Assembly: GCA_950295325.1 (NCBI GenBank)
Contig: OX485806.1
Span: forward strand, 11,840,001 to 11,904,000
Direction: 5' to 3'
Origin: Polytrichum commune
Taxonomy: Eukaryota; Streptophyta; Polytrichopsida; Polytrichales; Polytrichaceae
DNA: 64,000 nt
Shown in pieces: positions 1 to 64,000 of the stretch (positions are counted from its first letter, which is position 1; each line of letters begins with the position of its first letter). The translations under genes were made by a program, and so were the position numbers. The notes under the pieces are model-generated. The model searched no databases. It saw only the letters and a list, made by a program, of their open reading frames with translations, and was not told where the DNA came from.

Positions 1-500
1 CCTTGATTGCTTACTTGTATCATGAATTCAATTCGAATCTCACGGTATTCTTGATGTGCTCAATTGTCATTGTGCATCATTCTCTAATATATTGGTCGTA
101 ATATTTTCTATAGTGATAATCCATTCCAAGAAAATCTGGACTACAAGCAACAAACAAGTAATATGTTGAAGCATGTTGTTGGTGAGGATGACTTTGCCTT
201 ACTTGTTACTCGAAGTTATTTGTGACAAAGTACTTAGTGTTGGTGACGTGTTTGTATGTGAGTTTCTCTTTCCTACAATATTTAGGGAGGGGTGTGCTAC
301 ATTAATAGAAGCAGATGGAGTTTCATACCTAGTTATTTTCTTAAGGTGATTGGCGCATGTATGGGAGTCGACAAATATGGGAGATCCTTTCAAAAGTGGG
401 GATTTAATCCTCATTTCATGTGACATACGATTAACTAATACATAACACTATATTAAACATTTCGGGACTTTCGGGAGTCCCAAAGTGAAGATTTTTTTAC
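1..500. other. intergenic stretch, no gene seen
   Basis: No reading frame here has a recognisable domain or a convincing splice context. The DNA is AT-rich and unremarkable apart from a short TTAGTGTTGGTGACG stretch near 235-250, which resembles the ends of the TTTAGTGT miniature-element family found elsewhere in the window. Confidence 0.5.
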
Positions 501-504
501 ATTT

Positions 505-800
505 TGGGGACATGGGAACATATTTATTGCTCCCAGGAACATGCAACTAGCTTGTGGGAACGTGGGAACAATGAATTTAGACCATGTGAATGCCAGATGC
601 GCACGTGGGAACCTATGTATGGGAACGTTAAAGCGAACGCATAAACGCTCTATGGGAACATGGGAACGATATATGGGAACATGGGAACGATATATGGGAA
701 CGCTGGCAACGTTCTATGGGAACGCGGGAACGTATGTGCGCACTGTGGAACGGGGGAACAAGAAGACATTTTGTGGCTACATGGGAACGGTGTGTGGTCG
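505..800 (+). repeat. GGGAAC-rich degenerate tandem repeat
   Basis: The motif TATGGGAACATGGGAACG and shortened forms recur more than a dozen times, most regularly at 650-730. Spacing is irregular, about 7-16 bases. Reading frames crossing it on both strands encode low-complexity peptides such as repeated MGTWERY and are by-products of the repeat, not genes. It lies downstream of the 3' end of the minus-strand gene at 1.25-4.44 kb. Confidence 0.8.
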
Positions 801-1249
801 CGGCAGGGTAGTGTGGTTTGCAAACGTGATAGAAGGGGTGTTTGTGGTGTGCACAGTGACAGACCGAGGGCTCATTAATACAAGTAAACCCAAACCCACA
901 TCCAAATACAAAGGATAGACCTTGCATTACATACTTCAAAGTTCAAATTACAACACTTCACATTAGATAAATGAACCCACCCTCTATAATGCTGGTGGTT
1001 TCCATTAAGAGTTGCACGGGTACACCGTGCCCACAATGGGGTTCCATTTAGCTGCATAGTGTTGAAATCAACAAAATTTGCACCCACATGTCCGAGAGGA
1101 GCCATGATGGTCTCCCATCGAGGAACCACCCCAAAAAAATTAGTACCAATCATTGGAGTATTTGATGTGGTGTCTCACATTGTCAAGGAAATCACATCTA
1201 ATCATGAATCATTGTGTGACGACTACGATGTGGGTTTTCCAGTCTCGCA

Positions 1250-4200
1250 TTACGAGGAAGGGTTGCCCCGAGCTCCCCGTCTACCAGTTGCACGGCCACG
1301 ACCTCGAGTTCCATGTCCACCCCCTACATTTCCACGTCCACGACCTACTCGTCGCGCACTCGGCACATCAACGTCCTCCTCAACCGCCATCCCTCCGCGC
1401 TCTTGCGCAGAACAACGGCGAAGGTTGTCTTTGGCAAATTCAATCTGCTCTGGTGGAATAGTAATCTTAAGGGGCTCAACATCTTCATGTGCAGGTAGAG
1501 GCCATGCTGCCAAGATGCAGTCAATTGGTTGCCAGTCGGGGATGGAATATTTCGAATCGGCTTTCCACTTGAAGTTCGTGTTGGAGTCCCAACCATGGTA
1601 TTTCTTTGTTATGTCTCTAGCAGTTGAAGTGGGAGTGAACCATTGTACCAGAATCTGACGGGGATGGTCCCCAGTGACGTTCAAGTTTGGTGGACACAAA
1701 GCTCGGCACACCCAAATGGGTCTATCAATATCTTGATCTTGGGGTCGAAGAATGAGGAAATGCCCCTCATGCACGTTGTCGGCAATGCGGAAAGCCGGTG
1801 CAGGTCGAAGGTTAGAGGGGCCCACATAATGGTCATCTGGTTGGTGTTCCTCACGAAGTTCACCAGTACTCATGAAAGGATGTGCGTCCCTTTCGATTCG
1901 GGAGGATGGCCAGAATCCCTCCTGGAGTGCCAATCCCGCAGTGTACACATTTCTGAGGGGTGCCCGTAATGCCTCCAGTACCCCAGTCCAGTATTGTAAA
2001 AGATGTGTTTGTGAGCCCCTATATGCTCCGGTCATGTCATGGTCACATATAGATTGCCAGTAGTCAACAAACCCTTGCAACCCAACAAGAACATCGTCCA
2101 GTTTTGCCATTTCTCGAGGTTTAGCAGGGTAAGGTTCCCCAGGTGGGAAAATTGGCTCCCCCTTTATGTTGGATTTCCACATCAATATGCCATCCTTGGG
2201 CAACCATTCATCATGCGTACTAAGCACCTTGTAATGCATGACGGGCCAACCATCATCCCGTACAACAAATTTGAATTGTTGGGCTTTCGTATGGCCAATG
2301 AGTTTGTCTTGGCCATCAGGAATGTACTCACTAACAAAAGCCCTCCAATCTGGAAGCTCCTCTATCATATGTGGGATGATAGGGACCTTCTCCATGTCCA
2401 TGTATGATTTCATGAGCAAGGGGATAGTGGGGTAATCATGTTCACGCAAGTCCATACTCCATCTACCAAATGAAGCGTCAATGTCGTCATGTGTATGACC
2501 AACTAAAAGGTAAGACACGTGGACCTCTGTGAATATACCTTTGGCCGTGAGCATGGACCAAAATGCCTTCACATATCTACACTTGTTGTCCTTCCAACAA
2601 TTATCGAGTTGAACATGCAAAACGGGTGGAAGCGAGACAGCTGGAATAGGCTCACTAGGTGGAGGTCGTAATCCTGACAAACATACATCACTCCCCTGAA
2701 GAACAGCACGATAAAGCGGTGACCGACCCGCACCATGGAATAACATGCGAGATGATGAAGCCGGGGGCTGTTCCAAATCGCGAAGAAGCCTCGCAAATGA
2801 GCCCACAGTATGGTTGCAATCACCAGGATACAAATCCAATGCATAATGAGCATATCTCTCATCTCCATGGCCATGAGCCATCATGCCTGTCACGGAAAGT
2901 GGTAGTTTCGTGAACATATCAGTGTCTTTGTTCTTGTTAGCAAAGCATGGAGATGCAGTTTTGCCATGGTCCATTTTGTCGTGAATGATGGTCAAAACCT
3001 TGCGCGGATGCTCAATGGACAACGCTCTCATACAACGGTAAGCATTACGAGCGGATTCTTGCTGTGCCTGGTGCTTCTCCAACTGCTTGGAAAACCCGGT
3101 GTGTGCGGCAGAACCTTTAACATGTTGAAGAATAATAGCCATAAGTGAATCGCATTTCCCACAGCGAGCAAAATTGTCCCCTGCTCTTTTTGTCACGTAG
3201 TGCTTAAAATAATTCTGTCTTATTTGGCTCAGAGTCGAAAGAGAGATTGGTTGCAACCCACATTTGTCATTCACCTGAATATCATACCACATACAACATT
3301 TAGACAGCCACAGAAATGAGAACACCTGGATTGAGGCAATCACTAACAACACATTGAAAATGGACTAAGTGGAACATCGGGAGCCTACTAACCTGGTTGA
3401 TTGTAACTAAAAATTTCTTCCATTTTGTGCCGCGAGGCAAGACCATCTCCACTACTCGAGTACCATTAGGCAAAGTGCGGGATTTATGAGGCATCATGTC
3501 CGCTTTGTCCTCTAAGAGGTTGGAAAGAGTGGCAGTGGCTTGCTGAGTGGACACACGATACCGTTTGGTGTTCAAGTTCCCATGGTCTCGTGGTCGCACC
3601 CCACAATTGAACTCTTGTCGATTTCTGTAGAACGCGGTTTTTGAAATCACAAATATGTGCCTCCATGCGATTAGGCAAATATCACGTCCACTAAGTGTTA
3701 CCACATTCGTATGCCCCCCCGGAAGTGGATGTACTTGTCCGTGGACCTCAAGACGTTTTGCATGCCTCATCCTTGTGGAGCAATCATAAAATTCAGTTCG
3801 AAGAGCGAGAGCCTCATCTCTAGGAAAGAATCTAAGGCACTCGCGATCACAACACAAAACTGCAGATAGTTGTTGTATGCTTGCATTGGTTAGTATTTGG
3901 GATTTTTTCGTTGGCTTACGACGCTCTGGTATCCTGGATGTTTCATACGCTCTCTTCCCGTCCTTCCTTCGCTTCTCCAGCGACTTGGTTTGTGCCCGTA
4001 ATCTGTGGCCACTAACAAGGAGATGATGTGCCAGAGTGCAACCACCGTGGAAAACACGAGAGATTGGCCACGCCCTCAAAGCAAACATGGCCCCCATGTC
4101 CATCATGCCATGAATAGGCTCCATTATTAGTACACCAACGTGATCAGGTCCCAAACATTTGTCTTCCACGCAGTCAATTGGGTTTACATTACGGCAAATT

Positions 4201-4443
4201 CCTTTTGCCATATTGTGTCCATGTTCATTCACAAGCATAACATGCTTGTTCACCCAATCATCCCTACGAAGTCCACTGCAATTCGGGTCAATATCTTCAA
4301 CCGGAACAGTTTCATCTTCCGAGAATATTGCGTCGGAAAGGGATGACCCCTGCACAAACACTTCATTAGTAAAACATATTCCAACAAACAATGTGAAACA
4401 TCTTAGTTTAGAAAACCACCTCTGTGGTAGATTCCGCATCCAT
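1250..4443 (-). CDS. DUF7869-type transposase-like protein, three exons
   Basis: Predicted exons on the minus strand are 4443-4420, 4349-3393 and 3274-1250. Donors are GAG|GTGG and CAG|GTTAG; acceptors are GTGCAG|GGG and ATTCAG|GTG. All junctions are phase 0 and give about 1001 residues from ATG at 4443 to a stop at 1250. Visible motifs: cysteine pairs in LCCDREC (exon 2) and CGKC (about residues 365-368); DKMDHGK (about 426-432); LDNCWKDNK (about 550); GHTHDDID (about 586-593); and a C-terminal RG/GR-rich tail. D-x-MD, LDN and GHTH-D are the conserved acidic blocks of the plant DUF7869 family, which looks like an RNase H-fold DDE-type nuclease. Family membership comes from motif recognition and a transposase role is inference. 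There is no internal stop or frameshift, so the copy may be recent or under constraint. I saw no terminal inverted repeats around it. Confidence 0.75.
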
Positions 4444-4665
4444 GTGCTCGGCCAATCTGCACAAGAACACTTGCGCGGTCAGTGTTACAACTTAGGCCTG
4501 ATATAGCTTCACGTACCATTCGCTATTGAATCATATTAGTGCTTGTACTCGCAATCACCAAACGTTTAAACTAAAAACACAACTGTAGATATCCTAAAGA
4601 ACGAAAACTTCATCCTGTATTATCTGCCTTGTGACCTCACTAGATATCACCTATATCACCTGTTA

Positions 4666-4759
4666 CAATATGTCGTGTATGTGGCGCGGGCATGCATCCC
4701 ACTTTCACTCGATCGAGTGAAAGTGGGATGCATGCCCGCGCCACATACACGACATATTG
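4666..4759. repeat. 94-bp perfect palindrome
   Basis: Bases 4666-4712 are the exact reverse complement of 4713-4759. The centre is the 20-base core TTTCACTCGATCGAGTGAAA at 4703-4722. The arms carry GTGGCGCGGGCATGCATCCC and its complement. No spacer separates the arms, so the single strand could form one uninterrupted 47-bp stem. Perfect palindromes of this size are normally unstable in replicating DNA, so this copy is either young or an artefact. Confidence 0.95.
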
Positions 4760-4960
4760 GGCCCTTCATGCCTTTTCTTTTCTCAGAAAATCCGGTCATA
4801 AATAGATGTTACCCAATCTATCCCACCCGATTAACACCTACCTCCCTCTATACATATTATTTGTGTCGATAATAAAAACGTCGATCACCAAACAATCACA
4901 TCCTCTCCCCAGAAACTAATCACATCCTCATCCCCAAACAATCACATGTTCATCCCCATG

Positions 4961-5108
4961 CAATCGACTCGCCAGCCCACTTTCACTCGATCGAGTGAAA
5001 GTGGTGGGCCTGCCAGCGCCGCGCCACAAAACTTTCACTCGATCGAGTGAAAGTGGGCTGGCGAGTCGATTGCAGGCCCACCACTTTCACTCGATCGAGT
5101 GAAAGTGT
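4961..5108. repeat. palindrome cluster 1 (three 20-base cores with interlocked inverted flanks)
   Basis: Cores lie at 4981-5000, 5033-5052 and 5085-5104. Bases 4961-5002 (left flank plus core A) recur as exact reverse complement at 5031-5072 (core B plus right flank). The right flank of core A (GGTGGGCCTGC) recurs as reverse complement immediately left of core C. The right flanks of A and C are also near-identical direct copies (TGGGCCTSCCAGCGCCG). Flanks have thus been copied in inverted orientation across the palindromic core more than once. Confidence 0.95.
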
Positions 5109-5120
5109 TGGGCCTCCCAG

Positions 5121-5242
5121 CGCCGGTTGTTCGGGCCGTACTGTACGGACTGCAGGGATGGGTACAGGGCCCCGCAAATATGGTGCCGCTGCAATGCTCC
5201 ATGCATATGGAACGGCACATTGAACAGCGCCTCTTCGATCAG
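5121..5242 (+). CDS. exon-like fragment containing AVLYGL, related to the end of the 14-16 kb gene
   Basis: Between a possible acceptor (CTCCCAG|CGCC, 5118-5120) and donor (CAG|GTGTTT after 5242) one frame is open and reads RAVLYGLQGWVQGP followed by ANMVPLQCSMHMERH and IEQRLFDQ. The stretch GGCCGTACTGTACGGACTGC is shared base for base with 16190 onward, where the same frame also gives AVLYGL, and in both places it lies just downstream of a palindrome array. I do not recognise the domain. It could be one exon of a second, decayed copy of the ParB-like gene; no ParB-like exon remains upstream here. The reading is inference from splice signals and the shared peptide. Confidence 0.4.
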
Positions 5243-5590
5243 GTGTTTCTTGTTGTGTAGGACCGAACCTTGTGAAATTGATCCCTGGAAGGGATAGAAA
5301 GAAGAATGTTGTGGTGTTGTGCTCCCTGGCACAAAGGGCGACAAAAGAGGGTTCGAGTGTGCTCCTTCCAGGCTTATATAGTCGGGTGTAGCAGAATTGG
5401 TGGGAGAATAGTGCCCTAATCCAATTTTGAAGGTTCCCTCCCTTTCGTTTTAGGCCGTCACAGATCCGTATGCGGACGGCTTTTGATGCCTTTGGGTGGG
5501 TTTTTACATGCACCTTGATACAATTGTGTTAGTGGGATTGTTTTGCATTATTTTCGGCATGATGTGTTTAAGCCAATCCGGTCCACCCCC

Positions 5591-5726
5591 AATCCTGTAA
5601 TGATAGTTAGCACATCGCCCACTCTTGGGCATCACTACTATGAGCGCGTACTACCCGCTGGTACGCCTTTGGATCCAAGTTTGATTGATGAGATGAAAAC
5701 ACGCCAGAATGTGGTCCTATCAACAG
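5591..5726 (+). CDS. possible exon, unrecognised
   Basis: An open stretch reads NPVMIVSTSPTLGHHYYERV then LPAGTPLDPSLIDEMKTRQN and VVLSTG, ending at a possible donor CAACAG|GTACCC. Base composition is richer in GC than the flanks. I recognise no family. It lies 350 bases downstream of the AVLYGL fragment on the same strand and might belong to the same decayed gene. A chance open frame is equally possible. Confidence 0.22.
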
Positions 5727-6167
5727 GTACCCTCAGCCCACCACTTCCATCGCACTTGTGGCATCACACCCTGCTATTGAGGCGCGTACAACGTTGAGGT
5801 ACTCACAAGCGCTCATTGTCGTTGCAACCTACATTTGTGCACCGGCTTCAAGGTTGAAGATATTTGCACCCCTAGACCTTGAATCTCTTGAAAAGAAATG
5901 GATGTCCCCAACATGTCATAACAATTACAATTAAATCATCGGCCCTCATCCCAACGTATCTATGTATGCTTGTAGTATTGCAGATAAATTGCCATGCTCC
6001 CAATGCTATCGGAGTGGTTTATGGCACCCCGATGAGTTCTCCTTCCGAAATTCATATTAACTATTTCAATATTAATCCAAAATTAATTATTATGTGGGTG
6101 GGTCCAATTTCCAATTACAATGTGCTTTGCACATCTCTCAACATTGACATAATGTCTTAATAACTTC

Positions 6168-6353
6168 CCAAGAGGTTAGTAACTTCCCAACTTCCCAATA
6201 GAGGTTACTAGTAACTTCCCAATAGAGATTAATAACTTCCCAATAGAGGTTAGTAACTTCCCAATAGAGATTAGTAACTTCCCAATAGAGGTTAGTAACT
6301 TCCCAATAGAGATTAGTAACTTCCCAACAGAGGTTAGTAACTTCCCAATAGAA
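6168..6353 (+). repeat. 21-bp minisatellite (TAGTAACTTCCCAATAGAGR)
   Basis: About nine tandem units of TTAGTAACTTCCCAATAGAG, alternating between AGGTTAG and AGATTAG forms, fill this stretch. A minus-strand reading frame through it repeats EVTNLYW and is a product of the repeat. Confidence 0.9.
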
Positions 6354-6610
6354 GCAAATTAGGAAGGGGCTTATTAACCCCATTATAGTAACCCCATTGG
6401 GCTTATGGGGTTCAACAATTCATAAATTAAATTGGAAGAATTTGAAATTTGCGCCTCCAACTTCATCTGAGGATGCCGTCTCGAATTGACCCTAGACCCT
6501 TCTACCCTATTTAACAATTAGTCCAATACCCTAAATGAAAGGTGAAAAGTGCATGTGTGGGTTAATATTAGTGAAGATTGAGTAGCCTCTGGAGGCCCAT
6601 CAGCCTACTT

Positions 6611-6638
6611 AAACCCTAAACCCTAAACCCTAAACCCT
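6611..6638 (-). repeat. interstitial telomere-type repeat (AAACCCT)4
   Basis: Four exact AAACCCT units occur in tandem. This is the plant-type telomere heptamer in an internal position. Confidence 0.95.
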
Positions 6639-6639
6639 A

Positions 6640-7880
6640 TACTCGAAGTACCACTTTGGTTTGCATTTGAAGCAAATAATGAATGGGCTACCATGATACA
6701 AAACCAATCCCAAATATATTTGATATTCATATTAAGTGCTATGTCTGAATCGGTTGCTTCCACCATTGGTCACACTTTTTACATTATTTTGTTAGGTCCA
6801 ATAGCTAAGTCATAGTCTAAGAACTCTAAAATGATTTGAATCAGCTGATCAAACTAGTCAATTTAAAGCGTTGTCTACATTTGAGCACGTCGTAAGTTAA
6901 TCTCATCCTAACACGTGTTCATTTAGTGTTCCCTCATAACTGCACGTATTACAAGCATACAACTCTTGGACAATTGATCTGCGTTAGTGACAAATATAGG
7001 TGTTTAATTAAGAAGCGCGAACATAAGGCCCTCAAACCTTAATCACCATGTGTCCAAGTGTCTTCGTGGCAATAATGCATCCAAATAAATGCATGGCTTG
7101 GACCCTGTAGGAAGCAGTTACAACACTGGCCATTCCCGCAAATTCCTGTGAGCATGCCACGTGTCACATATCTTCACATCATGTCTTCAAAAGTTCACGC
7201 CCAAGCAGTTGCTCTTGCAATGGTCGGAGTCAATTGTTGAAAGTGCCTATATTGTTCGTAATTGGGAGTTCACCCATTGGATCTCCCCTTTATGACCTCT
7301 CCACTTTCCTTCCATCCACACTCATAACCTTAGTACGTGTAATTAGGTTGCCTTCGCAAATGGGTAAAGTTGTGTTGCCTCTTACATCGCCTCTTTACGC
7401 AAGCAACTTTCCATAGGTCAAACTCGGATCAAAAACCTTATATTAAGTTTTTTGGTTCATTCCTATCACAATTAAAGTCCATACAAAATTTGTGTATTTT
7501 GTTGTACTGGTAATAAATAATCAAGTAATGTGACATGCCAATAGATTAGTGCAAGACTACCTAATTGCCAATATTGGTGTAGGTAGATTCATTGGCATTT
7601 ATTTGAGCTACTAGTCTAAGAGACAAATTGAATCCAAACTTAAGTTAGAGTTAGAGCAAACCAAGAGCTACCTCAATTGATGGAAACAGGGATTTGAGTA
7701 TATTTGGATTATGCATTAATTTTGGACAACACAACTGCCTAGTAGTATATGGCGTGCACTAGATTGGAAAACTACATGAAATTAATATAATGGTGGTTGG
7801 CAAATATGGCATACATTGTCAAACATTTGAAGTTGTCACTGATTGTTGTGTTGTCACTCCCACTCCAGTGCGCAATAATT
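6640..7880. other. gene-free stretch
   Basis: Only short reading frames are present, none with a recognisable motif or strong splice context. The sequence is AT-rich and mostly unique, and I see no structure beyond ordinary A/T runs. Confidence 0.4.
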
Positions 7881-7888
7881 GTGAACTT

Positions 7889-7913
7889 TTTAGGGTTTAG
7901 GGTTTAGGGTTTG
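7889..7913 (+). repeat. interstitial telomere-type repeat (TTTAGGG)3
   Basis: Three exact TTTAGGG units are followed by a degenerate TTTGGGG. The orientation is opposite to the copy at 6.6 kb. Confidence 0.92.
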
Positions 7914-8408
7914 GGGTTTATGGGTTAAGTTATTTAGTGGGCTCCAATCTGCCTTTGAAATCCAATGAGCTCAGTTATGTGCAAAATGCAAGGGTGGCCA
8001 TTACGAATGGAACGGTCATTTGAAGCTCCAATGTGGTGTTTTGAAAAATGGGGTAACGTTATGGTCACTAACCTTTCACCATTTAAACTAGTGATCAATC
8101 TTGGGTCAAGTAACATAGTGACATTTCAAACATATTGGCATAAATATGCTTACAATTCAACCTACAAGCCTCAACCCTCCATCCTAAACATGCACTCTAA
8201 AAACTAAAACTCTATGCCTGAACCCCAAGTTCTAAACGTTACCCCTAGACAATGAGTTTAATATCTAGCCGACGTTGAATGAATCATATCATCGTGACGA
8301 AGGCCACAAACCTATGCATTGGGGAGTCAAGTGTTCCACATGTTGATGGATGAGAGTAAACTTGTCAAAGCATAATTATTATACCCATAAGAAGTTTACA
8401 CATTTGGT

Positions 8409-8655
8409 ATGACACTAGTCGTATAACTAGTGTTAGACATAAATGCGCCACCACCCTCCCTACGACCATGCACCTTCTCTTATCTTTGTTAAGAAATTTT
8501 CACATCCTTACTAACACTAAATTTGGGCATGTGACTTACCATAGTCCAAGTTTAGTGTTTGAGTTCACAATGAATGTTACTTACTTTCATCTAGGGTTAC
8601 TAATATTTAGTGTATGCGTTCGTATTTTGTGTATCTAACACTAAATATCACTAGA
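8409..8655 (+). mobile_element. TTTAGTGT-family miniature element, copy related to 59.2 kb
   Basis: This stretch aligns by eye along its length with 59220-59465. Shared landmarks in order are TAGTGTTAGACATAAATG, a TTCACATCCTTACTAACA block, TTACTTACTTTCAT and ATATTTAGTGTATGCGTTCG (ACGCGTTCG in the other copy), then CACTAAATATC. The left part seen at 59.14-59.22 kb is missing or decayed here. Confidence 0.7.
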
Positions 8656-8674
8656 GTGGGTTGGGACATATATG

Positions 8675-8830
8675 CACCACTATAGTTAACTAATCATTAA
8701 TAGGTCAATGATCATGCACAAATAATATCATCGTGAACTAAACCTTAAAGGTCAGCAATCATGCACCACTATAGTTAACTAATCATTAATAGGTTAGTGA
8801 TCAAGCACCACTATAGTTAACTAGGTTCTG
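8675..8830 (+). repeat. short tandem copies of CACTATAGTTAACTAATCATTAAT
   Basis: The block CACCACTATAGTTAACTA plus ATCATTAATAGGT and TGATCA occurs twice in full and once in part. ACTATAGTTAACTA is also the subrepeat of the larger elements at 10.09-10.77 and 32.55-33.13 kb. Confidence 0.8.
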
Positions 8831-9594
8831 AGAGGATTGTTTATTGCGCACCACTATTCACCACTTAGTGTAGTTAGTGGCGTTGTAGTTGCCACTATTA
8901 TTTAGTGGTAGAAGGTCTCGAATACTTGCCAGCAGATTGCCTACTAGTAGGCTTATGAAAGTGCACAATATTAATATCGGATGGAGGGCTAACCCTTGCG
9001 ACACCCACTTTCACCATATGTTATAATCAACACAACAATAACATAACATCTGTTATGTTATTATAACCAACAGACAACCTTAAAGTTTACCACCTTGCAA
9101 TAAAGAAGTTCAACCCAAGTTAACTTATGCGTAGTACAATGAACACACGACATCCTTACACCGTCGCGTAGGCCTAAGGTATAGACACCCATAACCGATA
9201 ACGCACCCATCACCGACAAGTAGACCTATGCATGAACGCGCATGGCTTAAATTAGCAGAAGTCGATGTTTTTATATTATAAACGTGAGGACCATATGACT
9301 TCGTGGAGGGGAAGTTGTCGAAATAGTTGTTGTCGGTCATGGGTGAAGCTATATGTTGGTTATGGACTCTAACCAACTTTCATGTTTGCAAAATTTGTAG
9401 TAATTCTAACTTTACTTAATCAATTTTGAAAAAAAGCTCGACATTCATCATGGACATTATTTTCCTACGCAGAAAAATTAACTCCTTCTTGATAACCGAA
9501 GATATGCTATGCTGAAATTCTTAAGTTATCGGTTATAGGTATAATATGTACCTTAACTTAAATTTAGGGGAAATCTAGATATATTTAAAGATCC
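8830..9594. other. gene-free stretch
   Basis: No coding signal is visible. The sequence holds TTAGTGTAGTTAGTGG near 8871 and the palindrome-like AACATAACATCTGTTATGTTAT at 9040-9060, both resembling fragments of small inverted-repeat elements. Confidence 0.35.
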
Positions 9595-9780
9595 TACTAC
9601 AGGCCACCGGTCCCTCTATAAATGTCCGTGAAGGATAGAAGATTTCAAGAGTGATTTAGATTGTGAATTTCTTACATCTTTCTACTACTGCTTTCTTGTT
9701 GTCCTCGAGATTATCATTGATACATTCTATTAACCTTGATAATGTCACCCTTGGTAATAGAACACCTTAAAGTTTGAAAC
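9595..9780 (+). promoter_or_regulatory. TATA-like promoter or LTR fragment
   Basis: CCTCTATAAATG near 9613-9624 sits upstream of a pyrimidine-rich stretch with TTTCTACTACTGCTTTC and CTTGTTGTCCTCGAG, the layout of a plant retrotransposon LTR promoter and start region. No second LTR, primer-binding site or pol remnant was found nearby, so a chance TATA box is possible. Confidence 0.22.
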
Positions 9781-10091
9781 CGATTTTCTTAGTGTAAAAC
9801 TCCCTTGTTATTATCCCTATCATCCTAGACAATGCCACTATCCAAAATCCAAAATACATCCAAAATACTCCAAAATACTCGAAAATCCGTAGTGTGAACG
9901 TTATAATATCAATTATGGATGGATTGTATGTGATGGTTGGATGGACAGATTGTAATAGCCAAAAGGGTCATGAGCCGCCCCCTGTGATAATGCAATGCTA
10001 TTCACATGGTCATGAGCCGCCCATGTGCACCAACTTTGAACGGTGTTGTCTATACACGGCACTCAAAGGTGTTGTATGGGACGGCACTGTC

Positions 10092-10771
10092 AAGACTTCA
10101 GACCTTAAACAACTGCCAAAATAACTAGAGTTAACTAGAGTTTTTTCAAGACATTAGAAAACAACTATAGTTAACTAGGAAATTTTCAAACCAATTTGAA
10201 GAACAACTATAGTTAACTAGAAATATTTAAGACCATATTAAAAAACAACTATAGTTAACTAGAAAAAAATTCAACCAACTACAACTTGAGAGTTCCAAAA
10301 AATGTAAGGAGTCAACCAACAAGTTATTTCATTTTTGAATTAACGTATATTACATAACTTCTATAATAGACCTTATGTTTGTCACCCATGAAGGCCCATC
10401 CCAAGAAGGACTAGAACCCATTATACTCTAAGTAACTTAGACATAATGAAGTCATCATCATGATGCTCATTGGGTGTTGATTGAGTGCGGATCACAACTG
10501 GAATCAAGTCCCAAATTTAAATTTTGAATAAAAGAGAAGGAAAATATATAGATGCTATGATCTGTCATGGTACTACACTACAGGTTGTGCCCAACTTTAG
10601 TTAACTAGATATAACTATAGTTAACTAGATTTTTTGGCATACCAAAATCAAAACAACTATAGTTAACTACATTTTTTGGCAGGTCAAATCACAAACAACT
10701 ATAGTTACGAAAGGCAACTAGTTAACTGATAGTTGAATTAGTTGGTTAGTTGTCCAAGGTCTGCAAGACTT
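10092..10771. mobile_element. ACTATAGTTAAC miniature inverted-repeat element, copy 1
   Basis: The ends are imperfect inverted repeats of about 23 bases: AAGACTTCAGACCTTAAACA at the left against the complement of the right end, AAGTCTTGCAGACCTTGGAC. Inside, AACTATAGTTAACTAG recurs about eight times in two clusters (10.13-10.27 and 10.60-10.73 kb). The element matches 32546-33133 in opposite orientation, including the motif TGTAGTTAACTATAG beside TTTTTTGGCAGGTCAAATC. No protein is encoded. Confidence 0.8.
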
Positions 10772-12135
10772 CTCGGCCTCTAATATGCATCCCACCTTCC
10801 GTCACATGTGTTCACCTAATATGTGTCTATGAGGGTTTCGGCTTGTGTGAAGTAATTTGGGATGTTAGTTAAGTTCTACGGTTAGGTGAGCTGGTCTAGG
10901 TACAGAGTAAGTGTCGACTTAAGCTAAATTAGTTCAATTGGTTTGCAGTGCAGGTGTTATTCGTTGTGTTGTTGTTTTTGTTGTTGTTGCTACATTGGAA
11001 GCTAGTGATTCCATGGAAGAAGACCCATTGATTGTTGATAGCAGTCACTGTGATGACGAGTCTAAAGTAGTATAGCTAAGCGATCATGCACAAAAATATG
11101 CTAAAGATGTTTTGAATTTTATGGTTAGCCAAGGTTTTCAGATTTTCAACACCCAGGAGTTGTTAGGAATGGAAAAAATCCATAACAAACTCATTAGAAT
11201 TGGTGTTGGACAATAAACATCACTAAAACAATGTGACATTAGAAGCTCCTTTGTCTCTAGTGAGAGGTCTTTACCTGGTCTCAATGACAGATTATGATGT
11301 GCTCTTGCTGTTATTCACAATTTTGAATTAGAGTTTACATGTAAAAACATTGAAGTCTTGTATTTGTTATTTTCTTTTTTTACATTGAAATTTTATTTTG
11401 ATTGTCTACCTATTTTTTTTGATAATATCACATTATGCACAAATCTTCAGAATGTGACATTATCAAATATGACACCTTCAATGCTTATATCACACTTTAT
11501 GGTGAAACGGATGCTGTGATATTATCAAGGTTAGACTGTACCAATATGTTGAAATGTCAGTACCGTTTCAATATACTCAAACATCAATGTTTCATTATTG
11601 AAATTATTATTCTATCTTTTCACCATGTGTGTTCTTTAAGTTTGGTCTCACTTATATTATAATAGTATTGAACATCGCTTAAATGATAAACATGATAATG
11701 TGCACTTTGAACAAAAATTTCAATACATACATGAAGGGCAATTTTTGAGCTAACCCTTCATTTTGAAAGGGAAAATTTTAAGTTACCCTTCCTTATGAAA
11801 TACAAGCAACCCTTCAAATTTATTCCCTGACACTAAACACCATAAACAATGTAACAATACTTATTGAATGCAGGGCCTAGTAAACAAATTAAACTTTTTA
11901 GGTTTGATCACCCCACCTTATTTTTCACTCGGAAATTAAACTCAAGGTTTTGATGATGATTTCAAGACAAAATTGCTCAGAAAAGAAATATTTGGACTAC
12001 AAGGGAGCGCTAAATTGTCGTCCAAAGTATTCCAATGTGCTACTCTCACTGTCATAATGTAGATTTTTCAATTAATATTTTTGCTTAAACATGTTACTTA
12101 TGTTGATGAATTGTATCATATGGGCAATTAGTAGG
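10772..12135. other. gene-free stretch
   Basis: No recognisable gene. Short open frames at 11.43-11.66 kb have no motif. TGACACTAAACACCATAAAC near 11828 is a fragment of the repeat shared by 12.14 and 52.76 kb. Confidence 0.35.
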
Positions 12136-12139
12136 CTAG

Positions 12140-12240
12140 CCTTGACACTTTGAGACCCCGCCGGCATCTAGTTTAGGCCCTTCGCACATTGTGCACTTGA
12201 CACTAAACATCATAAACGGTGTAGTACCTTCTTACATGTG
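12140..12240 (+). repeat. dispersed repeat shared with 52.76-52.85 kb
   Basis: The landmarks CTTGACACTTTG, GGCATCTAGTTTAGGCC and GACACTAA...ATRAACRRTG occur in the same order and spacing at 52757-52850. The copies are direct and perhaps 80% alike by eye. Confidence 0.7.
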
Positions 12241-12659
12241 GTGAAATATATATGTATATGAATATGTATGTGTATATGTATAATTTTTGAGCTGCATATA
12301 TATAGGTCCATTCAACTGAATCGTTTTTGAGAGTAGAGATTATCAACGTTTCAATACATAGTACACTCTTTTAAACGTGTCTTCTTGATGTTTGCTCTTT
12401 GATCCTCACTGAACCCCATACCATTCAAATATAGGGGTTTCGGTTTATGTACCAGCCAAGCGGTGGCGGTGGCCGTATCATATCTAAATTGAACCATTGT
12501 GATGGAATCAAGCCATTTGGACGAAAGCTCATTTGGTAAGTTAAGTGAATCATAAGTGAAAGCACCGACTAACATCATACAGTTTGCAATCAATACCCTC
12601 TACAGTTAGTAGGAAGTACCCTTCCTACTAACCCACACCCTCCTTAATGAGAACGGGTG

Positions 12660-12968
12660 AAACTACACCCTAGCCTACTCGTCCGCCCATCATGGTCCGG
12701 CGTCTAGGATCTGGGCCGTCCATTATTGACGGCACAATCCTGACCATCGGCACTTGGGCGAAGGGACGTGGCCGTTCCCAATCTTGGGTCCAGAATGACC
12801 TCCCCCGCTCAACACTTTCATTGTGTTTTCTCCTCTTCGATCCTAGTGTTTTCTCCTCTTGGTTCTTCCGTTGCAATATTGTGCACCCTCTCCCTCTCCG
12901 CACCCGGCTCCAAGTGTATTATGCATTTGCCTTCGTCTATGCTCCTTGCTTCATTGAAATTGCTGATC
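12660..12968 (+). promoter_or_regulatory. GC-richer stretch, possible leader of the ParB-like gene
   Basis: This block has markedly higher GC than its surroundings and CT-rich runs (CTCCCTCTCCGCACCC) like those ahead of the PAS gene at 59.8 kb. It lies 1.5 kb upstream of the exon at 14450 on the same strand. A promoter or non-coding first exon is plausible. No ATG-initiated protein here is convincing. Confidence 0.25.
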
Positions 12969-13155
12969 TAGTATGCACCTTGCACCTTGCTTCACTGCCA
13001 TCCGGTTGATCTCTTCTAGTATGCACCTTGTTTCATTGAAATCTGGTTGATATCTTGTAGTATGCACCTGGTTCACTCCAATCTGGTTGATATCTTGTAG
13101 TATGCACCTGGTTCACTCCAATGTGGTTGAGCTCTGCCTCTAGTATGCACATTGC
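12969..13155 (+). repeat. 40-48-bp minisatellite (AGTATGCACCTGGTTCACTC)
   Basis: The start AGTATGCACCT or a close variant occurs near 12970, 13018, 13059, 13099 and 13142, each followed by TTCA...CCAATCTGGTTGATATCTT. The units at 13059 and 13099 are almost identical. Confidence 0.85.
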
Positions 13156-13976
13156 TCAACAATCTGCATCTTCCTTTTTTCAATTCACAATCTGCATCAT
13201 ATCTCCCTTTTCGCACATTCCTCCACCCTCCTGAAGTGCCATCCACACCTGGGATCCACTCAGTATATCACAAAAAGCATCCTGGTTATGTTTATTTCAT
13301 TGAATGCATTTTGCTTGACGTTTTTCTATACATTAGGCACCCTGAATTCTTATTAAGAAATCTTCTTTTGTTTGTTCCATCTCCATGGATTCGGGATGTT
13401 CACCCTGATACTCTTGATTTCTAAAGAGTATGCACCTGGAGCCTCCAAGTGTATTAAGTCAATTTTCGTGTTCCACATTGTTTGTTTGCTATGCTTCATT
13501 GAAATCTTCACCCCCAGCATCCTAAATTTGTTCAGTGCAATCGGCATCTTGAATTTTCCTTCGATATGCTCACTTTTTGAGGTATTTACAACTGGAACCT
13601 AATCACATTCTGGTTTTTCTTTTTCAATCCAGGCCCCTGAATCCTTGCAGCATAAGCATTCAGATTAGCCATATTCCTGTACACAATATTAAATAACCTC
13701 CATCTTGATCCATGTAGCAAGACATGGTATTGGTTTCTACAGTAATCAGAACTTATGTAAAATCCCCACTCCTGCTCTTATTGTTGATTCCAAGTGAAGG
13801 TCGTGCAAGCAGAGACTGAGTAGCAAATATACATCCATACTCTTCACACATCAGGTACACTTCCCGGCTTGCATTGAATGTCAAAGACATAGAAATAAGA
13901 AGTATATTTCAAGATATAGTGGTGGGAAATATCCCCGTTCACACCTGACTGTACGGACACTCTTCAGGGTTGGAGG

Positions 13977-14380
13977 CGCTGGGCCACTTTCACTCGATCG
14001 AGTGAAAGTGGCCCAGCGTTGGCGTGCTGGCTGCCTGAGCCATGGCTGGCCACTGGCCACTTTCACTCGATCGAGTGAAAGTGGCCCAGCGCTGGCGTGC
14101 TGGCTGCCTGAGCCATGGCTGGCCACTGGCCACTTTCACTCGATCGAGTGAAAGTGGCCCAGCGCTGGCGTGCTGGCTGCCTGAGAGCCATGGCTGGCCA
14201 CTGGCCACTTTCACTCGATCGAGTGAAAGTGGCCCAGCGCTGGCGTGCTGGCTGCCTGAGAGCCATGGCTGGCCACGGTCCACTTTCACTCGATCGAGTG
14301 AAAGTGGACCAGCGCTCGCGTGCTGACTGCCTGCTTGTGCCATGGACAACCATGGCTCACTTTCACTCGATCGAGTGAAA
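13977..14380. repeat. palindrome array 2 (six 20-base cores, about 75-bp period)
   Basis: Cores TTTCACTCGATCGAGTGAAA lie at 13988-14007, 14061-14080, 14134-14153, 14209-14228, 14284-14303 and 14361-14380, with steps of 73, 73, 75, 75 and 77 bases. The linker is conserved: GTGGCCCAGCGCTGGCGTGC, then TGGCTGCCTGAG, then CCATGGCTGGCCACTGGCCA. The palindrome extends into the flanks; around the first core it spans about 42 bases, CGCTGGGCCAC to its complement. Because the unit is open in several frames, both strands show long reading frames of repeated SLDRVKV, FTRSSES or FHSIE; these are artefacts. The array ends 69 bases before the predicted splice acceptor of the ParB-like exon. Confidence 0.97.
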
Positions 14381-14449
14381 GCATTAATGTTGAGTTGAGT
14401 GATGCATTAATGTGGCTTGAAGATTAACTTATTTCACATACCATTGCAG

Positions 14450-16219
14450 GAGGCATGGACAAAGTTGTTTTCTGGACAGATATAGTTGGAGTCAAACAAA
14501 CAGGACCAACTGCTCAATGGGTAATTAGAGACTCTCATTTGCAGAAGTGGTCGCTGGCCATTAACAAGAGAAACAAATCTTCAGGGTACGAGCTTATATT
14601 TACGTACAAGGTAAACAATAGTTGGATTCCGAACCCTGGAAATCCAATTACCATCGCTCATGTGGGAGCGAGGGACAGGCTAGAGGTTTCGGTTATGGAG
14701 GGGGTGGAAGAGAGAATTTTATCAATTGATTGCAAGAAGCATACATTTCTCTTGGTGCCATTTTATGAGTCCATGGCCTCATTCCCTTCGAAGGAGAAGG
14801 AAGAGATAGAGAAGGTGATGTCATCTGGAATATCCAAAAGAGCCATAAACTTTGTGTTGGAGACACTGGAAGACATCAACAGTAGAGAGGCAGCTACACG
14901 GGAAGAATCAAGGCAGCAAAAGAAGAAGCAAGCCGAGGTTATACTGAAATCCAAGGCCGATGAAGGTGGCAGCTCTATTGGACAACAGCCGAAGGCAAAG
15001 AAGGGGAAAAAACCTGAAGAGCTAACCGCATCACTGGAGACGGAGAGAAGGAAGCCTCACGAGGTGGTGCCCCACGTTTCTACAGATTCTCAGAACACGG
15101 AGAGGGATGCTGGGGATGCCGGGAGTGGAAGGAAAAAGAAAGCAAAGAGGGCTTTGTCACCCGAGAAGAAATCAAAGCAAAAGAAAATGAAGCCCGACGT
15201 TGTTATGCATGAGGAAACCCCACTGGTCTTGACTCAAGCGGAGAAGGGTCGAGTTATATCGCAAGGTCAACAACCCAGCCTTGAGGAAGCTGCTCTGGAT
15301 AGGAAGAAGTTTTTGCAACTTTTTGGGCACATTTATCCATTCGGCGCAGAATCGATATTCCGTGTACCCATCAAACAAATGAAGGGCGCAAAAGCTTATC
15401 AAGTTACGCGGCCTTTGGATCCAAGTGGGGTGAACCTCATGAAGAACTACCTTATCCAAACCCCGCCTGCTTGGCCTCAGCACAATCTGTGTTTGATGCC
15501 GAAGTTCAAGAAAGGTGAGACATGGCGAGAAGGCATGACATGGGATGACATCAAGAACATGCAATTCGCCATAATCAATGGGCAACATACTGTAGCCGCA
15601 TCTACGGAAATAATTGCTCATCGAGATACCGATCCGAAGCTCAAGGAGAAGTTAAAGGTGTGGCCCTGCACAATTGTGTGGACAGAGGATCCGAGCATGA
15701 CCGTCAGGCTTTCATATACATTGAACAATTCGAACTCGTTCAACAAGTTCACACCGACATGGACTACACAAATTCTGTATTGTCGCAGGGTTTGGGTGAA
15801 GTTGAACAAGCCCGAAAAGCAGCGTGCGAACGCCTCTGAGGCTACACAGGACCCTGAGAAAACATTGGCTTGGAAGGTATGTTACTCTGCTCCCTTAATT
15901 CATCAGACCTCAAGTGTTGACATGACCTCACACCACTTTCACTCGATCGAGTGAAAGTGGTGAGGCGCACCTAAAGTGTTGACATGGCCTCACACCACTT
16001 TCACTCGATCGAGTGAAAGTGGTGAGGCGCACCTCAAGTGTTGACATGGCCTCACACCACTTTCACTCGATCGAGTGAAAGTGGTGAGGCGCACCTAAAG
16101 TGTTGATCATGCAGGCATTGTAAACCATTGTATCCTAAACCAATGTATCCTATATCCATGATGTGCAGAACTTTACTACCAGCATGGAGGCCGTACTGTA
16201 CGGACTGCATGTGTCATAG
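14450..16219 (+). CDS. lysine-rich protein with a DGQHR/ParB-like motif
   Basis: The main exon runs from acceptor TTGCAG|GAGG (14449/14450) to donor TGGAAG|GTATGT (15876/15877), with ATG at 14455 giving 474 residues. A second exon from GTGCAG|AAC at 16169 keeps phase 0 and ends NFTTSMEAVLYGLHVS at a stop, 16217-16219. Residues 1-130 are an unrecognised globular region. Residues 150-260 are rich in K, E, R and Q with basic clusters (KKKAKR, KSKQKKMK) suited to nuclear entry. Residues 300-440 contain FRVPIKQM, VTRPLDPSGV and INGQHTVAAS (NGQH at 375-378), which resemble the DGQHR/ParB-N fold of ParB, sulfiredoxin and DndB-type proteins. The ParB DNA-binding helix-turn-helix was not seen. Both flanks hold arrays of one palindrome. 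Upstream coding exons may exist. Without splicing, the frame would run into the palindromes and end HHFHSIE. Confidence 0.6.
15925..16100. repeat. palindrome array 3 (three 20-base cores, 62-bp period)
   Basis: Cores lie at 15937-15956, 15999-16018 and 16061-16080, spaced exactly 62 bases. The unit is the core plus GTGGTGAGGCGCACCTAAAG and TGTTGACATGGCCTCACACC. The linker differs completely from array 2, but the core is identical. The array is inside the predicted intron 15877-16168. Confidence 0.97.
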
Positions 16220-18430
16220 TCTCCATAAGAAGAAAAGAAAGATAACTCCAAGCTTTGACAACATAACATTCTTCAATTGTCGGCGCATGTGTGGAGATTC
16301 AAGAATAATTATGGGGGGAATCGATTTTCCAATTTAACATAGTAATCGTGAAAACATCACATTCACACATAACTTTTTTTCTTCTTCAGGGTTGACTTAG
16401 TTTCTAGTCTTGTGGAGTGCGCTTGAACTTTGGAAAGACTTGTAGTTGACAAAAACTTGTGCAGTTGACAAAAGTTGTCTCCAAAGACCATTTGAAGTTG
16501 GCCCTTCCTTGTATTTGAGAAAATGACATATATGACATTTTTACGTGCCACGTGACGTTTTCAACAACACCATGTTACATGAATTCGGTACATCCTAACT
16601 TTGAATGGGACAACCTTGTTCTTCATATGGAAGGGAAGAGAGGCAAGGTATGTTATGATTAGGATACGGCGAATATTATGTAGTGGAAAAACATTGTGAA
16701 CCGCCATGAATTGTTGGTTTGATAGAGAAACTAACCAAGCATTATTGCCTTGTCTTGGAGACAGTGTCCGAGAAGATTTTTGGGGATAATCGTTCGAGAT
16801 CCTAGTGATTCCAAGACCAACCGGTTACATGTTGACAAGTCTCCATTTTTTCTTCATTAAATTGAGGAATATTCTACAAATTAATCTAAATGGATCGGTA
16901 ATTTTTCATGATATCTTGAACTTTAAGTAGTTATTTCTCAAACTCAACCGGTTCATCCGTAAGTAATGGTTAGTTTTCTCCATTTATTGGTTGGAGAATC
17001 AGAGTATGACATATGACATCCCACATTCCTCATCGACATGCAAGCCTCAAGGTCCCACATGGTGTTTAGTTTACATAAAAACTCCCACCATACATGGATA
17101 TGAGGTTTCTTTTTGTTGTTTGTCCCAAACTTGTCAAATGCCCGTCACAATCATTGGCCCCATCCGAAATGTATACATGATGCACATTTGGCAGGTGCAA
17201 AAACCAACCATGTACATATAGAATACATTTGGTAGCACAATCATGACGAGAGAAACTGAACTTGGGGCCACGTTTGGTGGTTATCATACCCGAATCAATG
17301 GCTTAGGGCAAACTTTCCATGTGCCAATTGTTATGCCAAAGCTTTCACAAACATCTTCATGCATCTGGCTGGCCAAGCACTTCCATGCGGAGTTTGCGGG
17401 GCAACGTATGAGAGAATAGATTTGTCTTGTTGTCCAACACGAAAGCCGAGCCGTGGCCTTCCTCGCATGTAACCATTTTGAATGTTGCACGAGTGGGTTT
17501 ATAAACTTTACATCTTGGGATTGTAGAGAAATTAAACTAAACCAACAAACAAATAATGACAACTTTGATTAGGGTTTGTTGAATAAGAATAGCGGCACCA
17601 AGAAACATTATGGTGTTTTACATTACAATCTCAGGCCCACATCAACAAATGTATGGTAATCGTGGGGCCCAAAATAGAGAGGTCACCAAGTCTCCCTCCT
17701 CAAACTTCCACTTACCCCTACAATTGTGTCGGATGTCGAATCTCATCTTCGAGGGTAGATTAATGCATACTTTCCAACTGAAGGGGGTCCCAATTTTTGG
17801 ACAACTAAGTAGTGGTTTTTGCCAACGTTGACAACACATTGAAGTGTGCCCTTATGCGCCTTATGTTCATAACAATGGGGCCATTCACGGTTGGGGACTA
17901 CTTTTGGCCGTCTAACGGAAAACGGACTTTTTTGGATAACTTCACATGCTTGGTATGCTTAGATTTGTATTGTGAAGCATATTTTGGATCATACCTACAT
18001 TTCATACTCCATATCGAGTACACTGACAAAGTTAATTTAGAAGGAATAGGGTCATCTAAGATATCCTTTTGATTCCTTAAAGGACATTCAGGAGTGTTGT
18101 CTTAATTGTTCACCTTAGGATCAAGGAATGAAAAGGACAACAAGAATCAATCGAAACGATCCCAAAATTTTTCCTCACACTCATCGCTCAAGTGTGTACC
18201 AATAGAACCAAATATGTATTGAATAGCAATTGCCCAACTTTACATGTGGCACCAAACATGTCCAAATATACATATACTCACGGCCACACGTAAAAGGAAC
18301 GTCTAGTATTAGAATTGGACAAAAAAATTTATATGAATGGACACATGACACTTTTACCAAGGTACCAAGATACATGACAGGAAATAATTGACCACCAATG
18401 CACACCTAAATAGCAAAAAAATGCCATTGA
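16220..18430. other. gene-free stretch
   Basis: I see no domain-bearing frame. Short frames at 17.0-17.6 kb on both strands lack motifs. GAAAATGACATATATGACATTTT near 16520 is a small near-palindrome. Nothing else stands out. Confidence 0.35.
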
Positions 18431-18437
18431 TGTGGCC

Positions 18438-18464
18438 TAGGGTTTAGGGTTTAGGGTTTAGGGT
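18438..18464 (+). repeat. interstitial telomere-type repeat (TTTAGGG)3-4
   Basis: TAGGG is followed by three exact TTTAGGG units and a T, then non-repeat AT-rich sequence. Confidence 0.93.
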
Positions 18465-18792
18465 GATTATTAAATAATAATAAAAATCTTTCTTGATAAA
18501 GCTTATGAACTATCTACTTACTTATGTAAAATTTATTGATCAAATAATAGTAAATCATGATAAAAAACAAGATCAATGTGACAAAGTCCTTAAGTCCTTT
18601 GTCCCAAAAGTAGTACCTCAACCGTGAATGCCCCCCAATACTCGACACTAGGGTGTAGTTTCCTTGGTGTTGGGAATTTTGGAAGAATAATTTCTCAGTT
18701 GTGTTGGGCCACCTTTTTTGAATGACCACAACTTAACTTGGCTATTGTTCACTCTACAAGAGCGAACAACCAAGTGGGTTTCTATAGCCGAG

Positions 18793-19170
18793 ACTACACT
18801 ACATCTAATATTCAGTGTCATATGGCATTTAATGTCACTATGGTAACTTTTCGGATGACACTTCCTATGAATAAGTGAACAAGTATTGTCATTGATGACG
18901 GACGAGTTCATCCATTGGCTAAAACCGTACCTTCTCTTGCCAGCAACTTGTGATGAAATATTGTCATGGATGATTGAAATTTGGATGAAAAACACTTGGT
19001 AAGTGACAGTAATTGCAACACTACAAATCTACAATCCCCAAATAAATATACAAGGAGTGACAAATAATGTTGGTTTAATATTTAGTGTTGGTGACACTAT
19101 ACTACGCTTTACAATTAGTATTGAGCAAGGCAATTGGAATTGGTGACGCTAAATGTTGTATTTAGTGTAG
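18793..19170 (-). mobile_element. TTTAGTGTAG miniature element, family A copy 1
   Basis: The ends CTACACTACATCTAATATTC and, inverted, CTACACTAAATACAACATTT form imperfect terminal repeats. The body matches 38509-38840 and 49318-49671 in opposite orientation. Shared landmarks are GTCACCAATTCTAAT, AGTGTCACCAACACTAAAT, CACTTACCAAGTG, GGCCAATGGATGAA and CATGACAATATT. No coding capacity. Confidence 0.85.
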
Positions 19171-19284
19171 GGTAGTATTGTTCATGTTTGCCTTTGAATA
19201 TGGAATGTTTGCTTGCATGCTAGCTGGGTTGGCTGCTGTATCCTGTGATTTAATTAAATTAAATTGACCTGCATGGTCACTTTG

Positions 19285-19854
19285 AGGGCCACATCACACA
19301 TGAGCCAAGAGCCGTGACCTTGTAATGGTGAGGACCCTTACTCTCATTCAAAGGCCGTACCATGGGTGTTGGGAAAGCCGTTTTATGTAGTCACGGGCCC
19401 TCAAGCATAGTGTGAAGTGAGAATGGACCATGTTGTGGGACCATTGCATATTTTGTTGGTGGAAAAATTGGGGAGGATTTGGTTCAATTTAATATGTCTC
19501 AAACTTTATCAATTTAAGAGAATTACTTGGTGGTGTTTGTGTGTCCTGGAATCTGCCCTGAAATATGTCCTGCTGGAAGATTTTTAAAAATAAATAAATC
19601 ATGGTCTCCTGGAATTTCACCAGGTCCAACTCTTGGAGGTGGGCCTGCCGCAAATTGCGGTAGACCATGCACCCTTATCCATAACCTACCATGTAGGACT
19701 CCATGTAGACTTTTCATCCACGAACTTTTCTTTGGGCCTTTAGACCTTCACCTCCTAGTGTGAAGTGAACTTGGATGGTCTCCGCCTTTTCGACCAATGA
19801 GAGCTTATACATTGTCATGGTCAGGGCCTTCAGCGTTGTGTGTGAAGTGGCCCT
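19285..19854. mobile_element. AGGGCCACTTCACAC miniature element, copy 1
   Basis: It begins AGGGCCACATCACACATGAG and ends with the complement of AGGGCCACTTCACACACAAC, so about 15 terminal bases are inverted repeats. The first 60 bases (ATGAGCCAAGAGCCGTGACC and onward) and the CGGGCCCTCAAGCATAGTGTGAAGTG block match 39130-39617. Length is about 570 bases with no protein. The superfamily is uncertain. Confidence 0.75.
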
Positions 19855-19859
19855 TAGTT

Positions 19860-21740
19860 TGTTATAAAGTCAACTCCCAAAATACAAGTGTACAGATTTA
19901 TGGGCAGCTTCACTAGCTCGCCACTAGCTTGTCCCTTTTAGAAAAGAGAGCAGACTTATTAGTAGCTTGAGTGCAGTGTATATGTTTGACAAAGTTTTTG
20001 CAAGTTTTTCTCTTTTGACACGCAAAAATTTGCACAAAAAAATGCACGTCAATTGACACGCACAATCTAGAAATTGACACGTACTGCGACTTCTAAAGAA
20101 AAAAACCACACGTCAATTGACACACTAGAAATTGAAATGACACGTATTACTTGACTACTATAAAGTGCAACTCAAGTATCCGGAAAACATAACCTATAAC
20201 AGTAGGAGAACTTCCTACACTCACTCACATACTTAAGTTCAACTTTGCTCTTGCAATTTCCTTTGTAACCGGGAGCTAAGACGGTGATTGGAAAGCGAGA
20301 CTAACTAGGAACATGGCGAGGCAAGTGTTTGTATCACTGTGGTGCTTGCACATCCTCCACTCCATATGAGTTTTTTCTTGCTTCCAACCAATGTGAGTTT
20401 TTCTTGCTTTCAACCAAAGTTGTTTTGAGCAATTTCCTTTGAATCGCAAAGCTCCCTTGTTGAAAGCATCTGAATCCCTTTGAGCTTTCTTGGAGCTGGA
20501 GAGGCTTCTTATTGCAAAAATGATGCAGAAGTGGCACGAAGATCAACGCATGCTTTCGGTTAGGATTGATTGTAGCGCACTTTGTTCCAGAGTGAATTGT
20601 TCTGTTGGGATAATTAACCTGTAATTATGAAGTTGTGATTGTGTGGTTGCTTTCCACTTCCCCTGCCTCTCTAGAAACATTTGGAGAAACATGCGAGACC
20701 GAAGGATATTTACGCTCGATTGATAGTTTTTTTTTGTTACAAATCAAGTTTTTTTTTTATTATTCAAAATATTAGTTTTCTAAAATATTGTGTAAGCCCA
20801 AAATTGAGGTGACATTTTGGAATAAAATGTAGATGTCAATTGACATTCATTTTTGTTTTTGAAAACGCCACGTGACACTTTGGATTTGAGGTTGAACGTC
20901 ACATGAAATTTGTCAAACATACACACTACTTGAGTGATATTATGTTGCTTATCTACACTATGTTTGAAAACCTAACTAGTATATACTCAATAATATTCAC
21001 AAGCTTTAAACTGAAGCTTCAGTTGATGAAGATCCTATCACGGGTAGGTCACTCTAAGGCATTTTTGTGCACCACGTGCGGTTGGGTTTTTTTTGTTTTG
21101 GGGCTATTTACCTTCAAGGGTTGAATTAAAGCTTCCCTATAATTACTTAAATTTCAAAAATGGCCCATTTGTTTGCACCCTTCCATTACTTATATTGTCC
21201 AAGTCACTGCAATTTTTTGTACTCTATATTCCTTTTAAGTAATAAAAGCTAATCTACTTCCTAACGCATTGACGAGTGTTAAGGGAAACCATGGAAACAA
21301 AGAAGGGTGCAAACAGTAATATCATTGCAAACAAAGTTATGAAGAAAACACATAGGAGACCATAGCAAACATACTAAACATACCTTCTAGGATCCTTATC
21401 TTCAGCCCCTATATTAATTTTACAAAAAATAATGGCCTACATTTTATGTCCACTAACTTACTTATAATGGGATTGTCTACATTTAATGGCCGCTTCATTA
21501 TTTGGAATTCCTTTATAATTTTTATTTCAAATGATTTTAATCCTCTCTATATTATGCCGCACGTCGTTTTTAAAATGCACTAAGTGACCTACCCGTGGAT
21601 CCTATATACATTAGATAATTGGAACTCCTTTTTTGCCTTCAAGATTAAATAAAGATAAAAAAAAATTTAAAGCATGTTTTCCACTTAACATAGGCCCTTA
21701 GTGCTTTTGCTAATCACTCAATTTACATTAGTACATCTTG
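19860..21740. other. gene-free stretch with TATA-like site
   Basis: ACTATAAAGTGCAACTC near 20157-20174 and a CTTCCTACACTCACTCACAT stretch shortly after look like a promoter and start region, but no reading frame of interest follows. 20040-20140 repeats ACGTCAATTGACAC several times. Otherwise nothing recognisable. Confidence 0.3.
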
Positions 21741-21745
21741 GGCCA

Positions 21746-22276
21746 GTTTACACCATGGACCATGAAGTATGACCATGAAAGATGGCCTTATTCCATGGTT
21801 TTATTTCTTCAAAAATCAATTTACAAAGCCTTTGGGACCCTCACTAGGTGTAAACTAAATTTGGACCAAGAGGAATGATTGTGCACCAAAAACTAAATAT
21901 GTTGAATTTTTAAATATATGCCCAAAAAATGTATTTAAAAAAAAAAACCGGGGTTGACTGTTCTCTTGTCTTCTCTTGTCTTCATCTTCTCTTTCCCAAA
22001 AAAAATTCATTGAAATTTTATTATAACAACATTTCTATGCCATGGCCCTTGCCTTTTCTATTAGAGCACCTCTTTTGCCTCTCCCACTGCAAAACCCGTT
22101 GGACCATGCCAATTGATAATGTAGGCCTTAAAAATATGTCTTCTAAGGACCTCAAACTCCATGGTCACTTAGACATTTTTGTTCTTGGTGTAAACCAAAG
22201 TGGTCCCGGGACGAATTCAACAACCAATCACATATTTTACATGGCCTTGGGACGACTTCATGGTCCCATGGTGTAA
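21746..22276. mobile_element. TTTACACCATGG miniature element, copy 1
   Basis: The left end GTTTACACCATGGACCATGA and the right end CATGGTCCCATGGTGTAA are inverted repeats. The element matches 48305-48818 inverted. Shared internal blocks include GGTGTAAACCRAAGTGGTCCC, GAATTCAACAACCAATCACA and GACCTCAAA. No protein is encoded; the short frame across 21.93-22.28 kb is not conserved in the other copy. Confidence 0.85.
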
Positions 22277-23239
22277 TCTCCTTCGTATCATTCCAAAAAT
22301 CCAACATTTTGATCGTTGCCCCAAGTCCCCTCCTAATCTTTCACTCTTAGACCTCAATACTTCATATTCTATAAAGTGAAGGTTGCCTAGTTGACGTGTT
22401 TCTTGGATGAAAAACATCATTTTGGGGGGGGGGGATATGGTGTTAGGAGCATTATAGTGTTGAAAGCTTACGATTGTATCATTATGTTTATGATGAACTT
22501 ATTTTCAATGTAAGAATGGTACATATTCTATGGAACAAAAGCTAGGATGATGGGTGCCAAATGGATGTGGTATGCGGGTGTTTTGTGAGAATTTTGGAAT
22601 GCCATATGGGGAGTTGTTGTGCATCATAGAGATGGTAGGTTGCGGTGATTTGTTACAAGCTTCTCAATGGTGGCTTCACCCAAGATTTTCGTGTGTTACG
22701 AATTTTCTAGAGGGTAATTTAGTGTTTATGGACAAGAGAGGTGTGAGATGATGCCATGAATGAGTAGTTTGTTTGGATGATTATGGTGGATGGATGTCGG
22801 ATGTTGATGTCGACGAGGCAGACATAGTTGAGGTTGTATGTGAAGATGTAAGAATGGGTTTTGTTGTCCTATGTGAAGTGGGGTGTTGCAAACATGGCCA
22901 TTAATTCGACTCGAAGTATATTATGATTGTCAATAGGCACCTTGGATGTTTCGAGTGGGGTGGTAAGCTCTAGCCAATTGTGCCTTCTTCTCTTGAGTGG
23001 GTGGTTGGGGGCACTACAAGAGAAACAAGGGTTTTTAGTACAGTATTTTAGCACGCATGTGCTAATTGGACCAATACTTCATGAAAAAAAGGAAATCGAC
23101 ATATTTCTAGTATAAGTGTTGGAAAATAGTCATTGTGGACACATTGACGCCCCGATATTGTTCATAGGACAACTCACATCGTCCTATAAACAATCATATG
23201 ATTTTCCCAATAGATTGTGTGAATTATGGTCGGTAATTT
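22277..23239. other. gene-free stretch with possible CACTA end
   Basis: A run of ten G is at 22424-22433. CACTACAAGAGAAACAAGGG near 23012 resembles the left terminus of plant CACTA transposons. It is followed by TTAGCACGCATGTGCTAA, a short palindrome. No matching right end was found, so this may be a fragment. Confidence 0.3.
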
Positions 23240-24070
23240 TTAGGGCATATGTGGAAAATCATGTACACAGTAAATAGTAGACAATTTCCAGTATATAATA
23301 AATAAAATTGCATTAATAGTAAAACAATACGCTATAAATAGTAAATAAGAATACCACACCATTAATAGAACTAATATAAAATAATAAATAATAAATTTCA
23401 GACCATAAATAGTAAATAATATGCTATATACAATAGATAAGAATAACATACTGAAAGTAATAAATAATATACTATATAAAGTAGATAATAATAAAATACT
23501 ATAAATAATAAACAAAAGACCATTAATAGTACTAATATACTATGAAAATTAAATTATCAGACTATAAATAGTAAACAATATACAATATACAATAGATAAT
23601 AATAACATATTGAAAATAATAAATAATAAAGATAATAATAAAGAATAAACATCAGACAATTAATAATAATAATATACTATAAATAATATGATATATGATA
23701 TATAATAGATAATAATAAAATACTGAAAATAATAAATAATAAACAACATACCATTAATAGTAATAATATACTATAAATATTAAATATTAAATATCATACC
23801 ATAAATAGTAAATAGTATACTATATACAATAGATAATAATAAATACTATAAACTATAAACAGTGAATATTAGGCAGTACATAGTAAATATGATAATATAA
23901 ACAGTAAATACAAGGCAGTAAATAACAAATACGAGACACTTAATAATAAATAATAGGCAGTATACAATAAATATTGGATAATAAATTATAAGCAGTAAAT
24001 AATAGACAGTTTATAATATATGCCGTATATAGTTTATATTATATTGTATATAGTAAATAAAAAATAAAGA
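23240..24070. repeat. AT-only degenerate repeat tract
   Basis: About 800 bases are composed almost entirely of variants of ATAAATAGTAAATAATA, with occasional ACAGTAAATA and GGCAGT interruptions. No fixed period is visible, though 17-22-base phrases recur. Reading frames through it are low-complexity. Confidence 0.9.
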
Positions 24071-24121
24071 GTAACTTGGGGCCTCTATATACAAATTTTT
24101 TAAATATTTTTAGTATATCAT

Positions 24122-24290
24122 GTGGGAGTGGTGGCTTAGTGGCTAAGGCCTCTATGTGGGAGCCAAGAGGTTCAAAGATCAAATCCCTTGGCCCCCGCCC
24201 TTGGCTTAGCCTATTAGCTAAGTGTCTAGGCACTTATAACTATAGGTGCTTATAGATGGCAAGGCTCGGGAGGTGAGGATTGGACTTACT
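24122..24290 (+). mobile_element. tRNA-derived SINE-like element
   Basis: GTGGCTTAGTGGCTAAGGCC fits a polymerase III box A, and GATCAAATCC about 40 bases on fits a degenerate box B. Spacing and order match the tRNA-related head of plant SINEs, followed by an unrelated body. The strict box B GGTTCGANNCC is altered (GGTTCAAAGATCAAATCC), and no A or T tail was located with confidence. Confidence 0.5.
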
Positions 24291-24644
24291 AATGGTGGAT
24301 ATCTCTTTTAAATGGCACTCATTTGTTATAAAATAGGACCACTCATTATTCAACATATCAACCAATGATAGCCCTACACATGCATGCACGCTTTAACGTT
24401 AAGTAATAATTTAGTGTGGAGCCCGTAAAACTTTTAGTATATTTAGACATCATAAGCAATGGTTCTAAACATATTGGCTATGTCCAAATAGACAATCCAT
24501 GGGGTGTAGGGCATGGTCCCCTAAGACATGTCGTAGACAACACGCTTTCTAGTAATATATGCTATTAGGTCACGTCTTTGTTTACTTCAATAAATGTCTT
24601 GTTACATGTCTAGATTGTACACAATCTCTAGTAGTGGGGGGAGG

Positions 24645-24730
24645 GCAAACCAACTCATACACTGGTTCCTTGTTGGATGATTGCAACCCTGCCTCCAAGG
24701 AACCAACGTTCGGGTTGTTTTGCCCCAACC
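24645..24730. mobile_element. GGGCAAACCAAC small inverted-repeat element, copy 1
   Basis: AGGGCAAACCAACTCATACA at the left and TTCGGGTTGTTTTGCCCC at the right form inverted termini around a core with TTGTTGGATG and CCAAGGAA. The whole matches 46540-46631. The element is under 100 bases and non-coding. Confidence 0.75.
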
Positions 24731-26810
24731 GTGGGTGGGTGTTGAAAGGGGAGGGAAGATGAAAGATCCATCCATGTAGTATATATGTGGAACGTAGGGT
24801 GTTGTTATGAAGAAGTGTGACTCTCTTGTTTAATATGTGAGGGGGCATGAGTGTTCAATGGAAATAATAAGGGTTTGACTATTCAATTAAAGCTATAAGA
24901 GGGCATGAATGTTCAATCAAAAACATGTACGGATGTAAAATTTGAAATGTGTGATATGGGAAGGTTTTAGAATAGCTTATACTATGAAGATGAATGACAC
25001 TCCTATTTGATTTAAAAGGGGGCACAACATGATTGTTTGGTTTAGAATGTCAAGGGTTATGATTGATTAGTTGAAAGCACAAGAGGGAACAACTAATCAA
25101 ATGAAAAATATGAAGGGGTGCAATTGTAAGATTTTAAGCAATGAGTACACTTGTACACTGGAATGATGTATACATTATGGAAATCTCATCATGAAATTTG
25201 TTTCTTGTGGGGTTTCCATTCTTAACCCCTAAAAGTTGAGAAGGAGTTTTTTTTAATTTAATTTTATTAGGCAATGACCTCGTGGGTCCATCCCAACATA
25301 CACATTTATTTTCCAATCTTTTGAACTAAGGCACATGAACAACTTAACTTTTTAACAAACATATCATTCATACAGTCATCCCCATCCTTAGAAGTACATT
25401 TTGTATATATTAAGTTGTTGAATTGGGATGAACATTTTCAAACAATTTTGGGGAGATTTGGGCTTTGGCCTTTAAAATTTCACCACCAATCTTGTCAAAT
25501 ACTACTCAAATACATGTGTGTAATGAAGACAAGTAACCACACAAGGCCCACATACCTTACAAACTACTACTATACTTTCAAATATGAGTGGATGGCTACA
25601 CAATTCATGGTAAAAATTGTGGGCGTACTTAGAGTGTGACTTACCCTTTGATGCAATATAGTATGGCCCACCATATACACCATCATGCATTAAAGTAGTC
25701 ATCATGCATTTAAAGTAGTGTGGAAGGTCCTTATCCTTGGGATAATTGTTTTTGCATCAATCTCTAAACACACCCCATCCTACCCAAGCAACTTTGATGG
25801 AAGTTACATGTCTATGATTTTGTGAAATACCATAATTTATGGGAAATGCACATTTTAAATTTCAATTGACGAGCGTTTTCGAAAATAAATCGAATATTCG
25901 AATCTTGGACTTGAAACCGCTAAGGCAAGTTACATATGAAACAGATTCCACTTTGTTGGAAACCTTTCAAATACAATCTATTGTGAACCTTTGATGTCAT
26001 ATATTGTGAGTCGGTGTGTCTTCTTACTTATTTAATGCAATAATACACTATCTCCAGTAAATCTCAATCCAATGTTACAGTTACTATCATATTGAAAGTA
26101 AGTATTGTAGATATTTAAGAAACTTTAGAGGAAGTATTGTTACTCACACTACATTTAGTGAATGCAAGTTGTGGTCCTTTAGGGGGTTAAATTTTGACTG
26201 GTGTTTGGAGTATGTGCCCAACACACTACACATTGAAGGACTCGGGAGCAACTTTCACTACTAGTTACACTAAACAATCCTATTATTGTGGCCCACGCTA
26301 ATTCTCAACCCACCCTGAAATTATAGTAGAAAAATAGTGTGGGTCACATTAATTTTCTAGAAAATGAACGCGGGTGATTATTTATTTGTACTAACCTTTG
26401 TCCTGTAACTAACATTCAATCTGTTGGTCAAAAGTCTTCAATGAAGACTTAGGAGAAGGCCCACCTTGACTAAAAAAAAGTAGTGTGACCCATGCTAATT
26501 TTCCACGCACACTAGTAGGACTAGTTAGTATTGCTAGGATGCATGCAGTTTGTGCTTACAATGCAAAAGAAAATATCATGCACCTAGGTAGACATACGTT
26601 CAACTAAAGACACCTCACCCACCTACCATGCGGTCATATAAGTTAAGGTTCAAGTCCACTTTGTGCAGCTATAGAGTAGGATGCGGCTGCTTGACACCGC
26701 CCCTCCCTCCTCATTGGCATAATTTAACCGAAACCCGAGCATGCGTACCTTGCTTTCTTGCTTGCTTCTTTCCACACTTCCCAACCTCATCTAAGCTAAG
26801 CTATGCACTA
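24731..26810. other. gene-free stretch
   Basis: No recognisable coding region or RNA gene. TACTCACACTACATTTAGTG near 26141 is a fragment of the TTTAGTGT element family. The rest is AT-rich single-copy-looking DNA. Confidence 0.35.
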
Positions 26811-26814
26811 CTAG

Positions 26815-27700
26815 TCTACTACTACTACTTAAAAGCTTCCTAGCTAATTTAGGTCCTAAGTGGTAGCCGTTCGTAACTCAGACCTCGAGAAGATTGGTTT
26901 CTCTCAATCGAGGAGGAGCAATTAAGATTTGGCGCAACTTCACTCATCTAATTAAGGTAAGTTATCTTCTACTACTACTACTTAAAAGCTTCCTAGCTAA
27001 TTTAGGTCCTAAGTGGTAGCCGCTCGTAACTCGGACCTCGAGAAGCTTGGTTTTTTTCAAATGAGAAGGAGTGATTAAGATTTGGCGCCACTTCACTCAT
27101 CTAAGCTAAGCTATCTTCGACTACTACTACTTAAAAGCTTCCTAGCTAATTTAGGTCGTAAGTGGTAACCGTTCATAACTCGGACCTCGAGAAGCTTGGT
27201 TTTTTTCAAATGAGAAGGAGCGATTAAGATTTGGCGCCACTTCACTCATCTAAGCTAAGCTATCTTCGACTACTACTACTACTTAAAAGCTTCCTAGCTA
27301 ATTTAGGTCCTAAGTGGTAGCCGTTCATAACTCGGACCTCAAGAAGCTTAGTTTTTCTCAATCGAGGAGGAGCAATTAAGGTTTGGTGCCACTTCACTCA
27401 TCTTAGCTAAGCAATCTAGCTTCTACTACTACTTAAAAGCTTCCTAGCTAATTTAGGTCCTAAGTGGTAGCCGTTCATAACTCGGGCCTCAAGAAGCTTA
27501 GTTTTTCTCAATCGAGGAGGAGCAATTAAGGTTTGGTGCCACTTCACTCATCTAAGCTAAGCAATCTAGCTTCTACTACTACTTAAAAGCTTCATAGCTA
27601 ATTTAGGTCCTAAGTGGTAGCCGTTCGTAACTCGGGCCTCGAGAAGATTGGTTTGTCTCAAACGAGAAGGAGCGATTACGATTTGGCGCCACTTCACTCT
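26815..27700 (+). repeat. 150-bp satellite, six tandem units
   Basis: TTAAAAGCTTCCTAGCTAAT begins units at about 26829, 26982, 27131, 27283, 27433 and 27583, steps of 149-153 bases. Each unit continues with TTAGGTCCTAAGTGGTAGCC, CTCGRRCCTCGAGAAG, a TTTTTCAAATGAGAAGGAGC stretch and TTGGCGCCACTTCACTCATC. A CTACTACTAC run of varying length separates units. Similarity among units is high (roughly 90% by eye). Confidence 0.95.
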
Positions 27701-27719
27701 TTCGTATCTACGACCCAAA

Positions 27720-28904
27720 CTTCTTGTGTCAATTCTTTGGGTCCAAAACTTTGCTCTCTCAACCAACGGATGGTTGCTCGCATTAAAGGTTTTTCAATAT
27801 TTGACCTTAGTGTAAATCCACCTTTGGTTTTGTGACATACCAATAAGTCTGCTACGTTGGTTGAGGTTTTACTATCTTAGGTTTTTAGAAGTGTGTAATC
27901 ATGTACCTTGCTTCTGCATTGTCAATTTGATACGGTAGTGGAAAGGTCGCTACACCAAACATGCACACTAGTGTGACCTTTTAAATAGTGTAGCATGTTG
28001 TGTTGACTTGTAGTTTCCAAGTTATTGAGATAAAGTCAATTGACATCCTCACACGTGGATTTCTTTGGTTGTGTTTGCTATTGTGGTAGTTGGGACAATT
28101 TTGCAATAAATTTTTTATGTCATAATTATGGTCCAATATTATAGTTATTATTAGAGTAAAATTACATGCTACAAGTTTAAACTCAAGGAGTTTACACAAG
28201 GTATACGATACCACACTTCCAAGAACCTAAGTTTGTAAAACTTCTTAATTGTAAGACGTAAGACAAACTTTGAATAGCAAACGTGAAGTATGTTCGTTAC
28301 ATTCCCCTGTCTTGAATCCAAACTCAAATAGAGGATAGAAAAATGGTGGTAAATAACAATTGGGTGTGAGTGTGATTGACATAACATTATTTAGCCATGT
28401 AGGTCAATAAAATGACCCTGGACTATGTCAATTATATTCCATGATCCCGAACAAAATGGGAATATTCATTTACTATTCATAAATTTGTGATAAACTTAGA
28501 AATTTGGCGCGAATTATACTCCTGGCACTATGTGCAAGAATCCCTATTCACCTTAGTACTATTTGCAGGATACATTGGTCATCCCAATATATTCCCTATC
28601 GTGTTCCCTATAAATATTGTTCATAGCACCACTATCATTGAAAATATTGACATTCTTCATAATCTTCTTCCTAGTTATATTGGCATCAATTTCTTCTTAG
28701 TTTCTAAGTTTCTTTCCATGAAGGTAAAATAGTGGAGGGCTATGTTAGATACTAAACAAAGATTGGAACACAACCATGCCGTTGAATAATGTTATGGAGT
28801 TTTGGTTCCACATTTGTGCAAAGTCCAAACAATACAAGCCCATGAGGATGTGCGCTTCTCGAGGCATGGGCAAGGCATGTTGAACTCGCCATGCATCTTA
28901 CATA
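27720..28904. other. gene-free stretch
   Basis: Short reading frames only, none with a recognisable motif. CACACTAGTGTGACC near 27964 is a small palindrome next to AAATAGTGTAG, resembling a fragment of a TTTAGTGT element. Confidence 0.35.
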
Positions 28905-29085
28905 TAAGAACACCTCTCATCCTTCCAATACAAATTTGACATGCTTTAAATCTATTGTCGATTCATCTCAAAATACTTGGTCTAAAATAATTTTGGTTCA
29001 TTCAAACTAATTGTTGTGTCATATTAAAAAATAATTTAAAAGACAACTTAAATGTTGGATGAAAGAGAGATATACTTCGTAGGTG
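28905..29085. mobile_element. TCATCCAACATAAA inverted-repeat element, diverged copy
   Basis: CACCTCTCATCCTTCCAATA near 28911 and TAAATGTTGGATGAAAGAGA near 29048 face each other as imperfect inverted repeats. The pattern is shared with 51.80-52.01 and 53.03-53.24 kb. GATTCATCTCAAAATACTTGG in the middle also recurs there. Confidence 0.55.
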
Positions 29086-29129
29086 ATAATTGTTTTTGTC
29101 TCTATCTGCAACTCAACATGCTTGGCCAA

Positions 29130-29382
29130 GGCTAGATGTCCACTTCTTTGAGTTGGGCCCCACCACTATAACCAAGGTTGAGGGAATCCAATAGGAACAT
29201 GACCCCAATAGTTGTGGTTTCTCCATCTCAAGTGGGTCTTTCTAGATTATTGCAGCCCTATGATACTAACTCGTGATCAATTTGTCCAAAAAAAAGATAT
29301 CTACATCCTATAATAAAATTTCATACATTTTTAGCTTGGATATTAGTGGTAGGGGCCAACTCAAAGAGGTGGATGTCTAGCC
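29130..29382. mobile_element. foldback element with CTTTGAGTTGGGCC arms
   Basis: The left arm GGCTAGATGTCCACTTCTTT...GGGCCCCACCACTATAACC (29130-29173) is inverted at 29338-29382 with a few mismatches. The same arm sequence appears around 53.25, 53.85, 57.72 and 57.97 kb, so it belongs to a dispersed foldback family. No coding sequence. Confidence 0.7.
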
Positions 29383-30617
29383 CTAACCAACATCCTTTGG
29401 CCACACATTAGGAAGCGCGATTGCATTTACATCCTTATGAGCCTCTAATGTGAGGGCCTGCAAAGTCTAACCTGAACCTTAACAAAGAACCCATAATTGC
29501 AAAGGCAATAATACATGCTCAGTCATTGGTACATTTAACGCTTTCTCAAGGAACATACACACAAATTACACATCATCTAGCAATGCAAAACACACTTCTT
29601 GGTTGTTCAAACCATAGTGTGAAAGTCTTCTTAGGTATGCAGGATGGGATGACCGTGATGTCGAGCCCATACCTGACTCATGTCATCTTTCCTCATCCAA
29701 ATTTTGGGATGGAGTGGCCTTGCTCTCATAGCACAATAGACATAAGTGTTATTAACCCCTTAGAGCATCCCCACCAACTTGGGTTTTGCCAAAAGGCATT
29801 GCATGGAATATCTAGCCTTTGGCAACCTTGACAAAGTGGCCATGCTATGTATATATTTCCCACCATGCCTAGCATAGGGGTGCTTGAAATCTAGTCACAA
29901 GGTCATGGACCCAATTTAAAAGCCAACCCCTACCCTCTATGTGGGAGGTATTTGGCCACTTATGCCTTGTCCAACAACCAAAGTTTACAAGCTAACATAA
30001 GCTCATATGGATAGCATTGTGGATTTATATTACGATTTCTCACCCGATGTTGAGTTGTAGAAATTAGCCACATGACAATTTCAAATGATTTGTTGATCCA
30101 TTCTTGGTCATCACCAAAGGCAATGCACAAAGATCGGGCCATGGTTACTAAAAGACGAAGCCTCAAAGGCCACGAATTCCCACACATACTTGTGATTTTT
30201 GTAGAATTGATTTGTTGAGCACGTGTAATGCACGTGATAATTCTTGTATCTAATTTTATTTATGCTTAGTTTGATGTGCTTGAATTATCGAAATGATTTA
30301 TCATAGGCATGAAGTGTACGACAACGACATTATTCTAGGGTTATGTGTGATGAAAAATCAACAAAAATCCGTTTGGAGATGTTTCCCCATTTGTGGTATA
30401 CGTTTTAGGTTGTTATAAGTACAAATCCTCCAACCCTCATCAATATCATTTATAAATTGTTGGGTGGATGCATGATTTGGGCTGATTGTAATTAGGGTAT
30501 CATCTTATTTTTGATTTAGGTATTAAGGCAAACTTGTAATCATCATGTTGTCTTGTTCTTAATTTTCTGGTCATTAAAGAGGGTTTAGGTCTTAGAGGTG
30601 AGATGTCTATACATTGG
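29383..30617. other. gene-free stretch
   Basis: No convincing gene. TTAGAGCATCCCCACCAACT near 29759 looks like one end of another PIF/Harbinger miniature element, but I could not find its partner. Confidence 0.35.
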
Positions 30618-30620
30618 TTA

Positions 30621-30802
30621 GAGCATCCTCAGCCCGTTCCCGGTACTCGCTCTCGGCAGCCCCGTTTGCAGGGAGCCCGGCGAATGGGAGGGCGGAAGAG
30701 GCGGGAGGGGGGTCCAGCCCTGCGCCCGGCAAGTGCCACACAGGCAGACAGGTGGGAGCGGTAGCGGGAACCGGGAACGGGTACCGGGTACTGAGGATGC
30801 TC
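30621..30802. mobile_element. PIF/Harbinger miniature element with TTA target duplication
   Basis: TTA|GAGCATCCTCAG at the left (TTA 30618-30620) and CTGAGGATGCTC|TTA at the right (TTA 30803-30805) are perfect 12-base inverted ends with the 3-base target duplication typical of PIF/Harbinger. The 182-bp interior is GC-rich (CCCGTTCCCGGTAC near one end, its complement GTACCGGG near the other). Confidence 0.85.
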
Positions 30803-30857
30803 TTACTAGTAGTCAATGCCGAAGAACGTGGCTGCTGCCTTCTTCTCAGGCACAATA

Positions 30858-32122
30858 CTACCAGAGTTCTTCGACCTCCAGACAGGGGTGCCGTAGAAAC
30901 CCGGGGACTCCATTCAATTGTACTTGGGTGCAATTCCCCGAACCCCCCGAGCTCCCAGCACACAACCCACATTCCCATAATCCAACTGCAAAAATCCCAA
31001 CAGAGAAAATGAAACCCTAATCCCAACAATCAGGAACACAATCAGGAACAACAATCTGGTACCTGTGAAGATGGGCAAATCTCGAGGAGTCTCCCCCGCA
31101 CCTGCAGCGCCCGAATCTGCGTTGGTCGGAGAGGGTGCCCACGGTGGTGCAGGCGTATCCACGGGCAGCACAGGGGCTGCAACGGTGCGAATCCTCGAAG
31201 TGGTCGCCTCCAGGTTGCCAACATTCAGGAGCTTGGCGTGTTCAAGCTCCTCTAGCTCCGCGGCACGCCGCTCCACCCGCATGCGTCGCTCCAGGCGGTG
31301 AATCTCCTCCTGCCGACAGAGGGTGAAATACCTTCTAGCCTCATCGGTCATGCCCTCTTCCAATGGCATGGTGAAGAGAGACATGGCACACTGATCCTGC
31401 AGGGCATTTGCCTTGCGGAAGCTCGCTTCCGCCATTGTTTTTGTAGCTCGAGCTTGACCCAGCAAAATCTTCTCCCGCTTCTTCTACTGCAGGAGCTCCG
31501 CCTTTGCTGCCTTCGAGCCCTGCGGCCTGGTGGGTCGGGGGGGAAACCTTGTGGGAGAGGCGACAACGACCTCTTCATCCTCAGCACTACCTTCATTTGC
31601 CATGCCAACCTCCGGGGCAATTGTCGGAGGTGATTTCCGCTTGCCCATGCCTACACCTCTCGGGCTAATCTCTGTGGCAGCTGATCGCCGTTGCACGTCC
31701 ACAGGCGAATCCCACCACCTCGGCACATCCTTCAAAACCTGCCAACAATGCAAGTAAGCAAAGGCTTGCTGCTTGGGATGCCTATCTCGATAAAACTGGA
31801 GCGTTTTCTCAACAACATCGTCAAGGGAGGTGCCGGACTCTCTGCAATCAAACACTTGCTTGTACGCCCCACAGAATTTGCCCACGTCGTGCTTAATATG
31901 ACCCCATTTTGTCTCTAGCGACCTAGCTGGTCGCACAGGATTTGAGCGTGGTTTGCTCTGATTGAAATGAGCGGTGATGCGATCCCAGAACGCAGAATTG
32001 CGTTGACCATTGCCACAAATTGGGTCTTGCGAAACAGCAAGAAAACTCCTACACAAGCTTCGCTCCTCCTCAGCACTGGAATTTTTCCCCTTGCGTGGCT
32101 TTCCCGCCGGAACGTGTGTCAT
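30858..32122 (-). pseudogene. Harbinger-type Myb/SANT-like protein with one internal amber stop
   Basis: From ATG at 32122 the frame reads 212 residues to TAG at 31486-31484, then continues in the same frame. Before the stop are SAEEERSLCRSFLAVSQDP, AFWDRITAHF, SLETKWGHIKHDVGKF and AYLHCWQVLKDVPRWW, the trihelix/Myb-SANT signature of plant PIF/Harbinger ORF1-type proteins. After it come KKREKILLGQARATKTMAEA and a coiled-coil-like stretch (RQEEIHRLERRMRVERRAAE), the usual C-terminal half of the family. A donor CAG|GTACC at 31063 and acceptor TTGCAG|TTGG at 30985 would give a last exon ending GFLRHPCLEVEELW and a stop at 30858. The single change, CAG or similar to TAG between Q and K, is the only lesion seen. 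Such proteins bind DNA beside the transposase; no transposase accompanies it. Confidence 0.75.
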
Positions 32123-32545
32123 GGTGGCCTCTGCCAGTACAGTAGTGGGAGGATAAACTCTCACGTCAAACTCGAAAAAAGTGCCGAGAGCGGGAGTACT
32201 TTTGACAGGACCCGCTCCATAACAGGACGGGTAGCGAGGCCGTTGGCCCGAACCCCGGGCTCACTAATCCCGGCAGCAACCGTTGCCGGGAGAACGGGTC
32301 GTCCGACTGAGGATGCTCTTAGAGCATCACCAATGGGCGCCCGCCAAATGTGCCCGTCAAAGGCCATTTGAAGGGCTCCCGGGGCAGTGCGAGCAAGTGG
32401 CATGGGGAGGTGCTGAGCAGTAGCCTCAATGCGGCACCCACCATGTAGTCCCGATACCCATTCATGCGGCCATGTTGGTATCATGGGCCGGCCACGGTGG
32501 CCTGAGCGGGGTACCCATGGAGGCATGGGCCGGCTCCCATAGAGT

Positions 32546-33133
32546 AGTCACACTAATGCAAACCTTGGATAACTCACTGACTAATTCAACTATTAGTTAA
32601 CTAGTCGCCTTTCATAACTATAGTTGTTCATGATTTGACCTGCCAAAAAATGTAGTTAACTATAGTTTTTTTAAATTCAATCTGCCAAAAACTTTAGTTA
32701 ACTATAGTTATAAATAATTAACTAAATATCTAGTTAGCTAAAGTTGAGCACAACATGTTCATGAAATTCTATTGTAATGTTGTAGTGTCACTAGTGTGTT
32801 ATTTGTGTTGGTGGTGTACATGGAGATTGTTCCAGAGCCCAACATTGTGACGTATAACATTGAGCCCAATCTATTGTAATGATCGTATAAAGGCATTTCT
32901 TAATGATCCTCAATGGCATGAGCATATTAAAGACCCTCAATTGAAGCAAATCAAGAGGCAAAGTTCTTCAAATATATAATAATACTTGGAAATCTTCTAG
33001 TTAACTATAGTTGGTCTTCAAATCGGTTTGAATTTTTTCTAGTTAACTATAGTTGTTCCCTAAAACAAACTGAAAAAAATATAGTTGACTATAGTTATTT
33101 TGGTAATTCTGCAAGGTCTACACTATTGTGACT
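32546..33133. mobile_element. ACTATAGTTAAC miniature inverted-repeat element, copy 2
   Basis: The termini AGTCACACTAATGCAAACCT and, inverted, AGTCACAATAGTGTAGACCT are imperfect inverted repeats. TAGTTAACTATAGTT recurs about six times in two clusters. The whole is a reverse-oriented relative of 10092-10771, but the outer 10 bases differ from that copy. Confidence 0.8.
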
Positions 33134-33225
33134 AATGTGACTAATGCCTTGCGAGGGCGTTAATCACATTAGTCGCAGGGCACTAATGTGACTAATGTGA
33201 CTAATGTGACTAATGTGACTAAGAG
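33121..33225 (+). repeat. 9-bp repeat GACTAATGT with hairpin
   Basis: GTGACTAAT is repeated twice at 33128-33146 and four to five times at 33181-33222. Between them GACTAATGTGACTAATGCC and GGCGTTAATCACATTAGTC form a 19-bp stem with two mismatches and a seven-base loop. Confidence 0.85.
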
Positions 33226-33950
33226 TGAAGGTGGGAAAAAAACCAGCATAAAGACACAAAACAGAGTCCAAAAATCAGGCCACCATCCAAACACAAAACA
33301 TAGACCCAAAAATCATGCCAACATCAAGACACGAAACAAACACTAAAAAGAATCCTTGCCCTTCCCGCCTCTACGATTGCCATCCTGGCGTTGACTGCGT
33401 GTAGCAGGAGGAACAAAGCTCACGGCAAAGGTACAAAACTTGCCGAGACCAGGAGGTATTTGGCGAGATATGGGAGACTAAGGGGAGTCTTCCCGAGCCC
33501 GTTGAGGCGCACCGAAATTGCCACGCCTGCCAAACGCCGTTGGCGGGTGCATTGCGTATGCTCTTACAGGACCTAGAAGATGACAAGGAGGAGAAGTATA
33601 TGATGAACTAGATTCTCTACAATAATATTTTATATTCTTAACATGATGAGCCCATGCAAAGGTGCAGTAACAAACCTAGCAAAAGATCAAAGGAAGATAG
33701 GCTTTGCATTATTTTATGTCGATTTGCTTAACATGGACTAATTTTTTCCTTTCCAAAACCCACTCTTCAATTCAAATGACTTAAATGAAGTCTATCATTT
33801 GCGTAGGCATCTAATTTTGCGATTCCGTAATGCCATTTCTCTACTAACGATTATTTTGAACAAAAAATTGATTGTGCATGGGCTATTGGCTTCTATTCTA
33901 TTCAAACAACAATTGTAATGTGCATGTTGTTCCTTGGTACACTTACAAAG

Positions 33951-34720
33951 GCACAAGAGCTATATTGTCATAGTGCATCCAACACTGCATGGGAGTCTAT
34001 GTTGTGACGATGTAGGGGTGTCGAGGGGCATTTCCAAGGAAGAGGACATGCATGCGCAACCCCTTCAATATGACTTGTTAAACAAATGATTGTTATTAAG
34101 GAAAGGGGGTGGTATGGGATGTTTGAGAGCATTAACCACATGCACTGGGAGTTGAAACTGTGCCTAGTTGCATTGTAATGCTCACATCAAGATAGAAATG
34201 AAAACATGTCTATGATTTTGGAAGTTGTTTATGGCTAGCGCTTGTGGATTTGACATTCGTTTTTTAGTACATTAGGAGGGAGCGACGATTTGAACATGCT
34301 CAACAAAAATCCTCTTGTTAGAATCTCCTTATTGATAATGCTAATAGAATAGGGTTATGGGTTGATGGTAATTGATATGACAATTATGATTTATTTGTTG
34401 ATGCGATCTATCAAAAGTGAAGTTGCTTTGTTCAAAGTCTATAGGATATAAACTATCAAAATGATAGCAACTTTGAAATTTATTAAGAGTTTGCATGCAA
34501 ATATGTTGACGGATCTGTTGGAGTGATACATGCTAGGTGGTCAATGGTGGCACATCCATGTAGATTATGGAAAACCTATTATATGGCAAATTTCATATAC
34601 GCATGTGTCATTATGTATAACATGATAATAAAAAACAAAAGTGATAAATATTTCCCTAATTGGGGCAGTGCAAGTTTGTTTGATCACATTGAGATGTGGC
34701 TTCGATTTGACATATTGTAG
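33951..34720 (+). pseudogene. decayed PIF/Harbinger transposase
   Basis: Fragments in several frames match the plant Harbinger transposase in order: GMFESINHMHWELKLC (usually GSIDCMHWEWKNC), MILEVVYG then LWIWHSFF-like sequence with a stop, SDDLNMLNKNPL (the DDLNVL block), a VDGN-like stretch, and finally the open stretch ARWSMVAHPCRLWKTYYMAN plus FIYACVIMYNMIIKNK (the MHNMIIE block). Several frameshifts and stops break it. The first catalytic Asp (SID) is Asn here; the second (DDLN) remains. The last 65 residues are still open from 34523. With the Myb/SANT pseudogene 2.3 kb downstream in the same orientation, it may be the remnant of one autonomous element. Confidence 0.75.
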
Positions 34721-36900
34721 GTTGATACTGCCAACCTCCAAGACTCAGAAACCTAATGTAATCTTGGGGATGATCTTGTTTAGCATTTGTGGAATGAAAA
34801 TGTTTAAAACCATTATTATTTACCTTTTGTTCGTGCACAATTTTGCTATAGGCTTTCCTGTGTTGTTAGAGTGTTTGATAAGAAAATAAAGCAAACACCT
34901 TTTTTGTTTTAGGTTTTCCTTTGTTGTCAGAATCGTTGAATAAAAATATTATTGGCACATCTTTTTACTTTTAGGGTCCCATTTTTTGTCAGAGTGTATT
35001 TGATGGAAATTTTAGGATAATTGTCTATTAATTATGTGTTATTACAAGAAATTAAACTTATTCATTATTAACACATGAAGATTATGACATTGGGTTTATT
35101 ATATGAAATTTGGATGTCAATTATGGCATGGAACACATGGTTGGCTTTTGTTTTGGGTTGCAAGTATTGGGATTAAACTCATAGGGACTAAGTGATTTTA
35201 TTGCAAGTGCTGAGAGCGATTGCAATTGGATAGTGTTCAATGCACTTTGATTTCTTATAAAGCGTTGAATGCTATGATCAAATAATTGCAAGTGTCCAAT
35301 AATAGTTGAATAAGAATTTGAATTGTTGAATGCCTTTGGGAAGACATTGCAAGTGTTCAATGTAATTCAAAATGCATAGCAAGTGGTCAATGTTATTTGG
35401 ATTGGACTTTGAAATGCTAAATGCTATTGCACACATTGGGGGCTTTCATCATAATTGGTGAAATGTTGAATATTATATGCGAATAGGCAATGGATGCATT
35501 GATTATTGTTGGGTTGTCATTGTGTTATTGGTATTGGTTCTTGTTGTAATGTTATGCTATTAATTATGCAATTCGACAACACTTATCATACAAACATATA
35601 TTCAAACATATGCATAGACTTACTAACAACAATCATGATATTACAACAATAATTAGACATGGCATCATTTTAGTATCACTACACATTGGAGTAACAATTT
35701 TATGTTGGAGCATCAATTACCCAATACATAAACAAGAAACGTTGAGAGCAAACATAAAATGATCGAGAAGAAATCCATGAACCCTAGACTAATTTGATAT
35801 GCAAGTCCAAAATGATAATCCTATGGTAGCAACCAAGCATCCATAACCATGGAAGACATGCCAACAAGCAATCCTACATGACTAATTGATGCAACAAACA
35901 TTGGAGCATATAGGAACATTGCAAGCAATTATTAAGGAATGAGAAAATAGCCATGAATCCTAAATGAAAATGCAAGGTCTATATTTATGACCATTATGCT
36001 CTCCAAAAAAAACCCCACAATCAACAAAAACATGCAAGCAAGCATAAATGACTAACAAATGCAACAAACATGAACATTGTGAGGAAATAAAACATCAATA
36101 GCATGAAAAAAAAAGATTGAGCAAATATAAAATGGACATTTCATTACAATACGTAAAGTGTGAATAAAAAAGACGTTTCAAGATTTTGGAAGTAGGTTGC
36201 AATAGGTATGAGGGAACCAATAGACTATGACAATAAGGGCAAAGAGAGTTGGAGATGCAATTAATCTTAGGTAACTTATTGACAAGTGCATATGTTGGAT
36301 GGCAATAGGGTTATTAGTGCTCTAGAACCTATTTGGAATGAAACATGACACAAATCGAAGGTAAGATAAGCATCCAACATGTGCACCGCTAAATAATAAC
36401 TTCAAGCTTATTGATATTTGCCATTGCAAAAAATACAAGTCCATGTAGGCACAATACATGGAGTCTTCTCAGATGGCTACTACAAGCAAAAAACTAACCA
36501 ATTCAAACTAACACAAAAGGCTCGGACTCAAACCTAAGTACTTGATTAGAGTCGATAAACCTCTAGGAGCTCCACTCTTGGCCTTTCATCTACAATCCTA
36601 TCTTATCTTCATGGTGACCTTCCTTGTAACCAAGGGTAAAGCTACAATAACTACTTCTTTTCCCCAAGGTAATTAGAAATTTTGGTTAACAAGGGGTTAA
36701 GGGGCGATTGTAATGAAAACACAAAGTACACTAGGGTTTGATTTAGTTTGTCTTAACTCAAATGTGGGGATATTGCATGCTTCTCAAAGCATGACACCAA
36801 AGAAGCACATTCAAGGACACCCTAAGCAATCAAAATTTGGACTAAGGAATAAGGAGCAAATGAGGAACTTAGTATATCCGAGCACATTGCAATCATGGCA
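34721..36900. other. gene-free stretch
   Basis: 35160-35420 repeats TTGCAAGTGTTCAATG and TTGAATGC loosely, like an old minisatellite. 36000-36120 has several AACAAACATG phrases. No coding sequence is recognisable; the open stretch at 36713-36946 has no known motif. Confidence 0.35.
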
Positions 36901-36909
36901 TCTAATGAA

Positions 36910-36968
36910 CATTGGACTAGACAATCAAACCATGCTAGTCTTTTGAACATTAGATTGTCTAGTCCAAT
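36910..36968. repeat. 17-bp inverted repeat (hairpin)
   Basis: CATTGGACTAGACAATC and its exact complement GATTGTCTAGTCCAATG flank a loop of about 25 bases; TGCTAGTC and GCCTAGTCTAATG nearby extend the theme. It lies just upstream of the Myb/SANT pseudogene and may be an element terminus. Confidence 0.85.
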
Positions 36969-36998
36969 GCCTAGTCTAATGTTGGCAACTAATGCGGT

Positions 36999-37530
36999 TT
37001 GATTGTAGAGAGGTTGTTAGACCTCGAGTTGCCTTTAAAACTGCGCAAATTCAACAATGTCTATGTTGGTGGGAGAACATGGAGGTCGGTTGGGGTGCAT
37101 ACATCCATGGACTCTAGGAGAGACATTGGACAAAATGAAACTGCATTTTGGATGAATGTTGCTCAACACTATACAAGGCACAAGCTTGAGGGAGGAGCAT
37201 ATCAACCAACAAGCAGTTTAGAGACAAAGTGGGTTGGCATAAAGGTTGACGTGGACAAGATTATTGGTTGTTATTGGACAATCAAAGAACTAGATGAGTA
37301 TGGGAAAACTAAGGATGATATTTTGCAAGATGCTTTAAATCTTGACAACCAAAGATGCGAGAAGTTATTTGTTTTCAAACATTGTTGGGTTTTGTTGAAA
37401 TGATATCCTTGTTTTGCAACAACCTTTTATGGCAAAGAGAATGGCGGCAAAGCAAAATCTTCCCAAAGTCGCCAAAAACAATTTAGGCCAAATTAACAAC
37501 TTGTCAAAGGACATTGGTCCATGTTATGAT
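36999..37530 (+). pseudogene. second Myb/SANT-like (Harbinger ORF1-type) pseudogene
   Basis: The frame contains ETAFWMNVAQHYTRHKLEGG, SLETKWVGIKVDVDKIIGCY, DDILQDALNLDN and FVFKHCWVLLK, which parallel FWDRITAHF, SLETKWGHIKHDVGKFCGAY and AYLHCWQVLK of the 31-32 kb protein. A TGA follows LLK where family members continue with a short basic/aromatic stretch. The same frame then goes on YPCFATTFYGKENGGKAKSS, compatible with the family's linker. The start and the C-terminal half are not recognisable. Confidence 0.7.
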
Positions 37531-38505
37531 AGGTTTGACCACACAGATGGAATGCTTGTGCAATTAGAATTGTTCACACATGTTTTCAGCCTCTCAACAT
37601 GTCCACAATCATAAAATAAGAATGTAAATGTGTACAATGATATTGTTTAGCAGCGACGGTTGTCTGGACAAAAATGTATGCATCAACCTATAGCAAATAA
37701 GGCATGTGGGCTTCAAGTGGTCACTTTTTTTTTGATGGTACTAGAGTGATAGACTTGTGGATAAGATGGACACCAAAAAGAGGCATGTCATGATGAAATT
37801 TGATTATGCGCTCATAATATGGACAATAGAATAGATCCAATAGTAAACCCATAAAGGACATAGGAGGTTCAATGTACAGCCTATATAAAAGAAATGTACA
37901 ATCTTTTGGCACCAATACCAAATATCATAATTCTCTACTTATAGGCTTGGAACTTTATTTTATATGTAATGAGGAGAAAAATGAAAATAAATTCACATAT
38001 GACATTGACGATGAAAGTGTTAAACATGTGTTTGCATCCAAAGGCATCCAGACTGTGTACTTTAACTCACAATACTCAATATTACAAAGATATTGAACCC
38101 GCTCTGAAAAGTTCACTGTCGATTTTGTTTTTGTTTTTTATATAGAGGGTATTTCTTATAGTAAAATGATGTGGTTTTTGGCAGAGTCACGTTTTGACTG
38201 AAACACATGTTCTTGTATATGGAGAGACTAAGATGAAACCCCTCGGCCACCTAAAACTTCAAACATTTGGATGCACATGTAATACGATTGTTTCGAGAAA
38301 TAGAAGAGGAAAAATTGCCACTTTCACCTCATGCAACTTTTGCGTCTCAACTACGATTCTAGAACACGAAAATGACAATCTTCATGATAATTTACAATTG
38401 CTAATCAGATGAGACAATTCCCATTATGATCCGACGACCATAATTGTAAGTATGAGCCTACGACGAATTGGAATTAGCGGCCACAACAGGGCCATGTATG
38501 TAAGT
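37531..38505. other. gene-free stretch
   Basis: AT-rich DNA without recognisable coding regions or repeats apart from short A/T runs. Confidence 0.35.
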
Positions 38506-38508
38506 CAA

Positions 38509-38840
38509 GACACCAAACATGACATTCTGTGTCACCAATTCTAATCGTCTTGCTCAAAACGAACTACAAACCGTGGTATAGTGTCACCAACACTAAATGT
38601 TAACCCAAACATTATTTGTCATTCCTTGCAATTTTCTTGGGGGCTTATAGATTTACAGCGTTGCAAATACCGTCACTTACCAAGTGATGTTTCCATCCAA
38701 ATTCCACTCATCCATGCCAATATTTCATCACAAGCTGCGGACAAGAGGAGGTAGGGTTTTTGGCCAATGGATGAACTCATCCATCATCCACCAATGGCAA
38801 TATTTGTTCACTTGTTCACTTGTCCACGTCTTGTTGGCTA
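38509..38840 (+). mobile_element. TTTAGTGTAG miniature element, family A copy 2 (3' truncated)
   Basis: The sequence matches 49318-49671 directly and 18793-19170 inverted: GTGTCACCAATTCTAATCGT, AGTGTCACCAACACTAAATG, CCGTCACTTACCAAGTGATG, CAAGCTGCGGACAAGAGGAG and GGCCAATGGATGAACTCATC. It stops after TTGTTCACTTG; the final 40 bases with the TTTAGTGTAG terminus are absent. Confidence 0.85.
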
Positions 38841-39129
38841 TTATTTACAAACATGTTTATCGAGAAACATGATGATATCATGTACCATCTTCAAAAAGAA
38901 TGGTTCCATGTCATTTGCATATGCGTATTCTATAATAAATATGAATCTTCCAATTGAGGAAAAAAAGAAGAAGAAAAAAAAGGAAAGAAAAAAGTGGTTT
39001 TGTACTAAGGTACAGAGTGCTCTGTGTGCATGTGCCCACAGAGCACATTCTTTTTGGTCACATTCGAAAAGCAGTTAGTCAACTTACAACAACACTTGAA
39101 AGGCGATTTGAATGTCATACATTAAAGTT

Positions 39130-39617
39130 AGGGCCACTTCACACATGAGCCAAGAGCCGTGACCATGAAATTGTGAGAGCTCAAAAGAAAGTGTTGAAAG
39201 CCTCTCCCAAGACACCTCCAAACTCATGTAGTGTGGTCACGGACCCTCAAGTGTAGTGTGAAGTCATATGTGACTGGGCCCTTAACCAAATGCTAATCTC
39301 GATGAATTTCTATTCATGCAGGTTCTCATATATGATCAAATAGAATAAGTCAACGGTTGTGAGCGTTCGAAGTGTCATGGTCTTCTGGTTTTGTGTTAGG
39401 CCTACCTCCAGGAGTTGGCCGAGTAACTGTGAAACATGATCCATTTAATGCCATGTAGGAATCCATGTAGACTTTACACCCATCTTGCATTCACATACTA
39501 TGTTGGTCCTTCAAGCATAGTGTGAAGTGAACTTGGATTGGCTTCGCCTTTTCCACCAACGAGAGTGCTTGAAGTGTAATGGTCACAGGCTCTTAGTCTC
39601 GTGTGTGAAGTGGCCCT
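39130..39617. mobile_element. AGGGCCACTTCACAC miniature element, copy 2
   Basis: The left end AGGGCCACTTCACACATGAG and the right end, complement AGGGCCACTTCACACACGAG, are inverted repeats of about 15 exact bases plus a similar extension. The interior shares GAGCCAAGAGCCGTGACC and GTGTGAAGTGAACTTGGATTGG with 19285-19854. No protein. Confidence 0.85.
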
Positions 39618-40529
39618 ATTCCATAAAGTTGCTCAAAGAGGGACGGAATCACGGATTTGATCCCTCTTTGAGAAAACTTGTGGTTAAAGGTAGAGGCATC
39701 TATGAACCGATAAAAACAAGAGAGTTTGCGTTTGTGCAGGAGGAATAATGGCATCGAATATTTCTCTTGTGAAGGGAAATATATTCTAAGAAAAAATGCA
39801 ATTGTTTTTCATGAATATAGAAATTGTTGTAAAATTTCAAAGTGGTAAAGCTAGGGTAACACATAGTCGATCTATAGGTTACATTATGATTGCTCATCTA
39901 AATGCTAATGCTTGGTTGCGATATTTGTCAAACCTCTTATCAGAATAATCAATCACAAGCTACCACCACATAAAACTCAAACCATGTTCGCCTACAAAAT
40001 ATAGATCTTATCTATGTCGGCATTACGTGACTCTGGTGAACAGTTAAATGGACCTAGTTAGGGAGCGATCATGAGAATCTTATACATGATGTATCATTCT
40101 TTGTGAAAATCAAGTTATAGAGTTCATGAACTTGATTTTGTGAAGTTGTGAATATGGGTTCCAAATCATGAAGTTGTTCACAACATGGAGTGAAATTGGT
40201 TGAAAGTTCAAGTTAGATTGATTGTTTAAATAGTGAACTTGGTTCATGGTCCCAATGAAAATGGTAGAACCTATTGTAAATTGGTTTGTAAAATCATGAC
40301 ATTGAGTATGCAATTTTGTGAATTTATCTTACCAAAGGAGTAACATCACGATAGACACTCTAATACGTCTAAGAGAACCCTACATACAATATACCCCAAC
40401 AAAAGGAGGTCTTATCACCATGGTCCACAAACCAATCACCTTCGCCAATGTTATCACAAAGCTAACAACCCCCATTGGACTCAACTCAACCTCTACCTCC
40501 AAATACTAATAATCACAAGTCAATCACTA

Positions 40530-40725
40530 CAATCTATCCTTATACTACACATATACATGCCTAAACACAATGAAGATCTAAACCTAATACCACTCGTCCA
40601 ACAAACCATAGAGACTATAGTAGATAAATACCCAACCTACTTCCCAATACTTGCTGGAGATTTAAGCTGAGACATCCTCCTCATTAGCAGACAAATTTAA
40701 CATACCACCATCATACCCTTAAGAG
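40530..40725 (+). pseudogene. LINE endonuclease fragment
   Basis: One frame reads ILILHIYMPKHNEDLNLIPL, then VQQTIETIVDKYPTYFPILA, GDLS, a TGA stop and DILLISRQ. The usual catalytic block GDFNRD of APE-type endonucleases is represented by GDLS-stop-D. Upstream, GGLITMVHKPITFANVITKL fits an earlier part of the same domain. Confidence 0.75.
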
Positions 40726-41684
40726 AGGAATCGGAATACAATGAATACACTACCGACCTAAAACTCACACTAATTCCCAACACGTCACACTTCACAAGCC
40801 AAGAAGGACCCAACTACACACATACCAAGATGATTGTCAATTTCAACATCAACAAATCCCCCCCCCCCCCCAACCACCACCATTACCATCACTTACCTCA
40901 AACCAATGGGTCGAAGCCCAAGACATAATGAACCAAACCAACAATTCGCTAGCAACTATGCAATCCAAACATGTGTTGCACCCCTCCACTCTCCCTGACC
41001 TCACAAACAAAAAACCAATGTGGTTTCCTAACCCTCAAACTACAAAAACTATGGAAAAACATCTCAAAACTTACCGCCTCATCAAAAATACTATCAAAAT
41101 TACTAGCCATTCACACCCAACTAGCACCTCCAATTGGCCATACAAAAGTTAATTAAACAAACACAACACAACTCCACCCCCACAATGTAACAACCCATAA
41201 AATATATAAAGTTGGCTAGACAACATTGCGGATTTAGTCAAAAAAAACAAAAAAACAAATCAGAAGCTGGTAAAATCACCACCCTACAAACCACACAAAA
41301 CTCCAAAAATAACCAATAAGAAATACATATCCATCCTGGATTTTTTTAAACCTAAGAAAATCCATTAAAAAAATCTTCAACCCACAAGACACCACATTGC
41401 TCAACGTTTTGACAAACAAGAATGGAAACTTAGAAACACACATGGATGCAATAGCAAATATCATATACTCCAAACAACAAGAACCATATTCATAGACAAG
41501 CCCCATTATGCTCTGACCCAATGAACCACCCTATGGAATGTATGTGTGCAGTCCCCAATACCCTTGGCTCACCAAGGACTACGTCATATTGAATAAATGT
41601 TTTCCACACAACCCCCTCCACTGGTTGCATCATTTGCAAGAGTCTTATACGATACATGCCTTAAAAACCTATTCAAAGGAAAAT

Positions 41685-42650
41685 GCATGGGCTAGACAAC
41701 ATCCCCAATGACATCCTCAAAGCATTCCTCAACAACTTCCACGATATGCTATATCCATTCTTTTCAAAATGCTATCACCAATCATATTACTTCACATAGG
41801 GAAAAAAATTATTGATTTTTTTTTAATTATATATAAATAAACTAAACTCATAACCCATTATTGACCCGTAGCACTAGCAAGCACAAATTATATATTATTC
41901 ACCAACACACTCACATCTCCTCTCACCACATTTGGCTAACAACACAAAATCCTTCACCACAATAAAAAAATGATTCTCCCGAATGAAGAATACAGCTAGG
42001 CAAATCCAAGCAATTATAGAAGCACTCAAGATGCCAAAGTCACAAACAAAGACATCTACCTCACCTACATAGACTTTTCAAACGTATTTGGTTCAATAGA
42101 CCACCCCCGATTACGAGCTATAATGGAAGACCTTGGATATGCCCCCGATGCCATCGAACTTGTCGGAAACATATATGCCAAATCATCCAAATCCTTCTAG
42201 GGCTCACACTTCAGCCCCACTCCACCCATCCATATCACTCATGGAACCATACAAGGGGACACCCTAAGCCCATACCTAATTTTTATCTTCCTAGAACCTC
42301 TACTTTGTTGGCTATAAAAAGACCAACTACACTATCACTTTGGTACATCACCAAACTCCATTACTACCTCAACATATGCACGTGACCTTGTCATCTTCTC
42401 AGACAATATCGAACATGTACTACCACAACTAAACAAACTACAACAATATGTGGATTGGGCAATGGGCATACATGGATCTTGGGATAAACAAATTTGCAAT
42501 CACGGGTTGCAACAACAAATCAAAATTACAACCTTTAGCATTCATCACATATCTCAAAGAAAAAAAATATTAAGTACGAAAATCAACAACATCCTATCCT
42601 CTCACATAATGAACCATACACCTATTTGGGCATAAGATTGATCCCATCCC
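41685..42650 (+). pseudogene. LINE reverse transcriptase fragment
   Basis: Recognisable blocks: MHGLDNIPNDILKAF, DIYLTYIDFSNVFGSIDHPR, AIMEDLGYAPDAIELVGNIY, HITHGTIQGDTLSPY and the catalytic region TSTYARDLVIFSDN. In the last, the YADD box reads YARD, so the first of the two catalytic aspartates is Arg (codon 42381-42383). Stops and frame changes interrupt it. Confidence 0.85.
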
Positions 42651-43499
42651 TCAACTAGGCTATCCAAAAAGAAGTTACCAGTGAAAAAAAGTACCACAAG
42701 AAACAAAGTGCCACATTACTCAACTCCCCCACCTCCCTCCAACAAAACATGAAGAATTCTCAACATTGTCATCCACCTAGGCATTGAATACGCACTGTGC
42801 ATTGCGCCCTTCTTGGTGCTTGGCATTAGGAAACTAGATAAACTCCTACTGAAACTTAGAAAATCCACATGCAACATCCCATAGACGCACTTAACGTCTC
42901 CACACAACTCCTCATTGAAATTTTTAAATTGAACATTACCTCTACAACCAAGATATGACACCACAGTGTATGAACAACTTACATGGGGAAAGCTAAGAAA
43001 ATATGTTTATTCTCTTCTTCGTTTAGCCACTTACTTTTTTTGCTGGGTGACCCATGTCACTTCGACAAATATATCAAGGCTTGGTAAAATTCATAGTCAA
43101 TAAATACGGAAGAGCTGAATACCTACTCTTCAAATACCAAGCATGCTCCTGATTACCCACCTCAAAGGCCTTATATATCCTAAAAAAACACACTTTAACA
43201 TCCACATAGACTCTATAGACACCACCTCCCCCCCCAAAAAAAAACTCCCTCCTAGAAGATGATTGGTATAATAACCCATTCTGTACCACCTTCACCCCCT
43301 TACAAAAAACTCATACATAAAAGTTCATGAAAAAACTAGCCAACTTAAACATCAACTCCCTTCCCAAATTCAAGATCCCACCTAGACCCACATGCTAACA
43401 CTCCAAGAATTCCAACTTAAATACCAAACTCAATCTATAATAATTAAACACATTGTCCTACAATCCACAATTGTCTTCCCAACAATTACATACTATACC

Positions 43500-43785
43500 C
43501 ACTAGTAGAAAACTATGCCTGATTTGCAGTCAGTAAATGACTGCATATTTGTTGTTTGGTTTAGCAACTGAAACATTAGGAAATTAGGGGTGTGTAATAT
43601 ATTGTTGGAAAGGTTTTGAAGCCATCCTTCCAACGGTATATTACACACCCCAAAATAATTAAAATTGAAGTCATAAAATGTAAAATAAAAATATGTAGTC
43701 GTTTAGCGACTGTAGATTAGGTTGGTCAAAAGAACCATAGTTGATTTCAACACTGTTTTTTTGGGCATAGTTTTTTTTATTAGTG
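43500..43785. mobile_element. CACTA miniature element with ACC target duplication
   Basis: It starts CACTAGTAGAAAACTATGCC and ends with the complement of CACTAATAAAAAAAACTATG. ACC directly precedes (43497-43499) and follows (43786-43788) it, the 3-base duplication of CACTA (En/Spm) elements. The interior is a long imperfect hairpin: the block with CAGTCAGTAAATGACTGCAT is inverted near 43695, and GGGGTGTGTAATATA pairs with TATATTACACACCCC around a loop near 43615. It lies between the RT and RNase H parts of the LINE and is therefore younger than it. Confidence 0.88.
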
Positions 43786-43788
43786 ACC

Positions 43789-45180
43789 CCACCCACAACT
43801 TGCCCACTACAGCCCCCACTAACATTGTGACAAGACACGCCCACACAACCACTAGGTATCCCCATTTCTCATATCACCTAATCAAAACCATACATAGAAA
43901 AGATGATTGAGGCACCAAAAACATACACCTAACTTCCAATGCCATTGGAACTACCCACACATCAAACACACAAAATGGGTAACCCAATCACAACTCCTCA
44001 ACCTAGGAAAAATCTTGTACAAACACAACCTTCTATTAATCACGTAATGCTCACAAAACACCAAACAATAAGCCATAAAACACAAACTGCTACAACGAAC
44101 CTCACAACCTCTTGACATAAGTCACGTCTACCCCAAGCCTCTCCCACCCTCACCTCACACACCAACTCCACTAATGTTGCCCGGTTAAGGAAATCGTGTC
44201 AACAACCCCCACAATACAAATACACTCCCCCCCCCCCCCCCCGCGCCCCCAGTGCACAAATACACGATAATGATGGAAACTACCAATCCACTATAATCTC
44301 ACTTGAAAGACTATCTTGGCTATGGCACAAATCTCAACATACTCCTCCACACACACCACCAACCTTTCACTCTCTTCCACTATCAATTATGACAACCTCG
44401 TACCCACCTTCCAACTCACACACTCATATTTCTTTAGTCCCTCACATGCCCTACAAACTTCCTACAATGTCACTCCCCACACGAACGAGGCATACTCTTT
44501 GGCTCTTTACGCCCGCCTTCTCCACCCAATGGAAATGCCAATGACAAGCTCACATAATGGACCTTAATCTCCTCCCAAAAGACATAAAATAGGCACAAAG
44601 TAACACAAACAAACCCCCAATCTAATACAATAATCATCATTAATCATGATGATTGGTCCAACAACATGCTTAACCCACTACGACAAACCAATGTCACCCC
44701 CATAATCACCATACCACCACTCACCACTCAATACGCCCAATCTCCAACCCTCCCTACATATTATAGTCGCAGAGAAACACTACTCAACTCCATCCTAATA
44801 CTCCCACATGCATCCAACCAAACACTAATGCCTTCCTTTTTACACACCCTCCCGAACACACTCATCCCACTATGCACCACCTACCCATCTACCCCCCAAA
44901 GACAATTAAACATACCACACACCAAAATCCCCAAAATATGGCATACAACCAACCCATCACTGACTATACCCCCACACACCAACCCCATGCTCCCGCCATC
45001 AACAACAAACACCCTACCCTTAGATTTTTCATCTGGCCAGTCATAGTACATGCATGGGTCCTTTCCCCCCCCCCCCAAAATAAAAAATAAAAAATAAAAA
45101 TGGCGAAGGCAACATAAACATAGCATGACTATGCGTATTCAATGGACCCCTACATATCAACATTGCAACTTAACTCCCTG
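43789..45180 (+). other. LINE interior without recognisable domain
   Basis: C- and A-rich coding-strand composition continues that of the LINE, but I can place no domain. Open stretches at 44316-44567 and 44666-45046 are rich in T, P, H and N and may be decayed linker sequence between RT and RNase H. Confidence 0.45.
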
Positions 45181-45184
45181 ATTA

Positions 45185-45500
45185 CCCAAACATCCTCAAG
45201 CCTAAATTATTCGAACTACTCCTCGCCGTTAAACACACCAAAACACTCACCACCGACACAGACATCTTTACAAATAATCTCAACAATATATACCTATTAT
45301 TAAACCATATTAAAAACCCCTCTTCCCAATTCAACCACCCAGACAAACTCCTTGTAACACCCATTATAAACATAGTAACAAAATTCTCACACAACATCGC
45401 CATTCGGAAAGTTATAGCCCACACAAATATCCTAGGAAATGATGAAGCGGACAAATTAGGCAAAAAGGCAACCAAAGAACCATGTATCATGCACTCCCCC
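45185..45500 (+). pseudogene. LINE RNase H fragment
   Basis: The frame reads TTDTDIFTNNLNNIYLLLNH, IKNPSSQFNHPDKLL and KVIAHTNILGNDEADKLGKK, matching the D-T/S-x-x-x and H-x-N-x-x-GN-x-x-AD blocks of RNase H. An Asp of the second block (DTD) and the final GNDEAD are intact, and the frame is open over this part. Confidence 0.8.
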
Positions 45501-45620
45501 TTCCACCACATTGGTCACCTAACGCCATACTAGCTCTCGATCCCCCAAACTTCCACAAAACATGACGGCTCGGTCCGAAATCTCGAATCCTAAATTGAGA
45601 AAGAATACAAAAATGCCCTC

Positions 45621-46154
45621 GTGACACATGCCACAAACACAATACCCAACGTAAATAATTGGCTTGCTACTAATGATCTCCAAGTAAAATGGTCCAACCT
45701 CTTCTGGGATGCCCTTTGGTTCACAAATGCTCAAATCACACAAGTCCTCAAATTCCAATATGGAAGATTTCTCATTAAACATAGTAAAAAGCATGTCCTC
45801 AAACAAGACATATCTTCACTTTGCAATCTATGCACCACCCGCCAAAATGACAATTGTCTTCACTTATTATCTTGTTGCAAAAACAAACACATAAATAACT
45901 TAAGAACCAACCAACACAATAAAGTAGTACATGCATTTATCAACATACTAGGAGCCAACCCCGTGACACAATGCTTCACACTAGTTAACATTGGCAACTT
46001 TGAAGACTACACCCTGGATAACACAATACCATCATGGCTTGTCCCTTGCACATGCTTCCTCCCACGTTGCCAATGCCCTGCCAAATTACGCCTGGACATA
46101 TTTTGTGGGCACCACCCATGGCCAAACCACTCTTTACCCCGAACCCCAACCTAA
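45621..46154 (+). CDS. LINE C-terminal region, open remnant
   Basis: A 177-residue stretch is uninterrupted. It contains WSNLFWDALWFTNAQITQVL, KFQYGRFLIKHSKK and CNLCTTRQNDNCLHLLSCC, a C-x2-C...H-x4-C zinc-binding pattern found after the RNase H of several LINE polyproteins. It lies 120 bases past the RNase H fragment with a frame change between. It is unlikely to be an independent gene; its openness suggests the copy is not very old. Confidence 0.55.
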   Translation: MTHATNTIPNVNNWLATNDLQVKWSNLFWDALWFTNAQITQVLKFQYGRFLIKHSKKHVLKQDISSLCNLCTTRQNDNCLHLLSCCKNKHINNLRTNQHNKVVHAFINILGANPVTQCFTLVNIGNFEDYTLDNTIPSWLVPCTCFLPRCQCPAKLRLDIFCGHHPWPNHSLPRTPT

Positions 46155-46528
46155 AAATACGAATAATCAAATTTACTTAGTATAACGACATGTTCCCCAT
46201 TGTTGTTATATCACGCAGACTTGACATGTATGATGTACTCCAACCACTCTTATCTCAACAAGGGTGGGTAGTACTACCACCCATAATCATCAATGTAGGA
46301 TTCAAAGGTACCATGTGCAACCATACCACCCAAAGTCTCCAAGACCCCAACATAACTCACCATAATATCCATAAATTAATGGAGACCTCCTCTCAAATAG
46401 CCATACAATATCTAATACACATCATACTTAATAAAAGAAAAAATGAAAAGAAACATCCACTTGTCCCACTGGACTAAAAACTACTCATCACCACTTGTAC
46501 AAACACTACTTATCCATTGGTCCACCCA

Positions 46529-46642
46529 CTAACAATAGGATTTGGGCAAACCAACCCATACACTCGTTCCTTATTGGATGCCTAAACCCTTGCTTCCAAG
46601 GAAGCAGTGTACGGGTTGGTTCGCCCCAACCCTAACAATAGG
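46529..46642. mobile_element. GGGCAAACCAAC small element with 11-base flanking duplication
   Basis: CTAACAATAGG occurs at 46529-46539 and again at 46632-46642. Between them lies a 92-base element with ends GGGCAAACCAACCCATACAC and, inverted, GGGGCGAACCAACCCGTACA. It matches 24645-24730. A 9-11-base duplication suggests a Mutator-like mobiliser, but assignment needs more copies. Confidence 0.8.
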
Positions 46643-48300
46643 TACAGAGCCATCTCCACACCCCTTGCCCACATGGGCAAGGTTGGGAAATGATGAACAA
46701 TAATCGAACGTTAGTTGAAATCAAGCATTGATGCTCCTTAGTTGTCTATTTATAGAGCCCCCCCACCCTCTCCCAACGCAATTACGTTGACTATTACATC
46801 ATGAAGGGGTGATAAAACTTGGAGCACATAGTCCTAGGGTGGGCTCTTCATACCACATACAAACTAACGTGAAGCGAGAGGTTTTTTTTAGTGTGTTCAT
46901 TTTAGAAAGGCCATTTAATTTTTGTACATCTGTCATTGAAGCAATGATGGATGTACAAAAAGGGGGCCCTAAAGTTTAGAGAAAATTTGACAACGAATGT
47001 GCTAGCTTCGTCCAATTTATGTTTTCATTCATTGTTGTCATATGGATATTGTCCTTAATAACTACCCTATCCATTCTTGTTAGGGTTTATAGATGGGTTC
47101 TATGTTTTACAAACTAGACGCTCTTGGAGTGCTCATTGGCTCCCCCATATCGTGGATAAATTATTATGTTTTTGTCTTCGTTTATTTGATGTGATTGTTG
47201 GGTTACATTCTCTAGATGAAAAAAATCTTCAATGACGTTCTCATTGGAAAGTGAAAGTGGGAGTGGATTGTATAGGTAGGAAATGCCTATTCATTTCATG
47301 ATTTGTATTTCATACATGAAGAGGAGGTAGTTATCACAATAAATTGGAAAGCTTAGTATAAATACACGAGTCCATTTTCTAGCTTACAATTAACATGTAT
47401 TCATCTTTTTTTCTCCATGAATTTCTTGTATGTAGATGGGTTCAATTTCACACTGACTCACAAATGTCGTTTAGGTTTCCAAGGAAGAGTCCACCTAGTA
47501 CGCAATCCAATCTCTTCTCAACATGTGTGGTCTTGGTGTCCACACATAGATTCAAAGCCAACCACACAACACTCGAATATAAGTGTTTGTATAAGATCAT
47601 ACATTGAATTTGGTACATCTACCTCAGTCTAAGTTATTTGAGATGAATCGGTCACCCTGTAGGGGGTCACCTTTTATGTTGCATGGATGAGAGATATGCT
47701 CACATGCAATAATTCCCTCCCTCCCCCAAGGAGGGAAGCCAACATAACGAAATACAAGTACAACATATGTAGACAAATGCATAGCCTTATGTGGTCACTC
47801 TTCTTAATCGAACGTGGCAAAGGGATAAGATCCTCCCATGAGTGACAACAATCTAAGTGGATGAATGCTCCCAAACAAACAAGAAACATGGGATGAACAT
47901 CCAAGGATTAAGCTAAGTTCTCACTTAGCTAAACAACTGAGAGGAGTGCCAATTTAACCCAAACTATTAAGTGCAAAAATGTGACTCAACCCGCGATATA
48001 ATATCACATGATAAACCATTCCAATGCTATTTCTACATTTAGCACACCAAATGCATTCAAGGGCGGGGGGGGGGGGTTCTTAGGGTATGTCTCCAATATA
48101 CTCTTTGTGTTTGTTGAGACGTTGCACATCCTTTTAGTCATAATTCCTGTAGTGATGTTGGTGATAACCTCCTTCCTTGAAATGCCCATGGAATTATTGA
48201 AACCTCTTCTAATCTTGGACAAAAAGTCTTCTACCTTTCTTATGTCATTTACAATGCACAAGGCATTGATGGAGGGATTCGTTCATAACGAGCGCTAAGA
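46643..48300. other. gene-free stretch with repeat fragments
   Basis: 47.67-47.72 kb (TTATGTTGCATGGATGAGAG then ATGCTCACATGCAATAATTC) is one end of the TCATCCAACATAAA family. A run of about 13 G lies near 48063-48076. No recognisable gene. Confidence 0.35.
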
Positions 48301-48304
48301 GGTT

Positions 48305-48818
48305 GTTTACACCATGGACCATGAAGTCGTCTCAAGGCCTTGTAAGATTTGTGATTGGTTGTTGAATTCGTCATGGGACCACTTCGGTTTACACCAAGGA
48401 AAAAAAAATGTCAGAGTGACCGTGCAATTTGAGGTCCCCAAGACATATTTTAAGGCCCTACATTATCCACTGGCATGATCCAACTAGTTTTGTGATGGAA
48501 GAGGCAAAAGAGGTGCTCTAGTAGAAAAAGGCATGGGCCCATGGTAGAGAAATGATGTTATAATATAATAAATAAATTGGGGAGGAGAAGATGAGGACAA
48601 GAGAACGGTTAAACTTGATTTTATTTTTTCAAAACTGCCCTTTTTGCTCAAAGATCAATATATTCTTTTTTGGTGCATGGTCATTCCTCTTGGTCCACAT
48701 TCGGTTTACATCTAGTGAGGGACCCAAAACTTTTGTAAATTGGATGTTGGACCATGAAGTCGGACCATGGAAAGAAAGCTATCTTCCATGGTCCGATTTC
48801 ATGGTCCATGATGTAAAC
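48305..48818. mobile_element. TTTACACCATGG miniature element, copy 2
   Basis: The left end GTTTACACCATGGACCATGA is the exact inverted match of the right end TCATGGTCCATGATGTAAAC except for one base. The interior matches 21746-22276 in reverse orientation over its full length, including CCATGGTAGAGAAATGATGT against ACAACATTTCTATGCCATGG. Confidence 0.88.
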
Positions 48819-49317
48819 CAACTCTAACCTTCCCATGGATGTTGTACCTTCTTCCATTCATATGGCTAGGATGATGCCAATGATGACCTCCTTCCATGAA
48901 ATGTATGTATGTGAAATGCCCAAATTCTTCCTAAAACCTCTTTCAATCCTTTCAAAGAGTCTCCAAACAACTTTCTTTTAATGGAATTTACGATGCACGA
49001 GGCAATGTTAATTAGGGATTTGTTCAATGCAAGTTTGTTACACATCTACCGTCGAAGCCCATGCACATGTTCCACAAACCAATTCCAAGACCACCCATTT
49101 TGACACACCAAATCGGATGCTAGTTACAAATGTATACCAGTTGAGCTTGACAAATAGCTGGGTGAAACTCAAGACTCCATGAAAATTGTCGATAATTTTA
49201 GAGGAATTTATAGAATACACCGCATTTAGTAAAGAGAAATCGAACGATGTCAACATGTAATCGGTTGGGCTTGGAAACATGAGGACATCGACCAATCATG
49301 TCCAAAAGTCCCCCGAG

Positions 49318-49671
49318 ACATTGTTTCCGAATAGGATATTCAATGTCACCAATTCTAATTGTCTTGCTCCAATACTAATCGTAAACCACAGTAGAGTGTC
49401 ACCAACACTAAATGTTAACCCATCATTATTTGTAAAACTTTGTAGATTTCCAGTGTTGCAATTACTGTCACGTACCAAGTGATTTTTTCATCCAATTTTT
49501 CAATCATCCATGACAATGTTGTATCACAAGTTGCTGACAAGAGAAGGAAGGCAGGGTGTGGGCCAATGGATGAATTCATCCATCATCCATGACAATATTT
49601 GTTCACTTATTCATAAGAAGTGTTGTCCATAAAGTTACCATAGTGACAATTAAATATCATATTTAGTGTAG
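49318..49671 (+). mobile_element. TTTAGTGTAG miniature element, family A copy 3
   Basis: Direct relative of 38509-38840 and inverted relative of 18793-19170. It keeps the right terminus AAATATCATATTTAGTGTAG and the body blocks GTGTCACCAACACTAAATGT and GGCCAATGGATGAATTCATC. The left terminus is diverged. Confidence 0.85.
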
Positions 49672-51525
49672 TTACATTGTTTAAGATTATTTATTTTATT
49701 TTATTTTAAAAGGATGGATGATCTTCCTAGGACTTGTTTTCGAACACACCGTCACCAGTACGGCCCCACCTAATCATATCGAGGGTATTTGGGTTAACTA
49801 GATATTTCCAAACCAATCATATGGGAACCTAAGGGCTTTGTCCTCGGGGGATGATAGTGCGGGCCAACTTGTCTGCACATGTTCAAGGTGTTCATTGTTG
49901 AGAAAAAGACAATAGTTCTCGAGGTCCCAATATATCTCATGATGCTCGTTATGGGATTAAATATATATGGAATTGAACCAACTCAATGATGAAGTAGAGC
50001 ATAATACACGCTAATGACGACATCGGAATCATCTTTCCATATTCTCTTGTGAGGGTCACGCTCTAAACTAAAAAAGAATAACATTGTGCTCATATTCGAA
50101 CTTAGAATGTCGTAGGGTAGGAGCTACTATGCGATTATTGTGATGATACTCCCTATACGACTTTAGATATTTTGGTCCTTCGACATTGAGATTGGCTTGT
50201 AACCTTGTTGGATATTTTCCCCCCGGCCGTTTATATGGTCTTGGGCATGCATCCCAATGGGTGCATAATCCTAACAACAATGATGCTCGTTTGTTTGGGA
50301 ACAAGAGCCATAACCATGCTCAACTCTAGCAAGTTCAAACCTCAAATGGATTCTAGCGAATTCATGCGGAATCTACTTCCTTGTAAAATAAAATCAAAAT
50401 AGTGTGGTGACATCCTCCACATAACAAACAAATGATATGGTGAAAAGTGAGGATGGTCATACAAACGGAAGGTTCGGTAAACTTCATTAATGACCATCTA
50501 CATCTCAATATGTTAAGAGTTGTTGATTGGAATGCCATGATATCACATTGGTTCTACTTTCTTTCACAAGCTTTCTTACTTGATGTGGAAAGGCCCCATC
50601 TTTCTTAGGACCCAAAAGAGCTCCATGTAAGGTATCAAACAAAAGATTCCATCGAATCTATTAGCTTGCTCGTTGTAAAGGAATGTTGATACTACACCAA
50701 GCAATGCCAAGAGCTCATTCATTGGCTTGCAAACGGGGCACAACTTTGTGCTTAGCTCCATGAATTTGTCGAGGGTTTACACATGACACAAAGTCTATAT
50801 CCAAGGGTGAAACGTCTCTCTCTTCCTCTTCTCCCTCTCCTTTTCACAACCATCATGGTCGCCTAGAGAGGTGAAACAATGTGGGGGCGTGTCATTCATT
50901 CAAACCATACATAGTTGAGCCAATTTAGGATGGCCTACATCAATAATATCCGCATTCAAAACTTCCACCCACACTAATAGGACCATTTAGTGTAGTTTCC
51001 AACCCTTCATCGTCATCTATTACAATTTTCCATATTATTTCAGTAAATGTTAAAAAAATTACCATACATTTTATTTTCTTTGTGTGAACTTCCAATAAGG
51101 TGGATGACTCTTATTTGGATACTTTTCTTATTAGGACACGTATAATTGAGTGGTGTGGCTCCAAGAACATATACTAAAAAGACATGTGTTTGAAAGAGAC
51201 CGGACCGCATGCTCAAAATATGATATTCATTCTAGGATCAATAGTAAATACTATCTTCTTCTTTTTTATTTTGGGGGGGAGGGGGATCTATATGATTATT
51301 TATTGAGCATGATCAAATTCTTCACTTTGCTATTGAACAAGGTATTCATACGAGCTCCAAATTTTACAAGGGAAATGGCTACAACCTCAATTTGGATTGC
51401 TAATCATCTTGTAATAGTCGTGTGTTTCATATCCTATGATAAGTGGGGTTGTAAGTAGAAAACAACCATTTAAGACCCATCTACCTTATGAAGGGGTTTA
51501 TTTGCCTCTTCTTCACTAGACCACT
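49672..51525. other. gene-free stretch
   Basis: No recognisable gene on either strand. Short frames at 50.07-50.40 and 50.58-50.76 kb carry no motif. Confidence 0.35.
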
Positions 51526-51529
51526 AGAT

Positions 51530-51760
51530 TGTTTGTGGTATTTAGTTTCACTTACTATCTACAATTACGCATGGCTATAACTTTTTTCTACATATTTCAT
51601 TTGTTTTTACCAAAAGAAATCAACTAGATTGCATGGACATCATACAACATGGACGACTTTGCTTGGTGCAAACCGACGTTTTTAGCAAAAAGTTATAGCA
51701 TCACATAACTTCACGTACCTAGTAAGTGACACTAAACACCTTAAACCATGTACTCACAAC
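51530..51760. mobile_element. TTTAGTGTCACTTA miniature element, diverged copy
   Basis: GGTATTTAGTTTCACTTACT at the left and AGTAAGTGACACTAAACACC at the right are inverted repeats. The interior parallels 54083-54312: AATTACGCATGGCTATAACT, CATATTTCATTTGTTTTTACC and AAAAGTTATAGCATCACATA. Confidence 0.75.
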
Positions 51761-51802
51761 CCAAAAAGTTGGGACTGCATAAGTTCAAAGAGAGGGCATT
51801 GT

Positions 51803-52008
51803 TGTATACGAGCGTGCCTCTCATCCATCCAACATTAAAACTTGATCCCCTACATGTTTGTCGCCAAATGACTCCAAATAAAATACCACATGACCTTTGA
51901 AGCTAATTCCAACGTCAAATCAACTTGAGGGAAGAAAAAAAAACCTCTAAACTACATACTATGTCAAAGCTTTTATGTTGGATGAATGAATGGTATGCTC
52001 GTATACCA
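51803..52008. mobile_element. TCATCCAACATAAA inverted-repeat element
   Basis: GTATACGAGCGTGCCTCTCA followed by TCCATCCAACATTAAAACTTG pairs with the complement of the right end, GTATACGAGCATACCATTCA followed by TTCATCCAACATAAAAGC. The 205-bp interior contains GCCAAATGACTCCAAATAA. Related to 53034-53241. Confidence 0.82.
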
Positions 52009-52756
52009 TAGTTCCCATCCTCCCTCCCTCCTCCTCCTCCCTCAATTCCTACCGAGTTTCCCAAGACCAAAGTGGGTGAAATACGAGGTCAAATATCTCT
52101 CGTGACACCATAATATAAACGGTGCAGTCCTTTCATTTCCCTATGAATAATGCTCAAATTCTCGGCGGCCTATATAGCATGAGTTAAGTATATGAAAGGA
52201 CGCCATGGTTGGTGATGAAGTGGCAACCAATCGCCAAGGTGTAAACACAAATCTTTGACTTGGAGTTGGCAAGCCACAACTCGTGTCATTGGGAAGTGTG
52301 TTCTAGGATCACACAAGAAAGGAAAAACGAACAAATGAAAAAGATAAGGGAACGTCATAGTCTTTTACCATGACATGCAATGTTTGTTCATCCCCTCCTT
52401 TTCATGTCCGGGTGACCATGAGCGTTCTAGGATCATAATTTCTAGTATATCCCACCCTTGATATATGTTACCCTGATAAGGAATAAAATCGCATATGTGT
52501 CAAGGAAATTTGTGCTCCCCCCCCCCCCAAAAAAAACCCTAGAATACACTAGAAATTGTTAATTGTTAACTGCTAATATAATTTATACGGATTATGCTCG
52601 TTTGGATGAAAGTGAGGCTATGACATTTATAACTTGGATGAAATTGAACTAGGTTATCATGTACTTGAATTCTACAAAGAGTGAAACTGGACCAACTATG
52701 AGTGCACATGAGATCGTCAATTATGAGTTGGAATTTGATCTTGGGAAGGAAATTAG

Positions 52757-52850
52757 TGGACTTGACACTTTGCCACCTCTAGGCATCTAGTTTAGGCCAT
52801 TCACAAAATAGTGTACATGACACTAATACCATGAACAATGCAGTGCAAAT
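52757..52850 (+). repeat. dispersed repeat shared with 12.14-12.24 kb
   Basis: CTTGACACTTTGCCACCTCT, GGCATCTAGTTTAGGCCATT and GACACTAATACCATGAACAA occur in the same order as at 12140-12240. Confidence 0.7.
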
Positions 52851-53033
52851 CGTGTCTATGGCCTCACATGGTTTTATAATAATGAGTTCACAACACACAC
52901 CACACATAACTTTGTTCATCATGTGCAAAACATCCTCTTTCCATAAATGGAAGCATACTAAGTTGGGTGCACTTTAGAAGGTCATAACTAGACACCCACC
53001 TCCGAGAGAGAGAGATAGATAGAGAGAGAGAGA

Positions 53034-53241
53034 GCATATTAGTGTACCTCTCATCCATTCAACATAAATACTTGACCCCTATAGGTATATGGCCGATTCA
53101 TCTCAAATGACTTGGACTAGATTAATTCAGGGTCTTTGAACCCAAATTCAGTGTTGAATCAACTTAATATATCAACATCTAAAATGCATACTATTTGAAG
53201 GTTTATTATGTTGGAATAAAGGAGGGATACACACGTATGCA
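53034..53241. mobile_element. TCATCCAACATAAA inverted-repeat element
   Basis: GCATATTAGTGTACCTCTCA then TCCATTCAACATAAATAC faces the right end, complement GCATACGTGTGTATCCCTCC then TTTATTCCAACATAATAAA. GATTCATCTCAAATGACTTGG lies inside, as in the copy at 28.9 kb. A GA-dinucleotide run (53004-53033) abuts the left end. Confidence 0.78.
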
Positions 53242-53488
53242 ATAATTCCCTCTCTCCTTTGAGTTGGGCCCCATCAATATTACCAGGTTAGACACACTCA
53301 ACCATATTATACCATGTATTTTCTTTTCTAAGACAATTTGATCCTTAATTGTTACGAGAGGGCATGAATTAGTGCAAAGGAAACTACTTGAGATCAAGTA
53401 ACCATAAATCTACGGGGGGTTAGGTTTTTACTGGACCCCTTTACCTTGGAGATATTGGTTGAAGTCCGGCTCAAAGAGGTGCCCTAGG

Positions 53489-53824
53489 CTAGATCACATC
53501 TTCATTCGATTGGGCCCCGCCCCTTCCCATGCCTCCTTCACTGCCTGGTCTTCCTGCCGACACCTGTGTGGGAACTCTTACCCGTTGGGAACCAATGTGA
53601 CGGTACCCAGTCACTTAAACCATTGAGCTCCTTTGGCATATGAAGGAACTTCATCAATTAACTTGGGAATAATGAAAGTGATGTCAACTTGAATATTTGT
53701 AATTTTTACTGAGTATTGTCACATTGGTTCCCAATAAGAAAGAGTTCCCACGCAGGTGTTGGCATGAAGACCAAGCACTAAAGGAGGCGTGGGATGGGCC
53801 CAACTGAATGAAGATGTGATCTAG
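53489..53824. mobile_element. foldback element with arms of about 120 bp
   Basis: The left arm (53489-53611, CTAGATCACATCTTCATTCG to GTACCCAGT) is inverted at 53708-53824 with roughly 85-90% identity. Matching blocks include TCACATTGGTTCCCAA, AGAGTTCCCACRCAGGTGT and GAATGAAGATGTGATCTAG. The spacer is about 95 bases and non-coding. Just outside both arms are CAAAGAGGTG motifs of the CTTTGAGTTGGGCC family. Confidence 0.9.
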
Positions 53825-54082
53825 CGCGGGGCCAAAGAGGTGGTGTCTAGCAACATAGTTAGTTTGAAGGGTAAGTCGCTACCACAATGAGGAAGGTCAT
53901 TGTGACTCTGAAGAGGGGTGCCCTTTGGCAAAGCAAGAGAGTTAAGAACTTAATGGCTATGGAGATGGAGATGTGTTGCTCCGATGCTTGATATATTTTG
54001 CACCACACATAACACTCAACAATTTAGTAGCACATATTCAAAAGGAGGATTCTAATGAAATGAAATGGACTCCTTTGCTGCA

Positions 54083-54312
54083 AATTACACTAAATACGAT
54101 AGATATTTAGTGTCACTTATTATTTGGAATTATGCAATGTTATATCTATTTAATGTATATCTCACATGTTACCAGCAAATGTGAAAATAGTATTTTGAAC
54201 ATTACAGAACATTAACAACTTTACTTGGTTAAAAGTTACAACAATAGGTAAAGGATTTAGCACTATGTAATTTCAAATAGTAAGTGACACTAAATATCAT
54301 ATTTAGTGTAGT
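54083..54312. mobile_element. TTTAGTGTCACTTA miniature element with about 40-bp terminal repeats
   Basis: The left end TTACACTAAATACGATAGAT then ATTTAGTGTCACTTATTATTTG is the near-exact inverse of the right end, which reads complement-wise CTACACTAAATATGATATTT then AGTGTCACTTACTATTTG. About 230 bp, non-coding. Relatives are at 51.53, 54.75 and 63.94 kb, and a partial one lies near 55.04-55.19 kb. Confidence 0.9.
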
Positions 54313-54749
54313 TACACTCCATGATTGACAAGGGGACATTAGTAGGTGCCCATGTGATGAAAGCTATGTATACCAAATTTAGCTTAAATATAGTGGGAGC
54401 TCAATATATTTTAGGAATTATTCTTCACATACCCATGGGCTCGTCATACACCTCATGTGGTTGAATAATGCTATGTATGAGGGTATTCAAAGGTCTTGAT
54501 TTTTTAATACAGTTTTGTGACACCTACCAAAGACTTGGGATTTTGGTTCACAACACCTACTGGAAGGAGGGGCATTAAAAATTTACTCCTCCCAAGTTTG
54601 TTGTTGCTTCATTCCAATTTTGGTCCTACTAGACTAAATTGGAGCCTTTGACCCAAATTAGGGATCGATTTAGCCAAAAGAATCCAAATCGTAAAGGTCA
54701 TTGTCTCTCCCCCCCCCCCAAATCTTACAATGTGGTCAACTACAGCACA

Positions 54750-54980
54750 CAAAACTACACTAAATATTGTATTGAGTGTCACTTATTATTCAATGTTACA
54801 CATTGCTATATTTGTCTACTACATATCTCATATTTTTGCCAACAAATGGTTGTTTGGTCATTATAAAACACTAACAACTCTACTTGGTAAAACAATACAT
54901 CAATAGGAAAAGAAGATATAGCATAATGTAACTCCAAATTGTAAGTGACACTTAATATCATACTTAGTGTACTTCTTTTG
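54750..54980. mobile_element. TTTAGTGTCACTTA miniature element, second copy nearby
   Basis: CTACACTAAATATTGTATTG then AGTGTCACTTATTATTC at the left, and TGTAAGTGACACTTAATATC then ATACTTAGTGTACTTC at the right. The interior parallels 54083-54312 (CTATATTTGTCTACTACATA; ACACTAACAACTCTACTTGG), about 440 bases downstream of that copy. Confidence 0.88.
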
Positions 54981-55037
54981 GTCGATTTGACTTTGGAATC
55001 AATTACATTCTTAATCAAGTGTTGCTTACTACTTAAA

Positions 55038-55190
55038 GCTACATGGTTTGTAATTTTTGTTATTACGGAGAATGCAATTCCCTGCCAAGCAACGTCATTT
55101 ATGACGTATGATGTCCAAGCAATATGTAATCTAGAGCATGTCGTATCGTTGTGTAGTTCCAAATAGTGAGTTACACTAGATAACATAAAA
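55038..55190. mobile_element. TTTAGTGTCACTTA miniature element, decayed fragment
   Basis: GTGTTGCTTACTACTTAAAG and CCAAATAGTGAGTTACACTA correspond to the terminal repeats of the neighbouring copies. The interior is only weakly similar. Confidence 0.4.
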
Positions 55191-55464
55191 CAAAATCACA
55201 AGTGCATAAGGAAGACATTTCTATTAGACTTTCCTTACATAGGTGAGATTGGAGGGGAGCCCAACTTGGAAAACACACGAGATTTTTAGCCCATGGCTAA
55301 CCATCTAACTTTGAAATTAGCATCATAGACCCCCAATTAATGTAGTGAGATCCCATTAGAATGAATCAACCCCAAACCTCATAGGAACACCTTTTCACTT
55401 GACCTCATTTACTTTTGGTGAGGATGCACGAGGACCCAACTTGAACACAAACCAAGGATTCTCG

Positions 55465-55790
55465 TCCCTAGCCTCGCATGGCAATATCAATAAGTACACA
55501 ACAAGGTACACCATGGCTAGAAGCCTTGCTCTTTGAGTCACCATGTCTCCTTCCCCCCTTCTTCCCAAATAAAAGAATGAATCCCAACCCTAGCTTCACA
55601 TGGTATTGCTAATAAGTACACAACAAGGTACACCATGGCTAGAAGCCTTGCTCTTTGAGTCACCATGTCTCCTTCCCCCCTTCTTCCCAAATAAAAGAAC
55701 GAATCCCAACCCTAGCTTCACATGGTATTGCTAATAAGTACACAACAAGGCACACCATGGCTAGATGTCTTGTTCTTTAAACCCCCCCTT
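55465..55790 (+). repeat. 122-bp direct tandem duplication
   Basis: TAAGTACACAACAAGGYACA then CCATGGCTAGAAGCC occurs at 55492, 55613 and 55735, steps of about 122 bases. The unit includes ATGAATCCCAACCCTAGCTT, CACATGGTATTGCTAATAAG and CACCATGTCTCCTTCCCCCC. The first two full units are almost identical. Diverged single copies lie near 56045 and 57055. Confidence 0.9.
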
Positions 55791-55799
55791 CTTACTGAA

Positions 55800-57690
55800 G
55801 GTGGAAAAGATAGTTTAACATATTATATCACACAAATATATTCTTCAAGTTAATTCAATTCCAAGTTTAGCATCAAAAGCCTTGAACTAGTCTAGTGACA
55901 TCCAATGGGTTTGAAGTTATCAAAATCAAAACGGAACATGTTTTTACTAGAGTTTCCTTACATTGGTGAGATCAGGGAGGGGGAGGGGGGGGGCTACTTG
56001 GCAAATACCAAGACTTATAGCCTTGGCCTTAAATGATATTATAAATAAGTACACAACAAGGCACCCCGTAAATAGATGTACAACTCTTTGAGCTACTCCC
56101 CCCTCCCCCCCCCCCCCCCGCGCACATGCCCTGAGAACCAAATTTTGCAAGGGTACTTTACTATGTCGTAGTTTATGTATATACATACATTGAGAGTTCT
56201 TTTGTGGGGGCTATTTATCTTTTTTTCTTCTTCTTTCTATTACCCTTTTTTTTTTATGTTGCTACTTTGCCCCATTATCTTGCACCCTTTGGTAGTTTGA
56301 ACTTGAATTTTTCCATTTAAACTAAACCCTATGTTAAATGGCTCTTTTGAGTTGTTTAAAATCACCATATGCGTGGTAATTTGAGGCACCCTTTATGAAC
56401 ATGCTTAGTAACATAAGTCATGGGCTACTTTATATTATTGAGTTGTCGATGGATGGTGGAATACAATAATGACGAGGAATTGAGACACCAAACAATGATA
56501 AGGTTACAAAATGATGAAAAAAAACATAACTACAAAAACATAACTAAGCAATTCAAAAAATTAAAAAATACAATAATACAACTGAGCACTACATGAACAC
56601 TACTAAATGCTCAAGAGATGGATGTTGTGAGTGGAAAAACCTTGTGACCCTCTACAAGTTTTGTACCATCCTAAACACAACACCCTATATGTATTTCTAC
56701 AAAGAAAAGTAAACATGACACTATAGGATAACATATAATATTTATAATGCAATATGCGAATAGAAATGATGGTATATTACATTTGACATTTTTTCAAAAA
56801 AATTGCTTGCAAAAATAAATAATGCCATGTATTAGGTCTCACCCTATTTCTAATGTGTTATTAGTGAAGTACTTGTGAGTTTTTGCTCTAGTGAAACCAC
56901 GATTCAAATATAACATAACATGTTTCTTTAGTTGGTTCAACTATGAAATGAGCATTAGAGACTCCAAGCCAATTTATTGTCAGGGTTGGGATGTTTAGCT
57001 ACAACATGTATTTTGAAATGCAAGACTTTTTGCCTTGGTCTTGCATGTGTAACAATAATAAGTACATAACAAGACATGGCATGGCTAGATGCATTGCTCT
57101 TTGAGCTCCCCCCCTCCCCCCTTCTCGCCTCAAACACATTAATCTTACATGAGGTGAATGAACAATCCACCGCCATACTTCTTTGGTGATTTAGGCTAAC
57201 TAATGTACTTGATGTACTTATGACTCCATAAGCCTTTTGGCTTCCTACACTTCAGAAGTCAATTCTATTTCATTCTCAAATAATTAATAGAACACAAAGA
57301 TTCTAAATGTAGCAAAGTGGAATACCCAACTAGATTCTTTCCTTTCTTTATGAGAATGGAGTCATTTGATAAAACTATTCTAAACAACGTTAACAAATCC
57401 CAGTACAACATAAAAAATGTCAAAACAATCATTTAGTGCAATACAATAAAATCATAGTTGATTCGACTCCAAGGCGGAAAAGAGCATAAGACACCATGCA
57501 ATTTGGCTAAGGCTGATACACCCACCAACATTACCCAAGGTGAAATGCAATCAATTAACCAATTTGAGCCTTAAAATGAGCAACAAGATTCAATTTAGTA
57601 TAGAGGAACAAACTTGAGACAATTTAACCACAAATATATGCAGTCTAAATGAAAAACCATTTATTTTGTTAATTTTACAAGATCCCCTCA
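55800..57690. other. gene-free stretch with repeat fragments
   Basis: It holds isolated copies of TAAGTACACAACAAG (56.05 and 57.06 kb), a 14-C run near 56106-56119 and a pyrimidine-rich tract at 56.22-56.27 kb. No gene recognised. Confidence 0.35.
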
Positions 57691-57699
57691 AAATGGACG

Positions 57700-58010
57700 C
57701 ACAATGGAGGCCTAACTCGAAGAGGCGGTGTCTAGCAGTCAAGGGTAAGGCACCCATCTCTTTGAGTTGGGCCTCTACCACTGTTACATGAGGTGAAAAC
57801 ATAGGAAATTTTATTACAACATGTACTTCTTGTTTTTTTGGACCATTGACCCCAAAATCAACATAAGAGACCCCAAATCAGTCCAAAGGGGACCCACTTG
57901 AAATGAATAAATCACAAACCCATGGGAATCATGTTCTTACTAGACCTCCTTCACCTTTTGTAATAGTGGTTGGGGCCCAACTCAAAGAGGTGGGCATCTA
58001 ACCTTGCACA
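57700..58010. mobile_element. CTTTGAGTTGGGCC foldback fragments
   Basis: GGCCTAACTCGAAGAGGCGG then TGTCTAG (57708) pairs with CACCCATCTCTTTGAGTTGG then GCC (57750), forming a short-loop hairpin. Another arm, GGCCCAACTCAAAGAGGTGG, lies at 57975. Same family as 29130-29382. Confidence 0.6.
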
Positions 58011-58039
58011 TGTCTTGCCGAGAGAGAGAGAGACAGAGA

Positions 58040-59135
58040 GCCCGTACATACCTGTCGTTCATCCAACATAAAAGCCTTGAAACAATATGGAGCCATGAGG
58101 TTACTTCTTAATGTTGATTCGACATTGGAAGTAGCTCCAAAGATACCAAATTAGCGTACTCAAGGTCGTTTAAGACGAATAAATAACAAACCTATAGAGG
58201 TACAATCATATATAATAATTCCTTCTCTCCAGCCTTGACCCCCACAATTTAACCATGATTGAGACCCAATTAGAATGAACTACCACAAACCTAGAGGAGG
58301 CATGAACTTAATTTGTTTAATTAGGATATCTATATATCTATCCATATATCTATATACATAGAGGGGATTGTTAAATCGACCACAAAGATGAGTCACGTGA
58401 CCGCATGACCTGTCCAAATTTAAACAATTCTAGTTGTAAGCTAAAATTTAAAGAAAGAAGAAGCATAGATGACACCTTGTTCCTCTTCATGTTCTCCTCT
58501 TCATGTGTGCAATGAAATATCAAATTTCAAACTCCATTGTGATGAATTGCTTTGGGTTCCCAACTCTTCCACTATCTTTTTAACCATAAGGTTCTTGCAT
58601 GGATTAGTGTTTATGTGTTGTTTGCATGTGGGCATGGATTGTAAGTTATGTCTTCACAAATGCTTGGAGCAATTGGGTCGGCCTCGAGAGGGATTTAAAT
58701 TGCACAATTGGGTGGCTAGGGGTGGATGTGGGGAACAAAGTTCGTTTTTTATTTCAAGATTTGTTAGGTTTGTGGCGATTCACAACAATAAGCCATGTTT
58801 TGTTTGATGTGGGATGGTCTTTTATTCAATTAGATGTGTAGTAAATGAATTTAACATGTATAGAGCACATAGATTTATAAACCAAATTCTTATGTTAGGT
58901 AAAATTAGGTAGAATTCAATGAGCCTACCCCTTCCACCAACGTGGGCCTTTGACCCTCGTGGTTGATGCCCGTTACCTGACAAAATTTGAGATTTTTGGT
59001 CACACACATGAAGAGGAGCAGATATCAACTATGTGTCCTCTTTCTTTACATTTCAACTTACAACTAGAATTATTGAAATTATGAGAGGTCATGTGACGAT
59101 GCGATGCGATCTTTGTGGTCGAGGTAACAATCCAC
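58040..59135. other. gene-free stretch with repeat fragments
   Basis: CTGTCGTTCATCCAACATAA near 58052 is one end of the TCATCCAACATAAA family; the partner end is not clear. ATATCTATATATCTATCC occurs at 58326-58355. Short frames at 58.47-58.84 kb lack motifs. Confidence 0.35.
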
Positions 59136-59137
59136 AC

Positions 59138-59466
59138 TAATAAGTACACTAAATAGGATATTTCGTGTTTGATTATATTTAGTGTTGTTACCACCCTACC
59201 CTGCTCAACACTAATTCTCAATTGCTTGACAATTAGTGTTAGACATAAATGTGCCGCTACCTTCCCTACTGCCACCTCCCTTGTTATATCCTTGTTTTTC
59301 ATATCCTTACTAACATTGAATTCAAGCATGTAAATTCCGCATATTACCATAGTAAATTCACGCATGTAACTTCCACATACTTACTTTCATAGGGTTATTG
59401 ATATTTAGTGTACGCGTTCGTATTTAGTGTATCGAACACTAAATATCCTATTTAGTGTAGTGTGTA
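59138..59466. mobile_element. TTTAGTGT miniature element, fullest copy
   Basis: The left end AGTACACTAAATAGGATATT then TCGTGTTTGAT mirrors the right end, complement CTACACTAAATAGGATATTT then AGTGTTCGAT. The right 240 bases match 8409-8655. About 329 bp, no protein. The repeated TTTAGTGT half-sites inside each terminus are themselves palindromic (ACTAAATA-N-GATATTTAGT). Confidence 0.8.
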
Positions 59467-59529
59467 TGTATATACACCATAAATTGAAGTTTTTATGGTA
59501 GCCCTTCAATTGAACTCAGATATTAAGGC

Positions 59530-59582
59530 GGGGGGCCGGGCCCAGCCCAGCCCAGCCCGGCCCGGCCCGGCCCGGCCCGGCG
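59530..59582 (+). repeat. GC-rich repeat (CCAGC)n(CCGGC)n
   Basis: CAGCC is followed by five or more GGCCC units in an otherwise AT-rich region. It marks the left edge of the GC-rich block leading to the PAS gene. Confidence 0.9.
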
Positions 59583-59584
59583 CA

Positions 59585-60731
59585 CTCTTCACTCCACGAC
59601 AAAAGGCCACTCATGCTTGACCTTATCACAAGTCATCCCGGGTTAGTACATTCATACTTTACTTCGTGCCCGCGGGCAGCCCAGAAACTGCCCCGCCTGC
59701 AGTCCCCCGTACACGCCAGAAACGTCCCCCCTGCCCCTGCCCGGCGGCCGGACCTGCCTTCCCAGAAACGTCATTGCTGCCCTTGCCCGCCGACAGGGAG
59801 GCGGGGAAAAAATATGTGACAGGTGTTGAGTGTGGCTGTGACACTTGGGCCGCAGGCAGCTCACTCTTCTCTTCTTCTCCTTCTCTACTTTCTTCTCCTT
59901 CGCTATAATTCTCCCCCCTTTCTCCATCATCTCTTGGATGCCCATCCGAGCAGATCGACCTTTTCGCTCTCATTCCACACGCTAAGTCGCACTACGCTCC
60001 ACCTCCACGTCGTCACCGGTGTTGGGTTTGCATCCAAACGCAATCTTGAGTGCCAAACGTTCAATTCTGGAATCAATTTTGGAAGTGTGCAAAACTAGGA
60101 GGGAAGCAAGCAAGCAAGCAAGCAAGCAGAGGTGGTGGAGAGTCGTGTGGAGGAATTTCATAGTTGTGTGGAGTTTGGTTGAGCTCTTCTCGCTTCTCTT
60201 CTTTTGTTTTTCCTTGTCAGAGTACTGCAGAACCTGGGTTGAGGAGTTTTAGAGAGATTTTAAGAGTTGTTGAGAGTTTTAAGAAGAGGTTTTGAGAGAG
60301 AGAGTTTGGGGGAGGAGGCAGTTTGTCGAGGTGTGGAGTTGGGTTGGTCAACTAAGTTTTCGGTGTCTGAATGGACGATCTTGTGCATTGGTGAAGTGAT
60401 AGCGGGTTGTTGTTGTTGTTGTTGTTTTTTTTTTTCTCTCTCTCTCTCTCGCTCTTTTCTTCCTCTTTAAATTTATTTCGGAGTGGGAGAGGAGAGAACA
60501 CGATTGAGGAGTGAAGTGAGAGCTTGCCAAGAGTTTGCAGAGAGTGTTTGAGAAGTGAAGAGAGTGTTTGTTAGTTTTGGGCACGATAGATTTGAAGGTC
60601 CGGAAGCTGGGGTTTTGGTGTTTGTGGATGCGGCGATCTTGTGCATTGGTAGCACGAACTAGCTTCTTCTTCTTCTTCTTCTTCGTGGGTGAGGAGTGAA
60701 GGAGAGTTTCCGAGAGAGTTGTTTGTTAGTG

Positions 60732-60769
<38 letters not shown>

Positions 60770-60846
60770 TATGTGGTGTTGGTGAATGCGACGATCTTGT
60801 GCATTGGTGGCGAAGTAGGGGAGAGCGGGAGGGCTATGTGTGGAGG
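59585..60846 (+). promoter_or_regulatory. GC-rich promoter region and repeat-rich 5' leader of the PAS gene
   Basis: 59.65-59.85 kb is GC-rich, with CAGAAAC repeated three times (CCAGAAACTGCC, CCAGAAACGTCC, CCCAGAAACGTC). From 59.86 kb the strand is CT-rich. The presumed leader holds (AAGC)6 near 60107, (GTT)6 near 60408, a CT run near 60436, (CTT)8 near 60664 and (GA)14 near 60736. CGATCTTGTGCATTGGT occurs three times (60376, 60632, 60789), each a little downstream of a GA/GT-rich segment, so the leader grew by duplication. Several short upstream ATG frames exist. Transcription start and possible leader introns cannot be fixed from sequence alone. Confidence 0.5.
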
Positions 60847-63800
60847 ATGATGCTGATGATGGAGACGGAGTGCAAGAGGGGTCCGGGAGGTCGGAGAGGG
60901 GCAGCGATGGCCGCGGAGGAGCACCGGAGGGAGGCGTTGGATTTTGTGCTGGAGCTCGCGGGCTCGCGTCCCATCCCGAACAAGATGTTGGGCTGCGACT
61001 CTCTGGTGCAGGCGGACGAGCTTCCCGTGCCCATGTTCGTGGTGGACCTCGATATGTGTTGCATCCTTTGGAACAAGTAAGCATCAGCGGCATTTCTGTA
61101 AGCTTCCGAGATTGAGGGTTGGGTTGTCTTACTCCCTTCATCCCAGATTAACCGGGTCCAGTTATGCTCGATCGCAATTTCACCATCCGCGCCCTCCATA
61201 ACCCACATGTGTTCTGGGTTGTGCCTAGCCAGCGAAGATTGATTGAGTTGCTTCCCGTGTCCATGTTCATGGTGGAGCTTGACATGTGTTGCGTCCTTTG
61301 GAATAAGTAAGCACAAGATATTTCTGTAAGCTTCCGAGATTGAGGTTTGGTTGTCTTCTTCCGATCAACCGGGTCTGGTTATGCTCGATCCCAGTTTCAC
61401 CATCCGCGCTCGTACAGATAACCCATAAGTTATGTATTCTTTGTGGAGCCTACTGGAAGTTACATCCTTTGGAATAAGTAAGAAAGCATTTCTGTAAGCT
61501 TCTTGAATATCGGAGGGGAGCCTTTGGGGATGGACCCCTGACGATGGTGGTTGATTGTCTTGCTCCCTAAATCCCAGATTAAGCCTCTCATCCAGGGTCT
61601 GGACACGCTCGATCGCAATTTCGCCACCCGCGCCCTACACATAACCCACATGTATTCTTGGTCGAGCTTATTGGTGGGCGACCCGAGGACCCTAGCCTAG
61701 CCTACGTGGATTCTGCCCTGTGAGCTTGCACTCTGGGGATTTGTGAGGACCTCGGTTGTCGCAACTTCTTCCCTACACTTGTCTGAGAATCAAGAGTATC
61801 AACCGCTTGTTGATACTCTATGACCCCCCCCCCCCCCGTTGACCACGGTTTGGTCCTGCGGTGGGCGGTGGATCAAGTTGCATCCCATCACTCTGTCTTC
61901 AGCTACATCTACTTATTTATCTGTATTCACCACACACCGAGAGGGGTTATCTATCTTTATATCTATCTGTCTGTCTGAAAGTCTCGGGTGTGAGCTACTA
62001 CCTATCTATCAATCTGTTTTTGTGAAAGTCTTGGGTGAGAGCTGTTACCTATTTATCAATCTGTCTTTCTGAAAGTCTCTCGAGTGAGAGGTGTTATCTA
62101 TCTACCAATCTGTCTTTTGAAAGTCTTGGATGAGAGATGTTATCTATTAATCAATTTGTTGGGAGGTGTTACTTATCTACCAATCTGTCTTTATAAAAGT
62201 CTTGGATTGGTTTGTTTAGAAGCAGTACGATTTTGCAAAATGTGTGTGTACCTAATGTGTTTGTGTTTGTGTGTGTATTGTTGCAAATGCAGGCGTGCTA
62301 CCGAGTTATCTGGCTGGGCCGAATCGGAGGTCTCCTCCATGCGCAGATTTACGACTTCACTCTTCAGCAGCCAGTCGTCGCACCAGAAGTATGCCGCCCT
62401 CTCTTCCGACACACTTGTTGCAGTCGATAGTGTGCATTCCGTTCGTGGATGTGAGATCTACGCTTACTTACATACACACAGATTTGTTTCTTGATTTTCT
62501 CGATCTTTATAGGTTGCCATCATCAAGAAGTTGAGGCATCATCCTACCATTACAACAACAACCCAAATGCTCAACCTGTGTGCATGTTTCGATCATAACT
62601 AGTGTGGATGGATTTGTTTTTGCAGGGAGTTTGAGGACTTTGTGAGGGGCGCACTTGAAGGTCAGGACTCCACCCAACAATTCTGGAACTTGAAGACAAA
62701 GTGGGGTCACACCATGAAGGTACTTCTATACGCTTGTGCTCGCACGGATGCCATGGGCGGCGTGTCTGGGGTTATCTGCGTGATTATGCCTCTTGATGCA
62801 CCCGGGATGCTACAGCCTGCCTGCAAACTGGAGCGAAGCCTACAGGCTACGGATAAAGTCGTCGGCCTCTTGGATCCGGAAGGTGAATATTTTAAAAATT
62901 TGTCTTCGATTGGTCCAACCAACCGCACACCGTCTCCCACTACCCTATCATAACAGGAGGAGGGACAGGTGGCTCCCCTTTCTGAATCTACTAGTTCTCT
63001 ACCTTGTTGCCCGCTCCCTGCAAGACTCTCAAATTGAGAGGAATATGCAAAGACATCATACATTTCTGTTCCGAAGATCAGAGTGCACTGATTCCCTTGG
63101 AAACTGTCTTAACAGTGTTATAATACATACCTACGATCAGATTACTGAAGGGCCTCTCTCTCAATCTTTTGTCTCTCAAAAAAAATCTATTTTATATTTC
63201 GCAGTTTATTGGAGGTTATATAGAGGAAGCTGACAGGTTGCAATAATGTTGTTGTTATGATTCTGACAGAAAACAATCTGAATGATGAGGGTGTCAGTCC
63301 CCAAAAACAACAACAACGCAGTGATGTTCCAGACTTATTTCTGGCAGCTTTTGAGCATCCGCCCTCCCCGTGTTCTGATGGAGGGGTCGACCGGATCGAC
63401 ATGTATGGTGACCCAGGGAACATGGTGGTGGAGATGGAAGAGATGGAAGAGATGGAAGAGACGTCGGTTTGCTCTCAAGATTGGTGCAAGAGCGAGCAGG
63501 AGTCGCACAGCTTGGGTGGTGCAGGCAGCGGTGCAGGTGGACTCGAGGCCAGCGGCTGCTTATCCCGTGCAAGGGCCCTGGTTCTGGACCCTGAGCCCTG
63601 GGGCCGCAAGTCTCTGAAACTGATGCTGGAGCGCTGTGGTTTTGAGGTCGTGTGCGCCTGCGGCAACAAGGAAGCCTTATGGCACCTCCAGCAGAGCTTG
63701 CAACACCCCGAAGGTTTTTCGGTCATCTTCATCAACCTGTCTGTTGCTCGGATGGACAATTATGCCATTGTGCGAAACCTGCGCCTCATGGAGCAATCAG

Positions 63801-63864
63801 GCTTAGATAATAGTTCATGCTCGATGACTCCAGCTTTGTTCGTGGCTGTTACTGACCTTGACAG
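60847..63864 (+). CDS. PAS-domain protein with degenerate receiver domain (partial, runs off the window)
   Basis: Predicted exons: 60847-61076 (donor AA|GTAAGC), 62293 to about 62450 (acceptor ATGCAG|GCG), 62626-62882 (TTGCAG|GGAG; donor GAAG|GTGAAT) and 63270-63864 (GACAG|AAA; donor GACAG|GTGGG). Exons 1-2 join in phase to read PMFVVDLDMCCILWNKRATE and LSGWAESEV, a typical PAS core. Exon 3 (EFEDFVRGALEGQ, FWNLKTKWG) completes the PAS fold. Exon 4 has an acidic EMEEMEEMEE stretch, then a receiver-like domain from RALVLDPEPWGRK through FSVIFINLSVARMDNY to LFVAVTDLD. The phospho-acceptor Asp is Asn (codon 63734-63736) and the paired acidic DD is DP, so normal phosphotransfer is unlikely. A histidine-kinase or output domain may follow beyond the window. 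The nearest known architecture is plant PAS histidine kinases and hybrid sensors. ATG 60847 is the first in frame. The exon 2-3 junction is unresolved. Confidence 0.7.
61021..61660 (+). repeat. three tandem copies of the exon 1 tail plus intron
   Basis: Units start near 61021, 61251 and 61436. Each has the end of the PAS exon (ATCCTTTGGAAYAAGTAAG), then ATTTCTGTAAGCTTC, CCCAGATTAA, CTCGATCGCAATTTC and ATAACCCACATGT. Unit 2 keeps an open exon tail, VSMFMVELDMCCVLWNK, with the same donor phase as exon 1 and an upstream CCAG|CGAAG that could serve as acceptor. Unit 3 is decayed (GGAAGTTACATCCTTTGG). Confidence 0.85.
61826..61838 (+). repeat. poly-C run
   Basis: Thirteen consecutive C within intron 1. 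Runs of ten or more G or C occur at about ten places in the window. Confidence 0.9.
61970..62210 (+). repeat. 47-bp minisatellite in intron 1
   Basis: GAAAGTCTTGGGTGAGAGCT then GTTACCTATCTATCAATCTG then TCTTTCT recurs at about 61978, 62025, 62072 and 62119, with a looser unit ending near 62210. The steps are 47 bases. Confidence 0.88.
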
Positions 63865-63934
63865 GTGGGTTTGTGTAATTCACCACTCTCTCCATTGTTT
63901 TTTCACAAGGCCATTGAATTGTCTCCCAGGCCCC

Positions 63935-64000
63935 GTTTGCACTACACCATTTATGGTATTTAGTGTCACTTATTGGAATTACGCAATGCACTAACTTCGT
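63935..64000 (+). mobile_element. TTTAGTGTCACTTA miniature element, cut by the window edge
   Basis: ACTACACCATTTATGGTATT then TAGTGTCACTTATTGGAATTACGCAATG matches the left 60 bases of 54083-54312. It lies in the intron after exon 4 of the PAS gene. Confidence 0.75.

Follow-up and report, generated by a model that had tools for sequence, protein, structure and literature searches.

A 20-bp palindrome arrayed at three noncoding sites of a large moss DNA transposon is a candidate recognition site for an element-encoded protein

The window, meaning the whole stretch of 64,000 nucleotides of Polytrichum commune DNA analysed here, contains a truncated copy of a DNA transposon with terminal inverted repeats (TIRs), in which a 20-bp palindrome, the core, is arrayed at three sites. 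Its features are the following.

444–16190, + strand: right-truncated copy of a ~23 kb TIR DNA transposon, subfamily A, aligning at ~99% to two copies on C1
444–470, + strand: left TIR, AACACTATATTAAACATTTCGGGACTT, exact
1250–3352, − strand: transposase open reading frame with a DUF7869 domain (PF25273; Pfam E 4.8e-40)
3300–4349, − strand: upstream transposase exon region, resembling the N-terminal parts of homologues; exon limits predicted
4666–4759: 94-bp perfect palindrome with the first core at its centre
4703–5104: site A, four cores between the transposase promoter and the first identified exon
5136–5148: second small palindrome, CCGTACTGTACGG, adjoining site A in the window and in subfamily B
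5374–5380, − strand: TATATAA, resembling a TATA box, conserved in subfamily B
13988–14380: site B, six cores directly 5′ of a 3′ splice site (14447–14449) and the start codon (14455) of a second gene
14455–15876, + strand: first coding exon of the second gene, 474 codons, with the motif IINGQHTVAAS
15877–16168, + strand: predicted intron (GT...AG) enclosing site C, with exon borders common to homologues
15937–16080: site C, three cores

Alignment to the C1 copies, which are full subfamily A elements (C1:63187271-63210330 and C1:72368938-72392715), stops at 444 and at about 16190, and a search of the window for a right TIR found none. The TIRs are 27 bp long, with one mismatch in one of the 32 ends read, and a 4-bp target-site duplication (TSD) flanks 15 of the 16 TIR pairs read, the exception at C6:4957769 having two right ends; a possible further pair at C2:63495227, whose left end carries two mismatches and whose inner sequence differs, was left out. 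With matching TIRs, TSDs and a transposase under purifying selection (dN/dS 0.056 between subfamilies A and C, 0.17 between A and B), the host of the arrays is a large, recently active TIR DNA transposon of ~23 kb. A whole-genome search placed 228 of the 236 exact 20-mers inside 18 copies of this one element. In the copies that were read through (the window, the two C1 copies and stretches on C2), cores are confined to the three noncoding sites, the outermost lying 4.1–6.0 kb from the left end and 6.5–6.8 kb from the right (window, two C1 and C2 copies). The first-pass annotation had offered two readings of the palindrome, a protein recognition site or a mobile junction. As worded, the second is not supported: what moves is the 23-kb transposon around the cores, whose ends are a different, 27-bp repeat.

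The DUF7869 protein, which has homologues in Ceratodon and Physcomitrium, is from its context probably the transposase. A 3′ splice site (GTGCAG, 4350–4355) precedes its upstream exon, and both the site and its flank are conserved in subfamily B. The protein gave no above-chance match to a known DNA-binding domain or solved structure, and Pfam returned only DUF7869 and one sub-threshold zinc-ribbon match. The open-access literature searched held nothing linking DUF7869 to transposition, and the portion of PMC12730594 consulted contains nothing on this domain. The second gene likewise gave no above-chance match in Pfam or PDB to known DNA-binding domains or solved structures. Its exon 2 carries an FGGLKP motif that might suggest a DNA methyltransferase, a reading without support in Pfam, NCBIfam or PDB. 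Site B probably lies within the 5′ intron of this gene. Against subfamily B copies the dN/dS over 14455–15879 is ~0.25, a value that is only suggestive because those copies are themselves frame-broken and the exon carries a stop in two of the 12 other subfamily A copies. Both subfamily B second genes examined have a 10-base deletion in exon 1, and the subfamily B copy on C2 has stops in exon 2, which shows that the arrays can outlast the second gene.

On re-scanning the window we recovered all 13 exact 20-mers in place and none elsewhere, even allowing three mismatches (none in 100 shuffles). The spacings of 52, 73–77 and 62 bases in the respective arrays were reproduced, and comparison confirmed that linkers are unrelated between arrays. 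The earlier description of two loci is right as to two clusters, which hold three arrays; that of an invariably exact core holds within the window and not across the genome, where 236 matches are exact, 287 have at most one mismatch and 435 at most three (reversed 20-mer as control: 0, 0 and 16). Each of the 13 cores in the window sits in a longer perfect palindrome of 22–94 bp, in which the first one to three added pairs (CAC/GTG) are mostly common to the cores and the remainder is specific to the array. Genomic matches with two or three mismatches outnumber those with one, an excess that simple decay would not give; they number 148, against 16 in the control, and may represent further sister palindromes. 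The 20-mer and two shorter forms were absent from the open-access literature searched.

Origins outside the element were considered and rejected. The 20-mer is no adapter or assembly artefact, because the 18 copies sit at many separate chromosomal places and 15 of 16 TIR pairs carry a TSD. Against a phage or viral source, viral contigs lacked the 20-mer, and nothing related to either of the two exons of the second gene was found in them. The bacterial ParB site, parS, is a palindrome with TTTCAC/GTGAAA half-sites, as is the 20-mer, which differs in having eight extra bases between them; the GQH motif of the second gene is reminiscent of ParB. By sequence, none of 31 homologues had a ParB match with E of 10 or below, the phage matches to P0131 in tblastn all had E of 7–10, and the seven bacterial or archaeal matches to the 20-mer are each single-copy in unrelated genomes. 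On the lack of a ParB match by sequence and these seven single matches, a bacterial parS-like element was rejected.

Comparison of subfamilies separates the core from its surroundings. Subfamily B keeps the motif at the element's sites with the linkers replaced: around site A, promoter and splice-site DNA aligns with subfamily A at 82–85%, and in the interval between them the core is alignable and the linkers are not. Taken alone, core conservation between A and B is weak evidence, because dS between them is only 0.06–0.15. The A–C distance is larger (transposase dS 1.24, dN 0.069). In subfamily C, represented by one partly read copy, a sister palindrome, ATCCACTCGATCGAGTGGAT, is arrayed at the same offset; its inner 14 bp are identical to those of the core, and its ends are altered symmetrically, at two base pairs. 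This array holds 13 matches to the sister palindrome, 11 of them spaced 51–52 bp; 7 of the 13 units match the inner CACTCGATCGAGTG exactly, and 4 carry the full sister palindrome. By our arithmetic, the chance that 14 positions would be retained neutrally at the A–C distance is ~2e-6, or 1e-3 if both arms are counted once. Cores may also have been exchanged between subfamilies by recombination.

The arrays themselves turn over rapidly. Core number ranges from 3 to 15 at site B and from 1 to 5 at site C among the other subfamily A copies, with the neighbouring exon barely altered. An arm change from GGCCAC/GTGGCC to GGTCCAC/GTGGACC is compensatory, and one-sided intermediates exist. One C2 array contains a 40-base linker in one orientation (40/40) and in the opposite one (36–37/40), and one copy has arm-core-linker-core-arm in place of the 94-bp palindrome seen in others. 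The claim that this is not ordinary satellite turnover is half right: the arrays do expand, contract and invert, and the core outlives that turnover. Template switching has been described to yield both arm homogenisation and spacer inversion (PMC8604942, the part consulted), there at various short inverted repeats and here with a single 20-mer as pivot. Homogenised arms and inverted linkers suggest that template switching drives these mutations.

These observations could be read without any binding function. The core would then be a recombinogenic micro-palindrome that perpetuates itself in tolerant noncoding DNA of the element, a switching polymerase copying one arm onto the other and inverting and duplicating linkers. 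Arms homogenised within arrays and different between them, the compensatory change and the inverted linker all fit, and the sister palindrome shows that symmetric changes arise over longer times. This account leaves unexplained why the same letters stand at the same places despite replaced linkers, and how the inner 14 bp could have survived a distance of dS 1.24. It also predicts that symmetric mutants should spread within subfamilies, yet none of the 26 single-mismatch variants placed in the 18 copies (of 51 genome-wide) is self-complementary. Against a recognition site stands the amplification, in one copy, of one-sided variants such as TTTCACTCTATCGAGTGAAA, so some mutated cores are tolerated. 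On balance we find the explanation without binding rather doubtful.

The recognition half of the first-pass proposal is better supported, by the fixed noncoding sites, by survival of the core through linker replacement and by the symmetric sister palindrome. We see an even chance that the palindrome is recognised by a putative dimeric, sequence-specific DNA-binding protein, encoded by the element and controlling its expression. The binder would most likely be transposon-encoded, and the product of the gene starting at 14455 is the best candidate. Binding at the arrays that separate the transposase promoter from the first identified exon, and at those in the second gene's predicted 5′ intron and the intron after it, would hold these control regions open, either by blocking methylation of the DNA by the host or by switching on transcription, the role that VANC plays for VANDAL elements. 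Arrays would grow, shrink and re-sort as templates are switched at the self-complementary cores, the core would be held by selection for binding while linkers turn over, and protein and motif would drift jointly between subfamilies.

A host transcription factor or the transposase might instead bind the cores, making them an enhancer, autoregulatory or silencer array with no role in anti-silencing. Site A does lie downstream of the conserved TATA-like box, and sites B and C in or beside introns of the second gene. There is also a precedent in Spm/En, whose TnpA binds repeated 12-mers (12-bp subterminal repeats) and regulates its own promoter; as in the moss element, repeats of a motif touch the promoter of a plant DNA transposon. 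However, TnpA sites, like other transposase-binding repeats described, are subterminal, and they are not known to be long palindromes, whereas the nearest core in the measured copies is at least 4.1 kb from an end. The symmetric change in the motif from one subfamily to another also fits an element protein that co-evolves with it better than a host factor that stays fixed, and we judge binding of this kind unlikely. That the arrays act as RNA hairpins, folding in transcripts to affect splicing or small-RNA production, is very improbable: intron C (15880–16166 folded) is far stabler than its shuffles (z −8.6), but any inverted repeat would serve, leaving fixed letters under changing arms unexplained.

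Recognition by an element protein has its closest parallel in Arabidopsis VANDAL21 and VANDAL6. VANC arrays are a well-studied case of transposon escape from silencing through sequence-specific self-recognition. In the portions of the VANDAL reports consulted, tandem repeats of the VANDAL21 motif, rapidly gained and lost, precede VANA21 and occupy introns of both VANB21 and VANC21 (PMC5735166). The moss element resembles VANDAL21 and VANDAL6, as those portions present them, in having noncoding tandem arrays of a short motif upstream of one gene and in introns of others, in the concentration of the motif within the element and in copy number that varies between related copies (PMC5735166, PMC10398659), and the motif differs between related families in both, here in the one subfamily C copy with its sister palindrome. 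The VANDAL motif, by the same partial account, is a 9-base non-palindrome, in contrast to the 20-bp moss palindrome. Further differences are the DUF7869 transposase, which is not Mutator-like (MULE) by Pfam, the 27-bp TIR and the 4-bp TSD, and Pfam and PDB searches with the second gene identified no VANC relative in the moss element.

More tentatively, and with chances short of even, this may be a second, independently evolved case of sequence-specific anti-silencing (self-licensing) by a plant DNA transposon, in which the DUF7869 element's own large protein would recognise palindrome arrays in control regions, protein and palindrome would co-diversify by symmetric base-pair changes, and the arrays would arise by hairpin template switching. 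The portions consulted of the open-access literature on anti-silencing, transposons, moss and VANDAL describe no such system. The moss element offers a clean test, with two palindromes in one genome, set apart by symmetric changes at two base pairs, and a short list of candidate binders, and its arrays are a natural record of how palindromes form, become homogenised and are inverted within short spans of evolution. If the reading is true, the same array logic in an unrelated moss element would make it a repeatable evolutionary solution to silencing.

All 13 copies of the 20-bp palindrome TTTCACTCGATCGAGTGAAA noted in the first-pass annotation are exact and lie where it places them, and its statement that this core occurs nowhere else in the window holds with up to three mismatches allowed. 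The core was absent from 100 shuffles of the sequence, and the palindrome arrays are real, neither chance nor artefact. Around each of the 13 cores the symmetry extends further, giving a perfect palindrome of 22 to 94 bp; the first one to three additional pairs (CAC/GTG) are mostly common to the cores, and the arms further out are specific to single arrays. In the 408-Mb genome, almost entirely in seven large contigs (C1-C7), we counted 236 exact 20-mers, 51 matches at one mismatch and 148 at two to three mismatches (control, 16); the surplus of this last class over the one-mismatch matches possibly reflects further sister palindromes.

The arrays lie in a recently mobile DNA transposon, as indicated by its termini, a 27-bp inverted repeat (TIR), and by the exact 4-bp target duplications flanking 15 of the 16 TIR pairs whose flanks were read. 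The sixteenth, at C6:4957769, has two right ends and no target duplication; a further possible pair at C2:63495227, with a divergent left end, was left out of the count. Genome-wide, 133 terminal repeats were found with up to three mismatches (control, 0). Alignment shows the window element, whose left start is at 444, to be ~99% identical to two places on C1; the window copy stops at ~16190, and the C1 copies extend to ~23 kb. Among the matches listed, the mosses Ceratodon and Physcomitrium supply the nearest named relatives of its DUF7869 transposase, which makes a moss source likely. An ORF of the full element (locus L007:6164-7012) carries a NIF-type phosphatase domain (Pfam 7.7e-10) and is perhaps a captured host gene. 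Two left halves of an element of subfamily B, distinct from the window's subfamily A, lie in a large inverted duplication at C2:23255166-23289398 (loci L015-L018).

Within 18 element copies, read either wholly or at the relevant places, we located 228 of the 236 exact cores and 26 single-mismatch variants; none occurred in 6 kb each of two half copies (L085, L086) or in the 20 kb upstream of the window. The cores occupy three sites, accompanied by a second small palindrome:

4703..5104, site A, between a conserved TATA-like box and the first identified exon of the transposase gene (minus strand)
5136-5148, CCGTACTGTACGG, beside site A, found in subfamilies A and B
13944-13956, degenerate CCGTACTGTACGG with two mismatches, beside site B
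13988..14380, site B, directly 5' of a second element gene's 3' splice site and start codon
14455..15876 (+), first coding exon of the second gene
15937..16080, site C, within the next predicted intron of the second gene, its borders coinciding with the ends of similarity among homologues
16191-16203, site-A version of CCGTACTGTACGG with ~21 bp of common context, exactly at the truncation junction of the window copy

A similar splice signal is visible in several translated homologues of the second gene, from which we infer a 5' intron at site B. Identified exons contain no core in the copies read through (the window, two C1 copies and the C2 stretches); in other copies, the sequence around the three sites was read. 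Tandem repeats of ~42 bp with AACTATAGTTAACTA-like palindromes also occur inside the transposon (8672-8823, 10118-10266 and 10593-10707) and once outside it (32615-32709); long tandem repeats at 26796-27699 (150/302-bp units) and 55489-55778 (122-bp units) showed no relation to the arrays.

Array size varies among 14 subfamily A copies, from 3 to 15 cores at site B and from 1 to 5 at site C. Of 12 other A copies compared with the window copy in the 1425-bp exon between these sites (C3:57108219 was left out), 10 show 0-4 base differences, the sole change being a stop in two of the ten; the remaining two show 6 and 16 base differences plus an insertion of 3 bases. Arms are homogenised within arrays, with compensatory changes and one-sided intermediates; one C2 array holds a 40-base linker in either orientation (matches 40/40 and 36-37/40), and one locus (L060) has arm-core-linker-core-arm at the place of a 94-bp palindrome in other copies. 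Outcomes described in a study of template switching between inverted repeats (PMC8604942) fit these changes. A purely mutational account explains arms and linkers well, but leaves the fixed core letters unexplained; it would predict self-complementary mutants, seen in none of the 26 variant cores of the 18 copies.

The core is kept at the same sites in subfamily B (the C2:23.2 Mb copies, C3:34852603 and C7:5195544), although 1 kb read at C3:34852603 held no site A core. At site A of the C2 copy, the sequence between conserved flanks has been replaced, the core excepted. Divergence between subfamilies A and B is dS 0.15 and dN 0.04 for this exon of the second gene, and dS 0.06 for the transposase; both B copies compared share a 10-base deletion in that exon and the C2 copy has four stops in exon 2, so the second-gene comparison spans time without function.

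A third, distant subfamily is represented by a half copy at C2:50161225, which shares its TIR with A. Over the 403 residues read, its transposase protein is 88.6% identical to that of A (dS 1.24, dN 0.069). At the site A offset, 4.2-5.1 kb away from the TIR, this one copy, partly read, holds 13 matches to ATCCACTCGATCGAGTGGAT, a sister palindrome, 11 of them at 51-52 bp spacing. ATCCACTCGATCGAGTGGAT departs from TTTCACTCGATCGAGTGAAA symmetrically, at two of the outer three base pairs, which favours the mutational account in that symmetric change does occur over the long run. Of the 13 units, 4 contain the complete sister 20-mer and 7 match the window's core exactly across its inner 14 bp. By our own arithmetic, the chance of neutral retention of 14 given bases at dS 1.24 is ~2e-6, or ~1e-3 counting one arm; this retention is the strongest evidence suggesting that the core letters themselves, beyond symmetry, matter.

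We take the palindrome to be a putative dimer-binding site: a dimeric protein would bind the arrays, and the element would thereby regulate its own genes. Position and conservation make the second gene's product a candidate binder; domain searches of the element's gene products found no ParB or methyltransferase domain. Counting against a binding site are a copy with amplified one-sided core variants, B arrays kept though the second gene is broken where examined, the 148 matches with two to three mismatches, not assigned to copies, the single, partly read source of the sister palindrome, and a possible exchange of cores between subfamilies.

VANDAL elements are the closest known case. According to two studies (PMC5735166, PMC10398659), VANC21 binds YAGTATTAY arrays in noncoding DNA, both ahead of VANA21 and inside VANB21 and VANC21 introns; VANDAL arrays change fast, and motifs differ among related VANDALs. 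The likeness to these accounts lies in array layout, turnover and motif divergence, and anti-silencing by the present element may be envisaged from it. The element is nevertheless not a VANDAL, because it has a DUF7869 transposase and a 4-bp target duplication.
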